Shown here one piece after another: positions 1-64,000 of a stretch of 64,000 nt of DNA. The position numbers and the translations under genes were made by a program. Location of the stretch: assembly GCA_900696515.1 (NCBI GenBank), contig CAADGK010000016.1, positions 1 through 64,000 on the forward strand, in the 5' to 3' direction. Under the pieces are notes generated by a model. It had not been told where the DNA came from, made no database searches, and worked only from the letters and a program-made list of their open reading frames with translations. This DNA is from an uncultured Nitrosospira sp. GTDB lineage: Bacteria; Nitrospirota; Nitrospiria; Nitrospirales; Nitrospiraceae. The first letter of the stretch is position 1, and each line of letters opens with the position of its first letter.

Positions 1-990
1 CTCACCTTGGCGGAACGAAAAGTCTTAGGATGGATGCAGGATCGCATGGGCCCGATGGAAGTCGGTCCCTACGGCATTCTTCAGCCGTTTGCGGATGCCA
101 TCAAGCTGTTTTTCAAGGAAGATATCGTCCCCGCCGGCGCAAACAAGTTCATCTTTACCATGGCGCCGATCCTCTGCTTGATTCCGACGTTCATCGGATT
201 CGCCGTGATTCCCTGGGGACCCAACTGGACGTTTGAAGTCAATGGCATCGTTGTGAAGCCGTTCGTCATCAGCGACATCAATATCGGCATCCTCTACATC
301 TTGGCCTTCGCCTCACTCGCCGCCTACGGCATCATCCTCGGCGGATGGGCCTCCAACAGCAAATACTCCTTGTTGGGAGGCCTCCGGTCAGCCGCGCAGG
401 TAATCAGCTACGAGCTCAACGTGGGGCTGTCGATTGTCGGTGTGTTGATTTTAGCCGGCTCGCTCAGTCTCGTAAAAATCACCGACGCCCAGGCTGGCTG
501 GTTTTGGAATTGGCACATCTTCGCCCTGCCGGCTCCGCAGATCTTTGCGTTCGTTGTCTACGTGATTTCGGTCGTCGCCGAAACAAACCGGGTGCCGTTC
601 GACTTGCCCGAGGCGGAGAGCGAGCTTGTCGCAGGGTTTTTCACCGAATACAGCGGGCTGCGGTTCGCGTTCTTCTTCCTCGCCGAATACGCCAACATGG
701 TGCTCGTATCCTGTGTGGCTTCCGCACTGTTTCTCGGCGGCTGGAACGCACCCTATCCAGGGACCTTGATGGACCTTGTGGGCTTGTCGTCCTGGTCCTG
801 GATAGAAAGCACGATGTGGTTTGCGATCAAGACCTACTCGCTCTTATTCCTGTTTTTTTGGCTCAGAGCGACGTTGCCGAGGCTGCGCTACGATCAGCTG
901 ATGCGATTCGGCTGGAAGGTGCTGTTGCCCATTGCGCTGGCCAACATCGTGGTGACGGCCATCGCCGTCTTTATCTATCAACGGATCTGA
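1..990 (+). CDS. nuoH: NADH-quinone oxidoreductase subunit H (5' end cut by the window edge)
   Basis: NuoH is the membrane subunit of complex I that joins the peripheral arm to the proton-pumping arm and helps form the quinone cavity. The frame is open from base 1. The first residues, [10 protein letters not shown], are the conserved end of the first transmembrane helix, so the start codon and about 20-30 residues lie upstream. The codon at position 7 is TTG inside this motif and is not a start. The family motif of quinone-site loop residues [13 protein letters not shown] appears here as [19 protein letters not shown], and the [20 protein letters not shown] stretch is typical. The gene is followed after 17 bp by nuoI, so the window opens inside a nuo operon. 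Confidence 0.96.
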
Positions 991-1007
991 CCAGCGTACG
1001 GAACCCT

Positions 1008-1574
1008 ATGCGATCCACGCCCACGACCAAACGCCTGAGCCTGTCCGAATGGTTCAAGACGATCACGTTCTACGAAATCCTCGTCGGCATGAAAGCGACG
1101 CTCTCGCACCTGATCAACTACCGTCCGGTGACATTGCAGTATCCCCATGAGAAACGCACGCTGCCGGACAACTATCGGGGCATGCTTGCCCTGCTCCGCT
1201 ACGACGATGGAACGGAGAAGTGCGTGGGGTGCGATCTCTGCGAGGCGGCTTGTCCGTCCCGTGTCATCCGGGTGGTCAGTGCGGAAGTGCCGGGCGAGCC
1301 TACGAAGCGCTATTCAAAGGAATATTACATGGACATGACCCGGTGCTTGTTCTGCGGGATGTGCGTGGATGCCTGTCCCGTCGACGCCCTGGGGATGACC
1401 CGAGAATTTGAATGGGCGGTATACGATAAACGCCAGCTCCATCTGAACAAACAGCAGTTGCTCGCCATCGGAGACCGCTCGTTTCCCGTTCGCGAGAAAC
1501 GCTTGGAACTTCAGCATCCAAACGTGGCGTTCTTTAACGTGGCGTTCAACCACGTGCCGCCGAAACCGAACTGA
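1008..1574 (+). CDS. nuoI: NADH-quinone oxidoreductase subunit I, 2x[4Fe-4S] ferredoxin-like
   Basis: NuoI carries clusters N6a and N6b, which pass electrons towards the N2 cluster and quinone. The 188-residue product has two CxxCxxCxxxC motifs: Cys72/75/78/82 and Cys113/116/119/123. The frame is open for 660 bases upstream, but that part is antisense to nothing and only shadows nuoH. ATG at 1008, 17 bp after the nuoH stop, gives the normal family length and N-terminus. Spacing to nuoH indicates co-transcription. There is no strong Shine-Dalgarno sequence before the start. Confidence 0.95.
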   Translation: MRSTPTTKRLSLSEWFKTITFYEILVGMKATLSHLINYRPVTLQYPHEKRTLPDNYRGMLALLRYDDGTEKCVGCDLCEAACPSRVIRVVSAEVPGEPTKRYSKEYYMDMTRCLFCGMCVDACPVDALGMTREFEWAVYDKRQLHLNKQQLLAIGDRSFPVREKRLELQHPNVAFFNVAFNHVPPKPN

Positions 1575-1661
1575 ATCAAAGGATTGCGCATCGACAGACC
1601 GGAGACGGCAGCATTCGTATGCTGGTCCAGTCCAATCGCCCTCGAACCCAGGAATTATTAG

Positions 1662-2219
1662 ATGTCGCAGCTCGTTTTTGGATATTTTGCCGGAATGATT
1701 GTCGCGACCTCCATGTTCGTCGTGGCGTTGAAAAACCCGGTCTACAGCGCGCTCTCACTTCTCGTGATGCTTTTCCACGTTGCAGGGTTATTCGTCACCC
1801 TTCATGCCGAATTCTTGGCCGCCGTGCAAGTCATCGTCTACGCCGGAGCGATTCTTGTGCTGTATCTGTTCGTCGTGATGCTGCTCAATGTCAAACAAGA
1901 CGACCGCTATCACGGCCAATGGCGACTTGCGGGGTTCGTATGCGCTCCCTTGCTGATCGAAGCCATGATCCTGCTGTCCGGCGGGGCGGGGATACGCACG
2001 ACCGGCACGCAGACGGTTCTCGTCCCATCCTCGAAGGCGATCGCTCCGGATAATACGTTGGCCATCGGGCAAACGCTGTTTTCAACCTACCTCTTCCCGT
2101 TCGAAGTCGCCTCCTTGGTGCTCTTGGTCGCCATGATCGGCGCCATTGTCCTCGCGAAGCGTGAGATCAGCGAGCAGGAGACTCCCGGCCCTATTGTTCG
2201 AACGAAGGTAACCGAATGA
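1662..2219 (+). CDS. nuoJ: NADH-quinone oxidoreductase subunit J
   Basis: NuoJ is a small integral membrane subunit of complex I, involved in coupling quinone chemistry to proton translocation. The 185-residue product has five hydrophobic segments and the conserved region [21 protein letters not shown], which contains the pi-bulge helix of the family (Tyr-Ala-Gly-Ala). It starts 87 bp after nuoI and its stop overlaps the nuoK start (ATGA at 2216-2219), so translation of the two is probably coupled. The C-terminal tail after the last helix is short and charged. Confidence 0.94.
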
Positions 2220-2521
2220 CCATCCCCATTTCCTACTATCTTCTTTTGAGCGGAATCGTGTTCCTGACGGGGATCGTCGGCGTACTTATCCGTCGCAACA
2301 TCATCGCGATCTTGCTCTCAGTTGAGCTGATGCTGAATGCGACGAATATTAACTTTGTCGCATTCTCGGATTATTTCCGAGACATGGGGGGACAAGTGTT
2401 CGTCTTCTTTGCTCTCACGGTCGCCGCCGCGGAGGTGGCCGTGGGACTGGCGATCATCATCGCCCTCCATCGCTCCCGATCGACCATCAACATCGAAGAA
2501 TTCAATTTATTGAAATGGTAG
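2216..2521 (+). CDS. nuoK: NADH-quinone oxidoreductase subunit K
   Basis: NuoK is a three-helix, Mrp/MnhC-like subunit of complex I. The 101-residue product has the two conserved membrane glutamates expected in helices 2 and 3, in [19 protein letters not shown] and in [16 protein letters not shown]. Length and motif order are standard. It overlaps nuoJ by four bases. The spacer to nuoL is 106 bp and is made largely of the inverted heptamer arrays described separately, which is unusual for the inside of an operon. Confidence 0.95.
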
Positions 2522-2530
2522 AAGATGTCC

Positions 2531-2625
2531 ATAGTCACTGGTCAGCGGTCACTCGCAGAGAAACAGGCTTCCAACTTCGTCTCGTCGAGTGCCCTCTTGG
2601 CCAATGACCAATGACAATTGACCAC
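2531..2625. repeat. Inverted degenerate heptamer arrays between nuoK and nuoL
   Basis: The left arm (about 2531-2555) has units with the core GTCA at 7-8 bp spacing. The right arm (about 2599-2625) has the complementary TGAC units and ends 2 bp before the nuoL ATG. The reverse complement of the right arm lines up with the left arm with few mismatches, so an imperfect hairpin with a loop of about 43 bp is possible. The same type of element recurs at least eleven more times in the window. Confidence 0.75.
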
Positions 2626-2627
2626 CT

Positions 2628-4526
2628 ATGCTCTACACGCTGATTCCATTCCTTCCTCTCGCCGCCTTCCTGATCCTCGGACTGGCCGGGTCACGGTTCA
2701 AGGAGAACGCCCATGTGATTGCGGTTCCGGCGGTGCTGTTGTCGCTGGTACTGGCGCTGGCCGCCTTTATCCAAGTAGCTTCCGGCTCGGTCATTTCCGT
2801 GCCCCTCTATACCTGGCTGACCTCGGGACATCTTGACATCCATATCGGTCTCTACATCGACAGACTGACCGCCGTCATGTTGCTTCTGGTCACCGGCGTC
2901 AGTTCCCTGGTGCACATTTATACGATCGGCTACATGCACGGGGAGCCGGGCTATGCCCGCTTCTTCAGCTATATCGCACTGTTTACCTTTTCCATGCTCA
3001 TGCTGGTCCTGGCGGACAACCTCCTGCAGCTGTTTGTGTTTTGGGAAGCCGTCGGCCTGTGTTCCTACCTCTTGATTGGACATTGGTACGAACGTGCGTC
3101 CGCTTGCGCGGCGGCGACCAAAGCATTTCTTGTCAATCGTGTCGGGGATTTTGGGTTTCTGCTCGGCCTGCTCCTCGTCTGGTATCAATTCGGTTCGCTG
3201 AACTATCTGGAGATCTTCCCGGCTCTTCATGAGGCACATGGCCTGACGGTCAATCTTCTCAGCGCAGTGGGAGGCACATGGGAGGTTTCCGTGTTCACCC
3301 TGATCGCGCTGTTGCTGTTCACCGGCGCGGTGGGGAAATCGGCCCAAGTGCCGCTTCATGTCTGGCTCCCTGATGCCATGGAAGGCCCGACGCCGATCTC
3401 GGCTCTCATCCATGCCGCGACCATGGTCACGGCCGGAGTGTTCATGGTTGCGCGTCTGGCACCGATCTACAACCTCTCTCCGACCGCCATGAACGTCGTC
3501 GCCGTCACCGGAGGAGCCACCATGCTCCTCGGGGCGACCATCGCCTTGACACAAACAGATATCAAACGTGTCGTCGCCTACTCGACGGTCAGTCAGCTTG
3601 GGTACATGGTCATGGCCTGCGGGCTCGGGGCCTACGCTTCCGGCATGTATCACCTTCTCACGCACGGAGCCTTTAAGGCGTTGCTGTTCCTCGGCTGTGG
3701 GTCGGTCATTATCGCCCTCCATCACGAGCAGGATATCCGCCGCATGGGCGGGCTAAAACAACAGTTGCCGACTACCTACTGGACGTTCGTGATCGGGTCC
3801 CTGGCGCTGGCGGGATTCCCCCTGACGGCCGGGTTCTTCAGCAAAGATGAGATCCTGGTCACCGCCTGGTCTTCGGGCGACCTTGGCCGGATACTGGCCA
3901 TTGCCGGCCTGCTGACGGCCCTTCTGACCGCCTTCTACAGCTTCAGACTGGTGTTTGTGACCTTCTGGGGCGAGTCCCATGTCGACCCCCGTCACGCGGA
4001 CCATGTCCATGAGCCTTCGAAGACGATGACGACCCCGCTTCTCATTCTGGCATTTTTTAGTATTGCCACCGGATACGTCGGTATCCCCTCATTTCTTGAA
4101 CCGGTCTTCGCAACCGGGGGAGAGCCGGCCGCGCACCATGGAGAAGCCGGCGTCGTCATCATGATTGCCGCCACGGTGCTTGGATTGATTGGTATCGCCG
4201 CGGCCTACTATGCCTATGTGCTCAAGCCGGACCTTCCGGAGCGTCTGGCCCGGCGGTGGAATGGGCTGTACCAAGCTTCGTTGAACAAGTGGTATGTCGA
4301 CGAAGCGTACGATCGCCTGTTCGTACGGCCAACATGCATGATCGCTTCGGCCCTCTGGAAACGAGTCGATGTCGCCGTCATCGACGGGGCGGTCAACGGT
4401 GTCGGATACACGATCAGGTGGGGCGGATGGATCTTGCGGTTAGTCCAGAGCGGACAAACCCAACATTATGCATTGGCCATGGCGACCGGCATCGTCGTCA
4501 TTGTCACGATCTTTCTGATTTCGTAG
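2628..4526 (+). CDS. nuoL: NADH-quinone oxidoreductase subunit L
   Basis: NuoL is the distal antiporter-like proton-pumping subunit of complex I with a long lateral helix at its C-terminus. The 632-residue product shows the Proton_antipo_N region near residues 60-120 and the core antiporter region with LLFTGAVGKSAQVPLHVWLPDAM (key Lys and His), followed by SALIHAATMVTAGVFMVARL. Length is normal for NuoL, clearly longer than NuoM or NuoN. The start directly follows a heptamer arm and lacks a clear Shine-Dalgarno sequence. Confidence 0.96.
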   Translation: MLYTLIPFLPLAAFLILGLAGSRFKENAHVIAVPAVLLSLVLALAAFIQVASGSVISVPLYTWLTSGHLDIHIGLYIDRLTAVMLLLVTGVSSLVHIYTIGYMHGEPGYARFFSYIALFTFSMLMLVLADNLLQLFVFWEAVGLCSYLLIGHWYERASACAAATKAFLVNRVGDFGFLLGLLLVWYQFGSLNYLEIFPALHEAHGLTVNLLSAVGGTWEVSVFTLIALLLFTGAVGKSAQVPLHVWLPDAMEGPTPISALIHAATMVTAGVFMVARLAPIYNLSPTAMNVVAVTGGATMLLGATIALTQTDIKRVVAYSTVSQLGYMVMACGLGAYASGMYHLLTHGAFKALLFLGCGSVIIALHHEQDIRRMGGLKQQLPTTYWTFVIGSLALAGFPLTAGFFSKDEILVTAWSSGDLGRILAIAGLLTALLTAFYSFRLVFVTFWGESHVDPRHADHVHEPSKTMTTPLLILAFFSIATGYVGIPSFLEPVFATGGEPAAHHGEAGVVIMIAATVLGLIGIAAAYYAYVLKPDLPERLARRWNGLYQASLNKWYVDEAYDRLFVRPTCMIASALWKRVDVAVIDGAVNGVGYTIRWGGWILRLVQSGQTQHYALAMATGIVVIVTIFLIS

Positions 4527-4532
4527 GAGGAA

Positions 4533-4660
4533 AGTCAATGGTCATTGTCATAGGGAATGGTCAATGGGTCATGGTCGATGAAACAGTCGTGATCGTTGAC
4601 CGCTGCCCGTCACACTCTCTCAACCATCGGACCATTAACCATTGACGATTGACCAATGAC
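4533..4660. repeat. Inverted degenerate heptamer arrays between nuoL and nuoM
   Basis: The left arm (4533-4580) contains repeated ATGGTCA-type units. The right arm (about 4620-4660) contains ATTGACC-type units and runs into the nuoM start, so the nuoM ATG (4656) lies inside a repeat unit. The loop between the arms is about 40 bp and is not repeated. Arm pairing is imperfect but long. It is the same family as the spacer before nuoL. Confidence 0.78.
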
Positions 4661-6272
4661 GTATTCATTCCCCTGGCTCACGGTATTGATCTTCCTCCCG
4701 CTGATCGGCGCAGCGGCTGTTTTTGTCGTAAAAGATGCCTCTGTCCGACTGACCGCGCTCTCCGTCACCGTTGCCGACCTGCTGATCTCGCTTCCGCTGT
4801 GGTGGCTGTTCGACGCCGCATCCGGCGAGATGCAATTCCAAGAATCGGTCGCATGGATTCCGTCGTTGTCGATCAACTACCGTCTCGGCCTGGATGGAAT
4901 CAGCCTCCCTCTGGTCCTCATGACGACCATTCTCATGCCGCTGTGCGTCCTGATTTCATGGCGTGCCATTGAAACCAGGATACGGAGTTTCATGGCGGTA
5001 CTGCTCATCATGGAAGGCGCCATGATCGGCGTGTTCGCGGCACTCGATTTCGTGCTCTTCTACGTGTTTTGGGAAGCGATGCTGATCCCCATGTACCTCC
5101 TGATCGGAGTGTGGGGAGGACCGAATCGCCTGTATGCCGCGATCAAGTTTTTCCTCTACACGCTCGCCGGAAGCGTGTTGTTGTTGGTTGCGATCTTGGT
5201 GCTGTATTTTCAGGGCGGCCATACGTTCGACATCCTCGCGCTGAGCCGGCAAACCTACCCTGTCGCTCTTCAGGCATGGCTGTTTTTCGCCTTCTTTGCC
5301 GCGTTTGCCGTGAAGGTCCCGATGTTCCCGTTCCATACCTGGCTGCCCGACGCATACGTGGAGGCCCCCACGGCCGGCAGTGTGATCCTCGCCAGCGTAC
5401 TGCTCAAGATGGGCACCTACGGCTTCGTACGATTTAGCCTGCCGATGCTCCCGGAGGCCTCCCGTCTCTTCACCCCTCTGATGGTCGTCCTGTCGATTGT
5501 GGCGATCATCTACGGAGCCTACATGGCGCTGGCGCAGGCTGATCTCAAAAAGCTGATCGCCTATTCGAGCGTCAGCCACATGGGATTCGTCACTCTCGGA
5601 CTGTTCATGTTCAACATCCAAGGTATCGAGGGTGCCGTCATGCAGATGGTGAATCACGGCATCACGACCGGAGGACTCTTTCTCTGTGTCGGGATGATTT
5701 ACGAACGCACCCATAGCCGGCAGATTTCCGATAACATCGGGTTGACCAAGCCGATGCCTCGATATGCGACGTTTCTGGTTATTTTCGCGCTCTCCTCGCT
5801 GGGACTTCCCGGGACCAACAGTTTCGTCGGCGAGTTCATGGTCCTCGCCGGCACATTTCTCTGGAGTAAGACGGCCACGGCCTTCGCCTCACTGGGGATT
5901 ATCCTGGCCGCGGCATATTTATTGTGGATGATCCAACGTGTCGCGTTCGGCACGCCGGCTCCTCACATGCTCGGCAAACTTTCAGACCTCACCCGGCGAG
6001 AAATGGCGACGCTGTTACCTCTGGCCGTCCTGATCTTCGCGATCGGCCTGTTTCCCAACCCTCTCCTCAGCCGGATGCATGCGAGCGTCGAACAGGTCAT
6101 CGCCCGTGTTGTTCCCTCTTCCCAGCAACCGAATTCCCCTCGGTCTGCTCTAGGCCGACCAGCGCCCTTACCGAATGATGACTTGCTCTCAACGCTCGAC
6201 GTGGTCCGTGCCTCAACCGTTCATCCCACCGGCAGCCTGCCGCTCGCGGAACCGCAGGGAGAACGGCCATGA
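4656..6272 (+). CDS. nuoM: NADH-quinone oxidoreductase subunit M
   Basis: NuoM is the middle antiporter-like proton-pumping subunit of complex I. The 538-residue product has the family signature near residues 110-150 (DFVLFYVFWEAMLIPMYLLI) and the core motif AFAVKVPMFPFHTWLPDAYVEAPT with the conserved Lys and His. There is one nuoM in this stretch, so no sign of the duplicated-NuoM complex type here. The last 40 residues are hydrophilic and Pro/Ser-rich, longer than in many homologues. The stop overlaps the nuoN start by four bases. Confidence 0.96.
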   Translation: MTYSFPWLTVLIFLPLIGAAAVFVVKDASVRLTALSVTVADLLISLPLWWLFDAASGEMQFQESVAWIPSLSINYRLGLDGISLPLVLMTTILMPLCVLISWRAIETRIRSFMAVLLIMEGAMIGVFAALDFVLFYVFWEAMLIPMYLLIGVWGGPNRLYAAIKFFLYTLAGSVLLLVAILVLYFQGGHTFDILALSRQTYPVALQAWLFFAFFAAFAVKVPMFPFHTWLPDAYVEAPTAGSVILASVLLKMGTYGFVRFSLPMLPEASRLFTPLMVVLSIVAIIYGAYMALAQADLKKLIAYSSVSHMGFVTLGLFMFNIQGIEGAVMQMVNHGITTGGLFLCVGMIYERTHSRQISDNIGLTKPMPRYATFLVIFALSSLGLPGTNSFVGEFMVLAGTFLWSKTATAFASLGIILAAAYLLWMIQRVAFGTPAPHMLGKLSDLTRREMATLLPLAVLIFAIGLFPNPLLSRMHASVEQVIARVVPSSQQPNSPRSALGRPAPLPNDDLLSTLDVVRASTVHPTGSLPLAEPQGERP

Positions 6273-7735
6273 CCTTTTCCGCCGCGGACCTCTTTCTGGT
6301 CCTACCCGAGTTACTGGTCATTACGGCCGCCTGTGTCGTATTCGTCCTCGACCCGGTGCTGCGACAATCCGACAAAGACAGCTTGGTATGGGTCAGCCTG
6401 GGAACACTCGCCCTGTGTATGGGCCTGACGGTGTCCCAAATGGGAACACAGGCGTCAATCTTCAGCGGGCTTGTCGTCATCGACACCTATGGAGCCTTCT
6501 GGAAACTGCTGTTGTACTTCGTAACCGGACTCACGATCCTCCTGTCCTATTCGTATCTGAAAGAGGAGCGGCTGTATGTCGGCGAGTACTATGGCTTCCT
6601 GTTGCTCTCACTGTGCGGCATGATGGTCATGGTCTCAGCAGCCGACTTGTTGACGATCTATCTGGGCACGGAATTGATGTCGCTCTGCCTGTATGTCATG
6701 GCAGGTCTCAAGCGAAAGGAACCCCGTTCCCTCGAAGCATCGGCCAAATACTTTGTCTTGGGCGCCTTTTCATCCGGCATTCTCCTCTACGGTATCTCCC
6801 TGCTCTACGGAGCGACCGGCAGCACGAGACTGCCGGCGATTGCCTCGGCCGTTACGGCGCAGGGATTCACCGACCCGCTGCTGTTGTTTTCAACGATCCT
6901 GTTGGCGGTGGGATTCGGATTCAAGCTGGCCGTGGTTCCGTTTCACATGTGGACACCGGACGTCTATCAAGGCGCCCCGACGTCCGTCACGGCGTTCATG
7001 GCCGTGGGATCCAAAGCCGCCAGCTTCGGCGCATTCCTCCGTGTGTTTGTGGAAGGATTAGGCGGAGTCAAGACCGATTGGTCCGCCATCTTCCTCTTGC
7101 TCTGTCTTGCCACTCTCGTCGTGGGCAACATCGTTGCTCTCGTTCAGACCAGCATCAAGCGGATGCTGGCCTATTCAAGCATTGCCCACGCCGGCTATGC
7201 CCTGATCGGCGTCGTCGCCGCTGGACGCGCCGAGCACTCGTCCGGCATCGCCAGCGTGCTGCTCTATATCGCCCTGTACACATTCATGACGTTCGGGGCA
7301 TTCGCCATCGTCGCAATGCTGAGGAAAGGCACGATTGAAGGTGAAGAGATCGAGGATTTTACGGGACTGGCCAAACGCCATCCTCTCCCGGCGCTGTTGA
7401 TGCTGGTGTTCATGGTATCCCTGGCGGGTATTCCCCCGACTGCGGGGTTTATCGGAAAATTGTACGTCTTCAGATCGGCCGTGGAAGCCGGCATGGCCTG
7501 GCTGGCGGTCATCGCCCTCCTGTTCGCGGCAATCTCGGCCTATTACTATCTTCGGGTCGTCATGGTCATGTATATGCGGGATCCTATTGAAGGAACGGAC
7601 TCTGTCCCGCGGTTGGTGATGTCCCCGACTCTTTCCATTGTGCTGGCCTGTGCGGTCGCTGGAGTGGTGATCTTCGGGATCTACCCCAACCCGCTCGTCG
7701 ATCTCGCCCTACAGGCGGTGTTGACGCTGAAGTAA
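6269..7735 (+). CDS. nuoN: NADH-quinone oxidoreductase subunit N
   Basis: NuoN is the third antiporter-like subunit of complex I and sits next to NuoK. The 488-residue product has 13-14 hydrophobic segments, LYLGTELMSLCLYVMAG (conserved Glu), and the core GFGFKLAVVPFHMWTPDVYQGAPT with Lys and His. It overlaps nuoM by four bases and ends the nuo operon. The next gene, 37 bp on, is unrelated to complex I. Confidence 0.96.
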   Translation: MTFSAADLFLVLPELLVITAACVVFVLDPVLRQSDKDSLVWVSLGTLALCMGLTVSQMGTQASIFSGLVVIDTYGAFWKLLLYFVTGLTILLSYSYLKEERLYVGEYYGFLLLSLCGMMVMVSAADLLTIYLGTELMSLCLYVMAGLKRKEPRSLEASAKYFVLGAFSSGILLYGISLLYGATGSTRLPAIASAVTAQGFTDPLLLFSTILLAVGFGFKLAVVPFHMWTPDVYQGAPTSVTAFMAVGSKAASFGAFLRVFVEGLGGVKTDWSAIFLLLCLATLVVGNIVALVQTSIKRMLAYSSIAHAGYALIGVVAAGRAEHSSGIASVLLYIALYTFMTFGAFAIVAMLRKGTIEGEEIEDFTGLAKRHPLPALLMLVFMVSLAGIPPTAGFIGKLYVFRSAVEAGMAWLAVIALLFAAISAYYYLRVVMVMYMRDPIEGTDSVPRLVMSPTLSIVLACAVAGVVIFGIYPNPLVDLALQAVLTLK

Positions 7736-7772
7736 GGCCATCCATACTCTGACTATTTGCCGGCAGGACCGT

Positions 7773-8621
7773 ATGCATGTCGTTCGCTTCCTCAGTGAGG
7801 CCGTCACATCGTTCTTACGCCACGGATGCCCCAGCCTTGCCGCGGCGTTGGCGTTCTTCTCGCTGCTCTCATTGTTTCCTCTCGTCTTTCTCCTCTTGTA
7901 CGGAGTCGGGTTCCTCGTAAGCCAGAACGTGATCGGCGAGCAGTTCATGCTCAGTTTCCTCAAGGGATTTCTGCCTTCCTTAGGTGAGCGCTTGGCGCAA
8001 GAACTCCATCGGATCAGTTCACTGGACAGTGTCCGGTGGATTGTCCTGTTGTCGTTCTTCTGGTTCGGGGGGCTGGTGTTCTATGAGCTTGATTATGCGC
8101 TCAACGTCGTGTTTCAGAGCACGCAAAAGCGCCACCCGCTTATTTCCACCGCAATTTCCATCGCGTTGCTGGGATCCACCGGCCTGTTGCTGTTCACGTC
8201 CTATGTGGCCACTCAAGCCATTACCTTTTTGACCGCCTATGCACCTCGGCTCTGGGGATTGGATCTCGTCGCCTTAGCCGCGCACGACTTTCATCTGACC
8301 TACACCCTCCCCTTTGCTCTCGCATTCCTGACGGTCAGCCTGTTGTATCGTCTTGTGCCCCGGCGTCGTCCACGATGGAGAGATGCCATGGCCGGCGCCC
8401 TCACGTTCGGTCTGCTGTGGGTTGCCGCCAAGCTCTTATTCATCAATTACGGAGATTTTGCGACGGTCTATGCGCGGTTGTATGGATCGTTGCTCGAAGT
8501 CGTGCTCTTGTTGCTCTGGGTCTATTACTCTGCGGGGCTCCTTCTCTTCGGCGGCATCATTGCGCACAATTTGAAGCGGATTGCCTGGCCGTCGCCTCCA
8601 GCGGCGGCGGAAGGCCGCTAG
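7773..8621 (+). CDS. YihY/BrkB family inner-membrane protein
   Basis: This is a 282-residue polytopic membrane protein with about six hydrophobic segments. It matches the YihY/virulence factor BrkB family, once mis-named ribonuclease BN. The N-terminal LAAALAFFSLLSLFPLVFLL and the C-terminal GSLLEVVLLLLWVYYSAGLLLFGG are family hallmarks. The family's cellular function is not firmly known; transport or envelope roles have been suggested. It lies 37 bp after nuoN on the same strand with AGGA just before the ATG, so it may be read through from nuo, but no functional tie is implied. Confidence 0.88.
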   Translation: MHVVRFLSEAVTSFLRHGCPSLAAALAFFSLLSLFPLVFLLLYGVGFLVSQNVIGEQFMLSFLKGFLPSLGERLAQELHRISSLDSVRWIVLLSFFWFGGLVFYELDYALNVVFQSTQKRHPLISTAISIALLGSTGLLLFTSYVATQAITFLTAYAPRLWGLDLVALAAHDFHLTYTLPFALAFLTVSLLYRLVPRRRPRWRDAMAGALTFGLLWVAAKLLFINYGDFATVYARLYGSLLEVVLLLLWVYYSAGLLLFGGIIAHNLKRIAWPSPPAAAEGR

Positions 8622-8666
8622 CAAACATGTCGCGACGACGATGTTGAGGAGGAATGCCGTGGTGAT

Positions 8667-9827
8667 TCAACGGATATCACGGCTGCGAAGCTGCAGAAAA
8701 TGTACGAGGGCTGACTGCGTCACGAGTCCGACGATTTCCCCGTCCTGCACGACGATGAGTTGATCCTGTCCCTCGCGGGCCATTCGTCCCATCGCCTGAA
8801 TCGCCGACACATCCGGGGAGATGATCATCGACTCCGAAAAGGGACGCATGACCTGCTCAACCCGACGCCAGGCCCAGGTGGCTGCCGGCACAGCCTGAAC
8901 GTCAGGCACGGTCACCAGTCCGACCAGACGCCGATCTTCCACCACGGGAAATCCTCCGTACCCATAGGCTTGAAAATACCGGTTCACGGCCTCATCAAGC
9001 GTAGTCTGTGCGGGGATCGACACCACCGTGGTAATCATCATGTCTCGAATCCGAGTCGCCGCGATGGACTGCCGCAACACCGCTTGACGGCGACTCGCCA
9101 ATGCCGCGATATAGAGAAAAACTCCGATGAGTGCCAACCATCCGCCCGTCCAGACCATCGACGTGTCCAGTTCCCCGATTGCCGCTTGGCGGATCCGCTG
9201 CAGCCCCCACAGCACAAAGATCACCCCAAACCCGAGGCCCGCCATGGCAGCTTGTTTCGTCGCGCGATAATAATCCTTCCCCCAGACCCACAGGCCGGCG
9301 CGCAGAATTCTCCCTCCGTCCAACGGAAAACCAGGAATCAGATTGAACACCCCGAGCTGGAGATTCCCCATTCCCAGCAGGAGCCCGAGCATGACCACCC
9401 CGCGAAGCGTCTGTTCCTGTTGAATCGCCTCCGCCAGAGCGACCATCGCCAAACAGCCTCCGCTGATCACGAAGCTGACGACCGGTCCTGCAATCGCGAT
9501 CAGAAACTCCGCCTTGGGTGACGGGGCTTCCTGGCGCATGTGCGCGACGCCGCCGAAGAGAAACAGCGTGATCTGTTCGATCGGAATGCGGTAGTACAGC
9601 GCCACGTAGGAATGTCCCAGTTCATGCAGGAGAACGGACAGAAAAAGAAGCGCTGCCGCGACGGCGCCCATCAGCCAATAACGCCCGGGACTGAGTCCCG
9701 GCAGCGTCTCCGGCAGATAGTCCGTCGAGAGCGTCCACGTGGCGAGGAGAAATACAAGAAACCAAGACGGATGGATTCGGATGGGAATGCCCAAGGCTCG
9801 GCCGATTTCCCACGAACGCATCCGCAT
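8667..9827 (-). CDS. Site-2 protease (M50) family membrane metalloprotease with two CBS domains
   Basis: This is an intramembrane zinc protease of the M50 / SpoIVFB-like group with a C-terminal CBS pair. The zinc motif HELGH is near residues 68-72 from the ATG at 9827, and the second metal motif NLIPGFPLDGGR is near 162-173. Six or so hydrophobic segments fill the first 230 residues. Residues about 245-385 form two CBS domains, which in other proteins bind adenosyl nucleotides and tune activity. The frame also opens three codons upstream with GTG (9836). It is divergent from the deacetylase gene. The substrate is unknown. Confidence 0.9.
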   Translation of the reverse strand: MRMRSWEIGRALGIPIRIHPSWFLVFLLATWTLSTDYLPETLPGLSPGRYWLMGAVAAALLFLSVLLHELGHSYVALYYRIPIEQITLFLFGGVAHMRQEAPSPKAEFLIAIAGPVVSFVISGGCLAMVALAEAIQQEQTLRGVVMLGLLLGMGNLQLGVFNLIPGFPLDGGRILRAGLWVWGKDYYRATKQAAMAGLGFGVIFVLWGLQRIRQAAIGELDTSMVWTGGWLALIGVFLYIAALASRRQAVLRQSIAATRIRDMMITTVVSIPAQTTLDEAVNRYFQAYGYGGFPVVEDRRLVGLVTVPDVQAVPAATWAWRRVEQVMRPFSESMIISPDVSAIQAMGRMAREGQDQLIVVQDGEIVGLVTQSALVHFLQLRSRDIR

Positions 9828-9883
9828 ACCGCACACCGTAACAGCGCAAGGGGGAAGGGGTCAATCTTCTCTCCCTGTTCATG

Positions 9884-9889
9884 TATACT
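9884..9889 (+). promoter_or_regulatory. -10 hexamer that predicts a leaderless mRNA for the deacetylase
   Basis: TATACT lies only 7 bp before the ATG at 9897. Transcription should begin at or within a base or two of the start codon, and there is no Shine-Dalgarno sequence in the space. The -35 region is weak. This is an inference from spacing alone. Confidence 0.45.
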
Positions 9890-9896
9890 AGCCTTC

Positions 9897-10613
9897 ATGA
9901 GACGCCTCTCTCCCATACGTGTGCTGCCGTACCTGCTCTCCCTCATGGTCCTTGAGCTGATGCCTTCGCCTCCAATTTTTGCCCAAGTCATCACCGCTGG
10001 TCCACCCGCCTGTCCCGGTGTGGCCCTGACATTTGATCTCTGCCCCGTGCGCAAAGGATCCGGCTATGATCAGCCGTTGATGGACTACCTGATTGCACAT
10101 CGCATCCCGGCCACGTTCTTTATGTCCGGCAAGTGGATCGCCAAACACGACACGCAAGTGGAACAGCTTCTGGGGTTGGAGTTTTTTGAAGTGGGAACCC
10201 ATGGTGAGGTGCACGCGCACCTCCCTCTGCACGAGGCCGACGAACAGCGTGCCGAGATCTTGGGCCCCGTCACACTGCTGCAGGAGCACTACGGCCACCA
10301 AGCCAGACTCTTTCGCCCGCCGTACGGCGAATACAATGATGTGACGGTGGCCGTGGTCAAGCTGCTTGGCCTGCAGTTTATCCAATGGAACATTGAATCC
10401 GGTGATCCGGACCCGACCCTTTCCGCGGAGCAAATTCTCGCCAGAGTGTCCAGGCGTGCAAAGCCCGGCAGCATCATCGTGTTTCATGCCAATGGAAAGG
10501 GCAAGCAGACTCGTCACGTGGTCGAGCGCCTCACGCGTGAAACTCTTCCGGCCAAGCAACTTCGCCCGATGACCGTAACCGAACTATTGGATTGTACATC
10601 CCAAACCCCATGA
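9897..10613 (+). CDS. Secreted polysaccharide deacetylase, NodB (CE4) fold
   Basis: The product is predicted to remove acetyl groups from an N- or O-acetylated glycan in the periplasm or outside the cell. It has 238 residues. The first 28 or so form a signal peptide (basic start, hydrophobic core, Ala-Gln at the end). NodB motif 1 is present as LTFDLCP rather than TFDD, so the second acidic residue is missing. Motif 2 is GTHGEVHAH and motif 3 is RPPYGEYN. The catalytic-base Asp and the His pair of the metal site can be placed. The start was chosen because the signal peptide begins there. The stop overlaps the next gene's ATG. Confidence 0.87.
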   Translation: MRRLSPIRVLPYLLSLMVLELMPSPPIFAQVITAGPPACPGVALTFDLCPVRKGSGYDQPLMDYLIAHRIPATFFMSGKWIAKHDTQVEQLLGLEFFEVGTHGEVHAHLPLHEADEQRAEILGPVTLLQEHYGHQARLFRPPYGEYNDVTVAVVKLLGLQFIQWNIESGDPDPTLSAEQILARVSRRAKPGSIIVFHANGKGKQTRHVVERLTRETLPAKQLRPMTVTELLDCTSQTP

Positions 10614-11098
10614 CGACGTCGGCCATCAGAACCATGGTGCCGGATGACCGGACGGCGGTCATCCGACTATTGAGTGATTCCGAACCATGGAACCGGCTTG
10701 GCTACGGAGCGGATGATTGGAGCCGTATTTTCTGTCCTCTCCCGCAAGGCCGAGATTGCTATATCGCTGAGCGTGACGGACAAGTCGCAGGCGTCGCGAT
10801 CGTGAAGCAGAAGTTTCTCTTGGGTGACTACCTCGAACTCTTAGGTGTGGCCGTCTGGGCTCGTCAGAAGGGAATCGGCGGTCAACTCTTGACGCACATT
10901 GAGAGTCTCGTGTTCCAGAGAACCAAGAACCTGTTTGCCTGCGTGTCGGATTTCAATGAACCAGCTCGGGCGTTCTACAAGAAACAGGGCTACCTGGAAA
11001 TCGGCCCCATGCCGAATTTCCTCATCCCAGGGAGCGCGGAGATACTTCTCCGCAAGACGGCGGGACCCGCTAGAGGCAAGACGAATGGTTCATGGTAA
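10610..11098 (+). CDS. GNAT family N-acetyltransferase
   Basis: The 162-residue product carries the GNAT acetyl-CoA motif A as VAVWARQKGIGGQLL (Q/RxxGxG/A at RQKGIG) and the C-terminal NEPARAFYKKQGY segment typical of the fold. The substrate cannot be told; homologues of this kind act on small amines, antibiotics or protein N-termini. The ATG at 10610 overlaps the deacetylase stop (ATGA), so the two form a translationally coupled pair. The last codons (ThrAsnGlySerTrp) are encoded by the beginning of a heptamer array, so the natural C-terminus may have been altered by that element. Confidence 0.85.
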   Translation: MTTSAIRTMVPDDRTAVIRLLSDSEPWNRLGYGADDWSRIFCPLPQGRDCYIAERDGQVAGVAIVKQKFLLGDYLELLGVAVWARQKGIGGQLLTHIESLVFQRTKNLFACVSDFNEPARAFYKKQGYLEIGPMPNFLIPGSAEILLRKTAGPARGKTNGSW

Positions 11099-11187
11099 AT
11101 GATTCATGGCCGATGAGATGAAACCTGACAACCTCGCCTGTCTTGCATTTCCCGTTTACCATCAACCATCAGCCATAACCCATTCCC
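11081..11187. repeat. Inverted degenerate heptamer arrays after the GNAT gene
   Basis: The left arm (about 11081-11120) has ATGGTTC/ATGGTAA-type units and starts inside the GNAT gene, contributing its last codons and stop. The right arm (about 11155-11187) has complementary ACCATCA-type units. The unit sequence differs from that in the nuo spacers (ATGGTNA instead of TGGTCAT), and both arms differ in the same way, as expected if arms are kept complementary. Confidence 0.72.
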
Positions 11188-11200
11188 AGAGGCTAGACCG

Positions 11201-11599
11201 ATGAAAGTTCAAAAGCTCCTCCACACCCGCATGCGGGTCAGCGATTTGGATGAGACCGTCCAGTTTTACACGGCCATCCTTGGCCTTGAAGTCATCGAGC
11301 GAAAAACCTCCCCGCGTGGATCTCAGTTGGCCTTCCTGAAAGTGCCCAACAGCGATGAGCTGATCGAGCTGACCAGTTTTCCCCCTAGCGGACCGGTCAA
11401 AGTCCAGGAAGATCTCGTGCATCTGGCCTTTCAAGTCGAAAGTCTCGAGCAGACGATCGCAGGTCTCACTGCACAGGGAATCACCATCACCGACGGCCCC
11501 ACGACAACCTCCTCAGGCAGCCGCTTCATCTTTGTCGATGCGCCAGACGGTTACGAGATTGAGCTGATCGAGCGACCGGCGGGGGTGAAGATCGTCTAG
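11201..11599 (+). CDS. VOC family protein, lactoylglutathione lyase-like
   Basis: A 132-residue single-domain protein of the vicinal oxygen chelate superfamily. HTRMRVSDLDETVQFYTAILGLEV at the start and HLAFQVESLEQ at residues 74-84 are the paired beta-alpha-beta modules of glyoxalase I. Metal-ligand candidates are His8, Glu56 or nearby, His74 and Glu124. Length fits GloA and short VOC proteins. Real GloA activity cannot be decided, because the family includes many other enzymes. It is flanked on both sides by heptamer arrays and has GAGG upstream of the ATG. Confidence 0.82.
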   Translation: MKVQKLLHTRMRVSDLDETVQFYTAILGLEVIERKTSPRGSQLAFLKVPNSDELIELTSFPPSGPVKVQEDLVHLAFQVESLEQTIAGLTAQGITITDGPTTTSSGSRFIFVDAPDGYEIELIERPAGVKIV

Positions 11600-11607
11600 G
11601 CCCAGGA

Positions 11608-11728
11608 ATCCGTCATTCGTCAAACGGCAAGCGTGGAATCTTACTCTTCACTCTCTCTGCTAGATTGACGGCATGACTCTCCCCACAGTACCTTCTTTCC
11701 TTCGAATGACGCATCACGATTGACAAAT
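11608..11728. repeat. Inverted degenerate heptamer arrays before the dapF-like gene
   Basis: A short left arm (about 11608-11627, CGTCATTCGTCAA) and a right arm (about 11702-11728, GAATGACGCATCACGATTG) are complementary over most of their length. About 75 bp of unique sequence lies between them. The right arm ends 16 bp before the dapF-like start, leaving room for the GGAGG there. Confidence 0.65.
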
Positions 11729-11744
11729 CTGGAGGATTGCAGAA

Positions 11745-12614
11745 ATGAAGAACGGGTTTTTTCGCGGACACGGGCTGGGCAACGATTATATTGTGATGGA
11801 CCCCAAAGAGCTGACGTTCAAGCTCACGCCAAAGACCATCAAGGCGATCTGTGACCGAAACTGGGGGCTGGGCAGTGACGGGATCCTGGCCCTGGTTCCC
11901 TCAAAGAAGGCTGACTTCGGATTGCGCATTTTCAACCCGGACGGGAGTGAGGCCGAGAAGTCGGGGAACGGGCTGCGTATTTTCGCCCGCTACCTCCATG
12001 CGACCGGGAGGACCAAGAAGAAACACTTCACGGTCGATACGAAAGGTGGAAAAGTGACAATCGCATTGCATGTAGACCGGCATGGCGATGCGGCAGCGGC
12101 AACCGTTGAGATGGGAACCGCCACATTCAGGCCTGATGCGCTCCCCTGCTCATTAGACGTGCCCGAATTGATTCAACAACCGATTGAAGCAGCTGGAGCT
12201 CCGCTGACTTTTACCGGCGTGAGCGTCGGAAACCCTCATTGCGTTGTCTTCAAGCCGGCGGAAGAATCCTGGTCGCGCGACGAGCTCTTGACACTTGGGC
12301 CGGCCCTTGAAAACCACAAGCTGTTTCCCAAACGAACGAACGTGCAACTGGCCGTTCCAACCGGACCGAAAGAAATCTTCATTCTGATTTGGGAACGTGG
12401 GGCCGGGGAGACACAGGCCTCCGGTTCATCGTCCTGCGCGGCAGCAAGCGCCGCGGTACGCCTCGGATTGGTAAAGAGCCCTGTGACGGTAAAGATGCCG
12501 GGAGGCACGCTGAACATCGAGGTGGCCTCTGACTTCGGCCTCACCATGAAGGGCCCCGTTGCCGAGGTGGCCCGAGGGACCTTGAGCCCGTCGTTTGTCC
12601 GTTCGCTCCGATGA
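11745..12614 (+). CDS. dapF: Diaminopimelate epimerase family protein with both catalytic cysteines replaced by serine
   Basis: DapF interconverts LL- and meso-diaminopimelate for lysine and peptidoglycan synthesis, using two cysteines as general acid and base. This 289-residue protein keeps the two-domain DapF fold, with GNDYIVMD, DGSEAEKSGNGLRIFARYL and WERGAGETQASGSSSCAAA. However, the position equal to E. coli Cys73 is Ser73 and that of Cys217 is Ser226. A cysteine does occur five residues later (Cys231). GGAGG sits 10 bp before the ATG. It may be a serine-using epimerase, a different racemase, or a catalytically changed paralogue; a canonical dapF could exist elsewhere in the genome. Confidence 0.8.
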   Translation: MKNGFFRGHGLGNDYIVMDPKELTFKLTPKTIKAICDRNWGLGSDGILALVPSKKADFGLRIFNPDGSEAEKSGNGLRIFARYLHATGRTKKKHFTVDTKGGKVTIALHVDRHGDAAAATVEMGTATFRPDALPCSLDVPELIQQPIEAAGAPLTFTGVSVGNPHCVVFKPAEESWSRDELLTLGPALENHKLFPKRTNVQLAVPTGPKEIFILIWERGAGETQASGSSSCAAASAAVRLGLVKSPVTVKMPGGTLNIEVASDFGLTMKGPVAEVARGTLSPSFVRSLR

Positions 12615-12622
12615 AGAGTTCC

Positions 12623-13152
12623 ATGGGAAATGGTTGATGGTTAATGGTCGATGTCCGAATGGCTCACGGATATCGGGTCATGGCTGATCGCAAAAAATGG
12701 GAAAGAGGAAAATAGAACGGGTCGAAGAGATGCCTGTTTTTCAAGCCTGCATGGCGTTAGCCTTGAGCATTGAGAAGAGCTCGCGTGCCTTTGGCCCTGA
12801 CTTCAAATGGCTTCGCAGTCAGATATTGCGTTCATCAGAGTCGGTCTGTGCGAATATGACCGAAGGGTTTTACTCCCAATACAGCACGGAATACCTTCAG
12901 GCTTTGTATCGGTGCCGTCGTGAGGGACAAGAAACGATGACGCATGTGCGCTATGCAATGGCCGTCAAGCAAATGTCTGATGAGAGAGGATTGGCACTCT
13001 CCAAAGGATACGACAATGCCCTTATGCAACTGGCAAGTCTCATTACGAGCATTGAACGCAAGATCCGTGAGCGTGGAAAAGCCAAGGCCGGGCGTCCCTC
13101 AGGCTCCTCTTGACTGATCGACCATTCTCCATCGACCATATACCATTGACCA
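12623..13152. repeat. Heptamer element whose two arms enclose the four-helix-bundle gene
   Basis: The left arm (about 12623-12653) has ATGGTTG/ATGGTTA/ATGGTCG-type units. The right arm (about 13114-13152) has CGACCAT/TGACCAT-type units and is complementary to the left. The 417-bp gene for the S23-type four-helix-bundle protein occupies the loop. The right arm ends exactly with the uvrC ATG. This is the only copy in the window with a gene between its arms. Confidence 0.7.
12697..13113 (+). CDS. Four-helix-bundle protein of the 23S rRNA intervening-sequence (S23/IVP) family
   Basis: A 138-residue, mostly helical protein. The pattern ..FQACMALALSIEKSS..FP(D).., LRSQILRSSESVCANMTEGF and YLQALYRCRREGQETMTHV matches the S23 family, first found as ORFs inside intervening sequences of 23S rRNA genes, and is related to the Avd protein of diversity-generating retroelements. 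Its molecular function is not known. No reverse transcriptase or repeat pair of a retroelement is near. The gene lies between complementary heptamer arms, as the classical IVS ORF lies in the loop of a long stem. The C-terminus is basic and Gly/Ser-rich. Confidence 0.82.
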   Translation: MGKRKIERVEEMPVFQACMALALSIEKSSRAFGPDFKWLRSQILRSSESVCANMTEGFYSQYSTEYLQALYRCRREGQETMTHVRYAMAVKQMSDERGLALSKGYDNALMQLASLITSIERKIRERGKAKAGRPSGSS

Positions 13153-15008
13153 TGCATCCCACTACCGCCCTGCAATCCAAACTCGCGCATCTCCCCGACC
13201 AACCCGGCGTCTACCTGTTCAAGAACGAGCAACGAGACATCATTTATATCGGGAAAGCCGCGGTGCTCGCCGACCGTGTCCGGTCGTACTTTCAGAAGAG
13301 TGCCGACCATAGCCCCAAGACCAGCCTGCTCGTCAGTCAGGTGGCCGATCTGGAAACAATGGTGACTCGATCAGAGCTCGAAGCGCTGATTCTCGAGAGC
13401 AATTTGGTCAAGCGCCATAAGCCCCGCTTCAACGTCGTGTTGCGGGACGACAAGCAATATCCCTATGTACGGCTGCCGATCAAAGATGATTTCCCTCGAC
13501 TGTCGATCGTGCGCCGCGTGCAAAAGGACGGCGCGCTCTACTATGGTCCGTATACCCCGGCGAACGCCCTGCGAGAGACGTTGAAAGTCCTCAAGCAGGT
13601 CTTTCCGCTCGCCACCTGCACGATCGACATCGATGGCACCGCCGAGCGCGCCTGTATCGAGTTTGAAATCAAGCGATGCATGGCGCCTTGCACCGGGAAT
13701 CAATCGAAAGCCGACTATCATGAGATCGTCCGACAAGTCCGTCACTTTTTGGAAGGCCGAGACCGCGAGTTGCTGGACGATCTTCGGATGCGCATGGAGG
13801 CCGCAGCGGACCGGGAAGAATTCGAGGAGGCCGCACGGTTACGGGACCGTCTCTTTAAGATCGAACGGATGCTGGAGAAACAACGGATCACGCAAACCTC
13901 GGCCGCTGATCAAGATGTGATCGGCCTATCCAGGCAAGGCGCAGCCGTCGATCTCCAAATTCTGTTCGTGCGCGGCGGTCTGCTGATCGGGCGGAAAGAT
14001 TTCTTCTGGCCCCAGTCGGCCGATGCATCGGACGAGGAGCTCGTTCGCTCAGCCATCGAACAATTTTATAATAAGGATGGGCAACCCCCGAGAGAACTGC
14101 TCATCCCAACCGACCTCGAAGACGCGATGCTGATTCAGCAATGGCTCTCCGAGAAGCGTGGCGAATCGGTTCGAGTCTGCTCGCCCGAACGAGGCGCCAA
14201 ACATCAACTCGTCCTCTTGGCCGAGGAGAATGCGGCGGCGGCGGCGGCCGATCACTTACGGGACGAAGCCCTCGATCGGCAAGCCGGTGAGGAACTGAAG
14301 CGGATGCTCCGACTGGATCAGCCCCCGCGGCGCATCGAAGGATTCGATATCTCCAATACGATGGGCCACCAATCTGTTGCGTCCATGGTCGTCTGGGAAG
14401 ACGGACAGATGAAGAAGGCCGACTATCGGCGATTCAAGATACACACCGTCGTGGGCGCCAACGATTTCGCCAGCATGAAAGAAGTGGTCACACGACGCTA
14501 CGGCGAAGCCGGTGGTGAGCCCTTCGGTGAGGCTCAGGGGAGGCTGGGTAGAACCATGGAGAACCTCGCCCAACCGGATCTGATTCTGATCGACGGCGGA
14601 TTGGGGCAACTGGGTGCCGCGCTGGAAGGACTGAGGGCGGTCGGCCGAGAGCACATCCCCATCCTGGGACTCGCAAAGGCCCGTGGAGACAAGGAAGAGC
14701 GGGTCTTCTTGGCGGGACGGAAAAATCCGATTCCGCTCAAACCGCAGACTCCTTCCACCCATCTGCTCCAACGCATCCGTGATGAAGCCCATCGTTTCGC
14801 GATCACGTTCCACCGGAAGCTACGCGGCAAAGCACTGGTCAGTTCCAAGCTCGATCACATCATCGGAATCGGCGAGATACGGCGCGATCAACTGTTGAAG
14901 CGATTCGGCAGCCTTGAACAATTGGCCTCAGCCAGCGACGACGCTCTGCGGGAGGCTGGATTGAATAGGGAAACCGTGGTGAATCTCCGCAAGACACTGG
15001 CGTCATGA
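13152..15008 (+). CDS. uvrC: Excinuclease ABC subunit C
   Basis: UvrC makes the two incisions around a DNA lesion bound by UvrB. The 618-residue product has an N-terminal GIY-YIG nuclease domain (GVYLFK...IIYIGKA, residues about 12-40), a UVR motif (DREEFEEAARLRDRLFKIERM, about 218-240), an RNase H-like second nuclease (GFDISNTMGH, LILIDGGLGQL) and a C-terminal helix-hairpin-helix. The start ATG is the last unit of a heptamer arm; an in-frame TTG 42 bp upstream overlaps the preceding gene and is less likely. Between the RNase H motifs a short palindromic repeat (14517-14540) adds a Gly-rich loop in frame. uvrA lies 16 kb away in the same window. Confidence 0.95.
   Translation: MHPTTALQSKLAHLPDQPGVYLFKNEQRDIIYIGKAAVLADRVRSYFQKSADHSPKTSLLVSQVADLETMVTRSELEALILESNLVKRHKPRFNVVLRDDKQYPYVRLPIKDDFPRLSIVRRVQKDGALYYGPYTPANALRETLKVLKQVFPLATCTIDIDGTAERACIEFEIKRCMAPCTGNQSKADYHEIVRQVRHFLEGRDRELLDDLRMRMEAAADREEFEEAARLRDRLFKIERMLEKQRITQTSAADQDVIGLSRQGAAVDLQILFVRGGLLIGRKDFFWPQSADASDEELVRSAIEQFYNKDGQPPRELLIPTDLEDAMLIQQWLSEKRGESVRVCSPERGAKHQLVLLAEENAAAAAADHLRDEALDRQAGEELKRMLRLDQPPRRIEGFDISNTMGHQSVASMVVWEDGQMKKADYRRFKIHTVVGANDFASMKEVVTRRYGEAGGEPFGEAQGRLGRTMENLAQPDLILIDGGLGQLGAALEGLRAVGREHIPILGLAKARGDKEERVFLAGRKNPIPLKPQTPSTHLLQRIRDEAHRFAITFHRKLRGKALVSSKLDHIIGIGEIRRDQLLKRFGSLEQLASASDDALREAGLNRETVVNLRKTLAS
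14517..14540. repeat. Short palindromic repeat in frame within uvrC
   Basis: GAGCC and GGCTC arms surround a CTTCGGTGA centre, with the overlapping CCCTTCGG...AGGG pairing. It encodes part of the extra GEPFGEAQGRLG loop (residues about 456-467), which is absent from usual UvrC proteins at that point. Similar CCCTTCG-centred palindromes are common dispersed repeats in many bacterial genomes. A related CTTCGGC/GCCGAAG palindrome is inside pstA in this window. Confidence 0.5.
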
Positions 15009-15029
15009 AATCAGCACGGCTTCGATTCT

Positions 15030-16421
15030 CTAATAGAGACAGCGAACGCTGAAGATTCCCAAATGCACGAACGCGTGATAGCTCCCGTCCACGGTCGGAT
15101 TCGCATTGCCGACAACCGTACGAGATTCATAGAACCACTCCTGATACGCCAGGTCGAGCCCAATCCCTTTCGGCCATAACACCGACTCTCCGCTGCAAGG
15201 GATCAGTCCCAGAAAGCGCCCCCGCCCCTGACACATAACGCCCACACCAAGGGATAGGGTATGGGCGGGCAGTGAAATGATACCGGGATTGAACGTCTCT
15301 TCAGGAACGGGATCCGCCGTATACGTGTATCCTGACCTGGCCGCGACCTCCCAGTGTGGCAGCCACCCTGGGTTCAGCCATCGATATTCTGTGCCGAGAG
15401 CAATCACCGGCACATTCTTCCACCGCTGCGGCTGAGGGATACTGGCTCCCGTGGACAACCGCACATCGAGATTCTTATTCGAGCTCCATCCTATGTACTC
15501 GACATCGAGCTCAATTTTCCACTCGCCGGTGCGAGTACGCACCGGCCAGACCGCAACGGCTCCTGTAACCCGTTGCGGAAGCACAAGATCCGTCTCGGCA
15601 TCCGCTACCTTGATCCCGTTCACTAACAACGAGCCGTTCAGCGGCAGCACCGCCTGACTCCGATAGACCGCGCCAATGGATATGAGCGGTTTGTCGTCTC
15701 TATTTCTCACAGGAGTATACAGCAGACCTACCGTCACGCCCGCTCCGGTCCCCGTACCATTGAGTTCGATGGCAGATCCGGAAGGAATGCCAAGCCCTCC
15801 CGCGCTGATTTGCTTCTGCTCGACGTGGCCCTCGCCAAGAAACCCGGCAAACGTATAGATGTCCGCCCCCACGGCTAATGAGAAATTGTGACTGAGCCTG
15901 TATGCAATCGCGGGTGTAAGATGAATCATCGGCAATTCCGCCGATGTCACAGCCGAATTGAAAGGATTCTCGAGAGGATAGCGTGTTCGTAACCCGAATG
16001 AGGTGACCAACCCCAACCCAATGGTGACGTCGGAAAAGCGAGCCGCCCCGAGCGCCCCGAGATTCGCGCTGAGATACGTGTGCCCCGGAGGGGGAAAGCT
16101 GACGCTTCCTCCGTAATCTCCACGGGTATCCAATCCAAACGTATTCTTCGTCTTGATGGAACCGCCCAATAACGCAATGCCAAAGACGGTCTGAATACCG
16201 GCGGCTCGTGTCAGGCCCGCAGGGTTATAGTGGATCGCCGACGCATCGTCGGCTTGAGCGGCAAATGCGTTTCCCTGACCGGCAGCGACCGCCCCCTGTG
16301 GTTGAAACCGCAGCGCTTGGGCCATTGTGGCTACCGGAGACAGAACGAACACCCAGCCGACGGCTATTCCGGCTGCCAATCTAACTAGCGAGACGCACCC
16401 TACGGAAAACATTCCATACAT
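15030..16421 (-). CDS. Outer-membrane transport protein, OmpP1/FadL/TodX family
   Basis: FadL-type porins carry long-chain fatty acids or other hydrophobic compounds across the outer membrane. The product, about 463 residues from ATG 16421, has a signal peptide with a hydrophobic core ending at ...ATMAQA. The conserved mature N-terminus follows, with GAVAAGQGNAFAAQADDASAIHYNPAGLTR, including the family NPAG motif that forms the hatch. The rest alternates short polar and hydrophobic strands as in a 14-strand barrel, ending in aromatic residues. The frame is open 75 bases further upstream, but that part does not look like a signal peptide. It is divergent from luxR. Confidence 0.88.
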   Translation of the reverse strand: MYGMFSVGCVSLVRLAAGIAVGWVFVLSPVATMAQALRFQPQGAVAAGQGNAFAAQADDASAIHYNPAGLTRAAGIQTVFGIALLGGSIKTKNTFGLDTRGDYGGSVSFPPPGHTYLSANLGALGAARFSDVTIGLGLVTSFGLRTRYPLENPFNSAVTSAELPMIHLTPAIAYRLSHNFSLAVGADIYTFAGFLGEGHVEQKQISAGGLGIPSGSAIELNGTGTGAGVTVGLLYTPVRNRDDKPLISIGAVYRSQAVLPLNGSLLVNGIKVADAETDLVLPQRVTGAVAVWPVRTRTGEWKIELDVEYIGWSSNKNLDVRLSTGASIPQPQRWKNVPVIALGTEYRWLNPGWLPHWEVAARSGYTYTADPVPEETFNPGIISLPAHTLSLGVGVMCQGRGRFLGLIPCSGESVLWPKGIGLDLAYQEWFYESRTVVGNANPTVDGSYHAFVHLGIFSVRCLY

Positions 16422-16601
16422 ACATCGACCCTGTTCTCCATCTCCCGCAGATGTCCATGATAACCGTACAACAGGTGAATACCCGATCACGATCACGGAA
16501 GACTAGGTCTCTATGGCCCTATGTATTAGCCTCTATACAACGATCCTTGCACTTTCATATAATGCCGCGCCAATTTGATTTGTCTCGATATGGAGGCATC
16601 C

Positions 16602-17402
16602 ATGGGACAGTCGAGCAATAAGCGCCCCTTCCCTCATCACCTGTTTGAACAACTGTCACATCCTGAGTGCACGTCCTTTATCGAAGCGCTCCACTACATG
16701 ACCGAAGCGAAGACGACGGCGGATGTCAAGGATGCGCTCGTTCAGTTTCAAAACTTATTTCCGTTTTCGCGGGTGATCGGCGGGCTCGCCCGCCTGACGC
16801 CGAACGGCCGTTTCGACGGATTCACCAACGTCATCAATGTGAGTTACCCGGACGAATGGATCAAGCTCTACTGGCAAAACGGCTACTTTGAGGTCGACCC
16901 CGTCTTCCAGAGCGCGCTGAACAAGCCGGGCACGCAACACTGGGGAACAACCTATCGCGAAGCCACCTCTTTGAAACAGCAGGAGTTCATGGCGACCGCC
17001 AGGGAATTCGGGCTGGCCGACGGCATTACGACCGGATCCGCCGATCCTGCCTGCCGGGTCGCAACCTTCTGTTCCTTTGCTTCCGCGGACAGCGTGGATG
17101 CGGCGCGCTATGTTCCCTTAATCGAATATTTCGGACATTACGTGCACATGGCGCTGTTGCGGACCGCCCCGGCGAAGGCTCAATCCATGGATCGCTGCGT
17201 CAAGAAACTCACGCTGAGAGAACTCACGATCCTGAATTGGGTCAAGAACGGCAAAACGAACTGGGAAATTGCCCAAATCATGGGAGTCACTGAGCGCACG
17301 ATCCGCTTTCATGTCGAAAGCATCTTTTCCAAGCTGGATGTCACATCCCGCTCGCAGGCGGTCGCCACCGCCATTGAACATGGCCTGCCGAATGTGGTCT
17401 AA
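16602..17402 (+). CDS. luxR: LuxR-type quorum-sensing transcription factor
   Basis: A 266-residue regulator. Residues about 25-185 are an autoinducer-binding domain with the conserved acyl-homoserine-lactone pocket residues in order: Trp86, Tyr90, Asp99, Pro100 and Trp114, with a conserved Gly near 141. Residues about 203-262 are a GerE/LuxR helix-turn-helix (LTLRELTILNWV..GKTNWEIAQIMGVTERTIRFHV). GGAGG lies 5 bp before the chosen ATG; in-frame TTG and ATG codons upstream lack such a site. It is convergent with luxI, 46 bp away, the usual pairing of receptor and synthase. A lux box upstream of luxI is its probable target. Confidence 0.92.
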   Translation: MGQSSNKRPFPHHLFEQLSHPECTSFIEALHYMTEAKTTADVKDALVQFQNLFPFSRVIGGLARLTPNGRFDGFTNVINVSYPDEWIKLYWQNGYFEVDPVFQSALNKPGTQHWGTTYREATSLKQQEFMATAREFGLADGITTGSADPACRVATFCSFASADSVDAARYVPLIEYFGHYVHMALLRTAPAKAQSMDRCVKKLTLRELTILNWVKNGKTNWEIAQIMGVTERTIRFHVESIFSKLDVTSRSQAVATAIEHGLPNVV

Positions 17403-17448
17403 CTCTTCCGGATAACGTTCGGGACCGGCGCTCGACGGCCACCACGGG

Positions 17449-18168
17449 TCATGCCAACGCGGGGACAGGCCGGTGGCTGAAGGTTGAGGTTCGCCCGGTC
17501 ACCAGGGTCCCCGTCGGGGTCGCCAGTGTCGAGATCCATTCGAGGAAAGCCGGTCTCTTGTACCGGTTCTCTTCGTCGAAACGAACCATGTCATAGATCC
17601 CCGCGACCACACCGACATCGGCGGGCGACAGGTTCACCACGGGACCGATCGGCTCACAAGGAAATCCGAGCATGCGCAGCGCCCGCAAAAAGCGCTGTTC
17701 GACCTCAAGGTAATAGTACCGAATCTCATTATCCACCGCCCATTGGTAAATCCCTTTTAACACGCCCAGCAGGATTCGGCTTGACCGCCTGGCGTCGTGA
17801 ATGTCTGGACTGACGGCCAGCCTGGTAATCTCCGCTGTATCCGGCTCTTTCCTGATGGCATAGCCCCGAGGCAGGAGTGCCCCGAATTCATTCTCCAGCA
17901 TGAATTTCCCGGAAGGAGGAAGAAGGCGCGCCATACCGAGCAAGACGCCGTCCCGTGCGAAAACTCCCACCGTCACGCCCCAGAGATCGTACATATCCAT
18001 CTCCGTCCCGTCTTCCGCCGACGGCACCCAGCCCAACGTCTCCGCGAACACGCGATGCCGCAGCCGATAGGCCTGTTGCAGGTCGGCATCGTCGGTGAGT
18101 GTCTTGACGAGAAACTCTCCTTCATGAAAGGCAATCGCTTTATGTTCGGATGAGACGGGGAACTGCAT
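17449..18168 (-). CDS. luxI: LuxI-type acyl-homoserine-lactone synthase
   Basis: This enzyme joins an acyl group to S-adenosylmethionine and releases an N-acyl-homoserine lactone signal. All hallmark residues can be placed: Arg37, Phe41, Trp47, Asp58, Asp61, Arg81, Glu113 and Arg116, with spacing like LuxI Arg24/Phe28/Trp34/Asp45/Asp48/Arg69/Glu100/Arg103. The product is 239 residues, slightly longer than LuxI. AGGAGG is 5 bp before ATG 18168; the frame is open 81 bases more, but without a ribosome site. The chain length of the signal cannot be predicted. A dyad of lux-box type lies 86 bp upstream, so autoinduction is likely. Confidence 0.92.
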   Translation of the reverse strand: MQFPVSSEHKAIAFHEGEFLVKTLTDDADLQQAYRLRHRVFAETLGWVPSAEDGTEMDMYDLWGVTVGVFARDGVLLGMARLLPPSGKFMLENEFGALLPRGYAIRKEPDTAEITRLAVSPDIHDARRSSRILLGVLKGIYQWAVDNEIRYYYLEVEQRFLRALRMLGFPCEPIGPVVNLSPADVGVVAGIYDMVRFDEENRYKRPAFLEWISTLATPTGTLVTGRTSTFSHRPVPALA

Positions 18169-18254
18169 ACGTACCTCCTGCATAGGCCGGTTACTGATAG
18201 GGCTGGTTGCCTGACTGCGGTGCCGGATGGTTCCATTTTCAGACGACAATCGTC

Positions 18255-18274
18255 ACCTGGCGTATCCGCCAGGT
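18255..18274. promoter_or_regulatory. lux box (LuxR operator) between luxI and a sensor-kinase gene
   Basis: A perfect dyad ACCTG-N10-CAGGT, 20 bp in all, with the symmetry extending to 9-bp arms around a 4-bp centre (18254-18275). The Vibrio fischeri lux box has the same outer ACCTG and CAGGT at the same spacing. It lies 86 bp upstream of luxI on one side and 90 bp upstream of the divergent kinase gene on the other, so it could act on both promoters. The same dyad followed by CCTTTCTT could be read as a terminator, but no gene on that strand ends there. Confidence 0.72.
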
Positions 18275-18363
18275 GCCTTTCTTGTCTCTTTCGCTTACAA
18301 GTGCCGACTATGTGAGTGTCAGGAGATTACCGATTGACGGAAACCGTGAAGGGAGGATGTGGC

Positions 18364-19164
18364 GTGACACAAGGCAAGACCAGCTTTCAGTTATTGGAGG
18401 GTGGACTTCTCTCGACCTCTGCGGCGGCGGCCCGGTCGTTACGACCGCCGAAAGAACCGCTCGATCGCTGCCGGTTAGAACCTTCTGCCGGGGACTTAAC
18501 CATCGCGCTCAAGGCGGCTGAAAGGCGGCTGCATCAGCTGTTGGAAGATCGCTCGCGGATCGGCCGAGACTTGCATGACTGCGTCCTGCAATCTTTGTAT
18601 GCCATCGGACTCACCATTGAAACCGCCCAAAGACTTAGGCATAATAACAGTAAGGAAGCAAAATGTTTTGATCATGAAATAAGCGTCCAGATCAATCAGC
18701 TGATCCATGAGGTCCGAGGCATGATCCGGGAACTGGAGTCTGGGACGGTACAGGAATTTGACCTACCCTCTGAACTCGGCGTGCTCCGGACGACCTATGC
18801 GCAGATCGGACGCCTGGACGTACAGTTGGATCTTCAGCAGAATGCCATCGAGGTGCTCACCCACGAGGAGGAACGAGAAATTCTCAACATCGTTCGCGAG
18901 GCCCTCAGTAACTGTGCTCGCCATGCCCACGCAACCCAGGCCCTGGTCTCCGTTCGTATGAGAGACACCAGGGTCCGAATCAGTATCCAAGACGACGGGA
19001 TCGGCTTTGCTCAGGAGCCGGGCCCCTCACGCGGGTACGGGCTGACGAATATGGAGGCACGGGCCAAGAAGCTCGGCGGGACATTGCGTGTGCAGTCCAA
19101 GATCGGAAAAGGTACGCAGATCATGGCTGAATTCTCACTGGAACCCTTACTGACATCCATATGA
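18364..19164 (+). CDS. Cytoplasmic NarL-type sensor histidine kinase (HisKA_3)
   Basis: A 266-residue kinase without membrane segments. The dimerisation/phosphoacceptor helix has IGRDLHDCVLQSLYAIGL with the phospho-accepting His71. The ATPase domain follows, with the N box (REALSNCARHAHA) and G boxes (DDGIGF, GYGLTNMEARAKKLGG). No sensory domain is recognisable in the first 45 residues, so the input may be a partner protein. GGGAGG lies 7 bp before GTG 18364. The stop overlaps the response regulator start (ATGA). It is divergent from luxI across the lux box, suggesting a link with quorum sensing. Confidence 0.88.
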   Translation: MTQGKTSFQLLEGGLLSTSAAAARSLRPPKEPLDRCRLEPSAGDLTIALKAAERRLHQLLEDRSRIGRDLHDCVLQSLYAIGLTIETAQRLRHNNSKEAKCFDHEISVQINQLIHEVRGMIRELESGTVQEFDLPSELGVLRTTYAQIGRLDVQLDLQQNAIEVLTHEEEREILNIVREALSNCARHAHATQALVSVRMRDTRVRISIQDDGIGFAQEPGPSRGYGLTNMEARAKKLGGTLRVQSKIGKGTQIMAEFSLEPLLTSI

Positions 19165-19841
19165 AACAACCACAAACCAGCATCGTACTCATCGACGATC
19201 ATGAAATGGTCCGCCGGGGGCTTCGGGCTCTCCTTCATCTTGAAGCGGATCTGGCCATCGTGGGCGAAGCGGCCACCGTCGCCGGCGGCGTGGGGCTCGT
19301 CGAGCAGCTGACACCGCACATGGTCTTGCTCGATGTGAAACTGCCCGACGCCACCGTCACGGAAGCCATCCGCCAGTTGTTGACCGTTTCGCCCAAACTG
19401 CGGATCCTCATCCTCACCAGTTATGCCGAGGATACGACCGTGATGGCTGCCGTCCAGAACGGGGCCCATGGCTATGTACTCAAGGATGTTCGCATGGATG
19501 ACTTGATCCGGGCCATTCGCACCGTTGCTTCGGGCCAGGGGTACCTTGACCCTCGGGTGACACAGCAAGCGCTGCATTGGATTCGGACCAGCTCCCATCT
19601 GGGCGTCACGGCACAAGGAGTCTCCCGTCTTTCCCCACAAGAGCGCTTGATCCTGCCACTCCTCGCTGATGGCAAAACGAACAAGGAAATTGCCGTCCAG
19701 CTGCGCCTGAGCGACAAGACCGTCAAAAACTATCTCGCCAATATTTTCGACAAGCTTCAAGTAAAACGGCGTACTGAAGCCGTGGCCTGGTTCATGCGGG
19801 AGTCCCATATACCTGGTATCGGGCAGACCCCGAAGCTGTGA
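19161..19841 (+). CDS. NarL/FixJ-family response regulator
   Basis: A 226-residue two-domain regulator: a receiver (residues about 7-123) with acidic pair Asp12-Asp13, phospho-acceptor Asp58 and the Lys of YVLKDV, then a LuxR-type helix-turn-helix (about 150-215) with LSPQERLILPLLADGKTNKEIAVQLRLSDKTVKNYLANIF. It overlaps the upstream kinase by four bases and is surely its partner. Part of its C-terminal HTH resembles the decayed fragment at 21184-21333. Confidence 0.92.
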   Translation: MKQPQTSIVLIDDHEMVRRGLRALLHLEADLAIVGEAATVAGGVGLVEQLTPHMVLLDVKLPDATVTEAIRQLLTVSPKLRILILTSYAEDTTVMAAVQNGAHGYVLKDVRMDDLIRAIRTVASGQGYLDPRVTQQALHWIRTSSHLGVTAQGVSRLSPQERLILPLLADGKTNKEIAVQLRLSDKTVKNYLANIFDKLQVKRRTEAVAWFMRESHIPGIGQTPKL

Positions 19842-20486
19842 CGGTCCTGCGACCGCCACAGCACGCCCTCTCATCTCCCCCTCGCCGCCGCCGACCCCAT
19901 CATTCTAGAAACGGACTTGGAATTGACCGATCATAGAAAAACCCGGAGCAAGGGAGGCCGCTAGAGTAAACGCGCAAGAAGCGGACCGGAGAAACAATAG
20001 GCAGGTATTCCTCGAAAATCCGTCAGTCTGTGCGTTTTTCACCCACCTATGCAGGAAGCCACAGCTGTAAAGCTGTGGAGGAATGCGCAGTGGGTGTCCT
20101 CCGACGCCTTGGCGAAGGAGGACACGCTTCGGCCGGTTCCTCCGAAGACACAACAGGAACCACGGCTGTCAAGCCGTGGGGCTCCACTTCAGGAGGGAGT
20201 GGGAAGGCACCCCAAGCGATCAACCCGCTACGAACGGTTAAATCGAAAAAGCGTCGCAGCATTATGACAAGCAATCCTTTGGTGACCTCGCCTTGTCCGG
20301 TCCCTCTCATCCGATTGGCCGGTCCTGAGCTTCGTGTTTCCTCTCGGTAGATGCTTACCAAGGGCGGCGCTAACGCGCCGCAGAGGCTCGCCGTGGCTCT
20401 GACGGGCCACCGTTCTGAGTCCCTTCCTCCGTCCCAAGCAAATTGTTCTTGCCAGAAAGGGACCCATTGGGTACCATTGAGGTGTA
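19842..20486. other. Long intergenic region with several hairpins, no gene seen
   Basis: No reading frame here has a credible start and ribosome site. The region holds the four-hairpin block at 20059-20179 and a further perfect stem, GCGGCGC/GCGCCGC around TAAC, at 20364-20381. The last 30 bases before the toxin gene contain a GGTACC dyad and GAGGT, and probably hold its promoter and operator. Confidence 0.5.
20059..20179. repeat. Block of four hairpins, first and last of the same co-varying type
   Basis: Hairpin 1 (20059-20078) is CCACAGCT-GTAA-AGCTGTGG. Hairpin 4 (20160-20179) is CCACGGCT-GTCA-AGCCGTGG; the one stem difference (A:T to G:C) is compensated on both sides. Between them lie hairpin 2 (20094-20125, 9-bp GTGTCCTCC stem with an inner GCC/GGC stem) and hairpin 3 (20127-20147, CTTCGG/CCGAAG). 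It could be a REP-like element, the end of a lost IS200/IS605-type element, or a structured RNA. Confidence 0.6.
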
Positions 20487-20819
20487 GTGATCACGATACG
20501 AACATCGAAATCCTTTGACGTGCTGGCGTTGTCCTTACTGGGCAAGGAGGCTTATGACGACCTCATCGAATTTCTTGCGCGAAACTATTTGAAAGGCGAC
20601 ATCATCCCTGGCACCGGCGGCGTGCGAAAACTCCGCTACGCACGGCAGGGCAGAGGCAAGAGTGGAGGGTTCCGCGTGATCTATTACTACTACGCGGACA
20701 ATAGGCCGATCGTGCCCTTTACGATGTTTGCCAAGAACGAAAAGGCCAATTTGTCACAGGCAGAGAAGAGCGAGCTCTCCAGCATCGTTCAAGAGATCAA
20801 GAAGGAGTTTAGGAAATGA
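20487..20819 (+). CDS. higB: RelE/HigB-type toxin of a type II toxin-antitoxin pair
   Basis: A 110-residue protein of the RelE/ParE superfamily in the subgroup with GGVRKLRYARQGRGKSGGFRVIYYYYADN and a C-terminal MFAKNEKANLSQAEKSEL. Such toxins cut mRNA on the ribosome. Conserved basic residues (Lys/Arg in the KLR.AR.GRGKSGG stretch) fit an RNA-cutting site. It starts with GTG, with GAGGT 4-5 bp upstream. The toxin comes first and the antitoxin overlaps it, the order typical of higBA. Confidence 0.88.
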   Translation: MITIRTSKSFDVLALSLLGKEAYDDLIEFLARNYLKGDIIPGTGGVRKLRYARQGRGKSGGFRVIYYYYADNRPIVPFTMFAKNEKANLSQAEKSELSSIVQEIKKEFRK

Positions 20820-21121
20820 CGAAAGCGGGACAGAAGATCATCAAGGGCGCACAGGATGCCCTCGATATGCTGCAAGGTAAGACACCCGGCAGGGTGCATA
20901 CCATCCGGTCAACTGACATCGATGTGCGGGAAATTCGTGAACATCTGAATATGACACAGGCCGCGTTTTCCGAGACCTTCGGCATTCCGATTCCGACCCT
21001 TAAGAAATGGGAGGCTCGCAAACGCGTACCGGAAGGTCCGGCGAAAGCCTATCTGATGGTGATCGACCGGAACCCCGGCGCGGTGAAACGAGCTCTGCAA
21101 GGACTTCCCTTGGCAGGATGA
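20816..21121 (+). CDS. higA: HigA-type antitoxin, XRE helix-turn-helix
   Basis: A 101-residue DNA-binding antitoxin. The HTH is at residues about 38-75 (VREIREHLNMTQAAFSETFGIPIPTLKKWEARKR), followed by the conserved PEGPAKAYLMVIDRNP found in this antitoxin group. It neutralises the upstream toxin and should repress the shared promoter. It overlaps the toxin gene by four bases. Confidence 0.88.
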   Translation: MTKAGQKIIKGAQDALDMLQGKTPGRVHTIRSTDIDVREIREHLNMTQAAFSETFGIPIPTLKKWEARKRVPEGPAKAYLMVIDRNPGAVKRALQGLPLAG

Positions 21122-21183
21122 ACTCCCGTCGCCCGTCTCGCTGTCGACTCCCTGCTGTCCCACCATGCGTTGTTCGTGGCCTC

Positions 21184-21333
21184 CGACTCCGTTTGGTGGC
21201 GAAGGGATTGACCAATAAAGAAATTGCTGAGTCTTTGCGACTCAGTAAAAAGCGGTCAAGAACCTGGCGCCTTATTCCGATAAGAACAAAGCTGCCCTAG
21301 CCGAACGAGTCGTATTGATACGATACGCAGGAC
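21184..21333 (+). pseudogene. Remnant of a LuxR-type helix-turn-helix gene
   Basis: LRLVAKGLTNKEIAESLRLS is an unmistakable NarL/LuxR HTH segment. After this the frame shifts, and the neighbouring frame continues as KKAVKNLA...ALAERVVLIRYA, a worn version of the DNA-recognition and last helices. No receiver domain precedes it. It lies between higBA and the pseudo-receiver gene, suggesting an ancient duplicate of the response regulator that has decayed. Confidence 0.65.
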
Positions 21334-21354
21334 AGTATCACCGTACGCCGGTTT

Positions 21355-22056
21355 ATGACCACGCTGAACATGCCCACCCAGATACCATCGTCAAGCGAGG
21401 CGCTGCTCATCGAACCGGATCCGGACCTTGCCGGGACATTCCGGGAGCTCATGACCCTGGCCTATCATTCATCGGTCACTCTTGATGTCGTGGCTTCTCT
21501 TCATGACGGCCTCATGTATCTCCAGACACATCACGTGCCGGTGATTCTTATGAACCTCTCCCTGCCGGAGCACGCCGGACGCGAGGCCGTGGAGCGGGTA
21601 CGTCAGGCGGCCGGGTCCAGTGCGATCATCGGCTTCCAGCGAACCCCGGATGCTGCGATGCTGTCCCACGCCATCCGTGCCGGAGCCCATGAAATACTGC
21701 CTGTCACGCCGCCCTCGGCTGAAACACTCCGCCTGTCCATCACCAGTGCCTTGCTCCGGGCCACTCGCCCCCTGACGTCGACCGAGCCCTTGCCCTCGGC
21801 GGACGCTCCCCCCGCCTCGTCCGTCTCCATCAGAAAAGCGGCCCATGACTTGAATAACTGCCTGACATCCATCAATGGATTTGCCGACATTCTTCTTGCG
21901 CGACTGCCGGCGGACGATCCATCACACCGTTTCGCGGAACAGATCAAACTGGCATGCGCTAGAGCCGAAAACGTGATCAAGCAGTTGCCTCGTACAGCGG
22001 ACCCGCCGTCCGCTTCTCCGCAATCGCAACCGACCGACAGCGCTCGGGCCGCCTGA
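21355..22056 (+). CDS. Degenerate receiver fused to a histidine-kinase-like DHp helix, no ATPase domain
   Basis: A 233-residue protein. Residues about 15-130 look like a response-regulator receiver, but the acidic pair is replaced (IEPDPDLAG) and the phospho-acceptor site reads ILMNLSLPEHAG, with Asn in place of Asp. Residues about 160-215 resemble the HisKA dimerisation helix, AAHDLNNCLTSINGFADIL, with a His-Asp-Leu-Asn-Asn core like hybrid kinases. No catalytic ATPase domain follows. It may act as a phosphotransfer or dimerisation scaffold. The linker is Pro/Ser-rich. I do not recognise a named family for the whole protein. Confidence 0.7.
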   Translation: MTTLNMPTQIPSSSEALLIEPDPDLAGTFRELMTLAYHSSVTLDVVASLHDGLMYLQTHHVPVILMNLSLPEHAGREAVERVRQAAGSSAIIGFQRTPDAAMLSHAIRAGAHEILPVTPPSAETLRLSITSALLRATRPLTSTEPLPSADAPPASSVSIRKAAHDLNNCLTSINGFADILLARLPADDPSHRFAEQIKLACARAENVIKQLPRTADPPSASPQSQPTDSARAA

Positions 22057-22166
22057 CAACTCTCCCGATCTCCCGAATTGACAGGCCGTCATCCCCTGAC
22101 TAGGATACGGACGACCATCAAGAAACCCCGTCGAACAGGGCTCATACCGTCTGAAAGGAGATCGTA

Positions 22167-22742
22167 ATGTCCGACTCTGGTTTGCCCGACACCCGGGAAA
22201 CCCGCCGTTCACCTCAATCCACGCACACGGCCGGCAATCCGATCGAAGCGGCGTTTGAAGCCGTCGTGTTTGCCAGTCGATGGATTCAGGCTCCGCTCTA
22301 TGCGGGCCTGATCATCGCCGAACTGCTCTACGCCTATAAGTTTCTGGTCGAACTCTGGCACATGGTGACCCATATCAACACCATGGAAGAAACGGTGTTC
22401 ATGCTCGGCGTCCTCGGCTTGATCGATGTCACCATGGTGGCCAATCTGCTAACCATGGTGGTGATCGGAGGATACGCCACGTTCGTCAGCAAACTGGATC
22501 TGGAACATCATCCCGACCGCCCTGATTGGCTGACCCATGTCGATCCGGGAACCATCAAGATCAAACTGGCGGCGTCCCTGATCGGCATCTCCAGCATTCA
22601 TCTGTTGAAGGGATTCGTCGACGTCGCGCACGAGGACCCGGAGCATTTGAAGTGGAAAATCTTCATTCACATGACATTCCTGGCTTCCGCGATCTTGCTG
22701 GCCTGGACCGACAAGATCATGCAGAGGGACAAGAAGCACTAA
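22167..22742 (+). CDS. UPF0114 / TIGR00645 (YqhA-like) membrane protein
   Basis: A 191-residue inner-membrane protein with an extra polar N-terminus of about 25 residues. It is followed by FEAVVFASRWIQAPLYAGLIIAELLYAYKF and three more hydrophobic segments (VFMLGVLGLIDVTMVANLLTMVVIGGY, KLAASLIGISSIHLLKGFVD, IHMTFLASAILLAWTD), as in E. coli YqhA. Function is unknown. GAAAGGAG lies 7 bp before the ATG. It is convergent with a decayed response-regulator gene. Confidence 0.9.
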   Translation: MSDSGLPDTRETRRSPQSTHTAGNPIEAAFEAVVFASRWIQAPLYAGLIIAELLYAYKFLVELWHMVTHINTMEETVFMLGVLGLIDVTMVANLLTMVVIGGYATFVSKLDLEHHPDRPDWLTHVDPGTIKIKLAASLIGISSIHLLKGFVDVAHEDPEHLKWKIFIHMTFLASAILLAWTDKIMQRDKKH

Positions 22743-22744
22743 GG

Positions 22745-23015
22745 GACCGGCGCGAGTCGTCAGCATCAAGCAGGGGGGTTGGAGTTGTTTGATCCTTCTT
22801 GGGATCGTGACACCGTCTTGATCTGGCAGCATGATATCCAAGATGGCCAACCCAACCCGCTCGGACCGTACGATGTCCAGCCCCTCTTCTCCGGTTGAGG
22901 CTTCTCGCACGACAGCTGACGGAAATAACACACGAATCACTTCACCAATACTGCGGCGAAGCAGCGGATGTTCTTCCAAAATGCGTAGGCGTATAGGTCG
23001 TGACGACTGAAGCAA
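22745..23015 (-). pseudogene. Truncated response-regulator receiver
   Basis: From the start at 23015 the frame reads as a receiver domain: IRLRILEEHPLLRRSIGEVI, then GLAILDIMLPDQDGVTIPRRIKQLQP with the phospho-acceptor Asp, then LMLT. Homology stops near 22745, where the frame runs into the antisense of the YqhA-like gene. The last beta-alpha units and any DNA-binding domain are missing. It looks like a gene whose 3' half was lost. Confidence 0.65.
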
Positions 23016-23150
23016 TCAACGGCATACCAGCACACCGCCCCTTTCGAAAATCGTAACGTACGGAGGCTCCTCCTCATTGCGGAGAAACGCTGACATGAAT
23101 ATCGGACAACGCCCTACAGATATTGTGGAATCAAGAATATTGACGGGAGG

Positions 23151-23792
23151 TCAGGTAGCAAGGCGGTGTTCGATCGCATAACGAATCACGTCGGTGGTGG
23201 ACGTGAGACCAAGTTTATCGAGTAGCCGAGCACGATACGTGCTGACGGTCTTGACACTCAAGGCCATCTCGGCAGCAATCGCAGACACGGATTTCCCCCG
23301 CCCCAGCAGCCGGAGGACTTCCATCTCTCGGTCGGAGAGGCGGTCATGCAAGGTCACTGGTTGTCCTGCGTCTAGGCGGACTGCTAGGTGGTTTTCCGCT
23401 GCGCCCGTAACGTATCGCCGACCGGCCAGGACTTCTTGCACGGCGATCAGCAATTCGGTAGGTGCCTGATCTTTCGTAAGATAGCCGGAGGCCCCGGCCT
23501 TCAATGCGCGCATGGCGAACTCGCGCTCCGGATAGAGACTGAGCATCAGGACAGGCAAATTGGGCTGTAGCTGCTTGACCTCCTTCAGCACCTCGAGTCC
23601 ATGCATGTCGGGCAGGCCCATGTCCAGGATCAACAGATCCCACACTTGTCGCCGAACCAATCTGATCGCGGTGGTGCCGGTTCCGGCTTCGGTCACATTC
23701 GGGCAGATCGCCTCTTGAACAAGCAGGTCACGCACTCCTTTGCGCACAATCGGATGATCATCGACGACCAAACAACGACAGCTATTTCCCAC
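23151..23792 (-). CDS. NarL/FixJ-family response regulator
   Basis: A 213-residue regulator with a receiver (Asp11-Asp12, phospho-acceptor Asp57 in LLILDMGLPDMHGLEVL) and a C-terminal LuxR-type HTH (LSDREMEVLRLLGRGKSVSAIAAEMALSVKTVSTYRARLLDKL). GGAGG lies 7-8 bp before GTG 23792, which places the start 11 bases inside the 3' end of the kinase gene, so the two are translationally coupled. The open frame extends 228 bases upstream over the kinase gene but that is only overlap. Confidence 0.9.
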   Translation of the reverse strand: MGNSCRCLVVDDHPIVRKGVRDLLVQEAICPNVTEAGTGTTAIRLVRRQVWDLLILDMGLPDMHGLEVLKEVKQLQPNLPVLMLSLYPEREFAMRALKAGASGYLTKDQAPTELLIAVQEVLAGRRYVTGAAENHLAVRLDAGQPVTLHDRLSDREMEVLRLLGRGKSVSAIAAEMALSVKTVSTYRARLLDKLGLTSTTDVIRYAIEHRLAT

Positions 23793-26250
23793 GGCGAGAC
23801 CTCCGTTTGGGCGTTGCAGCTGTCCGATCCCTGGCAGCTGCCTTCGGCTGCAGAACGGACGCAGGAATCTCAACGGGGATCTCCACTGTGACCGTTGTTC
23901 CAACCCGGCTGGTGGAGTCAATGGTGACCGATCCTGCCAGCAGCTCCGCTCGTTCTTGGACTCCACGGAGTCCAAAACGATTCTTTTTCCCAACCGCGCG
24001 AACGGCAAACCCCCGACCATTATCCCACACTCTGAGCACGACCCTCCCTAGTTCTCTGCCGAGTGTGATTGTGACTGTCGTTGCCTTGGCATGGCGAATC
24101 ACGTTCGAAAGCAACTCCTGCGCAATGCGGAAGAGGGCGATCTCAACCTCTGGACTCCAACGCACGCGGGCATCGATTCCATCTGCCACAAATCGGCACT
24201 GTATCTGAGACTGCGCGGTGAGATCGTCCACCAGCGCCTCTATGGCTGCTCGCAACCCCAGTTCTTCGAGCAGGGATGGCCGAAGAGCGGCAACCATTTC
24301 TCTGAGCGACAGAAACAGCCGGTCGACCATCCCGATCGCCCGATTCATCCGTGACCCAATGGCCGAGGGCTTGCGGGCGGCCTTCATCACAGCCGAAATC
24401 TTGGTGAGTTCAAGCTTGAGCCCGCTGAGAACCTGCCCGAATTCATCGTGCAGCTCCCGTGACAGTCGGCTCCGCTCCTGTTCTTTCGCCGCCTCGACCG
24501 CTCGGCTGAGCACTTGAAGCCGTCGATAGGAATCCCGGAGCGCCTCCTCCGCCTTCTTACGATCGGTGATATCTTCGTGCGCAATCACGCAACCGCCCCG
24601 GTCGCTCAATGGTGTCACCCGCATGCTGAACCACTGACGATGTCCAGGCCATACGCACAGATACTCGCACTCAAAGAGATCCTTCCGCCCTGCTAAGACG
24701 TCACGGATCCCTTGCAGGGCTTGTCGGACTTCTGAGCTCTTGCCGGCGGCACGCTCACAAACCATCACGTAGTTGGCTCCGAGGCTGACTCCCGCAAGGC
24801 CAGATGGATCGTTGCGCCGGGCAGCCTGTTCCCACGCCCAGTTGACCGCTGCGATCACTCCATTTACATCAAGCACCACAACATAAGCGGACAATGAGTC
24901 CAAGATCTCCTTCCTAAACCGTTCACTGACCCGCAACGACTCTGTCCGTTCAACGACACGTTGTTCGAGTGTCTCATTGAGCTGGCGCAGCGCCTCCTCC
25001 GTCTGCTTGCGAGCAGTGATGTCTACCGAGATTCCCAATAGGTATTGGGCACGCCCCTCATGATCGACCAGGGGGATCTTCTTCGTATGAAGAGACCGTC
25101 GCGTACCGTCACGAATCACTATCGGTTCATCAGGAACGTCCAACAACCGTCCGCTGGTCAATACCTCCCGATCGTTGGCTGTAAAGCGATCCGCCATAGA
25201 CTTTGGGAAATAATCATAGTCGTTCTTGCCCAAAAGCTCTTGCTCCGAGTACCCAAGTAGCTGTTCCCCTGCTTTGTTCAGACGAAGAAACCGAAGGTTC
25301 TCAGCATCCTTAATAAAAACCATGAGGGGTAAATTGTTCACGATCGATGTGGTAAAGGCTTCCGATCGTCTCAGCCTGTCTTCCATCCGCTTCCGCTCGG
25401 TGATATCCCGCGAGATTCCGAAGAGGCCCGCTATGTGGCCTTGTGCATCGAACACTGGCCCTTTGGTGCTCAGGAACGTCCGCTCAACCCCTTCGGCCGT
25501 CCTGAGAGTCTCCTCATAGGTCAGCGTCTTTCCCCCGTCCATCGTCTGACGGTCATGTTCCATCAGGGTCTGGGCATCGGCAGGCGGAAAGATGAAGCGG
25601 TCGTCCTTCCCCAGCACTTCGTCGGGGCGTTTGCCGACAAATCGGCCGGCGGCGTTGTTGAAAAGAAGATATTGTCCCTGTGGGTCTTTGAGAAATACGG
25701 CGTCGGATGTCCCCTCCACGATGGCCTGGAGCTGCCGCCGGCTTTCCTCCAATTCACGCGTCCGCTGGAAGACTTGCCCTTCCAGTGTGGCATTCAGTTC
25801 CGCAAGGCTCCGTTCTGACTGCTTGCGCATGGTGATATCCTGCACCACGGCGACGTGACAATTCGGCTGTTCCCCGGCTTCCCAAAGAGGCGAGACGGTC
25901 AAGTCGACCCACACAATGGACCCGTCCGACCGGAAATACCGCTTCTCCATCGAAAATTTGCGGATCCGACCGGCTTTGAGCGCTTCCATATTGTTGAGAT
26001 CAACCTGCAAATCGTCAGGATGGGTGATGGCCATGAAGGTCGTGGCCGTCATGTCGCCAGCGGACAGACCGACGATTTCACAATATCGTTGATTAACTCG
26101 GACGAATCGGCCCGTGGCGGTTTCGATCAACGCCACTCCAACGGCCGCCTGCTCAAAGATGGCGCGGAAGAGTTGTTCGGGTTGGACGAGGACCGTATCA
26201 GTGACACCATGGCGAGTATGGATTTCATCTTTACCCGAAGGCGGTACCAT
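23782..26250 (-). CDS. Multi-PAS soluble sensor histidine kinase (HisKA_3)
   Basis: An 822-residue kinase without clear membrane segments. Four PAS-type domains are visible at about residues 25-140, 175-290, 300-415 and 445-570, each closing with a PAC-like DITxRK/R motif and joined by coiled-coil stretches rich in Leu, Glu and Arg. The phospho-acceptor helix is SRELHDEFGQVLSGLKLELT with His near 601. The ATPase domain ends near 790 (ELLSNVIRHA, VWDNGRGF, FGLRGVQERAELL). GGGAGG precedes the ATG. The partner is the overlapping response regulator. The signal is unknown; no haem or flavin motif stands out. Confidence 0.9.
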   Translation of the reverse strand: MVPPSGKDEIHTRHGVTDTVLVQPEQLFRAIFEQAAVGVALIETATGRFVRVNQRYCEIVGLSAGDMTATTFMAITHPDDLQVDLNNMEALKAGRIRKFSMEKRYFRSDGSIVWVDLTVSPLWEAGEQPNCHVAVVQDITMRKQSERSLAELNATLEGQVFQRTRELEESRRQLQAIVEGTSDAVFLKDPQGQYLLFNNAAGRFVGKRPDEVLGKDDRFIFPPADAQTLMEHDRQTMDGGKTLTYEETLRTAEGVERTFLSTKGPVFDAQGHIAGLFGISRDITERKRMEDRLRRSEAFTTSIVNNLPLMVFIKDAENLRFLRLNKAGEQLLGYSEQELLGKNDYDYFPKSMADRFTANDREVLTSGRLLDVPDEPIVIRDGTRRSLHTKKIPLVDHEGRAQYLLGISVDITARKQTEEALRQLNETLEQRVVERTESLRVSERFRKEILDSLSAYVVVLDVNGVIAAVNWAWEQAARRNDPSGLAGVSLGANYVMVCERAAGKSSEVRQALQGIRDVLAGRKDLFECEYLCVWPGHRQWFSMRVTPLSDRGGCVIAHEDITDRKKAEEALRDSYRRLQVLSRAVEAAKEQERSRLSRELHDEFGQVLSGLKLELTKISAVMKAARKPSAIGSRMNRAIGMVDRLFLSLREMVAALRPSLLEELGLRAAIEALVDDLTAQSQIQCRFVADGIDARVRWSPEVEIALFRIAQELLSNVIRHAKATTVTITLGRELGRVVLRVWDNGRGFAVRAVGKKNRFGLRGVQERAELLAGSVTIDSTSRVGTTVTVEIPVEIPASVLQPKAAARDRTAATPKRRSRRGK

Positions 26251-26350
26251 GGCCGACCTCCCACGGTCGAGACAAACACGCAGGTTACGTTATTCACTGG
26301 ACAGGGGAAATTGTACGCTTCGCCGGAGGGAAAATGCGAGAGGAGCCCCG

Positions 26351-28837
26351 TTACGACCAGCAGGCGGTGAGCGTTCCCTTTGCATCTCGCCAATGCGGCG
26401 TCCAGGCCAGCGCCACCAGTTTGACGGCGATGTTGGCCTTGGTGGGCTTGATGGAGATCGTTTCCAGTTTCTCATTCAGGGGATCGGTGGCCGCGGCGAG
26501 CGCGTCGCACTCTGACTTGAATTGCGCTTCGAGATCCGCCAGCTGCTGCTGAAGCGCCGCGACGTTTTCCTCGGCTGCGCCAACATCTTTCGATTCCTTC
26601 ATGACTCGGCCGGCACTCCGGATTGCCGTCGTGGCTCGGCCAATGTTCGTGGCACTGATGGTCTTTCGCCCCATGAAGGCTCCGAGGATCGAGGCGCCGA
26701 CGGAAATCGCCGCCTGCATTTGGCTGGAGCGGGATTCAGCCTGTTGCTTTTCCTTCTGTAATTCAGCCCGCCTGATACGATCTTGCAAGGTTGCCATCTT
26801 CGGAGCGTACTTCTGACGTAATGCGTCGGCCCCTTTGTCACGGCACTCCCGCCCTGCCTGCTGCAACCGCACACGAAAGTCTCGTTCGGACTCCCCTGGT
26901 TGAGAGACCTCTTTGGTGCTTGGGCTCCTGAACAACTCCACCTTTCGAGTTCTAAAAAGCCAGCCGCCGAAATCTTTATTCCAATCGGCATAACTCTTGG
27001 CCTTGCCGGCACTCGCCGGCAACGGGAGAAACTGCGCACCATCTTCAGGCTCTCGCTCAAGATCAGCGACCACCAGCTCGGCAGCCGTGGCCTTATCCCA
27101 ATCCACCGCCAAAGGCCCATCGGCCATGGGTGCCAAGACGGTCATGTCTTGAGTGGTATCAATCCCGCTCTTGGAATCTGAAAAGCGAATCTGCGATGCC
27201 CCCAGCAGCATCGGGGCATAGACCAATTCACTTCCCTCCGGCTTCGTTCCCCGCAACGGCACAAAATGTTGCGGCACATCGGGCGGGAGCATCGGCCGCG
27301 AAGCGTGAGGCGTGAGGCGTGAGGTGTGAGGGGATGGTTTCGCACTTCCCATCTCCTTACCCCTTCCCCCTAACTCCTTACCCCTCACCGGGTCCATCAA
27401 CGCTTTAATCTGCGTCCTGGTCAACGGCCCGCGGAGGTAGGACAGGCACCATCGCGTCTCAAACACGACCGGTTCATCCTCATGCACGTTGTTCATCAGG
27501 AAGATTCGGTTGCCAAGACCGGCAAGGGTTTGCTCCATGCGACCGCGATCGAACTTCTTCCCGGCGCTGCTGGAGGCCCCTTCCAGTCCCTCCAGGACGC
27601 GGGCCTTATCGCGTTCCGTCTGCAACCGACCAATAAACCAGGTGCCGGTATTAGCCAGACCTTTGTAATCGAGATCGACGGGGTTCTGCGTCGCAAGCAC
27701 TACTCCAAGCCCAAACGCCCGTGCCTGCTTGAGCAACGTCATCAATGGCAGCTTGGAGGGAGGGTTCGATACCGGCGGGAAATAGCCGAAGATCTCGTCC
27801 ATATAGAGGAGTGCGCGCAGACTGGTCGTGCCCGATTGCGCCCTCATCCACCCGACCATTTGACTGAGTAACAGCGTCACGAAGAACATCCGTTCAGCGT
27901 CGTTCAGATGGGCGATGGAGAAAATGGCGAGACGCGGCTTGCCCTGAGGGGTGTACATGATCGACTGAATATCGAGCGCCTCGCCTTCGAGCCAGGCCTG
28001 AAACCCAGGCGCGGCAAGCAGATTATTCAGTTTCATCGCGAGGGCAAAGCGATCTTTCGAGGGGAAAAATGAATCGACATCCATCACGCCGATCTTCGAG
28101 ACAGGCGGCGCTTGAATGGCCTGAATCAACGCCGCCAGATCGAGATCTTGCCCTTTCCTCCAGGTCTGATCGAGGATCGTGGACAGGAGGATGTGCTCAC
28201 GGCTCTGGATGGGATCAGCCTCAATACCAAGCAAGCCAAGCACACTCGTCACGGTGGTACTGATCCGCTCTCGCAATAGCTCCGCATCGTCAAGCACGTC
28301 GGCAGAGGGTGCGGAGAAGGATTTTAGGATGGAGACCGGCAGTCCAGCGTTACTGCCGGGGGTATACATCACTACCTCCGCTGCGTCCCTGAGACGCTGA
28401 ATGCGCGCGCCGTCCTGTTGCCAACCGGCCAATCCCTTCGTCCACAACTCGGCCTGTGCGTTCGCGTAGTCGGCGGGTGACAGACCTTTCTTGCGGGCAT
28501 CGTCCTCGTTGATCCATGGCTGAAAGTCTTCGCCTTTGAGGCTTGGGAACGTCAGCATCAAGTTCCCAAGGTCACCCTTCGGGTCGATGATGATGGCGGG
28601 GATATTGTCGATCGCCGCTTCTTCGAGCAGAGCGAGACAGAGGCCGGTCTTCCCGCTGCCGGTCATGCCGACGCAAACCGCATGGGTCACGAGATCTTTC
28701 GAGTCGTACAGAAGCCACCCAGGCTTGGCTTGCTTGGCCACAAGATCGTACGGCCGTCCCATATAAAAGACGCCGAGCTTCTCGAAATCCTCCGCGGCCG
28801 GTTGTACCGGCGCGTCCGTCTTTTTCATCTTTGGCAT
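26351..28837 (-). CDS. HerA/FtsK-like P-loop ATPase (helicase HerA-type, DUF853-like)
   Basis: An 828-residue protein with Walker A GMTGSGKT at residues 57-64, IIIDPKGDLGNL soon after, Walker B YMDEIFGYFPPVSNPPSK near 340 and an arginine-rich ATQNPVDLDYKGLANTGTWFIGRL segment, as in bacterial HerA-like ATPases that are not tied to NurA. The C-terminal third is a long coiled coil with a short Ala/Gly-rich hydrophobic patch. GGGAGGGG lies 7 bp before ATG 28837. Residues about 484-512 are encoded by an inserted heptamer palindrome. Role unknown; DNA or protein translocation is the usual guess. Confidence 0.85.
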   Translation of the reverse strand: MPKMKKTDAPVQPAAEDFEKLGVFYMGRPYDLVAKQAKPGWLLYDSKDLVTHAVCVGMTGSGKTGLCLALLEEAAIDNIPAIIIDPKGDLGNLMLTFPSLKGEDFQPWINEDDARKKGLSPADYANAQAELWTKGLAGWQQDGARIQRLRDAAEVVMYTPGSNAGLPVSILKSFSAPSADVLDDAELLRERISTTVTSVLGLLGIEADPIQSREHILLSTILDQTWRKGQDLDLAALIQAIQAPPVSKIGVMDVDSFFPSKDRFALAMKLNNLLAAPGFQAWLEGEALDIQSIMYTPQGKPRLAIFSIAHLNDAERMFFVTLLLSQMVGWMRAQSGTTSLRALLYMDEIFGYFPPVSNPPSKLPLMTLLKQARAFGLGVVLATQNPVDLDYKGLANTGTWFIGRLQTERDKARVLEGLEGASSSAGKKFDRGRMEQTLAGLGNRIFLMNNVHEDEPVVFETRWCLSYLRGPLTRTQIKALMDPVRGKELGGRGKEMGSAKPSPHTSRLTPHASRPMLPPDVPQHFVPLRGTKPEGSELVYAPMLLGASQIRFSDSKSGIDTTQDMTVLAPMADGPLAVDWDKATAAELVVADLEREPEDGAQFLPLPASAGKAKSYADWNKDFGGWLFRTRKVELFRSPSTKEVSQPGESERDFRVRLQQAGRECRDKGADALRQKYAPKMATLQDRIRRAELQKEKQQAESRSSQMQAAISVGASILGAFMGRKTISATNIGRATTAIRSAGRVMKESKDVGAAEENVAALQQQLADLEAQFKSECDALAAATDPLNEKLETISIKPTKANIAVKLVALAWTPHWRDAKGTLTACWS
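27303..27388. repeat. Heptamer palindrome in frame inside the HerA-like gene
   Basis: The left arm (27303-27333) is four near-perfect GTGAGGC-type 7-mers. The right arm (27352-27388) is the complementary CTCCTTACCCCTTCC-type array ending CCCCTCAC. The coding frame stays open through the whole element. The encoded stretch, rich in Gly, Lys, Pro, Ser, Thr and His, sits between the ATPase core and the C-terminal part. Confidence 0.75.
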
Positions 28838-28862
28838 GTCACTGCCCCTCCCTGGATGTCTC

Positions 28863-28948
28863 GTCAATGGTCATTGGTCATTGGTCATTGCCGGTGGTGC
28901 CAACTTTCCGCAACGTCCCATTGACCATTGACTGATGACCAATGACAC
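28863..28948. repeat. Inverted heptamer arrays upstream of the HerA-like gene
   Basis: The cleanest copy of the family in the window. The left arm (28863-28890) is three consecutive TGGTCAT units after GTCAA. The right arm (28917-28948) is CCATTGA/CCATTGA/CTGATGA/CCAATGA. The loop between them is 26 bp. It occupies almost all of the spacer between the DUF486 gene and the HerA-like gene, both on the minus strand. Confidence 0.82.
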
Positions 28949-28957
28949 GGATTCGCC

Positions 28958-29287
28958 TTACCACTCTTTAAAGATGACGAACACCGCGCCGACCATCATG
29001 CCGAATCCGACAAGATAATTCCACTTCAGCGGTTCCTTTAGATACAGAACCGAAAACACACAAAACACAACGAGGGTAATGACTTCCTGAATCGTCTTCA
29101 ACTGCGCCGCCGTGAACTCATAGTGGCCGATCCGATTGGCAGGGACTTGAAGGCAATATTCAAAAAATGCGATCCCCCAACTCGCCACAATCGCCATCCA
29201 CAAGGGCGAGTCCTTGTATTTTAGATGCCCATACCAAGCAAACGTCATGAAGATGTTAGAGATGGTCAGGAGAAGAATCGTGTGCAT
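28958..29287 (-). CDS. DMT-superfamily small membrane protein, DUF486
   Basis: A 109-residue protein with four hydrophobic helices, matching the DUF486 family (drug/metabolite-transporter superfamily), with TISNIFMTFAWYGHLKY at the start, SWGIAFFEYCLQVPANRIGHYEFTAAQLK in the middle and a FVIFKEW ending. Such small proteins probably work as dimers. The substrate is unknown. Its stop lies a few bases from a heptamer arm. Confidence 0.9.
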   Translation of the reverse strand: MHTILLLTISNIFMTFAWYGHLKYKDSPLWMAIVASWGIAFFEYCLQVPANRIGHYEFTAAQLKTIQEVITLVVFCVFSVLYLKEPLKWNYLVGFGMMVGAVFVIFKEW

Positions 29288-29327
29288 GGACCTCCTCGCT
29301 ATTGATCAACCGAAAAAAGTCCCGAGT

Positions 29328-29754
29328 TCAGGCCTTCTTGAGCAATCCAGCTGACTCCGCCTTCGAAACGAGGAAGTTTACGAATGCAGAGCAGGAAACC
29401 AGCATGAACTTGGCTTCGTCGAATCCAACTTTGGCTTCTTTAAGAATCGCATGCCGAATTCCATCTTCGTCACTCGAATAGCCATACAGTTTCAAGAAGC
29501 CATCTTTCAGTGCCGGATGAAGGTCAGAAACACTGCCCAGCTTCTTGAGGGCGGCATCAAGTCCGCCGCTCCACCCCCAGAGATTCATTTGGCAGCACAA
29601 GGTGCCTTAGAGAGTACTGCCAAGCGCCATCTGAGCCCTCACTATTGATAATGGTAAGGAGCAAGTTCCAAATACTTACCCGAAGTGCCTCATTCATCGA
29701 ATCAATCTGAAGTGGTGTTACGCTTGTAATGCCAAGTCTGTCAGAGAATTTCAT
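29328..29754 (-). pseudogene. Broken AbiJ-like (AbiJ N-terminal domain 4 type) gene
   Basis: From ATG 29754 the product begins MKFSDRLGITSVTPLQIDSM followed by NEALRVSIWNLLLTII, the start typical of AbiJ_NTD4 proteins. The match is lost after about 40 residues and that frame stops at 29557. A second frame (29600 down to 29328) carries the family's C-terminal part: DLHPALKDGFLKLYGYSSDE, GIRHAILKEAKVGFDEAKFM and CSAFVNFLVSKAE. The middle of the gene, perhaps 150 or more codons, is missing and the frames do not match. AbiJ proteins are abortive-infection phage defence factors; this copy should be dead. Confidence 0.65.
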
Positions 29755-29905
29755 TGTCTCAGCTCCTCGATCCAAGCACAGCAACAACACCAGCTGATGG
29801 CCATTGGCGCCATCAGCCATCACTCCCCCTTGTCCCTTTCCTCTCCGCAGGAGTGGGAGAGATGGATCGTTCGAGGGTCATCATTATTGCTTTTCGAATG
29901 GATTC

Positions 29906-30289
29906 TTATGAGACTTGCTGCTCTGCCCAGCTACGAACAGCTGCGACGACTGTGCGCGCTTGCTCGCGATCCAACGGTTCAGTCGAAATGAAATCGTATC
30001 GCAGCTCGACTGCGAAGGGACCTAGCGTATCGATCCCGTCACGTAGTGGGGGACTCGGGAGATTGTTCTCGGTGAGCAGGTCGATGAGACGTTGCAGATC
30101 ATGAGTTTTGCGCTGTTCGATGCGGTGCTTGATCAGCACAGCCTTGAGACACTTTTCGACGGCTTGCTGGGCGTGAAAACCGACGACTTCGTCGTCTATT
30201 TCCGGATCGTCAGACAGCTTGCGGAACGCTCTGATGTCGCGATCAGCCAGCGCAAGAAAGCGGCGTGCAAGATCCTCAGGCCGCTTCAT
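29906..30289 (-). CDS. HEPN-domain protein, likely RNase toxin half of a HEPN/MNT pair
   Basis: A 127-residue helical protein of the HEPN superfamily (COG2250-like). FHAQQAVEKCLKAVLIKHRIEQRKTHDLQRLIDLL contains the Rx4-6H active-site pattern (Arg...His in RIEQRKTH) that in related proteins cleaves RNA. The residue two after the His is Leu, not the Tyr that is AMPylated in the Shewanella HepT/MntA system. The gene overlaps the upstream nucleotidyltransferase gene by about 14 bases. Confidence 0.85.
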   Translation of the reverse strand: MKRPEDLARRFLALADRDIRAFRKLSDDPEIDDEVVGFHAQQAVEKCLKAVLIKHRIEQRKTHDLQRLIDLLTENNLPSPPLRDGIDTLGPFAVELRYDFISTEPLDREQARTVVAAVRSWAEQQVS

Positions 30290-30593
30290 AGAGGACCTTG
30301 CCGTTTTTCAGAGCCCAGTACATCGCTGTTCCGGGGAGATGTCCCCAGTCAGAAATTTCTCCTTCTGAAACGACAAGCACGTCAACGGGAAACCCAATGG
30401 ATCCGATTGCCTTTCGCAAACGGACCATCTCCGCACGCTTGGAGCCAACCTCATGTTCGATCACGAGCAAGTCCACATCGGATTCCGACGTGGCCGTCCC
30501 CTCTGCGAAGGAACCGAAGAGAATGACCTTCCTGGGACTGGCGGCACTCACGAGCCGTCGAACCGCTGTATCAATAGCCTCTTGAGCAGTCAT
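30276..30593 (-). CDS. MNT-type minimal nucleotidyltransferase, likely antitoxin of the HEPN protein
   Basis: A 105-residue protein with the nucleotidyltransferase motif GSFAEGTATSESDVDLL: Gly27-Ser28 and the metal-binding Asp39 and Asp41, followed by the third acidic residue in PVDVLVV. MNT proteins counteract HEPN toxins, in one studied case by adding AMP units. ATG 30593 is chosen; a TTG five codons upstream also is open. The two genes overlap and form an operon on the minus strand. Confidence 0.85.
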   Translation of the reverse strand: MTAQEAIDTAVRRLVSAASPRKVILFGSFAEGTATSESDVDLLVIEHEVGSKRAEMVRLRKAIGSIGFPVDVLVVSEGEISDWGHLPGTAMYWALKNGKVLYEAA

Positions 30594-30750
30594 CGTGGCT
30601 TGTTCCAAGCGAGCATGGGTACTGACCAGTCAATCGGACACTCGTGTAACACCTGTCCGATGGTAGCACTCATCGCCGGCAAAGTCATGCCGGGTGAGGC
30701 AATCCGGTTTCACGGGTACAGACGCCGTTCGCCCCTCCGAGCGCCTCAGG

Positions 30751-30771
30751 GTCCCGAGCTGACCTCGGGAC
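30751..30771. terminator. 8-bp hairpin between the MNT gene and uvrA
   Basis: GTCCCGAG and CTCGGGAC pair perfectly around CTGAC. No T-rich tract follows on either strand, so a rho-independent terminator is doubtful. The surrounding 230 bp (30594-30825) hold no gene. Confidence 0.35.
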
Positions 30772-30825
30772 AAGCTTGTGGAACCTGTCCCCTTCATCAC
30801 ATGGGTGACGAATGGCGATTGACGC

Positions 30826-33333
30826 CTACAGCCCGGCCTCTTTCAACACCTGTCCGGTATAGGATCGTTTCGACTTGGCAATCTCTTTGGGCGGGCCTTC
30901 CGCCACGATCTCGCCGCCACGGTCTCCGCCTTCCGGTCCCAGGTCGATGATCCAGTCGGCGTTCTTGATCATGTCCAGATTATGCTCGATCACCAGCACC
31001 GTGTTGCCGGCTTCGACCAGACGATCCAGTACATCGAGCAGGCGCTGTACGTCGGCGAAATGGAGGCCTGTGGTCGGCTCATCGAGGATGTACATCGTCC
31101 GGCCGGTCGCCCGTTTGGAGAGCTCGCGCGAGAGCTTTACTCGCTGAGCTTCACCGCCGGAAAGCGTGGTCGCGGACTGGCCGAGCTTCACATAATGCAG
31201 ACCGACATCATGGAGGGTTTGGAGTTTCGTTTTGATCAAGGGAATGTGTTCGAAGAATTCCAAGGCATCGTCCACCGTCATATTCAGCACATCAGCGATG
31301 CTCTTCCCCTTGTGCAGAATCTCGAGCGTCTCTCGATTGTAGCGTTGCCCTTTGCACACCTCACAGGTCACATAGACATCCGGCAGGAAATGCATCTCGA
31401 TTTTGATCAGCCCGTCGCCTTGGCAAGCTTCGCACCGTCCACCCTTGACGTTAAAACTATACCGTCCGGGCTTATAGCCGCGTACTCGTGACTCCGGAAG
31501 GTTGGAATAGAGATCGCGGATGTACCCGAACAGGCCTGTATAGGTTGCGGGATTAGACCGCGGTGTGCGGCCGATCGGTGATTGATCGATATCGATCACC
31601 TTGTCCAGCGCATCGACGCCTTTTAGTTCCTTACAGCCGTCAATCTTGGGTTTCTTGTGGTAGAGCAACTGCGACAGCGAATGAAACAGGACTTCCAGCA
31701 CCAGCGTACTCTTCCCAGACCCCGACACGCCCGTGACACAGGTGAAGAGCCCCAGCGGAATGCGCGCACTCACATTTTTCAGGTTATGTTTCTGAGCGCC
31801 GATGACCGACAACATCCCCTTTGGCTTGCGTTGCCGCTGGGGCACGGCGACCGTTTGCGTCCCACGCAGATATTGCCCGGTCAACGACTTGGGATCGCTC
31901 ATGATCTGATGCGGCGTTCCCTGTGCGATGACATACCCGCCGTGCGAGCCAGCACCGGGCCCCATATCGAGGACGTGATCAGCAGCCATCATGGTTTCGG
32001 TATCGTGCTCCACGACCACGACGGTATTCCCGAGGTCGCGCAACCGGAGCAACGTCTGCAGCAACCGCCGATTGTCCCGCTGATGCAGCCCGATAGACGG
32101 CTCATCCAGGATGTACAGCACCCCGACTAACCCGGACCCAATTTGCGTGGCCAATCGGATGCGCTGCCCCTCCCCGCCAGACAGGGTCGCCGCTGCTCGG
32201 TCCAACGTCAGATAGTCCAGTCCCACGTTGACTAAAAATCCTAACCGTTCCCGAATCTCTTTCAGAATTCGATGCGCAATGACCAACTCACGATCGGTAA
32301 ACTTGAGCGACAGAAAGAAATCAGCCGCCGCACGAACGGATAGCGTGGTCACCTCGGCGATCGACTTCTTGGCGAGCTTGATGGACAGGCTTTCCGGTCT
32401 CAACCTCGCACCGCGGCAGGTCTCGCACGGCTCAAGCAGCGTGAAGTCTTCCTCCTCTTCGTTTCCAGGGGAAACGGCGTAGCCGATACCGTCACAGGCC
32501 GGACAAGCGCCATGCGGACTATTGAAGGAAAAGACGCGAGGCGTGACCTCCGGGTAGCTCACCCCGCACGTGATGCAGGCCAACCGGTCGCTGTAGAGCC
32601 TTGTTCGACCGTCCTCCGTCAACACACCGACCAATCCCCCGGTCAACTTCACCGAGGTTTCCACCGAATCCGCCAATCGGCGCATGAGTGCATCACCGGG
32701 TTTCATGATCAGCCGATCGACGATGATTTCGATCGTGTGCTTCTTCTGTTTGTCGAGGGTGAGATCCTCGCCAAGATCCACGATCTTTTCGTCGATCCTG
32801 GCGCGCACATATCCCGCCTTGCGCATCTCCAGCAATTCCTTCCGATACTCCCCCTTCCGCCCTCGAACGATCGGCGCCAGGATCTGAAATTTCACCCCTT
32901 CCGGCTGCGCGGCAATGGCATCGACCATTTGCTGGACAGTTTGCGCCGTAATTTCCTCACCACATTGAAAACAGTAGGGCCGCCCCACACGGGCGAAAAG
33001 GAGACGGAGATAGTCATAGATTTCCGTAACGGTACCGACCGTCGAGCGAGGATTGTGACTGGTGCTTTTCTGCTCAATGGAAATCGCGGGAGACAGGCCT
33101 TCGATCGAATCGACGTCCGGCTTGCCCATCTGTTCCAGAAACTGCCTGGCATAGGCGGAGAGCGACTCGACATAGCGCCGTTGGCCTTCGGCATAAATCG
33201 TGTCGAAGGCGAGCGACGACTTGCCCGACCCGCTCAAACCGGTGATGACCACCAGCTTGTCCCGTGGAATCTCGACGTCGATGTTCTTGAGATTGTGTTC
33301 CCGCGCGCCCTTGATGATGATTGCCTGGCCCAT
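30826..33333 (-). CDS. uvrA: Excinuclease ABC subunit A lacking the insertion domain
   Basis: UvrA recognises DNA damage and loads UvrB. The 835-residue product has both ABC modules (Walker [15 protein letters not shown] and [11 protein letters not shown]; signatures [12 protein letters not shown] and [12 protein letters not shown]), the UvrB-binding domain (residues about 115-240) and zinc fingers. It is about 100 residues shorter than usual. After the first zinc module ([11 protein letters not shown]) only about 17 residues precede [12 protein letters not shown], where normal UvrA has the mobile insertion domain of about 110 residues. This is not the UvrA2 type, which lacks the UvrB-binding domain instead. 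No other uvrA is in view. Confidence 0.92.
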
Positions 33334-33426
33334 CGCTTTCCCTGTCTCCTACACAAGCCTCAGCACCGGATGCTTAGCATTTCTTTGGCGCGGGATTATA
33401 GCATGCGGAAAAACAGGATCGTGGGG

Positions 33427-35028
33427 CTAGGAGCGCTTACGGAATCTACGGGGGGTTCCGTCGAGGGCTTCCCCCCAACGGACCAGAAAAGCCGTGACGA
33501 ACTCATGCGCTTCGGCAGGAGGCACGGCCAAACGAGCCAGTGCCAACGCGACCGCCAGCGCAATGTGATATCCCTCCGAACGAGACGCCGCGGCACGGCG
33601 ATAAGCGGGATGCGCGTCATTGATGACGACGGTGGACTCGACAAGACGGCCAAGATCCGGATCTCCTCCCTGGGACTCGAACCGAATCGTGAGCCCGTAA
33701 CGACCCGGTCGAGACCGTGCTTTGACACCAGGCACGACCGCGACGCCAGGAGAATGTTCAGGTTGAGGCTGCGGTTCGGAACTGGCCTGGCCTCCCGCAG
33801 TCGCCTGCTCTGTGCCGCCTGGTTGAGGGGTCAACTCCGAAAGAAGCCCAGGCTCCCCCACCTCCTCCGAATGGCGGGTAATAGACGAGGCAAGAAAGGC
33901 CTGTCCATCCCCGGCAGATCCGGGCGGTCCGATCGGCAATCGCTTCTGACCTCCTGCCCGCTGTTCGACCAACGACGCCAGTAGAGGAAACTCGTCGGCC
34001 AGATCCACTAAGACCGTTTCCAGATCACGCTCAAGCGGCCGCATGGTCCGCCGGCTGGCCTTGTCCTCCGACTCACGGGCATCTCCCCACTGGACCAACT
34101 GTTGCGACACCGCCTCTTGAATCGCCTTGCGATACCCCAGGTACAGCGCGCCTCTGGTACCGACACGAACGAAATCGCCTTTATTCAGCGTCAAGGCCGC
34201 GGCCAACGCCGGAGCTTCGATCATCCCCACGGTTCTATCGGGTGCAGCCGGCATAATTCCCAGCCAGTCCCACCCGTGCTTGATAACCTTGCCGAAGGTA
34301 CTGATCGCCAGACCTCGCTGATCCTCGGGAAACGGAGACTCGCTTCGAATCAGATAGCCGATAGCGACCGGTTTCCGTTTTCGTGCAAGGCAGACCGCAA
34401 GCTTCGAGACGTCCACGCCACAGGCCGGCTGACGTTCCAACAGGCGCCCGTTGACCTCAAATCGGAAGCCTTTCGGGTAATAGGCGGCCAGCACCTCATC
34501 AAACTCCGGCTGAAGCAACGGTTGATATTGTCTGCGCAACACCCCTTCAATAAATCCTTCGTCGAGGAGCGGCGAGAGCGCATTCTGCAGTTTCAGTTGC
34601 ACGGCGGTGCCATGATCAACCACCAACCCAAGCGGTGGAATCCATTTCCATGGCGCCTTGTGCCGCCCGGCGAGATGCCAGCGGCTTGCCACATGTTCCT
34701 TCCCTCGCCTCGTTTCCGTGACGACATCTTCGCAGACGAGCAGGCCAAGCTTGATCCCGACTCCGGCGAACCCGATGCCCTGGCCTCGCGTCTTCGTGCT
34801 GGCAGCCAGATCGTGATACCGCACCAGATCACGCCGCCTCATCCCGGACCCGTCATCGACGATGGTGAGAGTCAAGGCCGCGGGATCCGCCGTCAGCTTC
34901 AGACCGGTCGCGCCGGAGTCGAGCGAATTGGCGACCACTTCGGTCAAAATTGTTTCTTCCAGCGCGCCCGGATACGCATCGCGCAGATCTTCGAGCAGAT
35001 GTTGTAAGTCGACGCGCGTTTCACCCAC
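33427..35028 (-). CDS. GHKL-type ATP-binding protein (MutL/Hsp90-like ATPase domain)
   Basis: A 533-residue protein. The first 130 residues hold the Bergerat ATP-binding fold: [14 protein letters not shown] (motif I with Asn), DDGSGM (motif II) and [20 protein letters not shown] (motif III). A middle domain of about 200 residues follows, then a Gln/Pro/Gly-rich linker near 385-440, and a C-terminal alpha/beta region. MutL- and MORC-like ATPases share this layout, but the MutL endonuclease motif is not seen. Its place next to uvrA might hint at DNA repair. Identity beyond the ATPase domain is not recognised. Confidence 0.78.
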
Positions 35029-35311
35029 GAGACGCTCCTATCCCAGATCGAGTGCGATTACAGGTCTGTCGCTGTTCCACCATGTTTGACCTATCCCACC
35101 CAATCCCGATCATTCAGCGAAACATTGCCCCTCTCCTTCACTTCTTCTGTCGCATCGACCGTCGCCGTCGCGGAGATACCCGTGACATGCTCCCGCTACG
35201 AAAACGGACGGAAGCCGTTGCAGTCTAACATGAGCCCCCGTTTCTCTCACCTTGACAAAGCTTAAAACCGGGTGCTACCACCGTGTCATGGTGGGAGCTG
35301 ACCGTCATTCT

Positions 35312-36064
35312 ATGACTCACGATCCGCACACTCCGGCAAAGGTAGTCTCAACCTGGTCGGGCCAGGCGCGAGAAGATGCCGTCCAACGGATGTTCACCTC
35401 CATTGCCGGAGCCTACGACCTGAATAACACGCTCTTGAGTTTCGGGCTCCATTACTACTGGAAGAAGATTACCGCCTCCTACATTACTCCGGTCGGTCGA
35501 GGAACCGCCCTTGATGTGGGATCAGGCACAGCCGACCTTGCACTCCTGATCGAATCTCGAATGGGTCCGAAAGGCCGCGTGATCGCCTCGGATCTGAACC
35601 ATGCCATGCTCGCGGAAGGCCTCAAGAAGGTCGGCGACAAAGGCCTCGGCGACAAAATCACCTGCCTGCAGGCCAGTGCGGAACATCTCGGATTCAGTGA
35701 CAATACCTTCGATGCGGTCACGACCGGGTTCTGCATGCGGAACGTCGGGGATCTGCCGCAAGCCGTACGGGAAATTCGCCGGGTGATGAAGCCGGGGGGG
35801 CGCTTCGTGTGCCTGGAGTTCTCTCGCCCGATCTTCGGCTGGTTGAGAACGCTCTACGATTGGTATTCGTTCAAACTCTTGCCCTTCATCGGCACGATCG
35901 TCGCCCGTGACCGTACCGGCGTTTATGAATACCTTCCTGCATCGATCCGGACGTTTCCTGACCAAGAACGGTTGTGCCAGATCCTCCGCGATGCCGGATT
36001 TCGCCAAGTCTCGTACAAGAACCTCAGCGGCGGCATCGTCGCGATACACGTCGCAACGAAATAA
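35312..36064 (+). CDS. ubiE: Ubiquinone/menaquinone biosynthesis C-methyltransferase
   Basis: UbiE/MenG methylates demethylmenaquinone (or the ubiquinone precursor) using S-adenosylmethionine. The product, about 250 residues, has FTSIAGAYDLNNTLLSFGLHYYWKK (family motif near the start), the SAM-binding LDVGSGTADLALLI, ITCLQASAEHLGF, FDAVTTGFCMRNVGD and the C-terminal GGIVAIHVA. ATG 35312 is chosen, with GGGAG 14 bp upstream; ATG 35288 is an alternative. The TTG further upstream is part of TTGACA, a probable -35 box. Menaquinone use would suit a Nitrospira-type respiratory chain. Confidence 0.92.
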   Translation: MTHDPHTPAKVVSTWSGQAREDAVQRMFTSIAGAYDLNNTLLSFGLHYYWKKITASYITPVGRGTALDVGSGTADLALLIESRMGPKGRVIASDLNHAMLAEGLKKVGDKGLGDKITCLQASAEHLGFSDNTFDAVTTGFCMRNVGDLPQAVREIRRVMKPGGRFVCLEFSRPIFGWLRTLYDWYSFKLLPFIGTIVARDRTGVYEYLPASIRTFPDQERLCQILRDAGFRQVSYKNLSGGIVAIHVATK

Positions 36065-36157
36065 CGTCAATAGTCATTCGTCATGCGTCACTCGTGGCAA
36101 GGAACGATTCGCCCCAGACCATTCACTCTTGATCAATGACGATTGACGGTTGACGCA
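36063..36157. repeat. Inverted heptamer arrays between ubiE and the B12-type radical SAM gene
   Basis: The left arm (about 36063-36096, CGTCAAT/AGTCATT/CGTCATG/CGTCACT) begins at the ubiE stop. The right arm (36128-36157, TGATCAATGACGATTGACGG type) ends 3 bp before the next ATG. Units are of the NNGTCAN type. Confidence 0.75.
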
Positions 36158-36159
36158 CC

Positions 36160-37785
36160 ATGAATTCAATCCTCTATATTTTTCTCCCCTGCAAGAAGGT
36201 TTATCCGATCGGGATCACCTACTTGGCGGACTTCATCCATCGGCGGAAGCCGGAGGTTCGGCAGCGCATCCTCGATCTCTCGTTGTTTCCGATCAACCAG
36301 CGCAGCCAAGCCATCCGTGACGCCGCGACGGAGTTCAAGCCGGACCTGGTCTGCTTTTCATGGCGCGACATCCAAATTTTTTCGCCGCATGAAGGCGACT
36401 CCTCGCTGGAACATGCCTTCAACTTCTATTTCGCCAGCAACCCGATCAAGCGCGTCGTCGCTTCGTTCGCGGGCATCAAACAGCTCTACCGCTACTACAG
36501 CCATATCTATACGATTCTGTCGTATCCGACACTGATTCGCAAAGAATTCCCGAAGGCTCAGATCATGATCGGCGGCGGGGCATTCACCGCGTTTGCCGAT
36601 CAACTGATCGAGAAGCTCCCGGAAGGCACGATCGGTATCCTGGGCGAAGGGGAAGATGCCATCCTCAAGCTCCTCGAAGGACGTTCGATCGACGACGAAC
36701 GCTATATCATCAAAGAAGGCGGACGGATCCGAAAGGGCTCCCATGGTTCGCCGGCGCTACTCGACGCCCCGGCCGTAGACCTGCCCTATCTGACCTCGAT
36801 CTTCCCACAATGGCGGGAATACCAAGGTGAATCAATTGGGGTGCAGTCGAAACGGGGCTGCCCCTATGATTGTGCCTTCTGTCTCTATCCCTACATTGAG
36901 GGTAAACGCGTGCGGTACCGACCAGCTGAAATGGTCGTGAAAGACATCTCCCAACATTATCATCAGTGGGGGACCCGTCGCTTTTGGTTTACCGATGCCC
37001 AATTCATTACGGGGAAGGAAGCCTATCCGCAATGTACGGAGATCATGGAGCGCATCATCAGCGAGAAGCTGGAAATCGAGTGGTCCGGCTATATCCGCAC
37101 CTCCTTGATCACGCCGGACTTCGCCAAGTTGATGGTTCGTTCCGGCGTGGGCGATCTGGAAGTCGCCATCACCTCCGGCTCGCAGGACGTACTGAACAAT
37201 CTCCACATGGGGTTCAAGCTGGAACGGCTCTATGACGGCTGTCGTTACCTGGCGGAGGCCGGGTTCAAGGGTAAGGTGATCCTCAACTATTCATTGAACA
37301 GCCCCAAGGAGACGGAGGAAACCCTGCTTCAGAGCGTCGAATCCTATAAAGTGGTGGCCTCGATTCTCGGCGAAGAACGAGTCTTCCCCTTGATGTTTTT
37401 CTTGGGCATCCAGCCCAACACCGACCTTGAACAGCGCCTATTGGAAGAGGGGTACCTGTCGGCCGGCTACAACCCTTTGATGTTGACGCCGACCAGTATC
37501 CGAAAGCTCCTCTATAATCCGGCTCCATTGAATTCATTCATCGCCAAAGCCTGCCTGCGTGCCTGGGAACGAAAGCAAGGAAGTCGTGATCCTCGCAAAT
37601 GGACGGGGTCCCTCTCGCAGACGGCTGACCAGTCAACCGCCTATGCGGATACAAACTTGAGCAAGGGGATTGAAGGCAATTCGGGACGAGATGCCCTCCT
37701 TTCCCTCGAAGAGATCCTTCGTTCCCGTCGACCGGTATCAGCCCCTTCCCAGACAGCTGACCCACGGGCAAGTTCCGTCGGTTAG
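36160..37785 (+). CDS. B12-binding-type radical SAM protein (BchE/MiaB-like class B architecture)
   Basis: A 541-residue protein. Residues about 1-180 resemble the cobalamin-binding Rossmann domain (YLADFIHRRKPEVR, FKPDLVCFSWRDIQ, IMIGGGAFTAFADQLIEKLP and ILGEGEDAILKLLEG) but lack the DxHxxG cobalt ligand, so cofactor binding is uncertain. The radical SAM core has CPYDCAFC with Cys234, 238 and 241 and continues to about 440. The C-terminal 80 residues are polar and poorly conserved in type. BchE, an anaerobic ring cyclase of chlorophyll synthesis, shares this layout. The substrate is unknown. It heads a cluster with two PCP_red-domain proteins. Confidence 0.84.
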   Translation: MNSILYIFLPCKKVYPIGITYLADFIHRRKPEVRQRILDLSLFPINQRSQAIRDAATEFKPDLVCFSWRDIQIFSPHEGDSSLEHAFNFYFASNPIKRVVASFAGIKQLYRYYSHIYTILSYPTLIRKEFPKAQIMIGGGAFTAFADQLIEKLPEGTIGILGEGEDAILKLLEGRSIDDERYIIKEGGRIRKGSHGSPALLDAPAVDLPYLTSIFPQWREYQGESIGVQSKRGCPYDCAFCLYPYIEGKRVRYRPAEMVVKDISQHYHQWGTRRFWFTDAQFITGKEAYPQCTEIMERIISEKLEIEWSGYIRTSLITPDFAKLMVRSGVGDLEVAITSGSQDVLNNLHMGFKLERLYDGCRYLAEAGFKGKVILNYSLNSPKETEETLLQSVESYKVVASILGEERVFPLMFFLGIQPNTDLEQRLLEEGYLSAGYNPLMLTPTSIRKLLYNPAPLNSFIAKACLRAWERKQGSRDPRKWTGSLSQTADQSTAYADTNLSKGIEGNSGRDALLSLEEILRSRRPVSAPSQTADPRASSVG

Positions 37786-37862
37786 CTTCGTCATTGGTCA
37801 TGAGTCAATGGTTACGAGACAGGCTGACCGCCTTACCGATGACGAGTGCCTATTGACTGCTC
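37786..37862. repeat. Worn inverted heptamer arrays after the B12-type radical SAM gene
   Basis: The left arm (37786-37816, CGTCATTGGTCATGAGTCAATGG) and a weaker right arm (about 37834-37860, CGATGACGAGTGCCTATTGAC) pair imperfectly. This copy is more decayed than the others and is not adjacent to a start codon. Confidence 0.55.
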
Positions 37863-37977
37863 CGCGTCTTGCAATCCAGTTTAAGCCGATGCTATCATCC
37901 CGCTTCTCCAGAGGCTGGGGCAGCGCTTCAATCATCTGGTTTTTCAGGCCATTGTGACGCTGAACCTCTGTTAACTC

Positions 37978-37994
37978 GCGCCTTAAGGAGGCGC
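37978..37994 (+). promoter_or_regulatory. Hairpin that covers the ribosome-binding site of the Usp/PCP_red gene
   Basis: GCGCCT (37978-37983) and AGGCGC (37989-37994) pair around TAAGG. The strong Shine-Dalgarno AAGGAGG (37985-37991) lies in the loop and 3' stem, 7 bp before the ATG. This could limit translation until the stem opens. The suggestion rests only on the sequence. Confidence 0.4.
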
Positions 37995-37998
37995 CTCA

Positions 37999-40065
37999 AT
38001 GTATAAGACGATCTATATTCCGGTCGATAATTCCGACCATTCCAATACAGCAGTTGATATGGGTGTCCACCTGGCAAAAACTTTCGGCTCCAAAATTGTG
38101 GGAAGCCATGTCTATGCCGCGAAAATGCACGACAAGCGCTTCAAACAAATGGAAGCCGGTTTGCCGGAAGAGTATCACGATGAAACGGAGCTTGACCGCC
38201 AACGTCAAATCCATGATTCGCTGATCACGCGCGGCCTCCAAATCATCACCGACTCCTATCTGGATTACGTCGACAAGAAGTGCAACGAGGCCAATCTGCC
38301 GATCGAACGGCGATCGCTTGAGGGACGGAACTGGAAGGTCTTGTCCGAAGATATCAATACCAACGGCTACGATCTCGTGATCATGGGCGCCTTGGGCGTC
38401 GGTGCCGTCAAGGACAGCGTGATCGGAAGCAACACGGAACGTGTCGTTCGCCGTGTTCGCAACTCCGATATGCTGATCATCAAGAACACCCAGCCGATCA
38501 CAGGCGGCAAGATCGTCGTGGCCGTGGACGGAAGTCCCTATTCGTTCGGTGGCCTGATGACCGGGCTTGCGCTCGGGAAAGCCCTCAATATTCCGGTTGA
38601 GGCCATATCGGCGTTCGACCCCTACTTCCACTACGCCGCCTTCCACAGTATTTCCGGGGTGCTCAACGAAGAAGCGGGAAAAGTCTTCCGGTTCAAGGAG
38701 CAGGAAAAACTCCACGAGGAAATCATCGACAGCGGCTTGGCCAAGATCTATCAATCGCATCTGGACATCTCCCGGGAAATTGCGCAAGCCGAACAGACCG
38801 ACCTCAAAACCACGCTCCTTGACGGAAAAGCATTTGAAAAGATCATTCAGTACGTCCGCAAGGATGTCCCGGCCCTGCTGATCGTCGGCCGTATTGGTGT
38901 CCACAGCGACGAGGACATGGACGTCGGCAGCAACACCGAGAACTTGTTGCGCAGTGCGCCCTGTAACGTGCTCATCTCCAACCGCAAGTATGTTCCCCCG
39001 ATCGATACCCAGGCTGAGTACACCATCGCCTGGACCGAAGAGGCGTTGCGGCGGATGGAAAAGATTCCCGTCTTTGCTCGCGGCGTGGCGAAAACAGCAA
39101 TCCATCGGTATGCCATCGAGAAAGGTCATACCATTATCAGCAACACGGTGGTCGATGCCGCAGTGGGACACATTCTTCCGAAAGGTGCCATGGATGCCAT
39201 GCGGGCGCTTGGCGGAAGCTTGGATGCGGCGGGGATTGATCGCGACCGGATGCAGGCCGACGAAGGCGTGACAAAAGACCTCATGGGTCCGACCTTGAGC
39301 GGCATCATGACTCAGATCGTGGAAGAGAAGCCGAAGGAAATCAGCGCATCGACGCAGGCCTACCTTGACCGTATGGCACAGACCTATTTCGTCTGTGACG
39401 GGTGCGGGTATATCGGGAAAGGGGATACGCCGGTCAAATGCCCCGTGTGCAGTGCAGATGGAACCAAATTCAAGCAGGTGGATAAGAAGATTTTCGAAGT
39501 GGCGGCCACATCGGAAGGTGAACTGGAAACGGACGTGGCCTACGACGATGTGCCGATGCAATGGACCAAGGACGCGAAAGAGGCGATCCGTGCCGTCCCG
39601 GCCGGCTTCCAACGCAGACGGGCCAAGGCGAGGATTGAAAAGACCGCGCGGAAATTGGGGATGACGACCATCACGCTTGAATATGCGGCCCCGATGATCA
39701 AAGAAGCGGCATCGGAAGACTACACCCCGATTTTCTCCAATAAAGGCACTGGTACCGCCCCGGCAGCGGAAGGGATGCTGACTGCGGCCAATGGGAATGG
39801 AACGAACGGCCATGCTGAAAGCGCGTCGCCCTATACCTGGACGGACGAGGCACAGGCCAGATTGGATCGGGCGCCGGAAGGTTTCATGCGCGACTGCACC
39901 AAAGCTCTCATTCTCAAGCATGCCGAGAAAATCGGCGCGACCGTGATCACGCTTGAGGTCGCAAACGAGGGTATCGAACAGGCAAAGGGCTATATGGCGG
40001 AAGCGATGAAGACCGGCAACCTCAAGGATATGATCGCTGATCTCACCGGCAAGTCTTCGACTTGA
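37999..40065 (+). CDS. Fusion of two universal-stress domains, a rubredoxin-like zinc/iron ribbon and three PCP_red domains
   Basis: A 688-residue soluble protein with an unusual layout. Residues 1-170 and about 172-330 are two UspA-type nucleotide-binding domains (GALGVGAVKDSVIGSNTERV; IVVAVDGSPYSFGG; DVGSNTENLLRSAPCNVLI). Three copies of the PCP_red domain (C-terminal domain of light-independent protochlorophyllide reductase subunit B) lie at about 342-392, 518-570 and 611-665, each opening with a WT/WTxxA motif and a basic helix. Between the first and second is a ribbon with two CxxC pairs (VCDGCGY and CPVCSADG), residues about 465-490. The next gene also ends in a PCP_red domain. Function unknown; redox or tetrapyrrole handling is an inference. 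Confidence 0.85.
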   Translation: MYKTIYIPVDNSDHSNTAVDMGVHLAKTFGSKIVGSHVYAAKMHDKRFKQMEAGLPEEYHDETELDRQRQIHDSLITRGLQIITDSYLDYVDKKCNEANLPIERRSLEGRNWKVLSEDINTNGYDLVIMGALGVGAVKDSVIGSNTERVVRRVRNSDMLIIKNTQPITGGKIVVAVDGSPYSFGGLMTGLALGKALNIPVEAISAFDPYFHYAAFHSISGVLNEEAGKVFRFKEQEKLHEEIIDSGLAKIYQSHLDISREIAQAEQTDLKTTLLDGKAFEKIIQYVRKDVPALLIVGRIGVHSDEDMDVGSNTENLLRSAPCNVLISNRKYVPPIDTQAEYTIAWTEEALRRMEKIPVFARGVAKTAIHRYAIEKGHTIISNTVVDAAVGHILPKGAMDAMRALGGSLDAAGIDRDRMQADEGVTKDLMGPTLSGIMTQIVEEKPKEISASTQAYLDRMAQTYFVCDGCGYIGKGDTPVKCPVCSADGTKFKQVDKKIFEVAATSEGELETDVAYDDVPMQWTKDAKEAIRAVPAGFQRRRAKARIEKTARKLGMTTITLEYAAPMIKEAASEDYTPIFSNKGTGTAPAAEGMLTAANGNGTNGHAESASPYTWTDEAQARLDRAPEGFMRDCTKALILKHAEKIGATVITLEVANEGIEQAKGYMAEAMKTGNLKDMIADLTGKSST

Positions 40066-40066
40066 G

Positions 40067-40153
40067 TTTTGAGTTGTGAATGTTGAGTTGTGAGTTGCGG
40101 CAGCTCTCCTAAGGGTCCGAACCAAACACTAAAGACTCATCACTCAAGACTGT
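40067..40153. repeat. Inverted heptamer arrays of the TTGTGAR type between the fusion gene and the radical SAM gene
   Basis: The left arm (about 40067-40100) is built of TTGTGAA/TGTTGAG/TTGTGAG units. The right arm (about 40121-40153) is CACTAAAGACTCATCACTC-like and complementary. The unit sequence is distinct from the TGGTCAT class, while the layout and position between stop and start are the same. Confidence 0.72.
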
Positions 40154-40154
40154 T

Positions 40155-41558
40155 ATGGGTAAATCTCTCCCCATCTTCAACGGCTCGTCGCTGTCGGGTG
40201 CTTTCGGATCGCTTCCGCAGCAAATTTCACAGTTCTTCACCCCGACTCCAAAGGGAGACGGACCGTTCGATGGCCGGACTGTGGACGACTTCAAACCCTA
40301 CCTTGTCGCGCTCAACCTGACCAAGCGCTGTAACCTCAAGTGCGATCATTGTTATCTCGATGCCACGACAAAAGCCGCAGGCGGCGATGACGAACTCTCC
40401 ACCGAAGAATGCTACCGATTGATCGATCAGATTGCCCAGGTCAACAAGGGGTGCCTCCTGGTGATTACCGGCGGAGAACCGCTGGTCCGCCCCGACATTC
40501 TTGACATCGCACGCTACGCCGTGAAGCTCGGTTTCATGGTGGTCTTTGGGACCAACGGCATGCTGATCGATGACCGGATGGCCAAGACCCTTGTTGAAAT
40601 CGGTGTGATGGGTGTTGGAATCAGCATCGATTCGCTGGACGCCGCCAAGCATAATTCCTTTCGTGGCGTCCCCGGCGCCTGGGAAGCCGCGGTGGCGGGG
40701 ATTGAAGCAAGCAAGCGAAACGGCCTGCAGTTCCAAGTCCATTTCAGCGCACAGCCGATGAATTACAAGGAACTGCCGGAAGTCATCACCTGGGCCCATG
40801 AACTTGGAGCCCGCGTGCTCAACGTTTTCTTCATGGTCTGCACGGGTCGAGGTGAAGAACTGACGGATATTACTCCGGCTCAGTACGAAGAGGTACTTGG
40901 CTATCTGATTGACTGCCAGGATAGTTACAAAGGCATGCTGATCCGAGCCCGTTGTGCCCCACACTTTAAACGGCTGGCCTACGAGAAAGATCCAAACTCT
41001 CCGATCACGAAGGCGACCGGGTACATGGGAGGCGGATGCCTCGCCGGTACGAACTATGCCCGAGTCACACCGAACGGCGAGCTCACCCCTTGTCCCTACA
41101 TGCCGCTGTCCGCGGGGAACTTGCGTCAGCATAGTTTTGTCGATCTCTGGGAACGCTCGGATGTCTTCAACTCGTTCCGCTATCCGCAGCTGAAGGGAAA
41201 ATGCGGGGACTGTGAATACAGCGACATCTGCGGCGGCTGCCGTGCACGACCCTATGTCGACCATGGAGACTGGCTGGACGAGGACCAGTGGTGTCTATAC
41301 GAGCCGAAGGGCGGCGAAAAGATCAAGGTGGCATTCAACGTCGCAGAAGAGACCGATGTCACGTGGGACGAAGCCTCTGCACTCAGACTGAGTCGGATCC
41401 CCTATTTCCTTCGTGCCATGGTGAAAAAGGGCGTGGAAAAGCACGCCCGTGAAAACAATATCTCGATGATTACGGTCGAACTGATGGAGGAATTGAGGAA
41501 AAAGCGGTTCGGCAACGACGCGCCGGTGTTCAATTTTGACGTAAAGGGCAAGGGGTAA
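40155..41558 (+). CDS. Radical SAM/SPASM protein with C-terminal PCP_red domain (NirJ/AhbC/PqqE-like)
   Basis: A 467-residue protein. Cys59, 63 and 66 (CNLKCDHC) bind the radical SAM cluster, with GGEPLVRPD following. A SPASM-type region holds the auxiliary-cluster cysteines (GGGCLAG..., LTPCPYMPLSAGN, CGDCEYSDICGGCRA and a later WCLYEP). Residues about 395-455 are a PCP_red domain (WDEASALRLSRIPYFLRAMV, VEKHAREN). The closest well-known relatives by motif are NirJ and AhbC/AhbD of haem d1 and alternative haem synthesis, and PqqE-type peptide enzymes. The PCP_red tail links it to the upstream fusion protein and argues for a tetrapyrrole substrate, as an inference. Confidence 0.85.
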   Translation: MGKSLPIFNGSSLSGAFGSLPQQISQFFTPTPKGDGPFDGRTVDDFKPYLVALNLTKRCNLKCDHCYLDATTKAAGGDDELSTEECYRLIDQIAQVNKGCLLVITGGEPLVRPDILDIARYAVKLGFMVVFGTNGMLIDDRMAKTLVEIGVMGVGISIDSLDAAKHNSFRGVPGAWEAAVAGIEASKRNGLQFQVHFSAQPMNYKELPEVITWAHELGARVLNVFFMVCTGRGEELTDITPAQYEEVLGYLIDCQDSYKGMLIRARCAPHFKRLAYEKDPNSPITKATGYMGGGCLAGTNYARVTPNGELTPCPYMPLSAGNLRQHSFVDLWERSDVFNSFRYPQLKGKCGDCEYSDICGGCRARPYVDHGDWLDEDQWCLYEPKGGEKIKVAFNVAEETDVTWDEASALRLSRIPYFLRAMVKKGVEKHARENNISMITVELMEELRKKRFGNDAPVFNFDVKGKG

Positions 41559-41624
41559 GGCGTCAGGGGTGAATTGCCGAGGACCAGCTTTTAAGCAACC
41601 CCTCACCCCTTACAACTCACTCCT
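41548..41624. repeat. Inverted heptamer arrays overlapping the radical SAM stop codon
   Basis: The left arm (41548-41576, AAGGGGTAAGGCGTCAGGGGTGA) supplies the last codons and TAA stop of the radical SAM gene. The right arm (41600-41624, CCCCTCACCCCTTACAACTC) is complementary. The loop is about 24 bp. Units are of the GGGTAAG/GGGTGAA type, close to those inside the HerA-like gene. Confidence 0.74.
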
Positions 41625-41638
41625 TGCTGGTTCTCACG

Positions 41639-42148
41639 ATGGATACTCTTGAAAGCATTGCGACCGACCTCAATATCCTGATTCCGATCATCAATCATTG
41701 GTTTCATCTGCTCTCGGCGATCATTTGGATCGGCGGTCTCGCGTTTCTCGTCATGGCGGTCACCCCGGGGCTGGAGAAAGCCGTTCCCAAGGAGCAGGTC
41801 AAACCCATCACGGATATTTTTTATCGGCACTATAAAAAAATCGCCGGCATTTTACTCGTCGTCCTGCTGTTCACCGGCGGCGTGAATCTCCACTACGTCA
41901 ATCAGGTCATTACCTCACAAACCGGAAACGGAGTCCAGCACCATTCCAAGTATCTGATGGTCTTCATGATCAAACTGCTGCTCGTGCTGGGGCTTCTGAC
42001 GCTGTTTCTCTACACCGTTATCTTCAAGTCGGATGATGAGGCAGAAGAGGGAGAGTCCTATGAGGCCATTCCCTTCCAGCGCGCGGCCCTCTGGATGGGA
42101 TTTTTCATTATTCTGTGCGCCGCCGCCATGAAACATCTGCACCAGTAG
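41639..42148 (+). CDS. CopD/HemJ-like four-helix membrane protein
   Basis: A 169-residue inner-membrane protein with four or five hydrophobic helices. The first helix NHWFHLLSAIIWIGGLAFLVM has the His-rich start seen in CopD-domain and HemJ-type proteins; other histidines are at the third helix (VQHHSKYLMVFMIK, with a conserved-type Lys) and at the C-terminus (MKHLHQ). HemJ is a protoporphyrinogen oxidase that binds haem. Whether this protein is HemJ-like in function or a copper-related protein cannot be decided. Its place after two PCP_red genes makes haem chemistry plausible. ATG 41639 is preferred to an upstream TTG. Confidence 0.75.
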   Translation: MDTLESIATDLNILIPIINHWFHLLSAIIWIGGLAFLVMAVTPGLEKAVPKEQVKPITDIFYRHYKKIAGILLVVLLFTGGVNLHYVNQVITSQTGNGVQHHSKYLMVFMIKLLLVLGLLTLFLYTVIFKSDDEAEEGESYEAIPFQRAALWMGFFIILCAAAMKHLHQ

Positions 42149-42437
42149 TATGTTCCATAAGAGTCCCCAATAACCTGACACAGCGCTCTCGGCCGCGCAT
42201 GAAACGGCATGGTGCCGCTCTGGCACATTCCCGCGCGTCGGAAGAATGCCGACCATGCCCACACTTTATGGGGCGTCATAACGGCTTCAATTCGAAACGT
42301 CGTCAGCGCTTGCCTTTGTCATGACACCCAGGGTGGGACGAGCGCTCTGCGGCCCTCTCCACTGGGCTCTTGAGACAAAATCGTTCTTGGTTGCACGGAA
42401 AACCGGAAAGAATGGTCAGGCCGCAGATGATGGGCCG
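42149..42437. other. Gene-free stretch between two convergent genes
   Basis: The membrane-protein gene and the 2OG-oxygenase gene converge here. I see no frame with a start and ribosome site, no heptamer array and no strong hairpin with a T-tract. Confidence 0.5.
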
Positions 42438-43205
42438 TCACTTGGATCGGTTGAGCCCGAGCACGCGATTGAAGACGGTGGCGAAGCCGAAATAGCCGAA
42501 GGAATCTTTCAGGTTCGAATAGAGCCGCTTGACGGTCCCCATCTCAGGATTGGTGACGTACTCCATCGTCAGCGCAATCCGCTCTTCGCCTTCGCCAAGA
42601 GGCGTGACCGCGTGCCAGAGCTTATCCCCGTTGAAAATCACCATATCCCCGGGTTCGGTGATCAACTCAAGATGACGGGGCTGTTTCGTCGGATGATCTT
42701 TGAAAAGCTCACAGACGAGCTTGCATTGAGTTGATCGATCCACCAAGCCCATGAGAATGGTATAGCGCGCACCGTTGTAATAGGACGTATCGTAATGGAA
42801 ACCGATATGGTCACCCGGCTCCGTATAGTAGTAGAGGGCGCAGGAATGAGGGTCGTTGTCCGGGCAGAACATCAGTTTCGCCTGCACGAGACGATCTAAG
42901 AATCCTCTGAACGAGTCGGCACGATATAATTCAAGAAAGCGCGGAGCTTTTTCCTGCACCGTGTAGTAGCTGACACTCCCGCCCTTCTTATGGCCGGGGA
43001 TGTAATTACGATTCAGCTCGGATTTGACGGCCTGGGCTTGAGGGACGAAGACCTCTTCGACAAAGGCACGGGGCAGAAATTGCTTGATGACCAAAAACTC
43101 GTTTTGCTCCCAATACTCCTGGTGGAGACGGTCGAAATCTAACCGCGCCACCGCTTGATCGACCGCTTCTTCTATGCTGTTCGCGAGATTTGGCACCTGT
43201 CTCAA
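42438..43205 (-). CDS. 2-oxoglutarate/Fe(II)-dependent oxygenase-like protein (phytanoyl/prolyl hydroxylase fold)
   Basis: A 255-residue protein. HIGFHYDTSYYNGARYTILMGL supplies the HxD metal motif (His-Tyr-Asp), and KLWHAVTPLGEGEERIALTMEYV supplies the distal His and the Arg that holds 2-oxoglutarate, all on a double-stranded beta-helix. The N-terminal 70 residues are helical. The substrate is unknown. The start is uncertain: TTG 43205 opens the frame and GTG 43196 is an alternative; neither has a strong ribosome site. A heptamer array lies immediately upstream. Confidence 0.8.
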   Translation of the reverse strand: MRQVPNLANSIEEAVDQAVARLDFDRLHQEYWEQNEFLVIKQFLPRAFVEEVFVPQAQAVKSELNRNYIPGHKKGGSVSYYTVQEKAPRFLELYRADSFRGFLDRLVQAKLMFCPDNDPHSCALYYYTEPGDHIGFHYDTSYYNGARYTILMGLVDRSTQCKLVCELFKDHPTKQPRHLELITEPGDMVIFNGDKLWHAVTPLGEGEERIALTMEYVTNPEMGTVKRLYSNLKDSFGYFGFATVFNRVLGLNRSK

Positions 43206-43210
43206 TTCCT

Positions 43211-43288
43211 TGAGTCATCAGTCAACGGTCAGCCGTCGGTGGAATTGCGCCCTCATAACCAATGACGATTGACGAGTGACCAATAACT
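43211..43288. repeat. Inverted heptamer arrays between lolA and the 2OG-oxygenase gene
   Basis: The left arm (43211-43240, GAGTCATCAGTCAACGGTCAGC) and the right arm (43256-43288, ACCAATGACGATTGACGAGTGACC) are complementary over about 25 bp, with a 16-bp loop. The array fills the whole spacer between two minus-strand genes. It is the last copy seen in the window; none occurs from 44 to 64 kb. Confidence 0.75.
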
Positions 43289-43290
43289 GT

Positions 43291-43998
43291 TTATGGCCCA
43301 TTCAAGACCGGGGCCTTCATCACCTCAGCATCCGGAGGCGTTTTGAAATCAAACACCTCATTCCCCAATCCAAGGTTGGGCTTCAAGTTCGAAAACTCAA
43401 AGGTGGCGACATTTCCGCTGATCTCATAGAGAGACACGGTTCGAATGTAATACGTTTTGGGGAACACCTCAACGACGATCTTTTGGAGATTCTGCGTCGA
43501 TTCATGTTCCTTGGCCTTGGGAATCAGGGTCAGCAGCGGCAAGCCGGTCGCCCCTCGCTCCCGCCCCTTGGTCGGCTCAATCTCAAACGACTCATCCAAT
43601 TTGGCCGCGCCTTGCAACAGTTCCAGCGGTGCTTTGGAGGCAGCCATGTGCGTGAGCTTCCCGACCAGCACCTGCTTGTGTTCGGGCACATACACTTTCA
43701 CATCATCCTGATTCACATAGATCTGCTCGGTCGCGGGATCAAGATACTCCCATCTCAGTCGACCGGGTTTTTTGATGTAGACCTTGCCGGACGAGGTCAC
43801 CGGCCGCTCAAACCCTTCGATCTTCGTCTTTTGTGAAAAGTCGGCCTGGAGATCGGTCGTCTTCTCGTATCGCATTTGCAATTGTTTGACGACGTCGCGA
43901 ACCTCCAGGATTGCCTTCTCGTCCTTCGATCCATCGGCTGCCAGGACCGGAAGGACGAAGATGACCGAGATCATTGCTGGCGCCCACCAACGTCTCAT
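43291..43998 (-). CDS. lolA: Outer-membrane lipoprotein carrier protein LolA
   Basis: LolA carries lipoproteins across the periplasm from LolCDE to the outer membrane. The 235-residue product has a signal peptide (ending near ...VLAADG), then KTTDLQADFSQKTKIEGF and PGRLRWEYLDPATEQIYVNQDDVKVYVPE, the typical LolA strands, and a C-terminal FEFSNLKPNLGLGNEVFDFKTPPDAEV. It overlaps the ftsK stop by four bases, so it is the second gene of an ftsK-lolA operon, a common arrangement. Confidence 0.92.
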   Translation of the reverse strand: MRRWWAPAMISVIFVLPVLAADGSKDEKAILEVRDVVKQLQMRYEKTTDLQADFSQKTKIEGFERPVTSSGKVYIKKPGRLRWEYLDPATEQIYVNQDDVKVYVPEHKQVLVGKLTHMAASKAPLELLQGAAKLDESFEIEPTKGRERGATGLPLLTLIPKAKEHESTQNLQKIVVEVFPKTYYIRTVSLYEISGNVATFEFSNLKPNLGLGNEVFDFKTPPDAEVMKAPVLNGP

Positions 43999-46415
43999 GC
44001 TTCCGCCGCACCGACGGGGCCCCGTCGCCCAAGTACTTCCCGTCGCCCATCACGTCCTGCCGCCCCCACGATTCCGTCCGACTCCATTTGCTCGATCATG
44101 CGCGCTGCCCGAGGGTAGCCGACTCGTAGCCGACGCTGGATCAACGATGCGGATGCCTGACCGCTCGACAGCACCAGTTCTTTCGCCTGCTCATACACTT
44201 CGTCCTTCGATTCCTCTTCTGCCGCTTCATCTAATTTAAGAGACTGCAGCTCAGGATTATAAACCGGCAGAGCCTGTTTTTTCACAAACTCAACGACCGA
44301 ACGGACATCATCATCCGAGACAAACGAGCCATGCAGACGGGCAAGCTTGCCGGTTCCGGAGGCCAGATAGAGCATATCGCCTCGGCCCAACAGCGCCTCA
44401 GCCCCATTGGCATCCAAAATAGTGCGTGAATCTGTCTTGGACGATACTTGAAACGCGATCCGGGCCGGGAAGTTCGCCTTGATCAGACCGGTCAACACAT
44501 CAACCGATGGGCGCTGCGTCGCCAGCACGAGATGAATCCCGGAGGCCCGCGCCATCTGAGCCAGGCGGGCGATTTTATCTTCTACGTCTTTGGGAGCGAC
44601 CATCATGAGATCCGCCAACTCGTCGATCATGACGACGATAAAGGGGAGAGGTTCCGGTGGTGTCGGCTTCGGCTGCATGCACCCCCGCTCCCCTTCTGCA
44701 ATCGCGGTCTCTCCGGCTGAAAGCCGCGCTTCATCGGAGAGAAACGTCATCGGACTTTCACTCTGTTCCCCCTGAATCGAGTCCTGCTCGGCGAAGGTCT
44801 CATGCAGGTCGGCGACCTTCCGATTATACGCGTCAATATTTCGCACTCCGGCTTCCGCCAGAAGCTTATACCGCCGTTCCATCTCTGCCACCACCCAGCC
44901 CAATCCCCTCGCAGCGGATTTGGGATCCGTAATGACCGGCCTCAGGAGATGGGGAATGCCGTCGTATGACTGAAACTCCAGCATCTTCGGGTCGATCAAG
45001 AGCAGCTTCACTTCACTGGGCTTGGCGGAGAAGAGGATACTGAGCAACATCGTATTCAAACTGACGCTCTTCCCGGCCCCCGTGGCGCCGGCCACCAAGA
45101 GATGCGGCATCGTCTTGAGATCCGCCGTAACCGGTGCACCGAAGATGTCCTTCCCCAAGGCCATCGTCAAGCGCGAGCGGGCACGACGAAATGCGTCACT
45201 CATGATGACTTCTCTCAGCGAGACGGTTTCCCGCGAGCGATTCGGCACCTCGATCCCTACCACCGATTTGCCCGGCAACGGCGCGACAATCCGTAAGCTG
45301 ATCGCTTTCAGCGCCAAGGCGAGGTCATCGGCCAAATTCACGATCCGGGCCACTTTCGTTCCAGGAGCCGGCTCGAACTCATACATGGTCACGACCGGGC
45401 CAGGCCTCACCTCCGTCACCGTGCCGTCAATCCCGAAGCTTCTCAACGCACGCGACAAGATCTCGGATTGCGCCTTCAACTCCTCATCCGACATTCGATC
45501 CAGGGGGCCGGAGGGATCGCTCAACATCTCCGGATCCGGAAGCCGGTAGTCTTCGGACTCTCTTGCCGATACCACCTCTTCCAAATCGGGTGGCTCTACG
45601 TCTCTGGACGAATTCGTGACACGAAAGGGCTGAATGATCGGAACGGGCAGTGCGGAGATCACCTCCGGCTCCTGATCCCTTCCCTCAACTGATTCGTCTT
45701 CATCACTGAGCGTGGCGGGTCTTGCAGACTTGCTCCGTACCCGTCGATTGCTGACTGCCTTCTCCGCCTCCATTGAACGTTCGGGCATCAGGGCGATCGC
45801 TCCGTCACGGACCGCCGCCCACGATTGCGGAATGCGACGCACCGCCTCTCCCAAAGAGAGGGGCGCCGACAAGAGGAGCGACACCAGAAATCCCGCGATA
45901 ATCACAATGTGCGCGCCGGTCCCTGCAAAAACCGTCCTGAGCCCTTCGGCAATCGTCTCGCCGACGACACCACCGGCTATCCCCTGCGCGATGATCCCGC
46001 TGGTCATCGTTGGAATGCCGTTCGCTTCAAGATGCAAAAATGCGCTAAAAAACACGACGGAGGCCAAGGAACTTCCGGCCGTCCGCAGCTCAAGACTCAT
46101 CGGCACCTGAGAGAAGCAGCGAAGACCCCATCGCCCCAGCAGCAACGGGCAGAGATAGGCCGCGCCGCCGATCCCATAAAAGAACCCACCGGCCAATAGA
46201 GCCCCAAACGATCCGATGAGATTGCGTGGCGGGTGCGCGACAGGATCTCCACTGGCCACTACCGTCGCCTCTCCCGGCACAAAAGACAGGAGGCTCAGAA
46301 GCATGAGCAAGCTCAGCGCGATCAGGATCACACCGAAGACTTCCCGCTGAATATGAGAAGTGGAAGAAGCGGCCCGGCGGGTCTCGCCCCGCTTACCCGA
46401 GGTGGTCGCACCCAT
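43995..46415 (-). CDS. ftsK: DNA translocase FtsK/SpoIIIE
   Basis: FtsK pumps chromosome ends through the closing septum and activates dimer resolution. The 806-residue product has four to five N-terminal membrane helices (to about residue 190), a linker, the FtsK alpha domain (LSRALRSFGIDGTVTEVRPGPVVTMYEFEPAPGTKV), and the motor with Walker A GATGAGKSV, Walker B FIVVMIDELADLMMVAPKDVEDKI and RPSVDVLTGLIKANFPARIAF. A C-terminal winged-helix gamma domain (QASASLIQRRLRVGYPRAARMIEQMES) reads KOPS-type DNA. The linker before Walker B carries about 25 extra residues compared with E. coli. The start is followed by a basic N-terminus. It is upstream of lolA. Confidence 0.95.
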   Translation of the reverse strand: MGATTSGKRGETRRAASSTSHIQREVFGVILIALSLLMLLSLLSFVPGEATVVASGDPVAHPPRNLIGSFGALLAGGFFYGIGGAAYLCPLLLGRWGLRCFSQVPMSLELRTAGSSLASVVFFSAFLHLEANGIPTMTSGIIAQGIAGGVVGETIAEGLRTVFAGTGAHIVIIAGFLVSLLLSAPLSLGEAVRRIPQSWAAVRDGAIALMPERSMEAEKAVSNRRVRSKSARPATLSDEDESVEGRDQEPEVISALPVPIIQPFRVTNSSRDVEPPDLEEVVSARESEDYRLPDPEMLSDPSGPLDRMSDEELKAQSEILSRALRSFGIDGTVTEVRPGPVVTMYEFEPAPGTKVARIVNLADDLALALKAISLRIVAPLPGKSVVGIEVPNRSRETVSLREVIMSDAFRRARSRLTMALGKDIFGAPVTADLKTMPHLLVAGATGAGKSVSLNTMLLSILFSAKPSEVKLLLIDPKMLEFQSYDGIPHLLRPVITDPKSAARGLGWVVAEMERRYKLLAEAGVRNIDAYNRKVADLHETFAEQDSIQGEQSESPMTFLSDEARLSAGETAIAEGERGCMQPKPTPPEPLPFIVVMIDELADLMMVAPKDVEDKIARLAQMARASGIHLVLATQRPSVDVLTGLIKANFPARIAFQVSSKTDSRTILDANGAEALLGRGDMLYLASGTGKLARLHGSFVSDDDVRSVVEFVKKQALPVYNPELQSLKLDEAAEEESKDEVYEQAKELVLSSGQASASLIQRRLRVGYPRAARMIEQMESDGIVGAAGRDGRREVLGRRGPVGAAEA

Positions 46416-46599
46416 AAGAAATTTATGCTAGCACAGGGGGGAGGTCATTTCAAACGAACATGCATCTCGGTCAGCCTGTCCGGAGTGCCTGTTCCGGCTC
46501 ACCGGCCGACCCCTGGCCCTCGGTATGGCATCCTATTCCACCCGTCCAGGGCTTACGCTGCCGAGACACCCTCGCGGGGCGCGCGCGCCGCCCGGCGAA

Positions 46600-46794
46600 T
46601 TACGAGAGGGCTCGCAATTCGTAATCGACGCCACGCCGATGCAAGCCGATCAACGCGCGACGGCTGAGGTCATCGACCAGCGAGAAGACCTGATTCCAGG
46701 TCAGCTCGGGGCAACAGGCCAGAAGCTCTTCTAGCGGGATCCGTTGCCGTTCCTGAACAATGGCCAGTAGTCGTGTCGCCGATGATTGAGTCAT
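46600..46794 (-). CDS. Small winged-helix-like protein, unnamed
   Basis: A 64-residue product, MTQSSATRLLAIVQERQRIP then LEELLACCPELTWNQVFSLV and DDLSRRALIGLHRRGVDYEL, with the helix-turn-helix-wing pattern of small DNA-binding proteins. No family name can be given. AGGAGG lies 6 bp before the ATG. It follows psiE by 18 bp on the same strand and is the last gene of the PstS-like/psiE operon, so a regulatory role in phosphate metabolism is possible. Confidence 0.7.
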   Translation of the reverse strand: MTQSSATRLLAIVQERQRIPLEELLACCPELTWNQVFSLVDDLSRRALIGLHRRGVDYELRALS

Positions 46795-46812
46795 TGTGCA
46801 CCTCCTTGTATG

Positions 46813-47310
46813 TTAGAGATCAACAGGTCCCGTATCGTGAGGCCGTATTCCCATTGTTGGGCTCCATCGCACAGCCATGACGCGAATGACACTGAGGATC
46901 ACCAGAATGCCCAAGAGAGCCGTCAATGGGTGCCAGTCTCCTCCTTTGAACCATTGAGAGATCACTTCGGTCAGCATGACGACGAGAATCGTATCCACGA
47001 TGAAGGTCACCTTGACACGCCCCTCCCGGAAGTACGTGACGGTGGTCTTGAAGACCTCGACGAGTGCCAATAACATGAGCGTGTTGACGATGACTTGGCG
47101 CAGAACAACTTCGGCGGAGTGATCGATAAAGAGCCGAACCTCCCACAAGGTGTTCACCGCGCCGCCGGTCAGGGCAATCAGGAGCGTCAGCATCACCAGA
47201 CTGAGTACTCCTTGCATGCCCTTGCTCCACAGCTCCACAAGATCGAGATGGGAAAGCCGTCGCCACAGAAGCCCTGCGTCAAACTGACGAACTATTTCGA
47301 GTGCTGACAT
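46813..47310 (-). CDS. psiE: Phosphate-starvation-inducible PsiE family membrane protein
   Basis: A 165-residue inner-membrane protein with four hydrophobic helices (residues about 32-55, 72-95, 107-122 and 128-150), matching the PsiE family (LRQVIVNTLMLLALVEVFKTTVTYF; KVTFIVDTILVVMLTEVISQWF). E. coli PsiE is induced by phosphate starvation; its role is unknown. GGAGT lies 6 bp before the ATG. It lies 77 bp after a PstS-like gene in the same direction, and a Pho-box block precedes that operon. Confidence 0.87.
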   Translation of the reverse strand: MSALEIVRQFDAGLLWRRLSHLDLVELWSKGMQGVLSLVMLTLLIALTGGAVNTLWEVRLFIDHSAEVVLRQVIVNTLMLLALVEVFKTTVTYFREGRVKVTFIVDTILVVMLTEVISQWFKGGDWHPLTALLGILVILSVIRVMAVRWSPTMGIRPHDTGPVDL

Positions 47311-47387
47311 AGCGTCACTCCTAACTCTTCCGACTCAAGCCCCACCATCTCCAAAACCGCAGGTGGCAGGAGGCCGGATAGATCGAG

Positions 47388-48104
47388 TCACCGTTGAGGG
47401 ACAGACCGCCGGGATATGACCCGGCTGATTTCCTCAAAGGACAAGGGAACATAGCCCCGTTCAAGCGCCAACTCCTGACCTTGGCGGCTCAGTGCATAAC
47501 GGATCAGCTCTGCTGATGCATGAGTAGGATTCGTTCGTTGAAGATTGACACTGTACAGGTAGACACTTCCCCGGAAGGGAGGGAAAACAGTCCTCTCGCT
47601 TCGCGCCACGAGTGCGGCAGGCATGTCGTCCACCGTTGCATTCACCCGTAACCGTGTTACGAGAGGTAGCCTGTATCCGGTCGAGTCGTCGTTCCGAACG
47701 GAAACGACTTGCGGATGATGCGCAACAGGCACGGCGATCGGTTTCTCTCCAAATTCAAGCAGCCAATTTCCGACCTCCGTTGGGGTCATGCGGCGAGACG
47801 TGGCCATCAAATCCGCTTCCTGTGCCAGAAGTCTTGTATGGCCGGCGCGGGAACGATCCGAGATCGTCACAATCCGCAGATCCGGATACTGGCGCATCAA
47901 ATTGTCCGCCCAGGCCTGAACCAGCGGCTCCATCGCGTCACTCACTGAAATAGTCAGCCTCCCGGAGAGCGAATCCCGTGCGACGTAGGACGGAATATCA
48001 GCATCGATCCGTGGACCAACCTCGGCGTAACAGGCGGTGGAGAAGGTGATCGGCAGAATGCCGGCCACTAAACAGGCGGCACATCTCAGATAAGTAAGTC
48101 GCAT
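47388..48104 (-). CDS. Short PstS-like periplasmic substrate-binding protein
   Basis: A 238-residue secreted protein. The first 27 residues form a signal peptide (RCAACLVAGILPITFSTACYA). The mature part fits the PBP-like/PstS family (LTISVSDAMEPLVQAWADNLMRQYPDLRI, ADLMATSRRMTPTEV, PIAVPVAHHPQVV, ASAELIRYALSRQGQELALERGYVPLS). It is shorter than transport PstS (about 320 residues) and stands apart from pstCAB, so it may sense or scavenge phosphate rather than feed the transporter. GAGGAGG precedes the ATG. Confidence 0.85.
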   Translation of the reverse strand: MRLTYLRCAACLVAGILPITFSTACYAEVGPRIDADIPSYVARDSLSGRLTISVSDAMEPLVQAWADNLMRQYPDLRIVTISDRSRAGHTRLLAQEADLMATSRRMTPTEVGNWLLEFGEKPIAVPVAHHPQVVSVRNDDSTGYRLPLVTRLRVNATVDDMPAALVARSERTVFPPFRGSVYLYSVNLQRTNPTHASAELIRYALSRQGQELALERGYVPLSFEEISRVISRRSVPQR

Positions 48105-48203
48105 CAGAGCCTCCTCAATACGTCCTTACTACTCGCCAACCATTACGCCGGGATGAGATGAGCATTACAGGCCGGTTAACTCTTCAGGAGGGGGACAAAG
48201 GAA

Positions 48204-48243
48204 TGTCACGCAGTATTAACCATTCAGTAATACGGTAGTGACG
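48204..48243. promoter_or_regulatory. Four-unit Pho box between the PstS-like operon and a small lipoprotein gene
   Basis: Four 7-bp half-sites spaced by exactly 4 bp. Read on the minus strand they are CGTCACT, TATTACT, GGTTAAT and CGTGACA. Read on the plus strand the block is followed after 9 bp by TAAATT (48253-48258), a -10-like hexamer at the same spacing as at ppk. The block could serve both the minus-strand operon (start 48104) and the plus-strand lipoprotein gene (48375). PhoB binds direct 7-bp repeats with 4-bp spacing, so this is a typical layout. Confidence 0.6.
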
Positions 48244-48374
48244 CGCGGCGGATAAATTCTCCCCATGAAAGCAGCTGCGTATCTCGGGATATCAGCATGG
48301 CGAACAGCTCCGCCCCTCTCGACGGAGCGGGAATGTGTCGGTGTCTTTGAACTCACAATACGGAGGGAAGGCAT

Positions 48375-48488
48375 ATGAATACTCGACTGCACGTAGGGCT
48401 CTCGCTTGTGAGGTCCCTCATGACCTGTGTGGCCATCATCGTGTTAAGCGCCTGCGGCCTGTTTATCCGACTCCGACCCACTCCGTAA
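48375..48488 (+). CDS. Very small putative lipoprotein, 37 residues
   Basis: MNTRLHVGLSLVRSLMTCVA then IIVLSACGLFIRLRPTP: a basic start, a hydrophobic core and a lipobox LSAC that would leave a mature lipopeptide of only 11 residues (CGLFIRLRPTP). GGAGGG lies 8 bp before the ATG. It is the first frame downstream of the Pho-box block, with a predicted leader of about 110 bases. No family is known to me. Confidence 0.55.
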   Translation: MNTRLHVGLSLVRSLMTCVAIIVLSACGLFIRLRPTP

Positions 48489-48957
48489 CATGATCGACTG
48501 ACCGGTACTGGCCCATGGCCCGAGACGATATCGGGTCAGGCAGGACCCGGATCGCGAGCCTGATCCGTGCTTGCGATCTGAAGGAGGTTCTTCAGCCGAT
48601 TGCCGTCGGCCCGTCTCCCCTGTACCGCCAGCCGACAATACTGCAGCGGCAGACACACTTCCGTTGGTCTCCAGACAAGATCCTCTCTCCACGCGAGCGC
48701 GGTCAGCCAGCGTCAAGAGGTCCGTGGATAAGCGGGATCACAGGGAAACATGCGCGGTGTGGTCGTGGACCAACGGTAATGCCGTTGTTGCAGCGCACAT
48801 CATGAAGGAACCGACGATGAGGGCCCAGTTGCTGATCCGATTGCCGGAGACCGCTTCTACTTCCTGACGAGAGCCGGAGGGCAGATATGCCCGTTCCGAC
48901 TCTCGTCCGACTCTCTCTATTCACGGTCGAATCTCCTCTTCCGATCAAACGCTTAAT
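48489..48957. other. Gene-poor stretch
   Basis: No frame with a credible start and ribosome site is seen. One minus-strand frame (about 48935 to 48747) reads membrane-protein-like (NWALIVGSFMMCAATTALPL) but has no ATG, GTG or TTG near its beginning, so it may be a decayed small membrane gene. Confidence 0.4.
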
Positions 48958-49041
48958 CTACTCCCGCCCCACCGAAAAGACCGTATACGTGAGGCCCAAA
49001 ATGGCACTCAACAGAACCGCCTCGATAATCCAAGTGATCAT
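48958..49041 (-). CDS. Single-helix mini-protein, 27 residues
   Basis: MITWIIEAVLLSAILGLTYT then VFSVGRE: one membrane helix and a short charged tail. AGGAGGT stands 8 bp before the ATG, a stronger ribosome site than most genes here. A Pho-box-like block with a -10-like hexamer lies 81-135 bp upstream on the same strand. Size and shape recall KdpF- or CydX-type accessory peptides, but no kdp or cyd gene is near. Function unknown. Confidence 0.55.
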   Translation of the reverse strand: MITWIIEAVLLSAILGLTYTVFSVGRE

Positions 49042-49121
49042 TACCATTCACCTCCTTCCGAGTTGTGCACAATAGTGTGAAGGGCCTATGTCCTTGCCTC
49101 GTTCCTGCGAGACATGAGCGG

Positions 49122-49176
49122 AGTCTACTGGTGAGTTGTTTCCTTTTCGTTACGAACAAGCCAACTTTGTGTGAAT
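49122..49176 (-). promoter_or_regulatory. Pho-box-like block and -10 for the 27-residue mini-protein
   Basis: On the minus strand the half-sites ATTCACA, GTTGGCT, CGTAACG and GGAAACA follow each other at 11-bp steps (49176 down to 49137). After 9 bp comes TAGACT (49127-49122). CGTAACG matches the core of the ppk and phoX boxes (CGTAACT). The second unit is poor. The -10 spacing equals that at ppk. Confidence 0.45.
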
Positions 49177-50086
49177 GATGCGATCGCTGTACTACGTTGA
49201 ACATGACCTACGAATCAACGACAGTCAGACGCAATCCTTGTCATGTGTGGCGGGCACCTCGTGGAGCAAATCGAAAGGGCCTCGAACGGAAGGCCGGCGT
49301 CGACACTTTATGTACAATCTTCATCCGGCAAGGCGCTGGTCACGTTTTGCTCCCAGCAACTGGGGAAGACGTCTTGTATGGAGAATGGCAGCGTGCAAAT
49401 ACCAGCAGCACTTCCGACCCATGGCGTTCTTGTTCTTTTCGAGCTGGCTTATTGCCGAGACCTCTCCCCTGCAGTTCCAGAGCCTGAGGTCCCAAAAGTC
49501 CGAGCATTGCCCGTTGTCCCCAGGAGATGGGCTGCCAATATGGCCCGCCCACCTGGCGGGCGGTTCACGGCAGGTTGCGGTTGCGAGAGTTGTCCGCGAA
49601 GACTATTGATCCCGAGCACGCGTAGAAGAGCAGAGGAGGCAAAACGCGTTAGGATGCTTGCGCGATGCATAAGGACTCCTTTCCCCGGACAGCATGATTC
49701 ACCAGTGAGACGGTATGCCCCTCGGCACATCCTCGATCATGCGTGCAGAGTGACGCCGAGGGGAAAGGATAGAAGCGCCATGTTACCGCGCGGTTGCGCT
49801 GCGGCAAATTTCACGTTAACTCAGATGGCAATCATGCGGATGCGGCCACGGATGGACTCAGACCAGATCACCAGTTCCTGCGCGACCATCGGTATTCCGG
49901 GCCAGCCGCTCAGTCGGCTACAGCCCATCATGTAAACTGACTCGAGCCATGTATAGACTTCGGATCAAACTTCTGCCTAAGCGGTGTTTCGTGGATGAAT
50001 CAATATCACCCTTGAGAAACTCAGAAACGGCGCCGGGTTGGCTAGGGGAACGATCCAGGTACATTCAGGGCGCGACCAGAGGTGAA
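49177..50086. other. Long gene-poor stretch before ppk
   Basis: Frames of up to 230 codons are open on the plus strand, but their composition (Arg, Pro and Cys-rich, no hydrophobic core pattern) and lack of ribosome sites argue against them. A minus-strand frame 49670-49449 (73 codons, MHRASILTRFASSALLRVLG...) has AGGAG 6 bp before its ATG and a basic, amphipathic start; it may be a real small gene, at low confidence. Nothing else is recognised. Confidence 0.4.
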
Positions 50087-50141
50087 TGTTACAGATCCGT
50101 AACTGATCGGCAACAGTCTCGTGATCTGGATTGGGTATCAT
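50087..50141 (+). promoter_or_regulatory. Pho-box promoter of ppk
   Basis: Four half-sites, TGTTACA, CGTAACT, GGCAACA and CGTGATC, each 7 bp with 4-bp spacers (50087-50126). After 9 bp comes TATCAT (50136-50141) as the -10. No separate -35 is needed in PhoB-activated promoters. The predicted leader to the ppk ATG is about 220 bases. Confidence 0.65.
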
Positions 50142-50367
50142 TCCTCGGTTTTTTATTTGATGAAGTGGAACGAAGTCTTCATGATAGCTATCGGCAGACT
50201 TTAGTGGATCGTGCTGCCAGCGATGCAGGTCATATTCGACCGGGGAACACCCTGACAGCGTGTCGCAACATGATTGATGCTTCAGCCTATCTCCGTAGAG
50301 GGCCTGTCACACATTATCCGCTGGTATGGAATCCTGTGGGGAACTACGTTAGTCGGGGAAAAGTACA

Positions 50368-52506
50368 ATGAGCGATCATTCCTCTGATCAGCAAGATCCG
50401 ATCGTCGAGACCCCGGCGAGCAGCGAAAAGCCGAGTCTGTTTTTGAACCGAGAAATCAGCTGGATACAATTCAATCTGCGGGTCCTGGAGGAGGCGGAAA
50501 ACAGGCGCCATCCTCTCTTGGAACGCATCAAGTTTCTGACCATTTTCTCCACGAATCTTGACGAGTTCTTTATGATTCGGGTATCGGGTCTGCGACGCCA
50601 AATAGTGGCGGTTACCGGCGGATCCACGCCGGACGGCATGACACCATCCGAACAAATCCTGGTGATCAACCGGGAACTGGACGCCCACGCCAGACGATAT
50701 ACCCTATGCTGGAAGGAAGACATTCTGCCGGCCTTACAGGAGACAGGTATTCGTGTCCTACATTATTCGGAATTGGCGCCGGAAGAACGGAAAGCGATAC
50801 AAGGGTACTTTCAACGTGAGATTTCTCCCGTACTCACTCCGCTAGCGTTTGATCCCACTCATCCTTTTCCGCATATCTCAAACCTGAGTTTCAATCTTGC
50901 GGTGCTGGTCAAACATCCTGAACGTGGTGATTGCTTCGCCCGCATCAAAGTGCCCGACGTGTTTCCCCGGCTTGTTCCAATTCCCACTGATGAAGATACG
51001 GCCCTCCAGCAGATGGGGTTGGGAAAGACGGGAAAGACGCAACGCTTTGTGTGGCTGGACGAGGTCATCGCAAACAACTTGACTGACTTGTTCCCCGGCC
51101 TGGACGTGGTTGCAGCCTACCCCTTCCGCGTGACGAGAGATGCGGAAGTCGCCATCGAGGAGGATGAAGCGTCGGACCTCATTGAGGCCATGGAAGAACA
51201 ACTCGATCAACGGGATTTTACCTCGGCCGTTCGATTGGAACTGGATGTATCCACTCCCGATCATATCCGCGAGATCTTGACACGAAACCTGCAGCTGCCG
51301 CCGTACCTGGTCTATACCAGCAACAGCCCGATCGGCATGTCGGGACTGCGTGAACTGTACGCGCTTGAACGCCCGGACTTGAAGGATCCTCCGTTTGTGC
51401 CGTCTGTCCCGTCCTGCTTAGGCAAGTCGAACAGCATCCTGGCCGCGATTCGCGAACAGGATGTGCTCCTGTATCATCCCTACGACAGTTTCATGCCGGT
51501 CGTGGAGTTTCTGCGGGAAGCGGCCCACGATCCGGATGTCCTGGCCATCAAACAGACGCTCTATCGCGTCAATCCCAAATCTCCCATCATCGATGCGTTG
51601 ATGGAGGCCCGTGTCAACGGCAAGCAAGTGGCAGTACTGGTCGAACTCAAGGCTCGATTCGACGAGGAAAATAATATCGAATGGGCACGGAAACTTGAAG
51701 ATGAAGGGGTCCACGTGGTGTATGGCGTACGGGGGCTCAAGACGCACGCGAAAGTGTGTCTCGTCGTGCGTCGTGAACAGGACGGAATCCGGCGCTATGT
51801 CCATCTCGGCACGGGAAACTATAATGTGATCACCAGTCGCATCTATACCGATGCAAGCTATTTCACATGCGATGAAGCCATCTGCGGTGATGTATCCGAC
51901 CTCTTCAACTCCTTGACCGGATACTCCCGCAAGAACTCCTACTCCAAACTGCTCGTGGCGCCGACGATGCTGCGGCAGCAGATATTGTCCCGAATTGAAC
52001 GTGAGGCGCGCCGCCACCGTCAGCATGGTGACGGGTATATCGCGTTCAAGATGAACTCCTTGGTCGATACGCAATGTATCCAAGCGCTCTATGACGCATC
52101 GCAAGCCGGTGTTAGGATCGACCTTCAAGTACGAGGTATTTGTTGCCTCCGTCCGGGGCTCCCGGGAATCAGCGAGTCCATCACCGTCACCTCGGTGGTC
52201 GGACGGTTTCTGGAACACGCACGGATCTATTACTTTCACAACGGTGGCCACAAGGACGTGTTGATGGGGAGCGCGGATCTGATGCCACGCAACCTGGATC
52301 ACAGGGTGGAAGTCATTTTCCCTGTCGAGGATCCTCAGTGGCGCGAAGCCATTATCAACGAGATTCTCGCCGTCGGGCTACGGGACAACGTGCAGGCCAG
52401 ACGACTGCTCCCTGACGGAACGTATGAGCGTCAGCAGCCGGCAGACGGTGATCCGGTTGTGAATTCTCAAGACTGGTTATTGAATCACTGGAAGTCCCGA
52501 TCATGA
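50368..52506 (+). CDS. ppk: Polyphosphate kinase 1
   Basis: PPK1 builds polyphosphate from ATP reversibly. The 712-residue product has the N-terminal domain (LFLNREISWIQFNLRVLEEA, FLTIFSTNLDEFFMIRVSGL), the head domain, and two phospholipase-D-like catalytic domains. The phospho-histidine is in GLKTHAKVCLVVRRE (His near 460) and the second catalytic His is in EHARIYYFHNGG (near 618). Length is normal. GGGGAAAAG lies a few bases before the ATG. The Pho-box promoter upstream and phoX downstream place it in the phosphate-starvation regulon. Confidence 0.96.
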   Translation: MSDHSSDQQDPIVETPASSEKPSLFLNREISWIQFNLRVLEEAENRRHPLLERIKFLTIFSTNLDEFFMIRVSGLRRQIVAVTGGSTPDGMTPSEQILVINRELDAHARRYTLCWKEDILPALQETGIRVLHYSELAPEERKAIQGYFQREISPVLTPLAFDPTHPFPHISNLSFNLAVLVKHPERGDCFARIKVPDVFPRLVPIPTDEDTALQQMGLGKTGKTQRFVWLDEVIANNLTDLFPGLDVVAAYPFRVTRDAEVAIEEDEASDLIEAMEEQLDQRDFTSAVRLELDVSTPDHIREILTRNLQLPPYLVYTSNSPIGMSGLRELYALERPDLKDPPFVPSVPSCLGKSNSILAAIREQDVLLYHPYDSFMPVVEFLREAAHDPDVLAIKQTLYRVNPKSPIIDALMEARVNGKQVAVLVELKARFDEENNIEWARKLEDEGVHVVYGVRGLKTHAKVCLVVRREQDGIRRYVHLGTGNYNVITSRIYTDASYFTCDEAICGDVSDLFNSLTGYSRKNSYSKLLVAPTMLRQQILSRIEREARRHRQHGDGYIAFKMNSLVDTQCIQALYDASQAGVRIDLQVRGICCLRPGLPGISESITVTSVVGRFLEHARIYYFHNGGHKDVLMGSADLMPRNLDHRVEVIFPVEDPQWREAIINEILAVGLRDNVQARRLLPDGTYERQQPADGDPVVNSQDWLLNHWKSRS

Positions 52507-52812
52507 CCGGCGCCGTCATGTATGGCAATGGCATTGCTTCCTCTGTTCCCAGCAGTCTGCAATCTCAACAACAGCGGTAGCCTGAAGAACACCTCGGAGC
52601 GGAACCCCTTCATAATCAGCCTCCTCGCACAGCATCGCCTCATCCTCCAAGAAAGTATTTTATCCGGCCTCGAGCCGGCGCATCGCTGTCCATCTGGCCC
52701 GGCAGCGTCATTGCTTACAATCTGACCGCTGTAACCGTGGCGAGCCGCACTCACCGATATGCATGCCTCGCATGAGCACACGTACACCCTTCGCTTATCC
52801 CAATCCGCGACT
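52507..52812. other. Intergenic stretch between ppk and the phoX promoter
   Basis: Nothing with coding character is seen. An open frame leading into phoX covers its last part, but it lacks a ribosome site and runs over the Pho boxes. Confidence 0.45.
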
Positions 52813-52852
52813 TTTAACAAGATCGTTACCTTCGGTTGATCACTCCGTAACT
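52813..52852 (+). promoter_or_regulatory. Pho-box block upstream of phoX
   Basis: The half-sites TTTAACA, CGTTACC, GTTGATC and CGTAACT occur at 11-bp steps, 76-115 bp before the phoX ATG. The last unit with its flanks (TCCGTAACTGAGCG) nearly repeats the second unit at ppk (TCCGTAACTGATCG). A good -10 at the expected distance is not seen, so the exact promoter is unclear. Confidence 0.6.
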
Positions 52853-52927
52853 GAGCGATGTGAGAGTAGCCCCACGTTCTCGACGAGACAGGTATCCGTT
52901 GCTCTTTACCTAGAGGAGGAGGGTTCC

Positions 52928-54943
52928 ATGGCGATCATTGATGACGAAGGAGTCAGCAATCAGTCCGGGAATGAACATTTTCAAGAAGTCTTGGGCGCGC
53001 GGTTGTCTCGGCGCGGCTTCTTGACCGGGGGCTTCGCCACCGCGGCAGCTGTGTCGCTCGGCGGCGTGGAAGCGCTGTTAAAGGCTGTCCCAGCCTCGGC
53101 ACAGGACACTGAGGAAGCCGACGATACGGAGGCAGGAATCGAGGGACGCGGAGGGCGAAAGCCGCTGCTCGGATTCGAAAGTGTGCCGATCTCCTCCGCC
53201 GACGAGGTAGTGGTTCCCAAGGGCTACACAGCCGAAGTCTTGATCGCCTGGGGCGATCCGGTGTCGAACGGGCCGGCGTTCAAACAGGATGCGAGCAATA
53301 CCGCTGCCGAACAAGCTCGCCAGTGGGGCATGCACAATGATGGGCTTGTCTATTTCCCGATCATCGGATCCCAACGCGGGCTGATCGTCCAGAACAATGA
53401 ATATACCGATGACGGCCTGTTGTTTACGGACGGCGTGAGTAACTGGACCCAAGAAAAGACCAACAAATCGCTCAATGCGCACGGTGTGTCCATTATTGAA
53501 GTCACCAAGCGGACGGGATTCCCGTGGGACTGGCGGCGGCGGCGCGGCAAGTGGGACGTTGTGCGGCCCTCTCCGTTCGCCCGTCGCATCACCGGCATGA
53601 CACCGATCGAGATCGGCGGACCGGCAGCCAGCGATCCCCGATTCGTGACCAGCGAGGACCCGACAGGGACACGCGTACTGGGGACGCTCAACAACTGTGC
53701 CATGGGTTTCACGCCCTGGGGAACGTATCTCGCTTGCGAAGAAAACTTCAACGGCTATTTCCGCAAAAACGGCGCGCAGACGGCGCTGGAAAAACGCTAT
53801 GGTATTACGGCCGCCGGATTCGGCTACCTTTGGCACACGACGGACAAACGATTCCGTGTGGATGAGGAGCCGAACGAGCCGAATCGGTTTGGCTGGGTCG
53901 TGGAGATTGATCCGTTCCGCCCCCATTCGACGCCGGTGAAGCGGACCGCACTTGGACGACTGAAACATGAAGGCGCCTGGGTGCAGGAAGCTCGAAACGG
54001 CAAGATCGTCGTGTATATGGGCGACGATGAGCGGAACGAATACATCTATCGCTATGTGTCCAATTTGCCGTGGAGACAAGCACGCGCGCAGGGAATCAAC
54101 CCGCTTGACGACGGCATTCTCTACGTCGCGAAGTTCCACTCGGACGGTGGGGGCGAATGGCTCCCGCTGACCCCGGATAATCCCCGGTTGGCAGGTTGGT
54201 CGCTCAACGATATTCTCATCAACACGCGCGGCGCCGCGGACGCGGCGGGCGCCACGATGATGGACCGGCCCGAATGGATCGACACGTTCCCGCGGAATCT
54301 GACAGCCATCGCAACGTTGACGAACAATAATCGGCGCGGCTCGAACCCTCCGTCGGTCAATAATCCCGACGGGTCCACCGCCACCGGATCGGCCCGTCCT
54401 CCTGTGGACGCGGCCAATCCTCGTGCCATCAACAACTACGGGCACATCATCCGTTGGTATTACCGGCAGGACTGGACGGAGTCCACGTTTGGGTGGGATA
54501 TCTTCGCCCTCGCCGGCGATCCGGCAAACCCGGCGCACGGTTCCACGATCTTTGGAGACAAGTACGGGTCGCCGGACGGCATCTATGTCGATCCCAGCGG
54601 CTTGCTGTGGATTCAGACCGATGTGTCGACCTCAACAATCAATGCCGGGGCCTATGCAGGTTTCGGTAACAATGTCATGGTGGCGGCTCATCCGGAGACC
54701 AGAGAAACAAGGCGTTTCCTGGTCGGACCGAATCAATGCGAAGTTACCGGTGTGTTCATGACGCCGGATCGGCGGACGATGTTCGTCGGCATTCAGCATC
54801 CTGGTGAGCGACCTGATGATCAACCGGGAGATCCACTCAATCCCAAACAGTTCAGCTCCTGGCCAGACGGTCCGGCTGGCGGCCGGCCTCGGTCGTCCCT
54901 GATTGTCGTAACGAAGGATGATGGCGGGAGGATCGGGAGTTAA
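52928..54943 (+). CDS. phoX: PhoX-family alkaline phosphatase, Tat-exported
   Basis: PhoX enzymes release phosphate from organic esters in the periplasm using iron and calcium. The 671-residue product has a twin-arginine signal near residues 30-60 (LSRRGFLTGGFATAAAVSLGG), then the DUF839 beta-propeller: GMHNDGLVYFPI, LNNCAMGFTPWGTYLACEENFNGYF (with the iron-binding Cys and acidic Glu-Glu), KHEGAWV and a C-terminal NNVMVAAHPETRETRRFL...CEVTG. AGGAGGAGGG lies just before ATG 52928; the frame is open 165 bases upstream, but that covers the Pho boxes. Length and motif order are normal for the family. Confidence 0.93.
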   Translation: MAIIDDEGVSNQSGNEHFQEVLGARLSRRGFLTGGFATAAAVSLGGVEALLKAVPASAQDTEEADDTEAGIEGRGGRKPLLGFESVPISSADEVVVPKGYTAEVLIAWGDPVSNGPAFKQDASNTAAEQARQWGMHNDGLVYFPIIGSQRGLIVQNNEYTDDGLLFTDGVSNWTQEKTNKSLNAHGVSIIEVTKRTGFPWDWRRRRGKWDVVRPSPFARRITGMTPIEIGGPAASDPRFVTSEDPTGTRVLGTLNNCAMGFTPWGTYLACEENFNGYFRKNGAQTALEKRYGITAAGFGYLWHTTDKRFRVDEEPNEPNRFGWVVEIDPFRPHSTPVKRTALGRLKHEGAWVQEARNGKIVVYMGDDERNEYIYRYVSNLPWRQARAQGINPLDDGILYVAKFHSDGGGEWLPLTPDNPRLAGWSLNDILINTRGAADAAGATMMDRPEWIDTFPRNLTAIATLTNNNRRGSNPPSVNNPDGSTATGSARPPVDAANPRAINNYGHIIRWYYRQDWTESTFGWDIFALAGDPANPAHGSTIFGDKYGSPDGIYVDPSGLLWIQTDVSTSTINAGAYAGFGNNVMVAAHPETRETRRFLVGPNQCEVTGVFMTPDRRTMFVGIQHPGERPDDQPGDPLNPKQFSSWPDGPAGGRPRSSLIVVTKDDGGRIGS

Positions 54944-54977
54944 GGCATGAGCCTTTCGCTCCACCTCCAATGTGCCG

Positions 54978-55008
54978 GCGGGGTCGTCGCCCTATGAGAC
55001 GGCCCCGC
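54978..55008 (+). terminator. Stable hairpin after phoX
   Basis: GCGGGGTCGTC pairs with GACGGCCCCGC (one G-T pair) around GCCCTATGA, starting 35 bp after the phoX stop. There is no T-tract, so it may slow the polymerase or protect the mRNA end rather than act as a classical terminator. Confidence 0.45.
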
Positions 55009-55086
55009 AACCGGATGATGTACCGTGTCGGTAGTCAGCTGCCTGCAGCATCTCTCTGTGATCCCGCCTTGATCCCGCGCCGGAGA

Positions 55087-55404
55087 ATGTTGGTCAACAG
55101 TCTCTTCAAGTACGCAGAGGACATTCAAAGTCTGGCTGACGGGTACGCCCTTCGATTTCTCCGCTCACAGGATCGGGATGAACAGGAAGAACTGATCGGA
55201 ACCATTGCGGACTACATCATCTTCGAAAGTCGGAATGCCCCGCAACTCACGTTTGAAATCGTCGGGGAATCGTCCGACAAGGCCTTTTGGTTGCAGATAC
55301 GCGGGCTACAACCGGACTACACTGATGTCACCTCGGCATCGCGGATCTCCGAGGCTGCCGTGCCTTCCGATGAGTGGCATCCTATAGGGCGCGTCCGTCC
55401 ATAA
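55087..55404 (+). CDS. Hypothetical protein, 105 residues
   Basis: From ATG 55087 the product is acidic-helical, with LFKYAEDIQSLADGYALRFL, SQDRDEQEELIGTIADYIIF and FEIVGESSDKAFWLQIRGLQ, in plausible amphipathic order. No family is recognised. An earlier ATG (55012) in frame would add 25 residues but begins just after the hairpin and has a composition unlike protein. The ribosome site is poor (GGAGA directly before the ATG). Confidence 0.45.
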   Translation: MLVNSLFKYAEDIQSLADGYALRFLRSQDRDEQEELIGTIADYIIFESRNAPQLTFEIVGESSDKAFWLQIRGLQPDYTDVTSASRISEAAVPSDEWHPIGRVRP

Positions 55405-56106
55405 CCGCCTGGCCGACGATCACTCAGTGGAGAGATCGTCCACACAACAAAATCCTGTTCATTAATCGACGTACTTGGTCGACCCAGCCGTAGAGATCGG
55501 CAGCCACGGTTCGTGAGAATCGCTTGATCGATGACATCTCCGCAGCGATACACCGCATCTCAACTCATTGAGCTCCTCCAGCCATGATGCGCTCCCGGAC
55601 TTTCATGCAGGCACAGCGAGCACAGTGCATGGACTCCTCTGTCAGGAACTATGGGACGTTGCTCACGCTCGACGGTGCCCCTTCTCCGAGAGAAGGGGCA
55701 CGCGTAGGGAGAGCCAGGCACTGGCTTGGGAGGGCAGGTCGGCTCCCCCGTGGTAGAGAACGATCCGTCGTGAATGTGCGTCGTGTCGACGCTCCACGCG
55801 TACCGGACAAGATACGCGGAAGGGCGCATCAGGCTGAACCATCACATGAGGACCGATCGTGTGCTGGGTGCGCTCAGCTGATTGCATTTCGTCGTGCAGT
55901 AGGAGCATGTCTCTAATCTCCCGGGGCGAAGTGATACAGCATAGATGACAACGTTTGGTTACGGAACGTTTACATCCATGTAAAACTTTCCAACATGATT
56001 TTGCTGAGGCAGTGTCACGCTTGACTCATCAAGAACTTTTCCTACGCTTAAACAATCCCGGCAACGGGTCTGCCGTTTCATTACGCTGTGGGGATGCTCG
56101 GCTTGG
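55405..56106. other. Gene-free stretch with a perfect hairpin and an orphan Pho-like block
   Basis: No convincing frame is seen. It holds a perfect 11-bp hairpin at 55675-55701 (GTGCCCCTTCT and AGAAGGGGCAC around CCGAG, without a T-tract) and the Pho-box-like block at 55945-55984 described separately. Confidence 0.5.
55945..55999 (+). promoter_or_regulatory. Orphan Pho-box-like promoter ahead of the arsenic cassette
   Basis: The half-sites ATGACAA, TGGTTAC, CGTTTAC and ATGTAAA occur at 11-bp steps (55945-55984), and after 9 bp CATGAT (55994-55999) is a -10-like hexamer, the same geometry as at ppk. The last two units overlap a TTTACAT-CC-ATGTAAA dyad. No gene follows for 580 bp other than a dead arsC fragment, so the original target may be lost. 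Confidence 0.45.
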
Positions 56107-56244
56107 TGTCCGACACAACTAAAGGGACACCTCTAGGTTGCATTTGAGTTTTGATGATTCTGCCGTGCACAAGATTCCCTGCTGTGACTCGTGCGAGCCT
56201 TCCAGCGAGTAAACGATACGATTGGCAGGCAAATAAGAGGGTGG
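56107..56244 (+). pseudogene. Fragment of an arsC-type arsenate reductase gene
   Basis: The sequence aligns base by base, with two small indels, to the 3' part of the intact arsC at about 58785-58925. Shared blocks include GAGTTTTGATGAT, TGCAC..G.TTCC and CTTCC.GCGAGTA. It has in-frame stops and no start. It lies 340 bp upstream of arsR, so the arsenic operon is bracketed by a dead and a living copy of arsC. The rest of the 56245-56549 stretch holds nothing recognisable. Confidence 0.7.
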
Positions 56245-56549
56245 TTACCAGCGGATGATCAGTTTCTGAATCTGGGCCAAGATCGACGCCTCACGGTGCC
56301 ACTGAGTCCGAAGTTCGAGGATAATGCAGGCTAGAACCGGCTCAACCTGCTCGCCTATAGTCCGCTCTGCACATTGATGCGGCTGCCGTTTCCCGTTTCC
56401 ATCACAGCCGGAACGATTGTGCAACATGGACGACAGACCCTGCTTTGTTTACCGGGTGAGCCCCCCCGTGGAACCACCCGTCGCCTCCACACAACGTGCC
56501 CCCTGGGCACTGGGCCAAGTGTTTCCCGGGAATGGGTACTATCTGGGCC

Positions 56550-56578
56550 TTGACAACTTCCCATTAGTCCATTAGTCT
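56550..56578 (+). promoter_or_regulatory. Promoter and probable ArsR operator of the arsenic operon
   Basis: TTGACA (56550-56555), a 17-bp spacer and TAGTCT (56573-56578). The repeated ATTAGTCC/ATTAGTCT overlapping the -10 is a likely ArsR binding site. The arsR ATG begins 7 bp after the -10, so the mRNA should be leaderless; no Shine-Dalgarno sequence is present. Confidence 0.6.
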
Positions 56579-56584
56579 GGACAT

Positions 56585-56962
56585 ATGGATACACAAGATG
56601 CCGTAGTGGCTTTCAGCGCGCTGTCGCAGGAGACCCGCCTGCGTGTATTCCGCTTGCTGGTGGAATACGGGCAGGACGGGACACCGGCGGGAACATTGAG
56701 CGAGACGCTCGGCATTCCCCATAACACGCTGTCCTTTCATCTCTCGCAGATGAGCCATGCCAAGCTTGTCCTGTCCCAGCGCGAAGGCCGCTCCATTATC
56801 TACCGCGCGAATTTTGCATTCTTCACCGACCTCATCCGCTACATGGTGAAGGATTGTTGCCGCATGGAGTTCGCCAGCATCCGCGAGGATACAAAGCGCG
56901 GCTGTTCCGTCATCGAGATGCCCAGTTGTTGTCCGCCTAAACGAAAGGGGAAATCATCATGA
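56585..56962 (+). CDS. arsR: ArsR-family arsenic-responsive repressor
   Basis: A 125-residue winged-helix repressor: FSALSQETRLRVFRLLVEYG at the start and the DNA-reading helix IPHNTLSFHLSQMSHAKLVL. Cysteines lie in the C-terminal part: Cys91-Cys92, Cys107 and Cys115-Cys116. The vicinal pair plus a nearby Cys recalls the As(III) site of Acidithiobacillus-type ArsR rather than the CVC site of plasmid R773. It overlaps arsI by four bases and is the first gene of the arsenic operon. Confidence 0.93.
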   Translation: MDTQDAVVAFSALSQETRLRVFRLLVEYGQDGTPAGTLSETLGIPHNTLSFHLSQMSHAKLVLSQREGRSIIYRANFAFFTDLIRYMVKDCCRMEFASIREDTKRGCSVIEMPSCCPPKRKGKSS

Positions 56963-57432
56963 AACGTCTGCATATCCATATCGGCGTGGAAAATATCCAA
57001 CAAGCCATCCCCTTCTATAGTGCCCTCTTTGGCGCTGCTCCGGTGAAGGCCAAAGCGGACTATGCGAAGTGGTTGCTTGATGACCCGCGCGTGAATTTTG
57101 CGATTTCGACCCGCCCCAGCAAGAAGGGCATCGACCATCTTGGGATTCAGGTTGATGACAATGGCGAGCTGGATGAGGTGCGCGGACGGATAACACGCGC
57201 TGGCCTGCCCGCATTTGATGAAGGGGAAACCGTCTGCTGCTATGCCAAATCGGATAAAACGTGGGTGCAAGACCCGGCGGGTGTGGCATGGGAAACCTAC
57301 CGGACAATGGAAGATGCCGAGATTTACGGGAAGAACCCCGTCATGAGTGGCAGTGCCTGCTGCACCCCGGAAACAAAAGGGACGCCCAATTGCTGTGAGC
57401 CGTCAGAACAAACCGCTGGGTGCTGTGGTTGA
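56959..57432 (+). CDS. arsI: ArsI/CadI-family VOC metalloenzyme (C-As lyase type)
   Basis: ArsI breaks the C-As bond of trivalent organoarsenicals such as methylarsonite with oxygen and Fe(II). The 157-residue product has the VOC fold with candidate metal ligands His5, His60 and Glu112 and the vicinal pair Cys93-Cys94 (TVCCYAKSDKTWVQDPAGV), which in ArsI binds the arsenical. The C-terminal tail is rich in Cys pairs (ACC, NCC, GCC), as in many ArsI proteins. A CadI-like cadmium role cannot be excluded. Confidence 0.88.
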   Translation: MKRLHIHIGVENIQQAIPFYSALFGAAPVKAKADYAKWLLDDPRVNFAISTRPSKKGIDHLGIQVDDNGELDEVRGRITRAGLPAFDEGETVCCYAKSDKTWVQDPAGVAWETYRTMEDAEIYGKNPVMSGSACCTPETKGTPNCCEPSEQTAGCCG

Positions 57433-57447
57433 TGCGGGAGACATGGT

Positions 57448-58527
57448 ATGGACACCGCGCTGGCACCAATTCTTCCCAAGCGCCTGAACCTCTTTGAACG
57501 CTACCTGACTATCTGGGTAGGGCTATGCATGGCGGCTGGGATTGTCCTCGGCCAATCAGCGCCGGAAGCAGTGCAGCTCCTGCGCAGCATGGAGTTTGGT
57601 GAGGGCAGCCACGTCAATTTCCCTCTCGCCGTCCTGATCTGGTTGATGATTATTCCGATGATGATGAAGGTCGATTTTTCCGCCGTGCGCAATGTCGGCA
57701 AACGGCCACGCGGTTTGCTGGTCACGCTGTTTGTGAACTGGATTATCAAACCGTTCTCGATGGCTTTCCTCGCCTGGCTGTTCTTCCGTTTCGTATTTTC
57801 AGCGTGGCTGTCCCACGCAGATGCCGACCAATATATCGCCGGGGCCATTATTCTCGCGGCGGCTCCCTGCACGGCGATGGTATTTATGTGGAGCTATCTC
57901 ACCGACGGCGACCCGGCGTATACGCTGGTGCAAGTGTCGGTGAATGACCTTGTCATGCTGGTGCTGTTTGCGCCACTCGTGGCCTTTCTGGTGGGCGGCG
58001 CGTCATCGCTGCACGTGCCCTATGAAGTACTGCTCTATTCGGTGCTGGCCTTCATCGTGATTCCACTAACGATCGGCCTGTTGCTCCGGCAATGGTTTAT
58101 CCGCAACCAGGGGCCAGTGTGGTTCGAACAGACTCTCCTTCCGCATTTTGCCCCTGTCACGGTTCTCGCCCTGCTCATAACACTGGTGCTGATCTTTGCG
58201 TTTCAGGCCGACAATATCAGCGGCAAAGGGTGGCATGTGGCGTTGATTGCCGTGCCGCTTCTCCTACAAGTGTATTTTAATGCGTCCCTGACCTATGGTC
58301 TCATGAAATGGGTGAACGTACCTTACGCCGTCGCCGCACCCGGCGCTCTCATCGGAGCCAGTAACTTCTTTGAACTCGCGGTCGCCACCGCCATCGCACT
58401 CTTCGGTGCGGAATCCGGTGCAGCCCTTGTCACTGTGGTCGGGGTGTTGGTGGAAGTACCGGTGATGCTATCAGTCTGCGCGGCCTGTAACCGGACACGG
58501 GATTGGTTTCCAGCAGAGGCGGCATGA
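57448..58527 (+). CDS. acr3: Arsenite efflux transporter Acr3
   Basis: Acr3 exports As(OH)3 from the cell. The 359-residue product has ten hydrophobic helices, family motifs NFPLAVLIWLMIIPMMMKVDF, FVNWIIKPFSMAFLAWLFF and AGAIILAAAPCTAMVFMWSYL with the essential Cys in the fourth-helix region, and APGALIGASNFFELAVATAI near the end. It is not ArsB. It follows arsI by 15 bp, and its stop overlaps the arsC start. Confidence 0.94.
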   Translation: MDTALAPILPKRLNLFERYLTIWVGLCMAAGIVLGQSAPEAVQLLRSMEFGEGSHVNFPLAVLIWLMIIPMMMKVDFSAVRNVGKRPRGLLVTLFVNWIIKPFSMAFLAWLFFRFVFSAWLSHADADQYIAGAIILAAAPCTAMVFMWSYLTDGDPAYTLVQVSVNDLVMLVLFAPLVAFLVGGASSLHVPYEVLLYSVLAFIVIPLTIGLLLRQWFIRNQGPVWFEQTLLPHFAPVTVLALLITLVLIFAFQADNISGKGWHVALIAVPLLLQVYFNASLTYGLMKWVNVPYAVAAPGALIGASNFFELAVATAIALFGAESGAALVTVVGVLVEVPVMLSVCAACNRTRDWFPAEAA

Positions 58528-59012
58528 TGAAACACAGGGTGCTTTTTCTCTGTACGGGCAATTCTTGCCGCAGCCAAATGGCAGAAGGCTGGCTGCGCCA
58601 CTTAGCAGGCGATAGGTTTGAGGCTCTGAGTGCTGGGACCAATCCGGTCGGGGTGAACCCGCAAGCCGTTGAGGTGATGCAGGAAGTGGGAATTGATATT
58701 TCTCACCAGCAGTCGAAGCACGTTGCAGAATTTCAGGGACGACGGCTTCACCATGTCATTACGGTGTGTGATCACGCCCAGGAATCCTGCCCAACCGAAC
58801 CAAGAGGAGACGTCAGGCTACATTGGAGTTTTGATGATCCTGCCCATGCACAGGGTTCCGTTCTTGAACGCGTGCAGATCTTCCGGCGAGTACGCGATGA
58901 GATCGGCAAGCAAATCCGGGAATGGTTGCGAGAGACTGACCGATTGCCGGAGCCCAGCTCAACGTCTACGCCGCACGCAACCTGTACACAGGAACGGGAA
59001 GCAAAGTCATAG
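58524..59012 (+). CDS. arsC: Arsenate reductase, thioredoxin-coupled low-molecular-weight phosphatase type
   Basis: ArsC reduces arsenate to arsenite for export. The product, about 162 residues, has the P-loop LCTGNSCRSQMAEGW (CX5R) at the start and the two redox cysteines in VCDHAQESCP, as in Staphylococcus ArsC. Its last 25 residues are polar and extra. The start overlaps acr3 by four bases. Part of its 3' region is duplicated as a dead fragment upstream of the operon. Confidence 0.92.
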   Translation: MMKHRVLFLCTGNSCRSQMAEGWLRHLAGDRFEALSAGTNPVGVNPQAVEVMQEVGIDISHQQSKHVAEFQGRRLHHVITVCDHAQESCPTEPRGDVRLHWSFDDPAHAQGSVLERVQIFRRVRDEIGKQIREWLRETDRLPEPSSTSTPHATCTQEREAKS

Positions 59013-59060
59013 AAGGAGACGGGTGCGTGCTGTGGTTGTCATCAAAAACGACCGAACAAT

Positions 59061-59771
59061 TTACTCTGTCGGAGGATGGTCCAAGAGTTTGTATCCAAGC
59101 GTCTTGACCGAAACGATCGCCTCATTGAGGAGCGGCACCTTCACTTTCAACCGACGGATATGGACGTCGACGGTTCGCGTGGTCCCATAGTAGTCATATC
59201 CCCACACTTCATTGAGGAGCACCTCGCGCGTCAATACGCGCCCGGGGTGACGCAACAGATATTCCAATAATCCGAACTCTTTTGCCGTGAGCGGCACCTC
59301 CGTCCCGGTTACCCTCACTTCGTGTCGTGTCAGATCGATCGTCAACGCCCCATACGTTCCGGAGGTCGGCTTCTGATCGGCATTCCGTTCCAATCGGCGG
59401 AAGAGTGATTTGATCCGTGCGACGAGTGTCTTGGGGCTGAAGGGCTTCGTCACATAGTCATCGGCACCCAGTTCGAGCCCAACGATCGTGTCCGCCTCTT
59501 CCGCTTTGGCCGTCAGCATGAGGATCGGCAGCATCGCCGTATTGGGAATCGAACGCAGCCGTTTACACACCTCGAGACCATCGAGCTCCGGGAGCATGAG
59601 ATCCAGGACCACCAGATCGGGTTTGTCTTCTTTGGCTTTCTTGATTGCCTCGACTCCATTCAGTGCCGTGATCGTTCGAAATCCCTCCTTTTCCAAGTAA
59701 TGTGTGACAAGCTGCGCGATCTCCGGCTCATCTTCAACAACCAGGATTTTCTTACGCGTGCTGTTACCCAT
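59061..59771 (-). CDS. phoB: PhoB-type response regulator (OmpR family)
   Basis: PhoB activates phosphate-starvation genes by binding Pho boxes. The 236-residue product has a receiver (acidic Glu-Asp-Glu near residue 11, phospho-acceptor Asp in LVVLDLMLPELDGLEV, Lys in YVTKPFSP) and a winged-helix domain (LTAKEFGLLEYLLRHPGRVLTREVLLNEVWG, RTVDVHIRRLK). ATG 59771 is chosen; the upstream TTG extension adds nothing conserved. The gene stands upstream-to-downstream after phoU on the same strand. No phoR is in the window. Confidence 0.9.
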   Translation of the reverse strand: MGNSTRKKILVVEDEPEIAQLVTHYLEKEGFRTITALNGVEAIKKAKEDKPDLVVLDLMLPELDGLEVCKRLRSIPNTAMLPILMLTAKAEEADTIVGLELGADDYVTKPFSPKTLVARIKSLFRRLERNADQKPTSGTYGALTIDLTRHEVRVTGTEVPLTAKEFGLLEYLLRHPGRVLTREVLLNEVWGYDYYGTTRTVDVHIRRLKVKVPLLNEAIVSVKTLGYKLLDHPPTE

Positions 59772-59915
59772 TGGATGAGTCTGCGGGTAATGGAAAGAAT
59801 AGAGAGTCAAACCGACAGCGTGCCATGCAACCTATTCTGTATTCGTGTGAGAAGACCCATGGGAGTCGCTCAGTAAGACGTATCCTCACCGGTATCTACC
59901 ACGATGGCGATAGTC

Positions 59916-60593
59916 TCAGCGTTCGGGAACCGCCGGTGGTGATGTATGCCGAATGATCTTGCCTTCCACCAGATAAACCACCAGTTCGGCAATATTCGTG
60001 GCATGATCAGCCACTCGTTCGAGCGACTTGGCGATAAAGCTCAAGCGAATGGCACGCGAAATCGTATGCGGATTCTCCACCATGAAGGAAAGGAGTTCTC
60101 GAAACAACTGTTCCATGAGATCATCAACCGTGTCATCATCGATGATCACTTTCCTGGCCAGCTTGGCATCTTCCTTGACGAAAGCGTCGATGCTTTCCTT
60201 CACCATCACCCGAGCCAGGTTTCCCATCCGTGGGATATCGATGTAGGGCTTGAGCTGCGGTTCCTCGTTCAACTCGATGGCGCGCTCACAGATGCTCTCC
60301 GAGAGGTCGCTGATCCGTTCGAGCTCCGTGGACAACTTCATTGCTGTTGTCACGAGCCTCAAATCTCGTGCTGCCGGCTGGTGAAGCGCCAGCAATTGGA
60401 TGCAGGCCTCATCAATCTCCACATCCATCGCGTTCACCTTGTGGTCTCGCTCGATCACGCGACAGGCCAGGGCCGAATCCCGGTTGACCAGCGCGGTCAG
60501 CGCCTTGTCGATCTGGTCTTCGGCTAATCCGGCCATCCGTGCCAGTTTCGTCTTTAGCTCGGCGAGTTCTTCGTCGAAATGTCGTTGAATCAT
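59916..60593 (-). CDS. phoU: Phosphate transport regulator PhoU
   Basis: PhoU links the Pst transporter to PhoR and lowers Pho signalling when phosphate is plentiful. The 225-residue product is all-helical with the repeated PhoU motif: QRHFDEELAELKTKLARMAGLAED..., ATTAMKLSTELERISDLSESI and, in the second half, RLSFIAKSLERVADHATNIAE, where E(R)xxD residues bind metals. ATG 60593 starts 4 bp after the pstB stop; GGGTGA overlapping the pstB stop is the only ribosome site. Confidence 0.93.
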   Translation of the reverse strand: MIQRHFDEELAELKTKLARMAGLAEDQIDKALTALVNRDSALACRVIERDHKVNAMDVEIDEACIQLLALHQPAARDLRLVTTAMKLSTELERISDLSESICERAIELNEEPQLKPYIDIPRMGNLARVMVKESIDAFVKEDAKLARKVIIDDDTVDDLMEQLFRELLSFMVENPHTISRAIRLSFIAKSLERVADHATNIAELVVYLVEGKIIRHTSPPAVPER

Positions 60594-60597
60594 GGCT

Positions 60598-61476
60598 TCA
60601 CCCAAATCGTCCGGTGATATAGTCCTCAGTCTGCTTATTCGAGGGATTCGTGAATACCTGCTTGGTAAGACCGAACTCGATCAGCCGTCCGAGATACATG
60701 AACGCGGTGCAATCCGACACGCGCGCCGCTTGCTGCATGTTGTGCGTCACGATGACGACGGTCAATTCCTTCTTGAGGGAAAACAACAATTCTTCGATGA
60801 TCCCGGTGGCGATCGGATCCAGCGCCGAGCAGGGTTCGTCCATCAAAAGCACGTCGGGCTTCACCGCGAGCGCCCGTGCGATGCAAAGCCGTTGCTGCTG
60901 CCCTCCGGACAACCCGAGCGCACTCTTATGGAGTCGGTCCTTCACCTCTTCCCAGAGACCTGCCCCGCGAAGGCTGTGTTCCACGATCTCGTCCAACACC
61001 GCCCGATTCTTCAAACCTTGCAATCGCGGTCCGTACGCCACATTTTCATGAATCGATTTCGGGAAGGGATTGGATTTTTGAAAGACCATCCCGACACGTT
61101 TTCGAAGATCGGTGATGTCGATCATGGGATCGAAGATATCCACGTGATCCATGAGGATCTGCCCGTCATGTCGAGCCCCTTCGATAAGATCATTGAGGCG
61201 ATTCATGCAGCGGAGCAATGTCGACTTCCCGCACCCGGACGGCCCAATGAACGCCGTCACTTGATGTTCGGGAATATCCATGTTGATTTTAAACAGTGCT
61301 TGGACCGGCCCATAATAAAAGTTGAAGTCCTGTACCCGGAGCTTCGGTTTTCCGGAAGCGCCGGGATGAGGCTGTACGGTGGAATCAGGATAGTCCATGC
61401 TCTCCATCTCCAATGGGGGAATAGCCGGTGGAAGGGTCATGACACTGGACTTCACCTCATACTGCTGATCCAGCAT
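60598..61476 (-). CDS. pstB: Phosphate ABC transporter ATP-binding protein
   Basis: PstB powers high-affinity phosphate uptake. The 292-residue product has Walker [10 protein letters not shown], the Pst-specific [16 protein letters not shown], signature [16 protein letters not shown], Walker [17 protein letters not shown] and switch His in [15 protein letters not shown]. The N-terminus carries about 35 extra residues. AGGAGGAAAT precedes the ATG, which lies inside the 3' end of pstA. Confidence 0.96.
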
Positions 61477-62872
61477 ATTTCCTCCTCATGCGATTTCGCA
61501 AGACGATTCCGGTCAAATTCAGCGTCACCACCACAAGAATCAACACCAACGTGGTCACATAGACCATGGGCTTGGCAGCCTCGACGTTCGGCGATTGAAA
61601 CCCCACGTCATAAATATGAAACCCCAAGTGCATGAACTTCCGGTCCAAATGAAGAAACGGCCAGGTCCAGTCGATCGGCATGGCCGGCGCCAGTTTCACC
61701 ACACCCGTCAACATCAAGGGAGCGACTTCTCCGGCCGCACGAGCCATGGCCAGAATCAGTCCGGTCAGAATGCCGGGCAGCGCCGTGGGAAGCACGACTT
61801 TCCATATCGTTTCCCATTTGGTTGCACCCAATCCGATCGACCCTTCTCGGTACTCCCGCGGCACAGCTGCGAGCCCCTCCTCCGTTGCGACAATCACGAC
61901 GGGAACAGTTAACAGCGCCAATGTGAGCGAGGCCCAGAGAATGCCCCCTGTGCCGAAGGTCGGAGTCGGCAGCCGGTCGGAAAACCACAGGGAGTCGATC
62001 GTCCCGCCGACACCATATACAAAAAACCCCAACCCGAATACACCGAAGACGATCGACGGCACCCCGGCCAGATTATTCACCGCGATGCGCACGATTCGGA
62101 CGATCGCCCCTTGACGGGCATATTCTCTGAGGTATAACGCTCCGATCACGCCGAATGGGGTCACTATGAGGCTCATGATCAGCACCATCATCACGGTGCC
62201 GAAGATGGCCGGAAAAATTCCGCCCTCCGTGTTGGCCTCTCGTGGTTCCGTGGTCAACACCATCCAGACGTTCCCCGCATAGACCCACACCTTCTCCCAC
62301 GTGGCCAGCGCATTCGGACGCAAGACCCGCACGACTTGACTCAATCCGATGGGTTTTTCTCTGCCATTGGCATCCGCCACGAGCACCGTGTAGAGGCTCT
62401 CCGCTTCGCTCCCTTCGGCCTGCCGAAGCAGAGAGGGAAGCGATTGCCACACCGGTTCGCTCCCCTCCGCCACGGACTGATCTTCTTTGCTCAGCATCCG
62501 AAGCCGGCCGTAGAAATTCCCCCATTCACGCCGCTCTACCATCACAAGGTCGGCGGGCGTGGCTCGTTCGACGATCTGATTTGTGTCGATCCATCGATAA
62601 TCGAGCCCGTAGAGATCACGATTGCCTATTTTCATCCTGATTCGCGGGATCCCTTTCGGACTCACTTCCTCACCCGCCAACTGTCCGATCACATGCTTTC
62701 CGTCTTTCAGCGTCAATTCGACGAGATCAGCCGGCCAGAAATACCCGAACCCATTCATCAGGATAAGAACTAGAAGTCCTCCGATCATCAGCAGCGACAG
62801 AGACAGCCCTGCCCCGCAGCCCCAAATGAAGAACTCCCCGCTTGCCATGAATTGCCTGACCCACTGTTTCAT
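61457..62872 (-). CDS. pstA: Phosphate ABC transporter permease PstA with large periplasmic insert
   Basis: PstA and PstC form the membrane channel. The 471-residue product is longer than E. coli PstA (296). After the first helix a hydrophilic stretch of about 170 residues (about 50-215) is inserted before the conserved permease core ([64 protein letters not shown], the EAA motif). The insert contains a CTTCGGC/GCCGAAG palindrome at 62413-62428. Such long PstA forms are known in other Gram-negatives. The 3' end overlaps pstB. Confidence 0.94.
62413..62428. repeat. Small CTTCGGC palindrome inside pstA
   Basis: CTTCGGC and GCCGAAG pair perfectly around CT. It is in frame in the periplasmic insert of PstA, encoding part of [11 protein letters not shown]. 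It resembles the palindrome inside uvrC (CCCTTCGG core), so both may belong to one dispersed repeat class. Confidence 0.4.
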
Positions 62873-62968
62873 TGAATCACTCGCCCACCGGCATGGCCGG
62901 CTCCATCCCCGAGGCCTGCTTTGTTTCGTCTCATCTCGACGCTGGCCTTCTGACCACGACGCCTGTGC

Positions 62969-64000
62969 CTAGAACTGGCTATACTTCTCCCTAAGTCGCT
63001 GTCGAACAAGCTCCGCAACCGTGTTGAGCAAAAAAGTCGCCACGAAGAGGAGCAATCCCGCCAAAAAAAGCGTGCGATAGAGGGTCCCCCCGTGCGGCGC
63101 CTCCGGAATCTCCACGGCAATATTCGCGGACAGTGTCCGAAATCCATTGAACAAGCTCCAGTCCATGATGGGCGTGTTTCCCGTCGCCATTAAGACGATC
63201 ATGGTTTCGCCGACCGCTCGGCCTAGTCCGATCATGAGGGCTGAGAAGATGCCGGGACTGGCTGAGATCAGGACAAGATAGATCAGTGTCTGCCAGCGCG
63301 TCGCTCCGAGCGCCAGGGATCCAGCAATGAGATTCTTGGGGACATTGGTCAAGGCCTCTTCCGAGATACTGTAGATAATCGGAATAATGGCGAACCCCAT
63401 GGCAACACCGACGACAATCGCATTGCGCTGGTCATAGTTCAGGCCCAGGTGGGTCTGAAGCCACGGTTTATAATGGCCATCGAACAAGAAGGAATCCCAC
63501 CAGGCGTTCATCGCCAAGCATCCGCCGACTACCGCAATGATGACCGGTATCATGAGAAATGCTTCGACGCCGGGCCGGATTCGATGCCGAAGGGACGCGG
63601 GCAGCAGCAGAAAGAGGCCGGCGGAAACGGCAACGGCAACGGGGGTCAACAAGACCATGCCGGCCATCGCGGGAAAGTTTCGCTCCAGCACCGGGGCGAA
63701 CCAGAGTCCGGCCAGGAATCCGAGGACCACCGTCGGGAGCGCCGCCATGATTTCAATGGTCGGCTTGATCTTAGCTCGATAATCCGGATGCATGAACATG
63801 GAGGTGTAAATCGCGGCTAATACGGCCAACGGCACGGCGAGGAGCACCGCATAGAACGTGCCCTTCACTGTCCCAAAGATCAGCGGAGTCAAGCTGAACT
63901 TGGCTTCGAAGTCATCCGACCCGCTCGAGGACTGCCACACCAACTCCGGCCGCTCATAGCCCTCGTACATCACAGGTGAAAACAGGGTCGCTAGAGTAAT
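62969..64000 (-). CDS. pstC: Phosphate ABC transporter permease PstC (5' part beyond the window edge)
   Basis: PstC pairs with PstA in phosphate uptake. The frame is open to base 64000, so the start lies outside. The visible part (343 codons) has the permease core: LTPLIFGTVKGTFYAVLLAVPLAVLAAIY, LPTVVLGFLAGLWFAP, YSISEEALTNVPKNLIAGSLALGATRWQTL (EAA motif) and the conserved C-terminal helices. The GTG at 63973 is internal, since in-frame codons continue upstream. Gene order pstC-pstA-pstB-phoU-phoB on the minus strand indicates one operon; a pstS would be expected further upstream. Confidence 0.92.
   Translation of the reverse strand: MTLATLFSPVMYEGYERPELVWQSSSGSDDFEAKFSLTPLIFGTVKGTFYAVLLAVPLAVLAAIYTSMFMHPDYRAKIKPTIEIMAALPTVVLGFLAGLWFAPVLERNFPAMAGMVLLTPVAVAVSAGLFLLLPASLRHRIRPGVEAFLMIPVIIAVVGGCLAMNAWWDSFLFDGHYKPWLQTHLGLNYDQRNAIVVGVAMGFAIIPIIYSISEEALTNVPKNLIAGSLALGATRWQTLIYLVLISASPGIFSALMIGLGRAVGETMIVLMATGNTPIMDWSLFNGFRTLSANIAVEIPEAPHGGTLYRTLFLAGLLLFVATFLLNTVAELVRQRLREKYSQF

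Follow-up and report, generated by a model that had tools for sequence, protein, structure and literature searches.

Do the four neighbouring plus-strand genes at 36160-42148 constitute one system that modifies a tetrapyrrole, as a sequence-only reading of this DNA had suggested, or do they belong to separate pathways? The four open reading frames were confirmed where that reading had placed them in the window (the whole stretch of 64,000 nucleotides that was analysed). That reading did not take in a further gene, mpqE, which lies directly upstream of the first one and constantly accompanies it. The four genes were found to be parts of two conserved modules, designated A and B, and not a single system. 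The features of the region are as follows.

about 35252..36064, + strand: mpqE, UbiE-type C-methyltransferase of methyl-plastoquinone synthesis (NCBIfam NF052510), start codon unsure; module A
36160..37785, + strand: B12-binding/radical SAM protein, slr0320-like (PF02310, PF04055), a proposed methyl-plastoquinone ring C-methylase; module A
37786..37998, no strand: 213 bases that separate the two modules and are proposed as a transcript boundary; a promoter-like match lies at 37869-37898
37999..40065, + strand: Usp-Usp-PCP_red-rubredoxin-PCP_red-PCP_red fusion protein (Pfam domains); module B
40155..41558, + strand: NirJ2/AhbD-class radical SAM/SPASM enzyme carrying a PCP_red domain at its C-terminus (TIGR04055, TIGR04545, PF08369); module B
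41624..42148, + strand: small membrane protein of several helices in which histidines are conserved, DUF4149/CopD-like and not HemJ, start probably at 41639; module B

Two conserved modules at one locus

Throughout the order, in each of its four families, mpqE and the B12/radical SAM gene are kept together, their reading frames overlapping in family f2 and lying a few bases apart in most of family f3. The second block found in relatives is composed of the fusion protein, the SPASM enzyme and the CopD-like gene. Both modules adjoin only in families f1 and f2, and the gap between them amounts to about 84-213 bases where they do so. In family f3 the radical SAM gene stands beside mpqE and the other three genes are grouped elsewhere, for example 365 kb off in genome G048. 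Moreover, module A is present with no close SPASM/PCP_red gene in families f7, f10, f13 and f21, and the SPASM/PCP_red gene occurs without module A in families f14, f18, f27 and others. The joint occurrence of the four genes thus holds for two families, is split in a third and gives way to one module without the other in whole families. Consequently, synteny and the separate distributions rule out a single four-gene tetrapyrrole operon, a proposal largely refuted for the first gene.

Promoter-like matches, including the one in the gap at 37786-37998, were no commoner than in shuffled sequences, and no RNA families were found in the window. Plasmid records gave no match to the radical SAM protein or to the fusion protein and, for the SPASM protein, distant radical SAM/SPASM proteins only; the PDB search returned general relatives only.

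Domains and neighbours of module B

Profile searches bore out the four PCP_red domains that had been noticed in two proteins, since the PF08369 gathering threshold of 32.5 is reached by three domains in 37999-40065 and by one in 40155-41558 (50.4 bits). The first of these proteins also carries two Usp domains, so that the Usp and PCP_red parts of the fusion described earlier stand, and its rubredoxin-like stretch scores just under the cut-off (25.4 bits against 26.5). The 40155-41558 protein, with its Pfam Radical_SAM and SPASM domains, had been likened to NirJ and AhbC; it does fall in the NirJ2/AhbD class, with 321 bits for NirJ2 (TIGR04055) and 316 bits for AhbD (TIGR04545), both under the cut-off of 500. 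Profiles of BchB, of the light-independent protochlorophyllide reductase, reach at most 67.6 bits and cover the PCP_red domains only, the whole-protein cut-offs being 490-912. As for the 41624-42148 product, it is like HemJ a small membrane protein with histidines, but the HemJ-like character seen in it was not upheld, with 14.1 bits against a cut-off of 138 (TIGR00701). It matches CopD better (NF033808, 36.1 bits, below the cut-off of 195) and exceeds the Pfam DUF4149 cut-off marginally (25.5 bits against 24.6). Its predicted fold is poor, with a mean pLDDT of 52.

Module B has a distribution of its own and weak links to haem. Its Usp/PCP_red and SPASM/PCP_red genes stay neighbours in distant Nitrospirota, far beyond Nitrospira and including lineages without mpqE, and in genome G066 three PCP_red domains are found on the SPASM protein itself; this pairing and this arrangement together suggest a single complex. 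The SPASM gene of G066 is followed by a protoporphyrinogen oxidase gene (291 bits, cut-off 98), and genes for cytochrome bd-like subunits adjoin module B in G217 and G197. Our best guess, held at somewhat short of even odds, is that module B carries out a haem-related radical SAM reaction on a tetrapyrrole, as part of haem-protein metabolism. The AhbD/NirJ-like SPASM/PCP_red enzyme would then act on side chains of an iron-porphyrin held by the PCP_red domains; the Usp/rubredoxin protein would serve both as carrier and as electron donor, and the CopD-like protein would be the partner in the membrane. The long-range pairing, the G066 domains and the haem neighbours are in keeping with such a role, as is the fact that the window's genome has no strong AhbD/NirJ-class protein other than the 40155-41558 product; the scores of that product, 316-321 bits and below those required for AhbD or NirJ2, argue against it. 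This protein has its radical SAM/SPASM core in common with NirJ2 and with AhbD, the haem b synthase, but differs from them by its sub-threshold score, its PCP_red domain and its pairing with the Usp/rubredoxin/PCP_red protein.

The B12/radical SAM protein

The resemblance to BchE that had been seen in the first gene was not upheld, the BchE profile (TIGR02026) giving 43.8 bits where its cut-off lies at 481; the protein is not a member of that family and shares the superfamily only. Its nearest named family is rSAM_slr0320 (NF045585), with 447 bits over positions 2-483 of 511, below the cut-off of 775. An orthologue was found in 33 of the 34 cyanobacteria tested, at about 40% identity. The protein and Slr0320 of Synechocystis, for which NF045585 is named as the photosystem II high-light acclimation radical SAM protein, have in common the B12-binding and radical SAM domains over nearly the whole length and hosts that make plastoquinone-type quinones. 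The window gene differs in falling under the family cut-off, in being paired with mpqE and in belonging to a non-phototroph. In Synechocystis, the slr0320 mutant displays slow electron transfer from QA to QB, photosystem II function being changed without killing the cell and growth being normal in normal light, and the authors of that work could not exclude quinone methylation (PMC8065906). Menaquinone methylases of the MqnK/MenK kind also methylate a respiratory quinone by radical SAM chemistry, but these are of class C, as cited in PMC8065906, whereas the window protein has a B12 domain.

The 36160-37785 product displays a cobalamin-binding domain (PF02310, 36.1 bits, cut-off 32.1) followed by a radical SAM domain (PF04055, 57.4 bits, above its cut-off) with a CxxxCxxC motif, which is the layout of class B radical SAM methylases. 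The cluster motif reads CPYDCAFC, and its cysteines C234, C238 and C241 are conserved in 41 Nitrospirota and cyanobacterial proteins, being among 93 positions that are near-invariant across both groups.

Pairing with mpqE and the methyl-plastoquinone pathway

The radical SAM gene is present in 131 of 296 Nitrospirota genomes, and mpqE accompanies it in 131 of 131. The two genes lie within 200 bases of each other on the same strand in 110 of these genomes and within 1.5 kb in 7 more (117 in total), the remaining 14 pairs being on different contigs; the adjacency is seen in several families and classes, at identities of 43-60%. The mpq pathway was reportedly set out by Elling et al. in 2025. UbiE and MenG methylate the ring beside the prenyl chain, and for this reason MpqE should make the chain-adjacent methyl of methyl-plastoquinone. 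The upstream gene (35252-36064) is identified as MpqE by the curated profile NF052510, with 403 bits against a cut-off of 335, and so as a member of the MpqA-E pathway (PMC12324825; PMC13386864). The B12/radical SAM protein is not among MpqA-E as these are named in the paper citing the pathway. Methyl-plastoquinones are the sole quinones of N. inopinata and N. moscoviensis, and they bear an extra methyl adjacent to the isoprenoid chain, the other two being those of plastoquinone (PMC12324825). Three methylations of the ring are thus required, of which MpqE accounts for one, leaving the two plastoquinone-type methyls over.

The 36160-37785 gene very probably belongs to the methyl-plastoquinone pathway, and it is likely, though with less assurance, to encode a B12-dependent (cobalamin radical SAM) ring C-methylase of this quinone. 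A tetrapyrrole role is the wrong interpretation for the first gene, which follows methyl-plastoquinone biosynthesis, and it may hold for the other three in view of the NirJ2/AhbD class of the SPASM enzyme and the haem neighbours; the anatomy described earlier holds.

Loss of the radical SAM gene and its replacement

An intact radical SAM gene is missing in six of the 84 f1 genomes with mpqE (G009, G018, G102, G174, G208 and G258). The lesions differ between the losers other than G009: just a C-terminal remnant is left in G018 and G258, an internal deletion in G174 has spared the initial residues and a short stretch at the C-terminus, and the gene of G208 is frameshifted with its N-terminus gone. 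Genome G174 is taken as Nitrospira japonica NJ1, a cultured isolate with a closed genome (PMC5767232). On a tree of mpqE and the fusion gene, five changes are needed, three of them forced by well-supported branches; the tree offers about three independent pairs, which leaves a sign test without power. A further candidate loser, G314, was dropped, its gaps being runs of N.

In G018, G102 and G258 the place of the lost gene, with mpqE on one side and the fusion gene on the other, is taken by a SAM methyltransferase, MT18, together with a UbiH-like flavin hydroxylase, in copies that are 91-97% alike between genomes; in G174 and G208 this pair is located elsewhere in the genome. The full-length cassette hydroxylase (at least 849 bits) was found in exactly five losers, that is all but G009, and in 0 of 77 retainers (Fisher 2e-7, uncorrected for kinship, with three independent pairs on the tree). 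Genome G003 has kept the radical SAM gene and possesses a cassette hydroxylase with internal deletions. No cassette was found in G009, where the gene is lost, which counts against the methylase reading. MT18 without the full cassette is also present in 20 retainers, an observation that rules out a simple anticorrelation between MT18 and the radical SAM gene.

In GTDB genome contigs, the 80 top-ranking relatives of MT18 all came from Nitrospira or Cyanobacteria, with cross-phylum identity of up to 86% (76-86% to proteins of many cyanobacteria), and the Nitrospira sequences form a single clade in the MT18 tree with support of 98/93. MT18 probably agrees closely in sequence with Sll0418, the cyanobacterial plastoquinone/tocopherol (MPBQ/MSBQ) ring methyltransferase. 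This likeness, along with the restriction of those 80 relatives to the two groups, provides a lead to MT18 as a candidate Sll0418-type plastoquinone methyltransferase.

That only the methyltransferase and hydroxylase pair tracks the loss, with MT18 in 20 retainers, counts against the methylase reading too, since the lost step could then be a hydroxylation. The B12/radical SAM enzyme would in that case hydroxylate the quinone ring and the UbiH-like flavin hydroxylase of the cassette would be its true replacement. BchE carries out an oxygenation with water-derived oxygen, and its place in the same superfamily, at the 43.8 bits given above, agrees with this possibility, as does the fact that five losers are marked by the full-length hydroxylase and not by MT18 alone. 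On the other hand, nearly every member of the order already possesses a hydroxylase of the UbiH type that shares about 45-66% identity with the cassette copy. In G102, G174 and G258 the cassette copy is the sole hydroxylase found, and therefore also replaced the standard hydroxylase. With the ring methylations that MpqE leaves unexplained and a methyltransferase common to plastoquinone makers in the cassette, a hydroxylating function is considered unlikely.

B12-independent neighbours of MT18

At the B12 INDEPENDENCE, MT18 adjoins MetE and/or NrdA-NrdB in G018, G174, G208, L102, L104, L116 and L117. Cobalamin riboswitches scoring 111-125 bits head the NrdAB or MetE genes beside MT18 in all of these except L117. 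MT18 thus travels with B12-independent substitutes under B12 sensing, as would be expected if the gene that it replaces needs B12. Complete B12 synthesis is lacking in one recently described Nitrospira (PMC12542776).

A proposed B12-dependent quinone methylase and its exchange

Taken together, the domain layout, the pairing and co-occurrence with mpqE, the repeated loss, the replacement in situ, the cyanobacterial kinship of the replacement and its riboswitch-headed B12-independent neighbours point to methylation, and from them we infer a reaction, a target carbon and an order of steps. MpqE would make the chain-adjacent methyl, and the radical SAM enzyme at least one of the two methyls that this quinone has in common with cyanobacterial plastoquinone. 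SAM would be cleaved by the 4Fe-4S cluster at CPYDCAFC, the resulting 5'-deoxyadenosyl radical would activate a ring carbon of the prenylated precursor, and methylcobalamin in the N-terminal domain would donate the methyl. Such a radical route could work ahead of the hydroxylation that makes the ring nucleophilic. In some lineages the job would have passed to a cyanobacterial-type SAM methyltransferase travelling with a second UbiH-like hydroxylase. This exchange may involve two genes because a SAM methyltransferase needs the hydroquinone, so that a hydroxylase with another substrate would have to come along with MT18, whereas the radical methylase would act before hydroxylation. The presence of both enzymes in cyanobacteria and the normal growth of the slr0320 mutant in normal light (PMC8065906) count against the methylase reading.

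It could also be that the radical SAM gene and mpqE are mere neighbours, adjacency being no proof of a shared pathway, and that the enzyme modifies another target of aerobes with high-potential quinones, such as a quinone-binding protein or a lipid. The altered but non-lethal photosystem II phenotype that follows slr0320 loss in Synechocystis (PMC8065906) would fit such a target. However, the adjacency persists at identities of 43-60% over several families and classes, with co-occurrence in every genome that has the gene, and the same slot was refilled by a methyltransferase and a quinone-type hydroxylase, which makes this explanation improbable, to much the same degree as hydroxylation. That all four genes form one tetrapyrrole-modifying system is far less probable still, for in spite of the NirJ2/AhbD-class SPASM enzyme, the PCP_red domains and the protoporphyrinogen oxidase and cytochrome bd-like neighbours, the first gene stands apart in family f3, whole families have one module and not the other, and the BchE and HemJ scores are far under their cut-offs.

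The methylase reading can be extended into a general scheme, to which we give slightly less than an even chance. In Nitrospirota, and in cyanobacteria in the form of Slr0320, the cobalamin radical SAM enzyme would C-methylate the ring of plastoquinone-type quinones at an unactivated carbon, ahead of hydroxylation. Which quinone enzyme Nitrospira use would be controlled by B12 supply, and several lineages would have escaped by means of an imported cyanobacterial methyltransferase and hydroxylase together with riboswitch-controlled B12-independent genes.

Nitrospira are dominant nitrite oxidisers, and their quinone was identified only in 2025. If the proposal is true, methylation of a respiratory quinone by a B12-dependent radical enzyme would represent a new use of B12 radical chemistry and would supply one reason for the dependence of nitrifiers on corrinoid suppliers. 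It would likewise give a role to Slr0320, the product of a gene that is conserved in cyanobacteria and without which electrons pass more slowly on the acceptor side of photosystem II. The swap for a cyanobacterial-type methyltransferase in several Nitrospira makes this function testable in a cultured species.

Proteins beside the SPASM/PCP_red gene and further PCP_red proteins

Two proteins adjoin module B (the PCP_red fusion, SPASM/PCP_red enzyme and CopD-like protein genes) or the SPASM/PCP_red gene elsewhere (L, DNA loci of compared genomes):

window 42438-43205 (-): 255-residue protein next to module B
L223:9540-10256, L224:5249-5968, L226:9560-10291, L217:8173-8826: ~240-residue protein after the SPASM/PCP_red gene

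The position of the former is conserved in family f1 of the order, and the protein had no NCBIfam match; the latter comes after the SPASM/PCP_red gene in a number of Nitrospirota lineages that do not belong to the order, and its L223 copy had no Pfam match. Outside the window, the same genome encodes three additional PCP_red proteins (L050:2939-3934, L050:17949-18671 and L052:18798-19289), one with four domains and lying near HU and SppA genes, another starting with a zinc-ribbon-like stretch and the remaining one adjoining a DUF420 membrane protein and a bd-like oxidase cluster.

Candidate ring hydroxylase, replacement methyltransferase and B12-independence

C112:18623-19858 (L201:9594-10865): UbiH-like flavin hydroxylase, single copy, genome of the window
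L123:6860-7888: MpqE/replacement-methyltransferase joined open frame, MAG RSF6

The hydroxylase, which almost every member of the order has, is a candidate for the ring hydroxylase of the methyl-plastoquinone pathway. The joined frame, comprising the first ~48 residues of MpqE and the replacement methyltransferase, occupies the slot of mpqE and the B12-binding radical SAM gene, and reflects either a genuine deletion-fusion or misassembly. The radical SAM gene was lost in two small Nitrospira genomes: G008 (L056), in which part of the replacement methyltransferase lies at the end of a contig, and G009 (L047), in which no replacement methyltransferase was seen.

In G018 (L041:236-8430 and L055:18827-19825), N. 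japonica (L202) and G208 (L203), class I ribonucleotide reductase, MetE, the cyanobacterial-type methyltransferase and the UbiH-like hydroxylase occur together, with cobalamin riboswitches preceding the NrdAB or MetE genes. This set is a portable island for B12-independence in Nitrospira.

Follow-up and report, generated by a model that had tools for sequence, protein, structure and literature searches.

A tandem Usp protein with PCP_red modules is paired with an AhbD/NirJ-type radical SAM enzyme in Nitrospirota and co-occurs with bd-like oxidase genes

The window, that is, the whole stretch of 64,000 nucleotides that was analyzed, contains an open reading frame at 37999..40065 (plus strand, as for all features of this gene; ATG start, TGA stop), which encodes a protein of 688 aa with the domain order Usp-Usp-PCP_red-Cys4 knuckle-PCP_red-PCP_red. 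A ribosome-binding site, AAGGAGG, can be read from the sequence at 37985..37991, seven bases 5' of the ATG. Pfam analysis gave 112.1 bits for Usp (PF00582; cut-off 24) in two stretches and 110.1 bits overall for PCP_red (PF08369) in three stretches. The first Usp domain covers residues 1–155 (37999..38463) and the second about residues 172–327 (38512..38979), with limits taken from the structural model. The three PCP_red copies are found at residues 343–389 (39025..39165), 520–566 (39556..39696), and 612–658 (39832..39972) and score 54.3, 41.3, and 35.7 bits, all above the cut-off of 32.5 bits alone. Of 47 positions, 20 are identical between copies 2 and 3, and copy 1 shares 7 and 10 with them. 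Residues 464–492 (39388..39474) form a rubredoxin-like knuckle (CxxC-x11-CxxC) with Cys residues 466, 469, 481, and 484, which might be a structural zinc or iron site; it matches RUBY_RBDX (rubrerythrin-type rubredoxin) with 25.4 bits, just below the cut-off of 26.5.

A preliminary description of the locus had read the same order, with a rubredoxin in the place of the knuckle, and had proposed profile searches and structure prediction as checks. The order is borne out by the Pfam scan, since both profiles score above cut-off in one protein, each PCP_red repeat does so separately, and the knuckle falls just short as given above. The layout was also said to belong to no described family, and we agree: no description of a Usp/PCP_red fusion in Nitrospira was found in a literature search of open-licence papers. 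The domains are known, and neither the architecture nor the system is described in the open-licence literature searched. A long minus-strand open reading frame (37996–40125) lies over the fusion gene and is a shadow frame, since it is the plus frame that is conserved across the phylum.

Of 198 Nitrospirota genomes, 62 have the full-length fusion protein, with about 60–98% identity, and all 62 belong to the window's class; this distribution rules out a chance or frame artefact. If the C-terminal piece in G112 is counted, 63 of the 65 genomes of the class have the protein, the two exceptions being G163 and G187. It is therefore a highly conserved core protein of the class, and in three class members it has five PCP_red copies. 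Relatives were found in 21 of the 133 genomes outside the class. Some families have shorter forms with between one and three PCP_red copies, others tandem Usp proteins without PCP_red.

The AlphaFold2 model of the fusion protein, which is of middling quality (mean pLDDT 70.7), has tandem Usps as its nearest solved structures. The best Foldseek match was Rv2623 (E 4.7e-16), and ATP-bound TTHA0350 gave a TM-score of 0.80–0.83 by its length. The ATP-binding motif G-x2-G-x9-G-S/T is present at residues 130–144 (G130-x2-G133-x9-G143-S144) and 297–311 (G297-x2-G300-x9-G310-S311). The protein hence shares two Usp domains, ATP motifs and fold with tandem Usps such as Rv2623, TTHA0350, and UspE, but it differs from them in a long helical insert with invariant His and Glu residues, in the PCP_red tail and in a fixed pairing with a radical SAM gene.

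An alignment of 15 Usp proteins (seven with PCP_red and eight without) showed which residues beside the ATP motifs are invariant. These are D10, H37, H44, M51, E52, E62, Q68, R69, and H72 in the first part and D207, H211, E236, H239, D244, and H302 in the second. None of 11 ordinary tandem Usps of the phylum has His at 44, 72, 211, 239, or 302 or Glu at 52, and their ATP motif glycines are kept almost throughout. H37 is common to 8 of these 11, and Glu 62/236 and Asp 207/244 occur in a few, so that these residues are not family-specific. What is family-specific is H44, E52, and H72 in the first domain and H211, H239, and H302 in the second. Judged from the alignment, the Usp half is a distinct subfamily with invariant His/Glu residues. 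Both domains repeat one local pattern, His-x3-Phe and Gln-(Arg/Glu)-x2-His, and this repetition suggests a putative twofold ligand site.

The intact ATP motifs and the structural match to Rv2623 and ATP-bound TTHA0350 would also fit a sensor or regulator of the Usp type: a lack of ATP or oxygen would be sensed by the Usp half, and the PCP_red tail would attach to haem enzymes and tune them, with no chemistry of its own. Several UspA proteins of Nitrospira marina are among those that rise most at low oxygen according to an excerpt of PMC8115632, in which it is not stated whether the fusion protein is included. However, the His/Glu set is kept down to about 31–35% identity, and this, together with the strict pairing with one enzyme described below, exceeds what is seen for the regulatory Usps of the phylum. 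We therefore consider a sensor or regulator unlikely.

The next gene (40155..41558, plus strand) encodes a radical SAM/SPASM enzyme of the AhbD/NirJ group with a C-terminal PCP_red domain (residues 402–448). The third gene of the cluster (41624..42148, plus strand) encodes a small DUF4149/CopD/HemJ-like membrane protein, which scores 14.1 bits with HemJ (TIGR00701), below the cut-off of 138. Among the best 80 of 561 relatives, nearly all labelled Nitrospira or Nitrospirota (a Nitrospinota label for L136 is probably a naming matter), 70 loci had enough downstream sequence to be tested, and in all 70 the fusion gene is followed on the same strand by the gene for the PCP_red-tailed enzyme; the small membrane gene then follows in 60 of 62 named loci. 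Of the 40 phylum-wide loci, 34 gave a usable Usp match and 32 could be tested for pairing; the enzyme gene is next to the Usp gene in 27 of the 32 and in one more with reversed order (L066), the exceptions being L053, L057, L065, and L071. The pair is also apart in G157 and G054. Eight distant Usps without PCP_red keep the His/Glu motif, and at least seven of these eight adjoin the enzyme gene, so the Usp protein and the enzyme are the older unit. The pairing itself we hold with high confidence.

Just upstream of the fusion gene the window contains two further genes on the plus strand. The gene at 35252–36064 encodes the methyl-plastoquinone methyltransferase MpqE (402.7 bits, cut-off 335). 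The product of the one at 36160–37785 is a radical SAM protein of the B12-binding type, for which the cyanobacterial slr0320 family is the nearest match (447 bits, cut-off 775). Among the best 80 of 561 relatives these two genes were seen in 49 of 63 and 48 of 67 named loci, as would be expected if the cluster were part of methyl-plastoquinone synthesis. Across the phylum only 6 of 27 and 6 of 28 loci show this arrangement, while the pairing of Usp protein and radical SAM-PCP_red enzyme persists. Methyl-plastoquinone synthesis was consequently rejected as the main link, and we find it very improbable that the cluster belongs to it.

The partner enzyme scores 321.4 bits with NirJ2 (TIGR04055) and 315.6 bits with AhbD (TIGR04545), both below the cut-offs of 500 bits. 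With TIGR04545 the PCP_red-tailed enzymes reach 291–338 bits and the AhbDs of the phylum 443–449, so all fall below that cut-off. The Fe-S cysteines of AhbD (59, 63, 66, 267, 295, 313, 350, 353, 359, 362, and 380) are kept in 24 of 24 rows of the comparison, from which G049 was left out. In a tree of 32 proteins, calculated with no outgroup, the 25 PCP_red-tailed enzymes split from the seven AhbDs of the phylum with support 100/100, and the grouping of the rows, 25 against 7, corresponds to one change. The invariant positions N54, Y67, N223, F226, R303, and T311 differ between the tailed enzyme and AhbD. The enzyme thus resembles AhbD (haem b synthase) and NirJ/NirJ2 (haem d1 synthesis) in the radical SAM/SPASM fold and in all Fe-S cysteines, but it lies below both curated cut-offs, forms its own clade, has a PCP_red tail and keeps other invariant residues.

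A normal AhbD and a PCP_red-tailed enzyme are both present in G111, G176, G156, and G062, where AhbD-like matches below 300 bits were counted as AhbD (except in G030, where a piece at a contig end was counted as the paralogue being present). The tailed enzyme is therefore a paralogue and not the haem b synthase itself. The window's genome contains a ferrochelatase (265.7 bits) with an adjoining HemY-type oxidase (313.1 bits) and four chlorite dismutase-family proteins, and its best HemN match has 147.6 bits, below the cut-off of 324.95. Judged from these matches, the organism appears to make haem b via the coproporphyrin route without the Usp/enzyme system. The pair might still be an oxygen-independent route from coproheme to haem b that replaces AhbD at low oxygen and makes no new haem. 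The conserved AhbD cysteines would fit this, as would the window's genome, which has no other close AhbD-like protein and whose ChdC-type proteins depend on peroxide chemistry, as described for coproheme decarboxylation by HemQ in an excerpt of PMC5157759. The four genomes with both proteins, the gap in TIGR04545 score to the AhbDs of the phylum and the six different active-site neighbours all argue against it, and such a replacement seems quite improbable to us.

AhbD and NirJ act on tetrapyrrole propionates (PMC7242693, excerpt). Given the group to which the partner enzyme belongs, its own substrate is probably a tetrapyrrole as well.

Five proteins of the window's genome together have 12 PCP_red copies. 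Besides the fusion protein and its radical SAM partner, these are one protein with four copies and two of the zinc-ribbon-like type with two each. Solved PCP_red domains are available as 2kru, 3aek, and 8vqi. A model of a four-copy sister protein, likewise of middling quality (mean pLDDT 66.0), matches 2kru with an rmsd of 1.5 over 53 columns; the likeness to 2kru and 2l09 is one of shape, with E-values above 0.05 and a probability of 0.99–1.00. The solved relatives are the tails of BchB/ChlB and the single-domain protein Asr4154, in line with the preliminary description, in which PCP_red was known mainly as the tail of BchB. The substrate of BchB is protochlorophyllide, and nothing on the role of its tail was found in the DPOR papers searched. 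The fusion protein has the PCP_red domain in common with BchB/ChlB (dark-operative protochlorophyllide reductase) but is without the nitrogenase-like part, as only the tail matches (PRK02910, 67.6 bits; cut-off 509).

PCP_red was also found fused to a domain of the chlorite dismutase/coproheme decarboxylase family, in a protein of the Nitrospirota family f18 (L211:4036–5061, plus strand; Pfam scan of this one protein). Twelve further f18 proteins align with it over nearly the full length with 47–74% identity, giving a fusion in 13 of 13 proteins compared full length; these come from 13 of the 15 f18 genomes in which PCP_red was matched. In the five f18 genomes searched, the fused protein is the sole member of the chlorite dismutase family. 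As PCP_red thus occurs on three unrelated enzymes linked to tetrapyrroles, a tetrapyrrole role for the domain is likely, as far as domain composition can tell.

SPASM domains are common in peptide-modifying enzymes. The presence of this domain, and of the pair in operons with respiratory subunits (see below), could mean that the target of the radical SAM enzyme is a protein or peptide, such as a subunit of nitrite oxidoreductase or of the bd-like oxidase, with the PCP_red copies as plain docking units. Among NCBIfam models, however, the enzyme scores best with NirJ2 and AhbD, which are tetrapyrrole enzymes, and far lower with peptide maturases, and elsewhere PCP_red sits on BchB and on the chlorite dismutase-family protein. 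A protein or peptide target consequently seems improbable compared with a tetrapyrrole.

Several variations on the PCP_red proteins were seen. The radical SAM partner at L060:5714–7906 (minus strand) carries not one but three PCP_red copies. Two-copy zinc-ribbon-like proteins are encoded at L010:17949–18671 (minus strand) and at L012:9376–9867 (minus strand), the latter next to two bd-like oxidase genes and the gene for a DUF420 membrane protein. Between the genes for a four-copy and a zinc-ribbon PCP_red protein, L055:8566–9252 (minus strand) encodes a haem-oxygenase-like iron-containing redox enzyme (PF14518, 96.7 bits). Proteins with a zinc ribbon and a single PCP_red copy (L073:6874–7275, minus strand; L074:7051–7443, plus strand) directly adjoin a protein of 530 aa, which by eye looks like a B12-binding radical SAM enzyme.

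The terminal oxidase of Nitrospira is described as enigmatic, with bd-like proteins whose cofactors and electron donors are unclear (excerpts of PMC6606698, PMC3578206, and PMC12342949). The bd-like clusters are conserved among Nitrospira, Nitrospina, and anammox bacteria, with unclear function (PMC6606698, PMC3578206, in the same excerpts), and the name OR-N is taken from the excerpt of PMC12342949. A bd-like match was found in 86 of the 198 genomes, i.e., in all 65 of the window's class and in 21 of the 133 others. Outside the class, the Usp protein and the bd-like gene occur together in 20 genomes, Usp alone in 1, bd-like alone in 1, and neither in 111. For the enzyme and the bd-like gene the numbers are 19, 1 (enzyme alone), 2 (bd-like alone), and 111, and for Usp and enzyme 20, 1 (Usp alone), 0 (enzyme alone), and 112. 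Fisher tests gave P from 1e-19 to 1e-22 for the three co-occurrences, values that ignore shared ancestry and indicate scale only. In these presence calls, G021 and G030 rest on partial matches, the enzyme of G197 is cut short and the bd-like match of G002 is weak (5e-15).

Presence and absence of the genes also coincide within the mixed families f25, f26, f27, and f30. The exceptions are G163, with enzyme and bd-like gene and no Usp match of note, G008, with the enzyme and no bd-like match, and G069 and G033, with bd-like genes and no enzyme, the bd-like match of G033 being weak (E 1.3e-7). In three distant families (L066, L067, and L068) a bd-like oxidase gene comes directly after the Usp/enzyme pair, at distances of 22, 48, and 37 bp, and is followed by two cytochromes c and a type II DMSO reductase alpha gene. 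A TorD-like chaperone is part of the runs in L067 and L068, and a DMSO reductase iron-sulphur subunit was seen in L066. In L060 the pair comes after cytochrome c and bd-like genes. The window's genome has no bd-like gene next to the pair, but has a zinc-ribbon PCP_red protein adjoining two bd-like genes. The genes are far apart in G062 and G083, so linkage alone does not account for the co-occurrence. Since bd-like genes also mark aerobic or microaerobic respiration, their co-occurrence with the pair may be indirect.

Nitrite oxidoreductase was considered as the main partner and rejected. The type II DMSO reductase alpha gene coincides with the enzyme much less closely, with counts of 7/13/4/109 of 133 genomes, from both to neither (P 1.4e-4), and it was found in none of the nine class members outside Nitrospirales, all of which have bd-like genes. 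The bd-like clusters of nitrite oxidizers (OR-N CydAA', alternative NxrC) co-occur with the pair and share a gene run with it in some families, but no Usp, radical SAM or PCP_red genes were found in the parts of the published accounts of these clusters that were searched.

Taken together, we propose that the fusion protein binds ATP and partners the radical SAM enzyme, and that this enzyme tailors a haem-type tetrapyrrole for bd-like oxidases or hands it over, a reading that as a whole falls slightly short of an even chance. The Usp half would bind ATP and use its His/Glu residues to bind a metal or a haem-type ligand; the two matching sets, one per Usp domain, probably hold this ligand at the pseudo-twofold interface. 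The PCP_red copies may be small helical modules that couple tetrapyrrole enzymes to one another or to their substrate, and as they are present on both partners they might bring Usp protein, enzyme and tetrapyrrole together. The enzyme could then alter a side chain of the tetrapyrrole or pass its product along, and the small membrane protein might provide an exit toward the bd-like oxidases, so that the system would supply a haem-type cofactor needed by these oxygen reductases. We infer ligand, substrate, reaction and delivery from the conserved residues, the enzyme group and the gene associations, and a role of the pair for the bd-like oxidases in particular is tentative. Going further, the pair might make or install a new haem with a modified side chain or a reduced ring, reserved for the bd-like oxygen reductases of nitrite-oxidizing and related Nitrospirota, with the Usp half as an ATP-using tetrapyrrole- or metal-binding enzyme component and not a stress regulator; this stronger version is doubtful.

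Nitrospira are dominant nitrite oxidizers, and a haem-type radical SAM pair that tracks bd-like genes would be a direct handle on oxidase assembly and haem content. PCP_red, so far named only after BchB, would gain a general role in tetrapyrrole enzymes, and Usp domains would, if the proposal is true, serve as part of a biosynthetic machine.

Downstream in the window, on the minus strand at 42438–43205, lies a gene for a 2-oxoglutarate oxygenase matching the halogenase HalD (32.2 bits, cut-off 26). A family of proteins of ∼220–250 aa, with no Pfam match above cut-off, is encoded at four loci beside the gene for the radical SAM or the Usp protein (L069:9888–10649, L070:6051–6785, L071:9026–9685, and L072:10560–11291).
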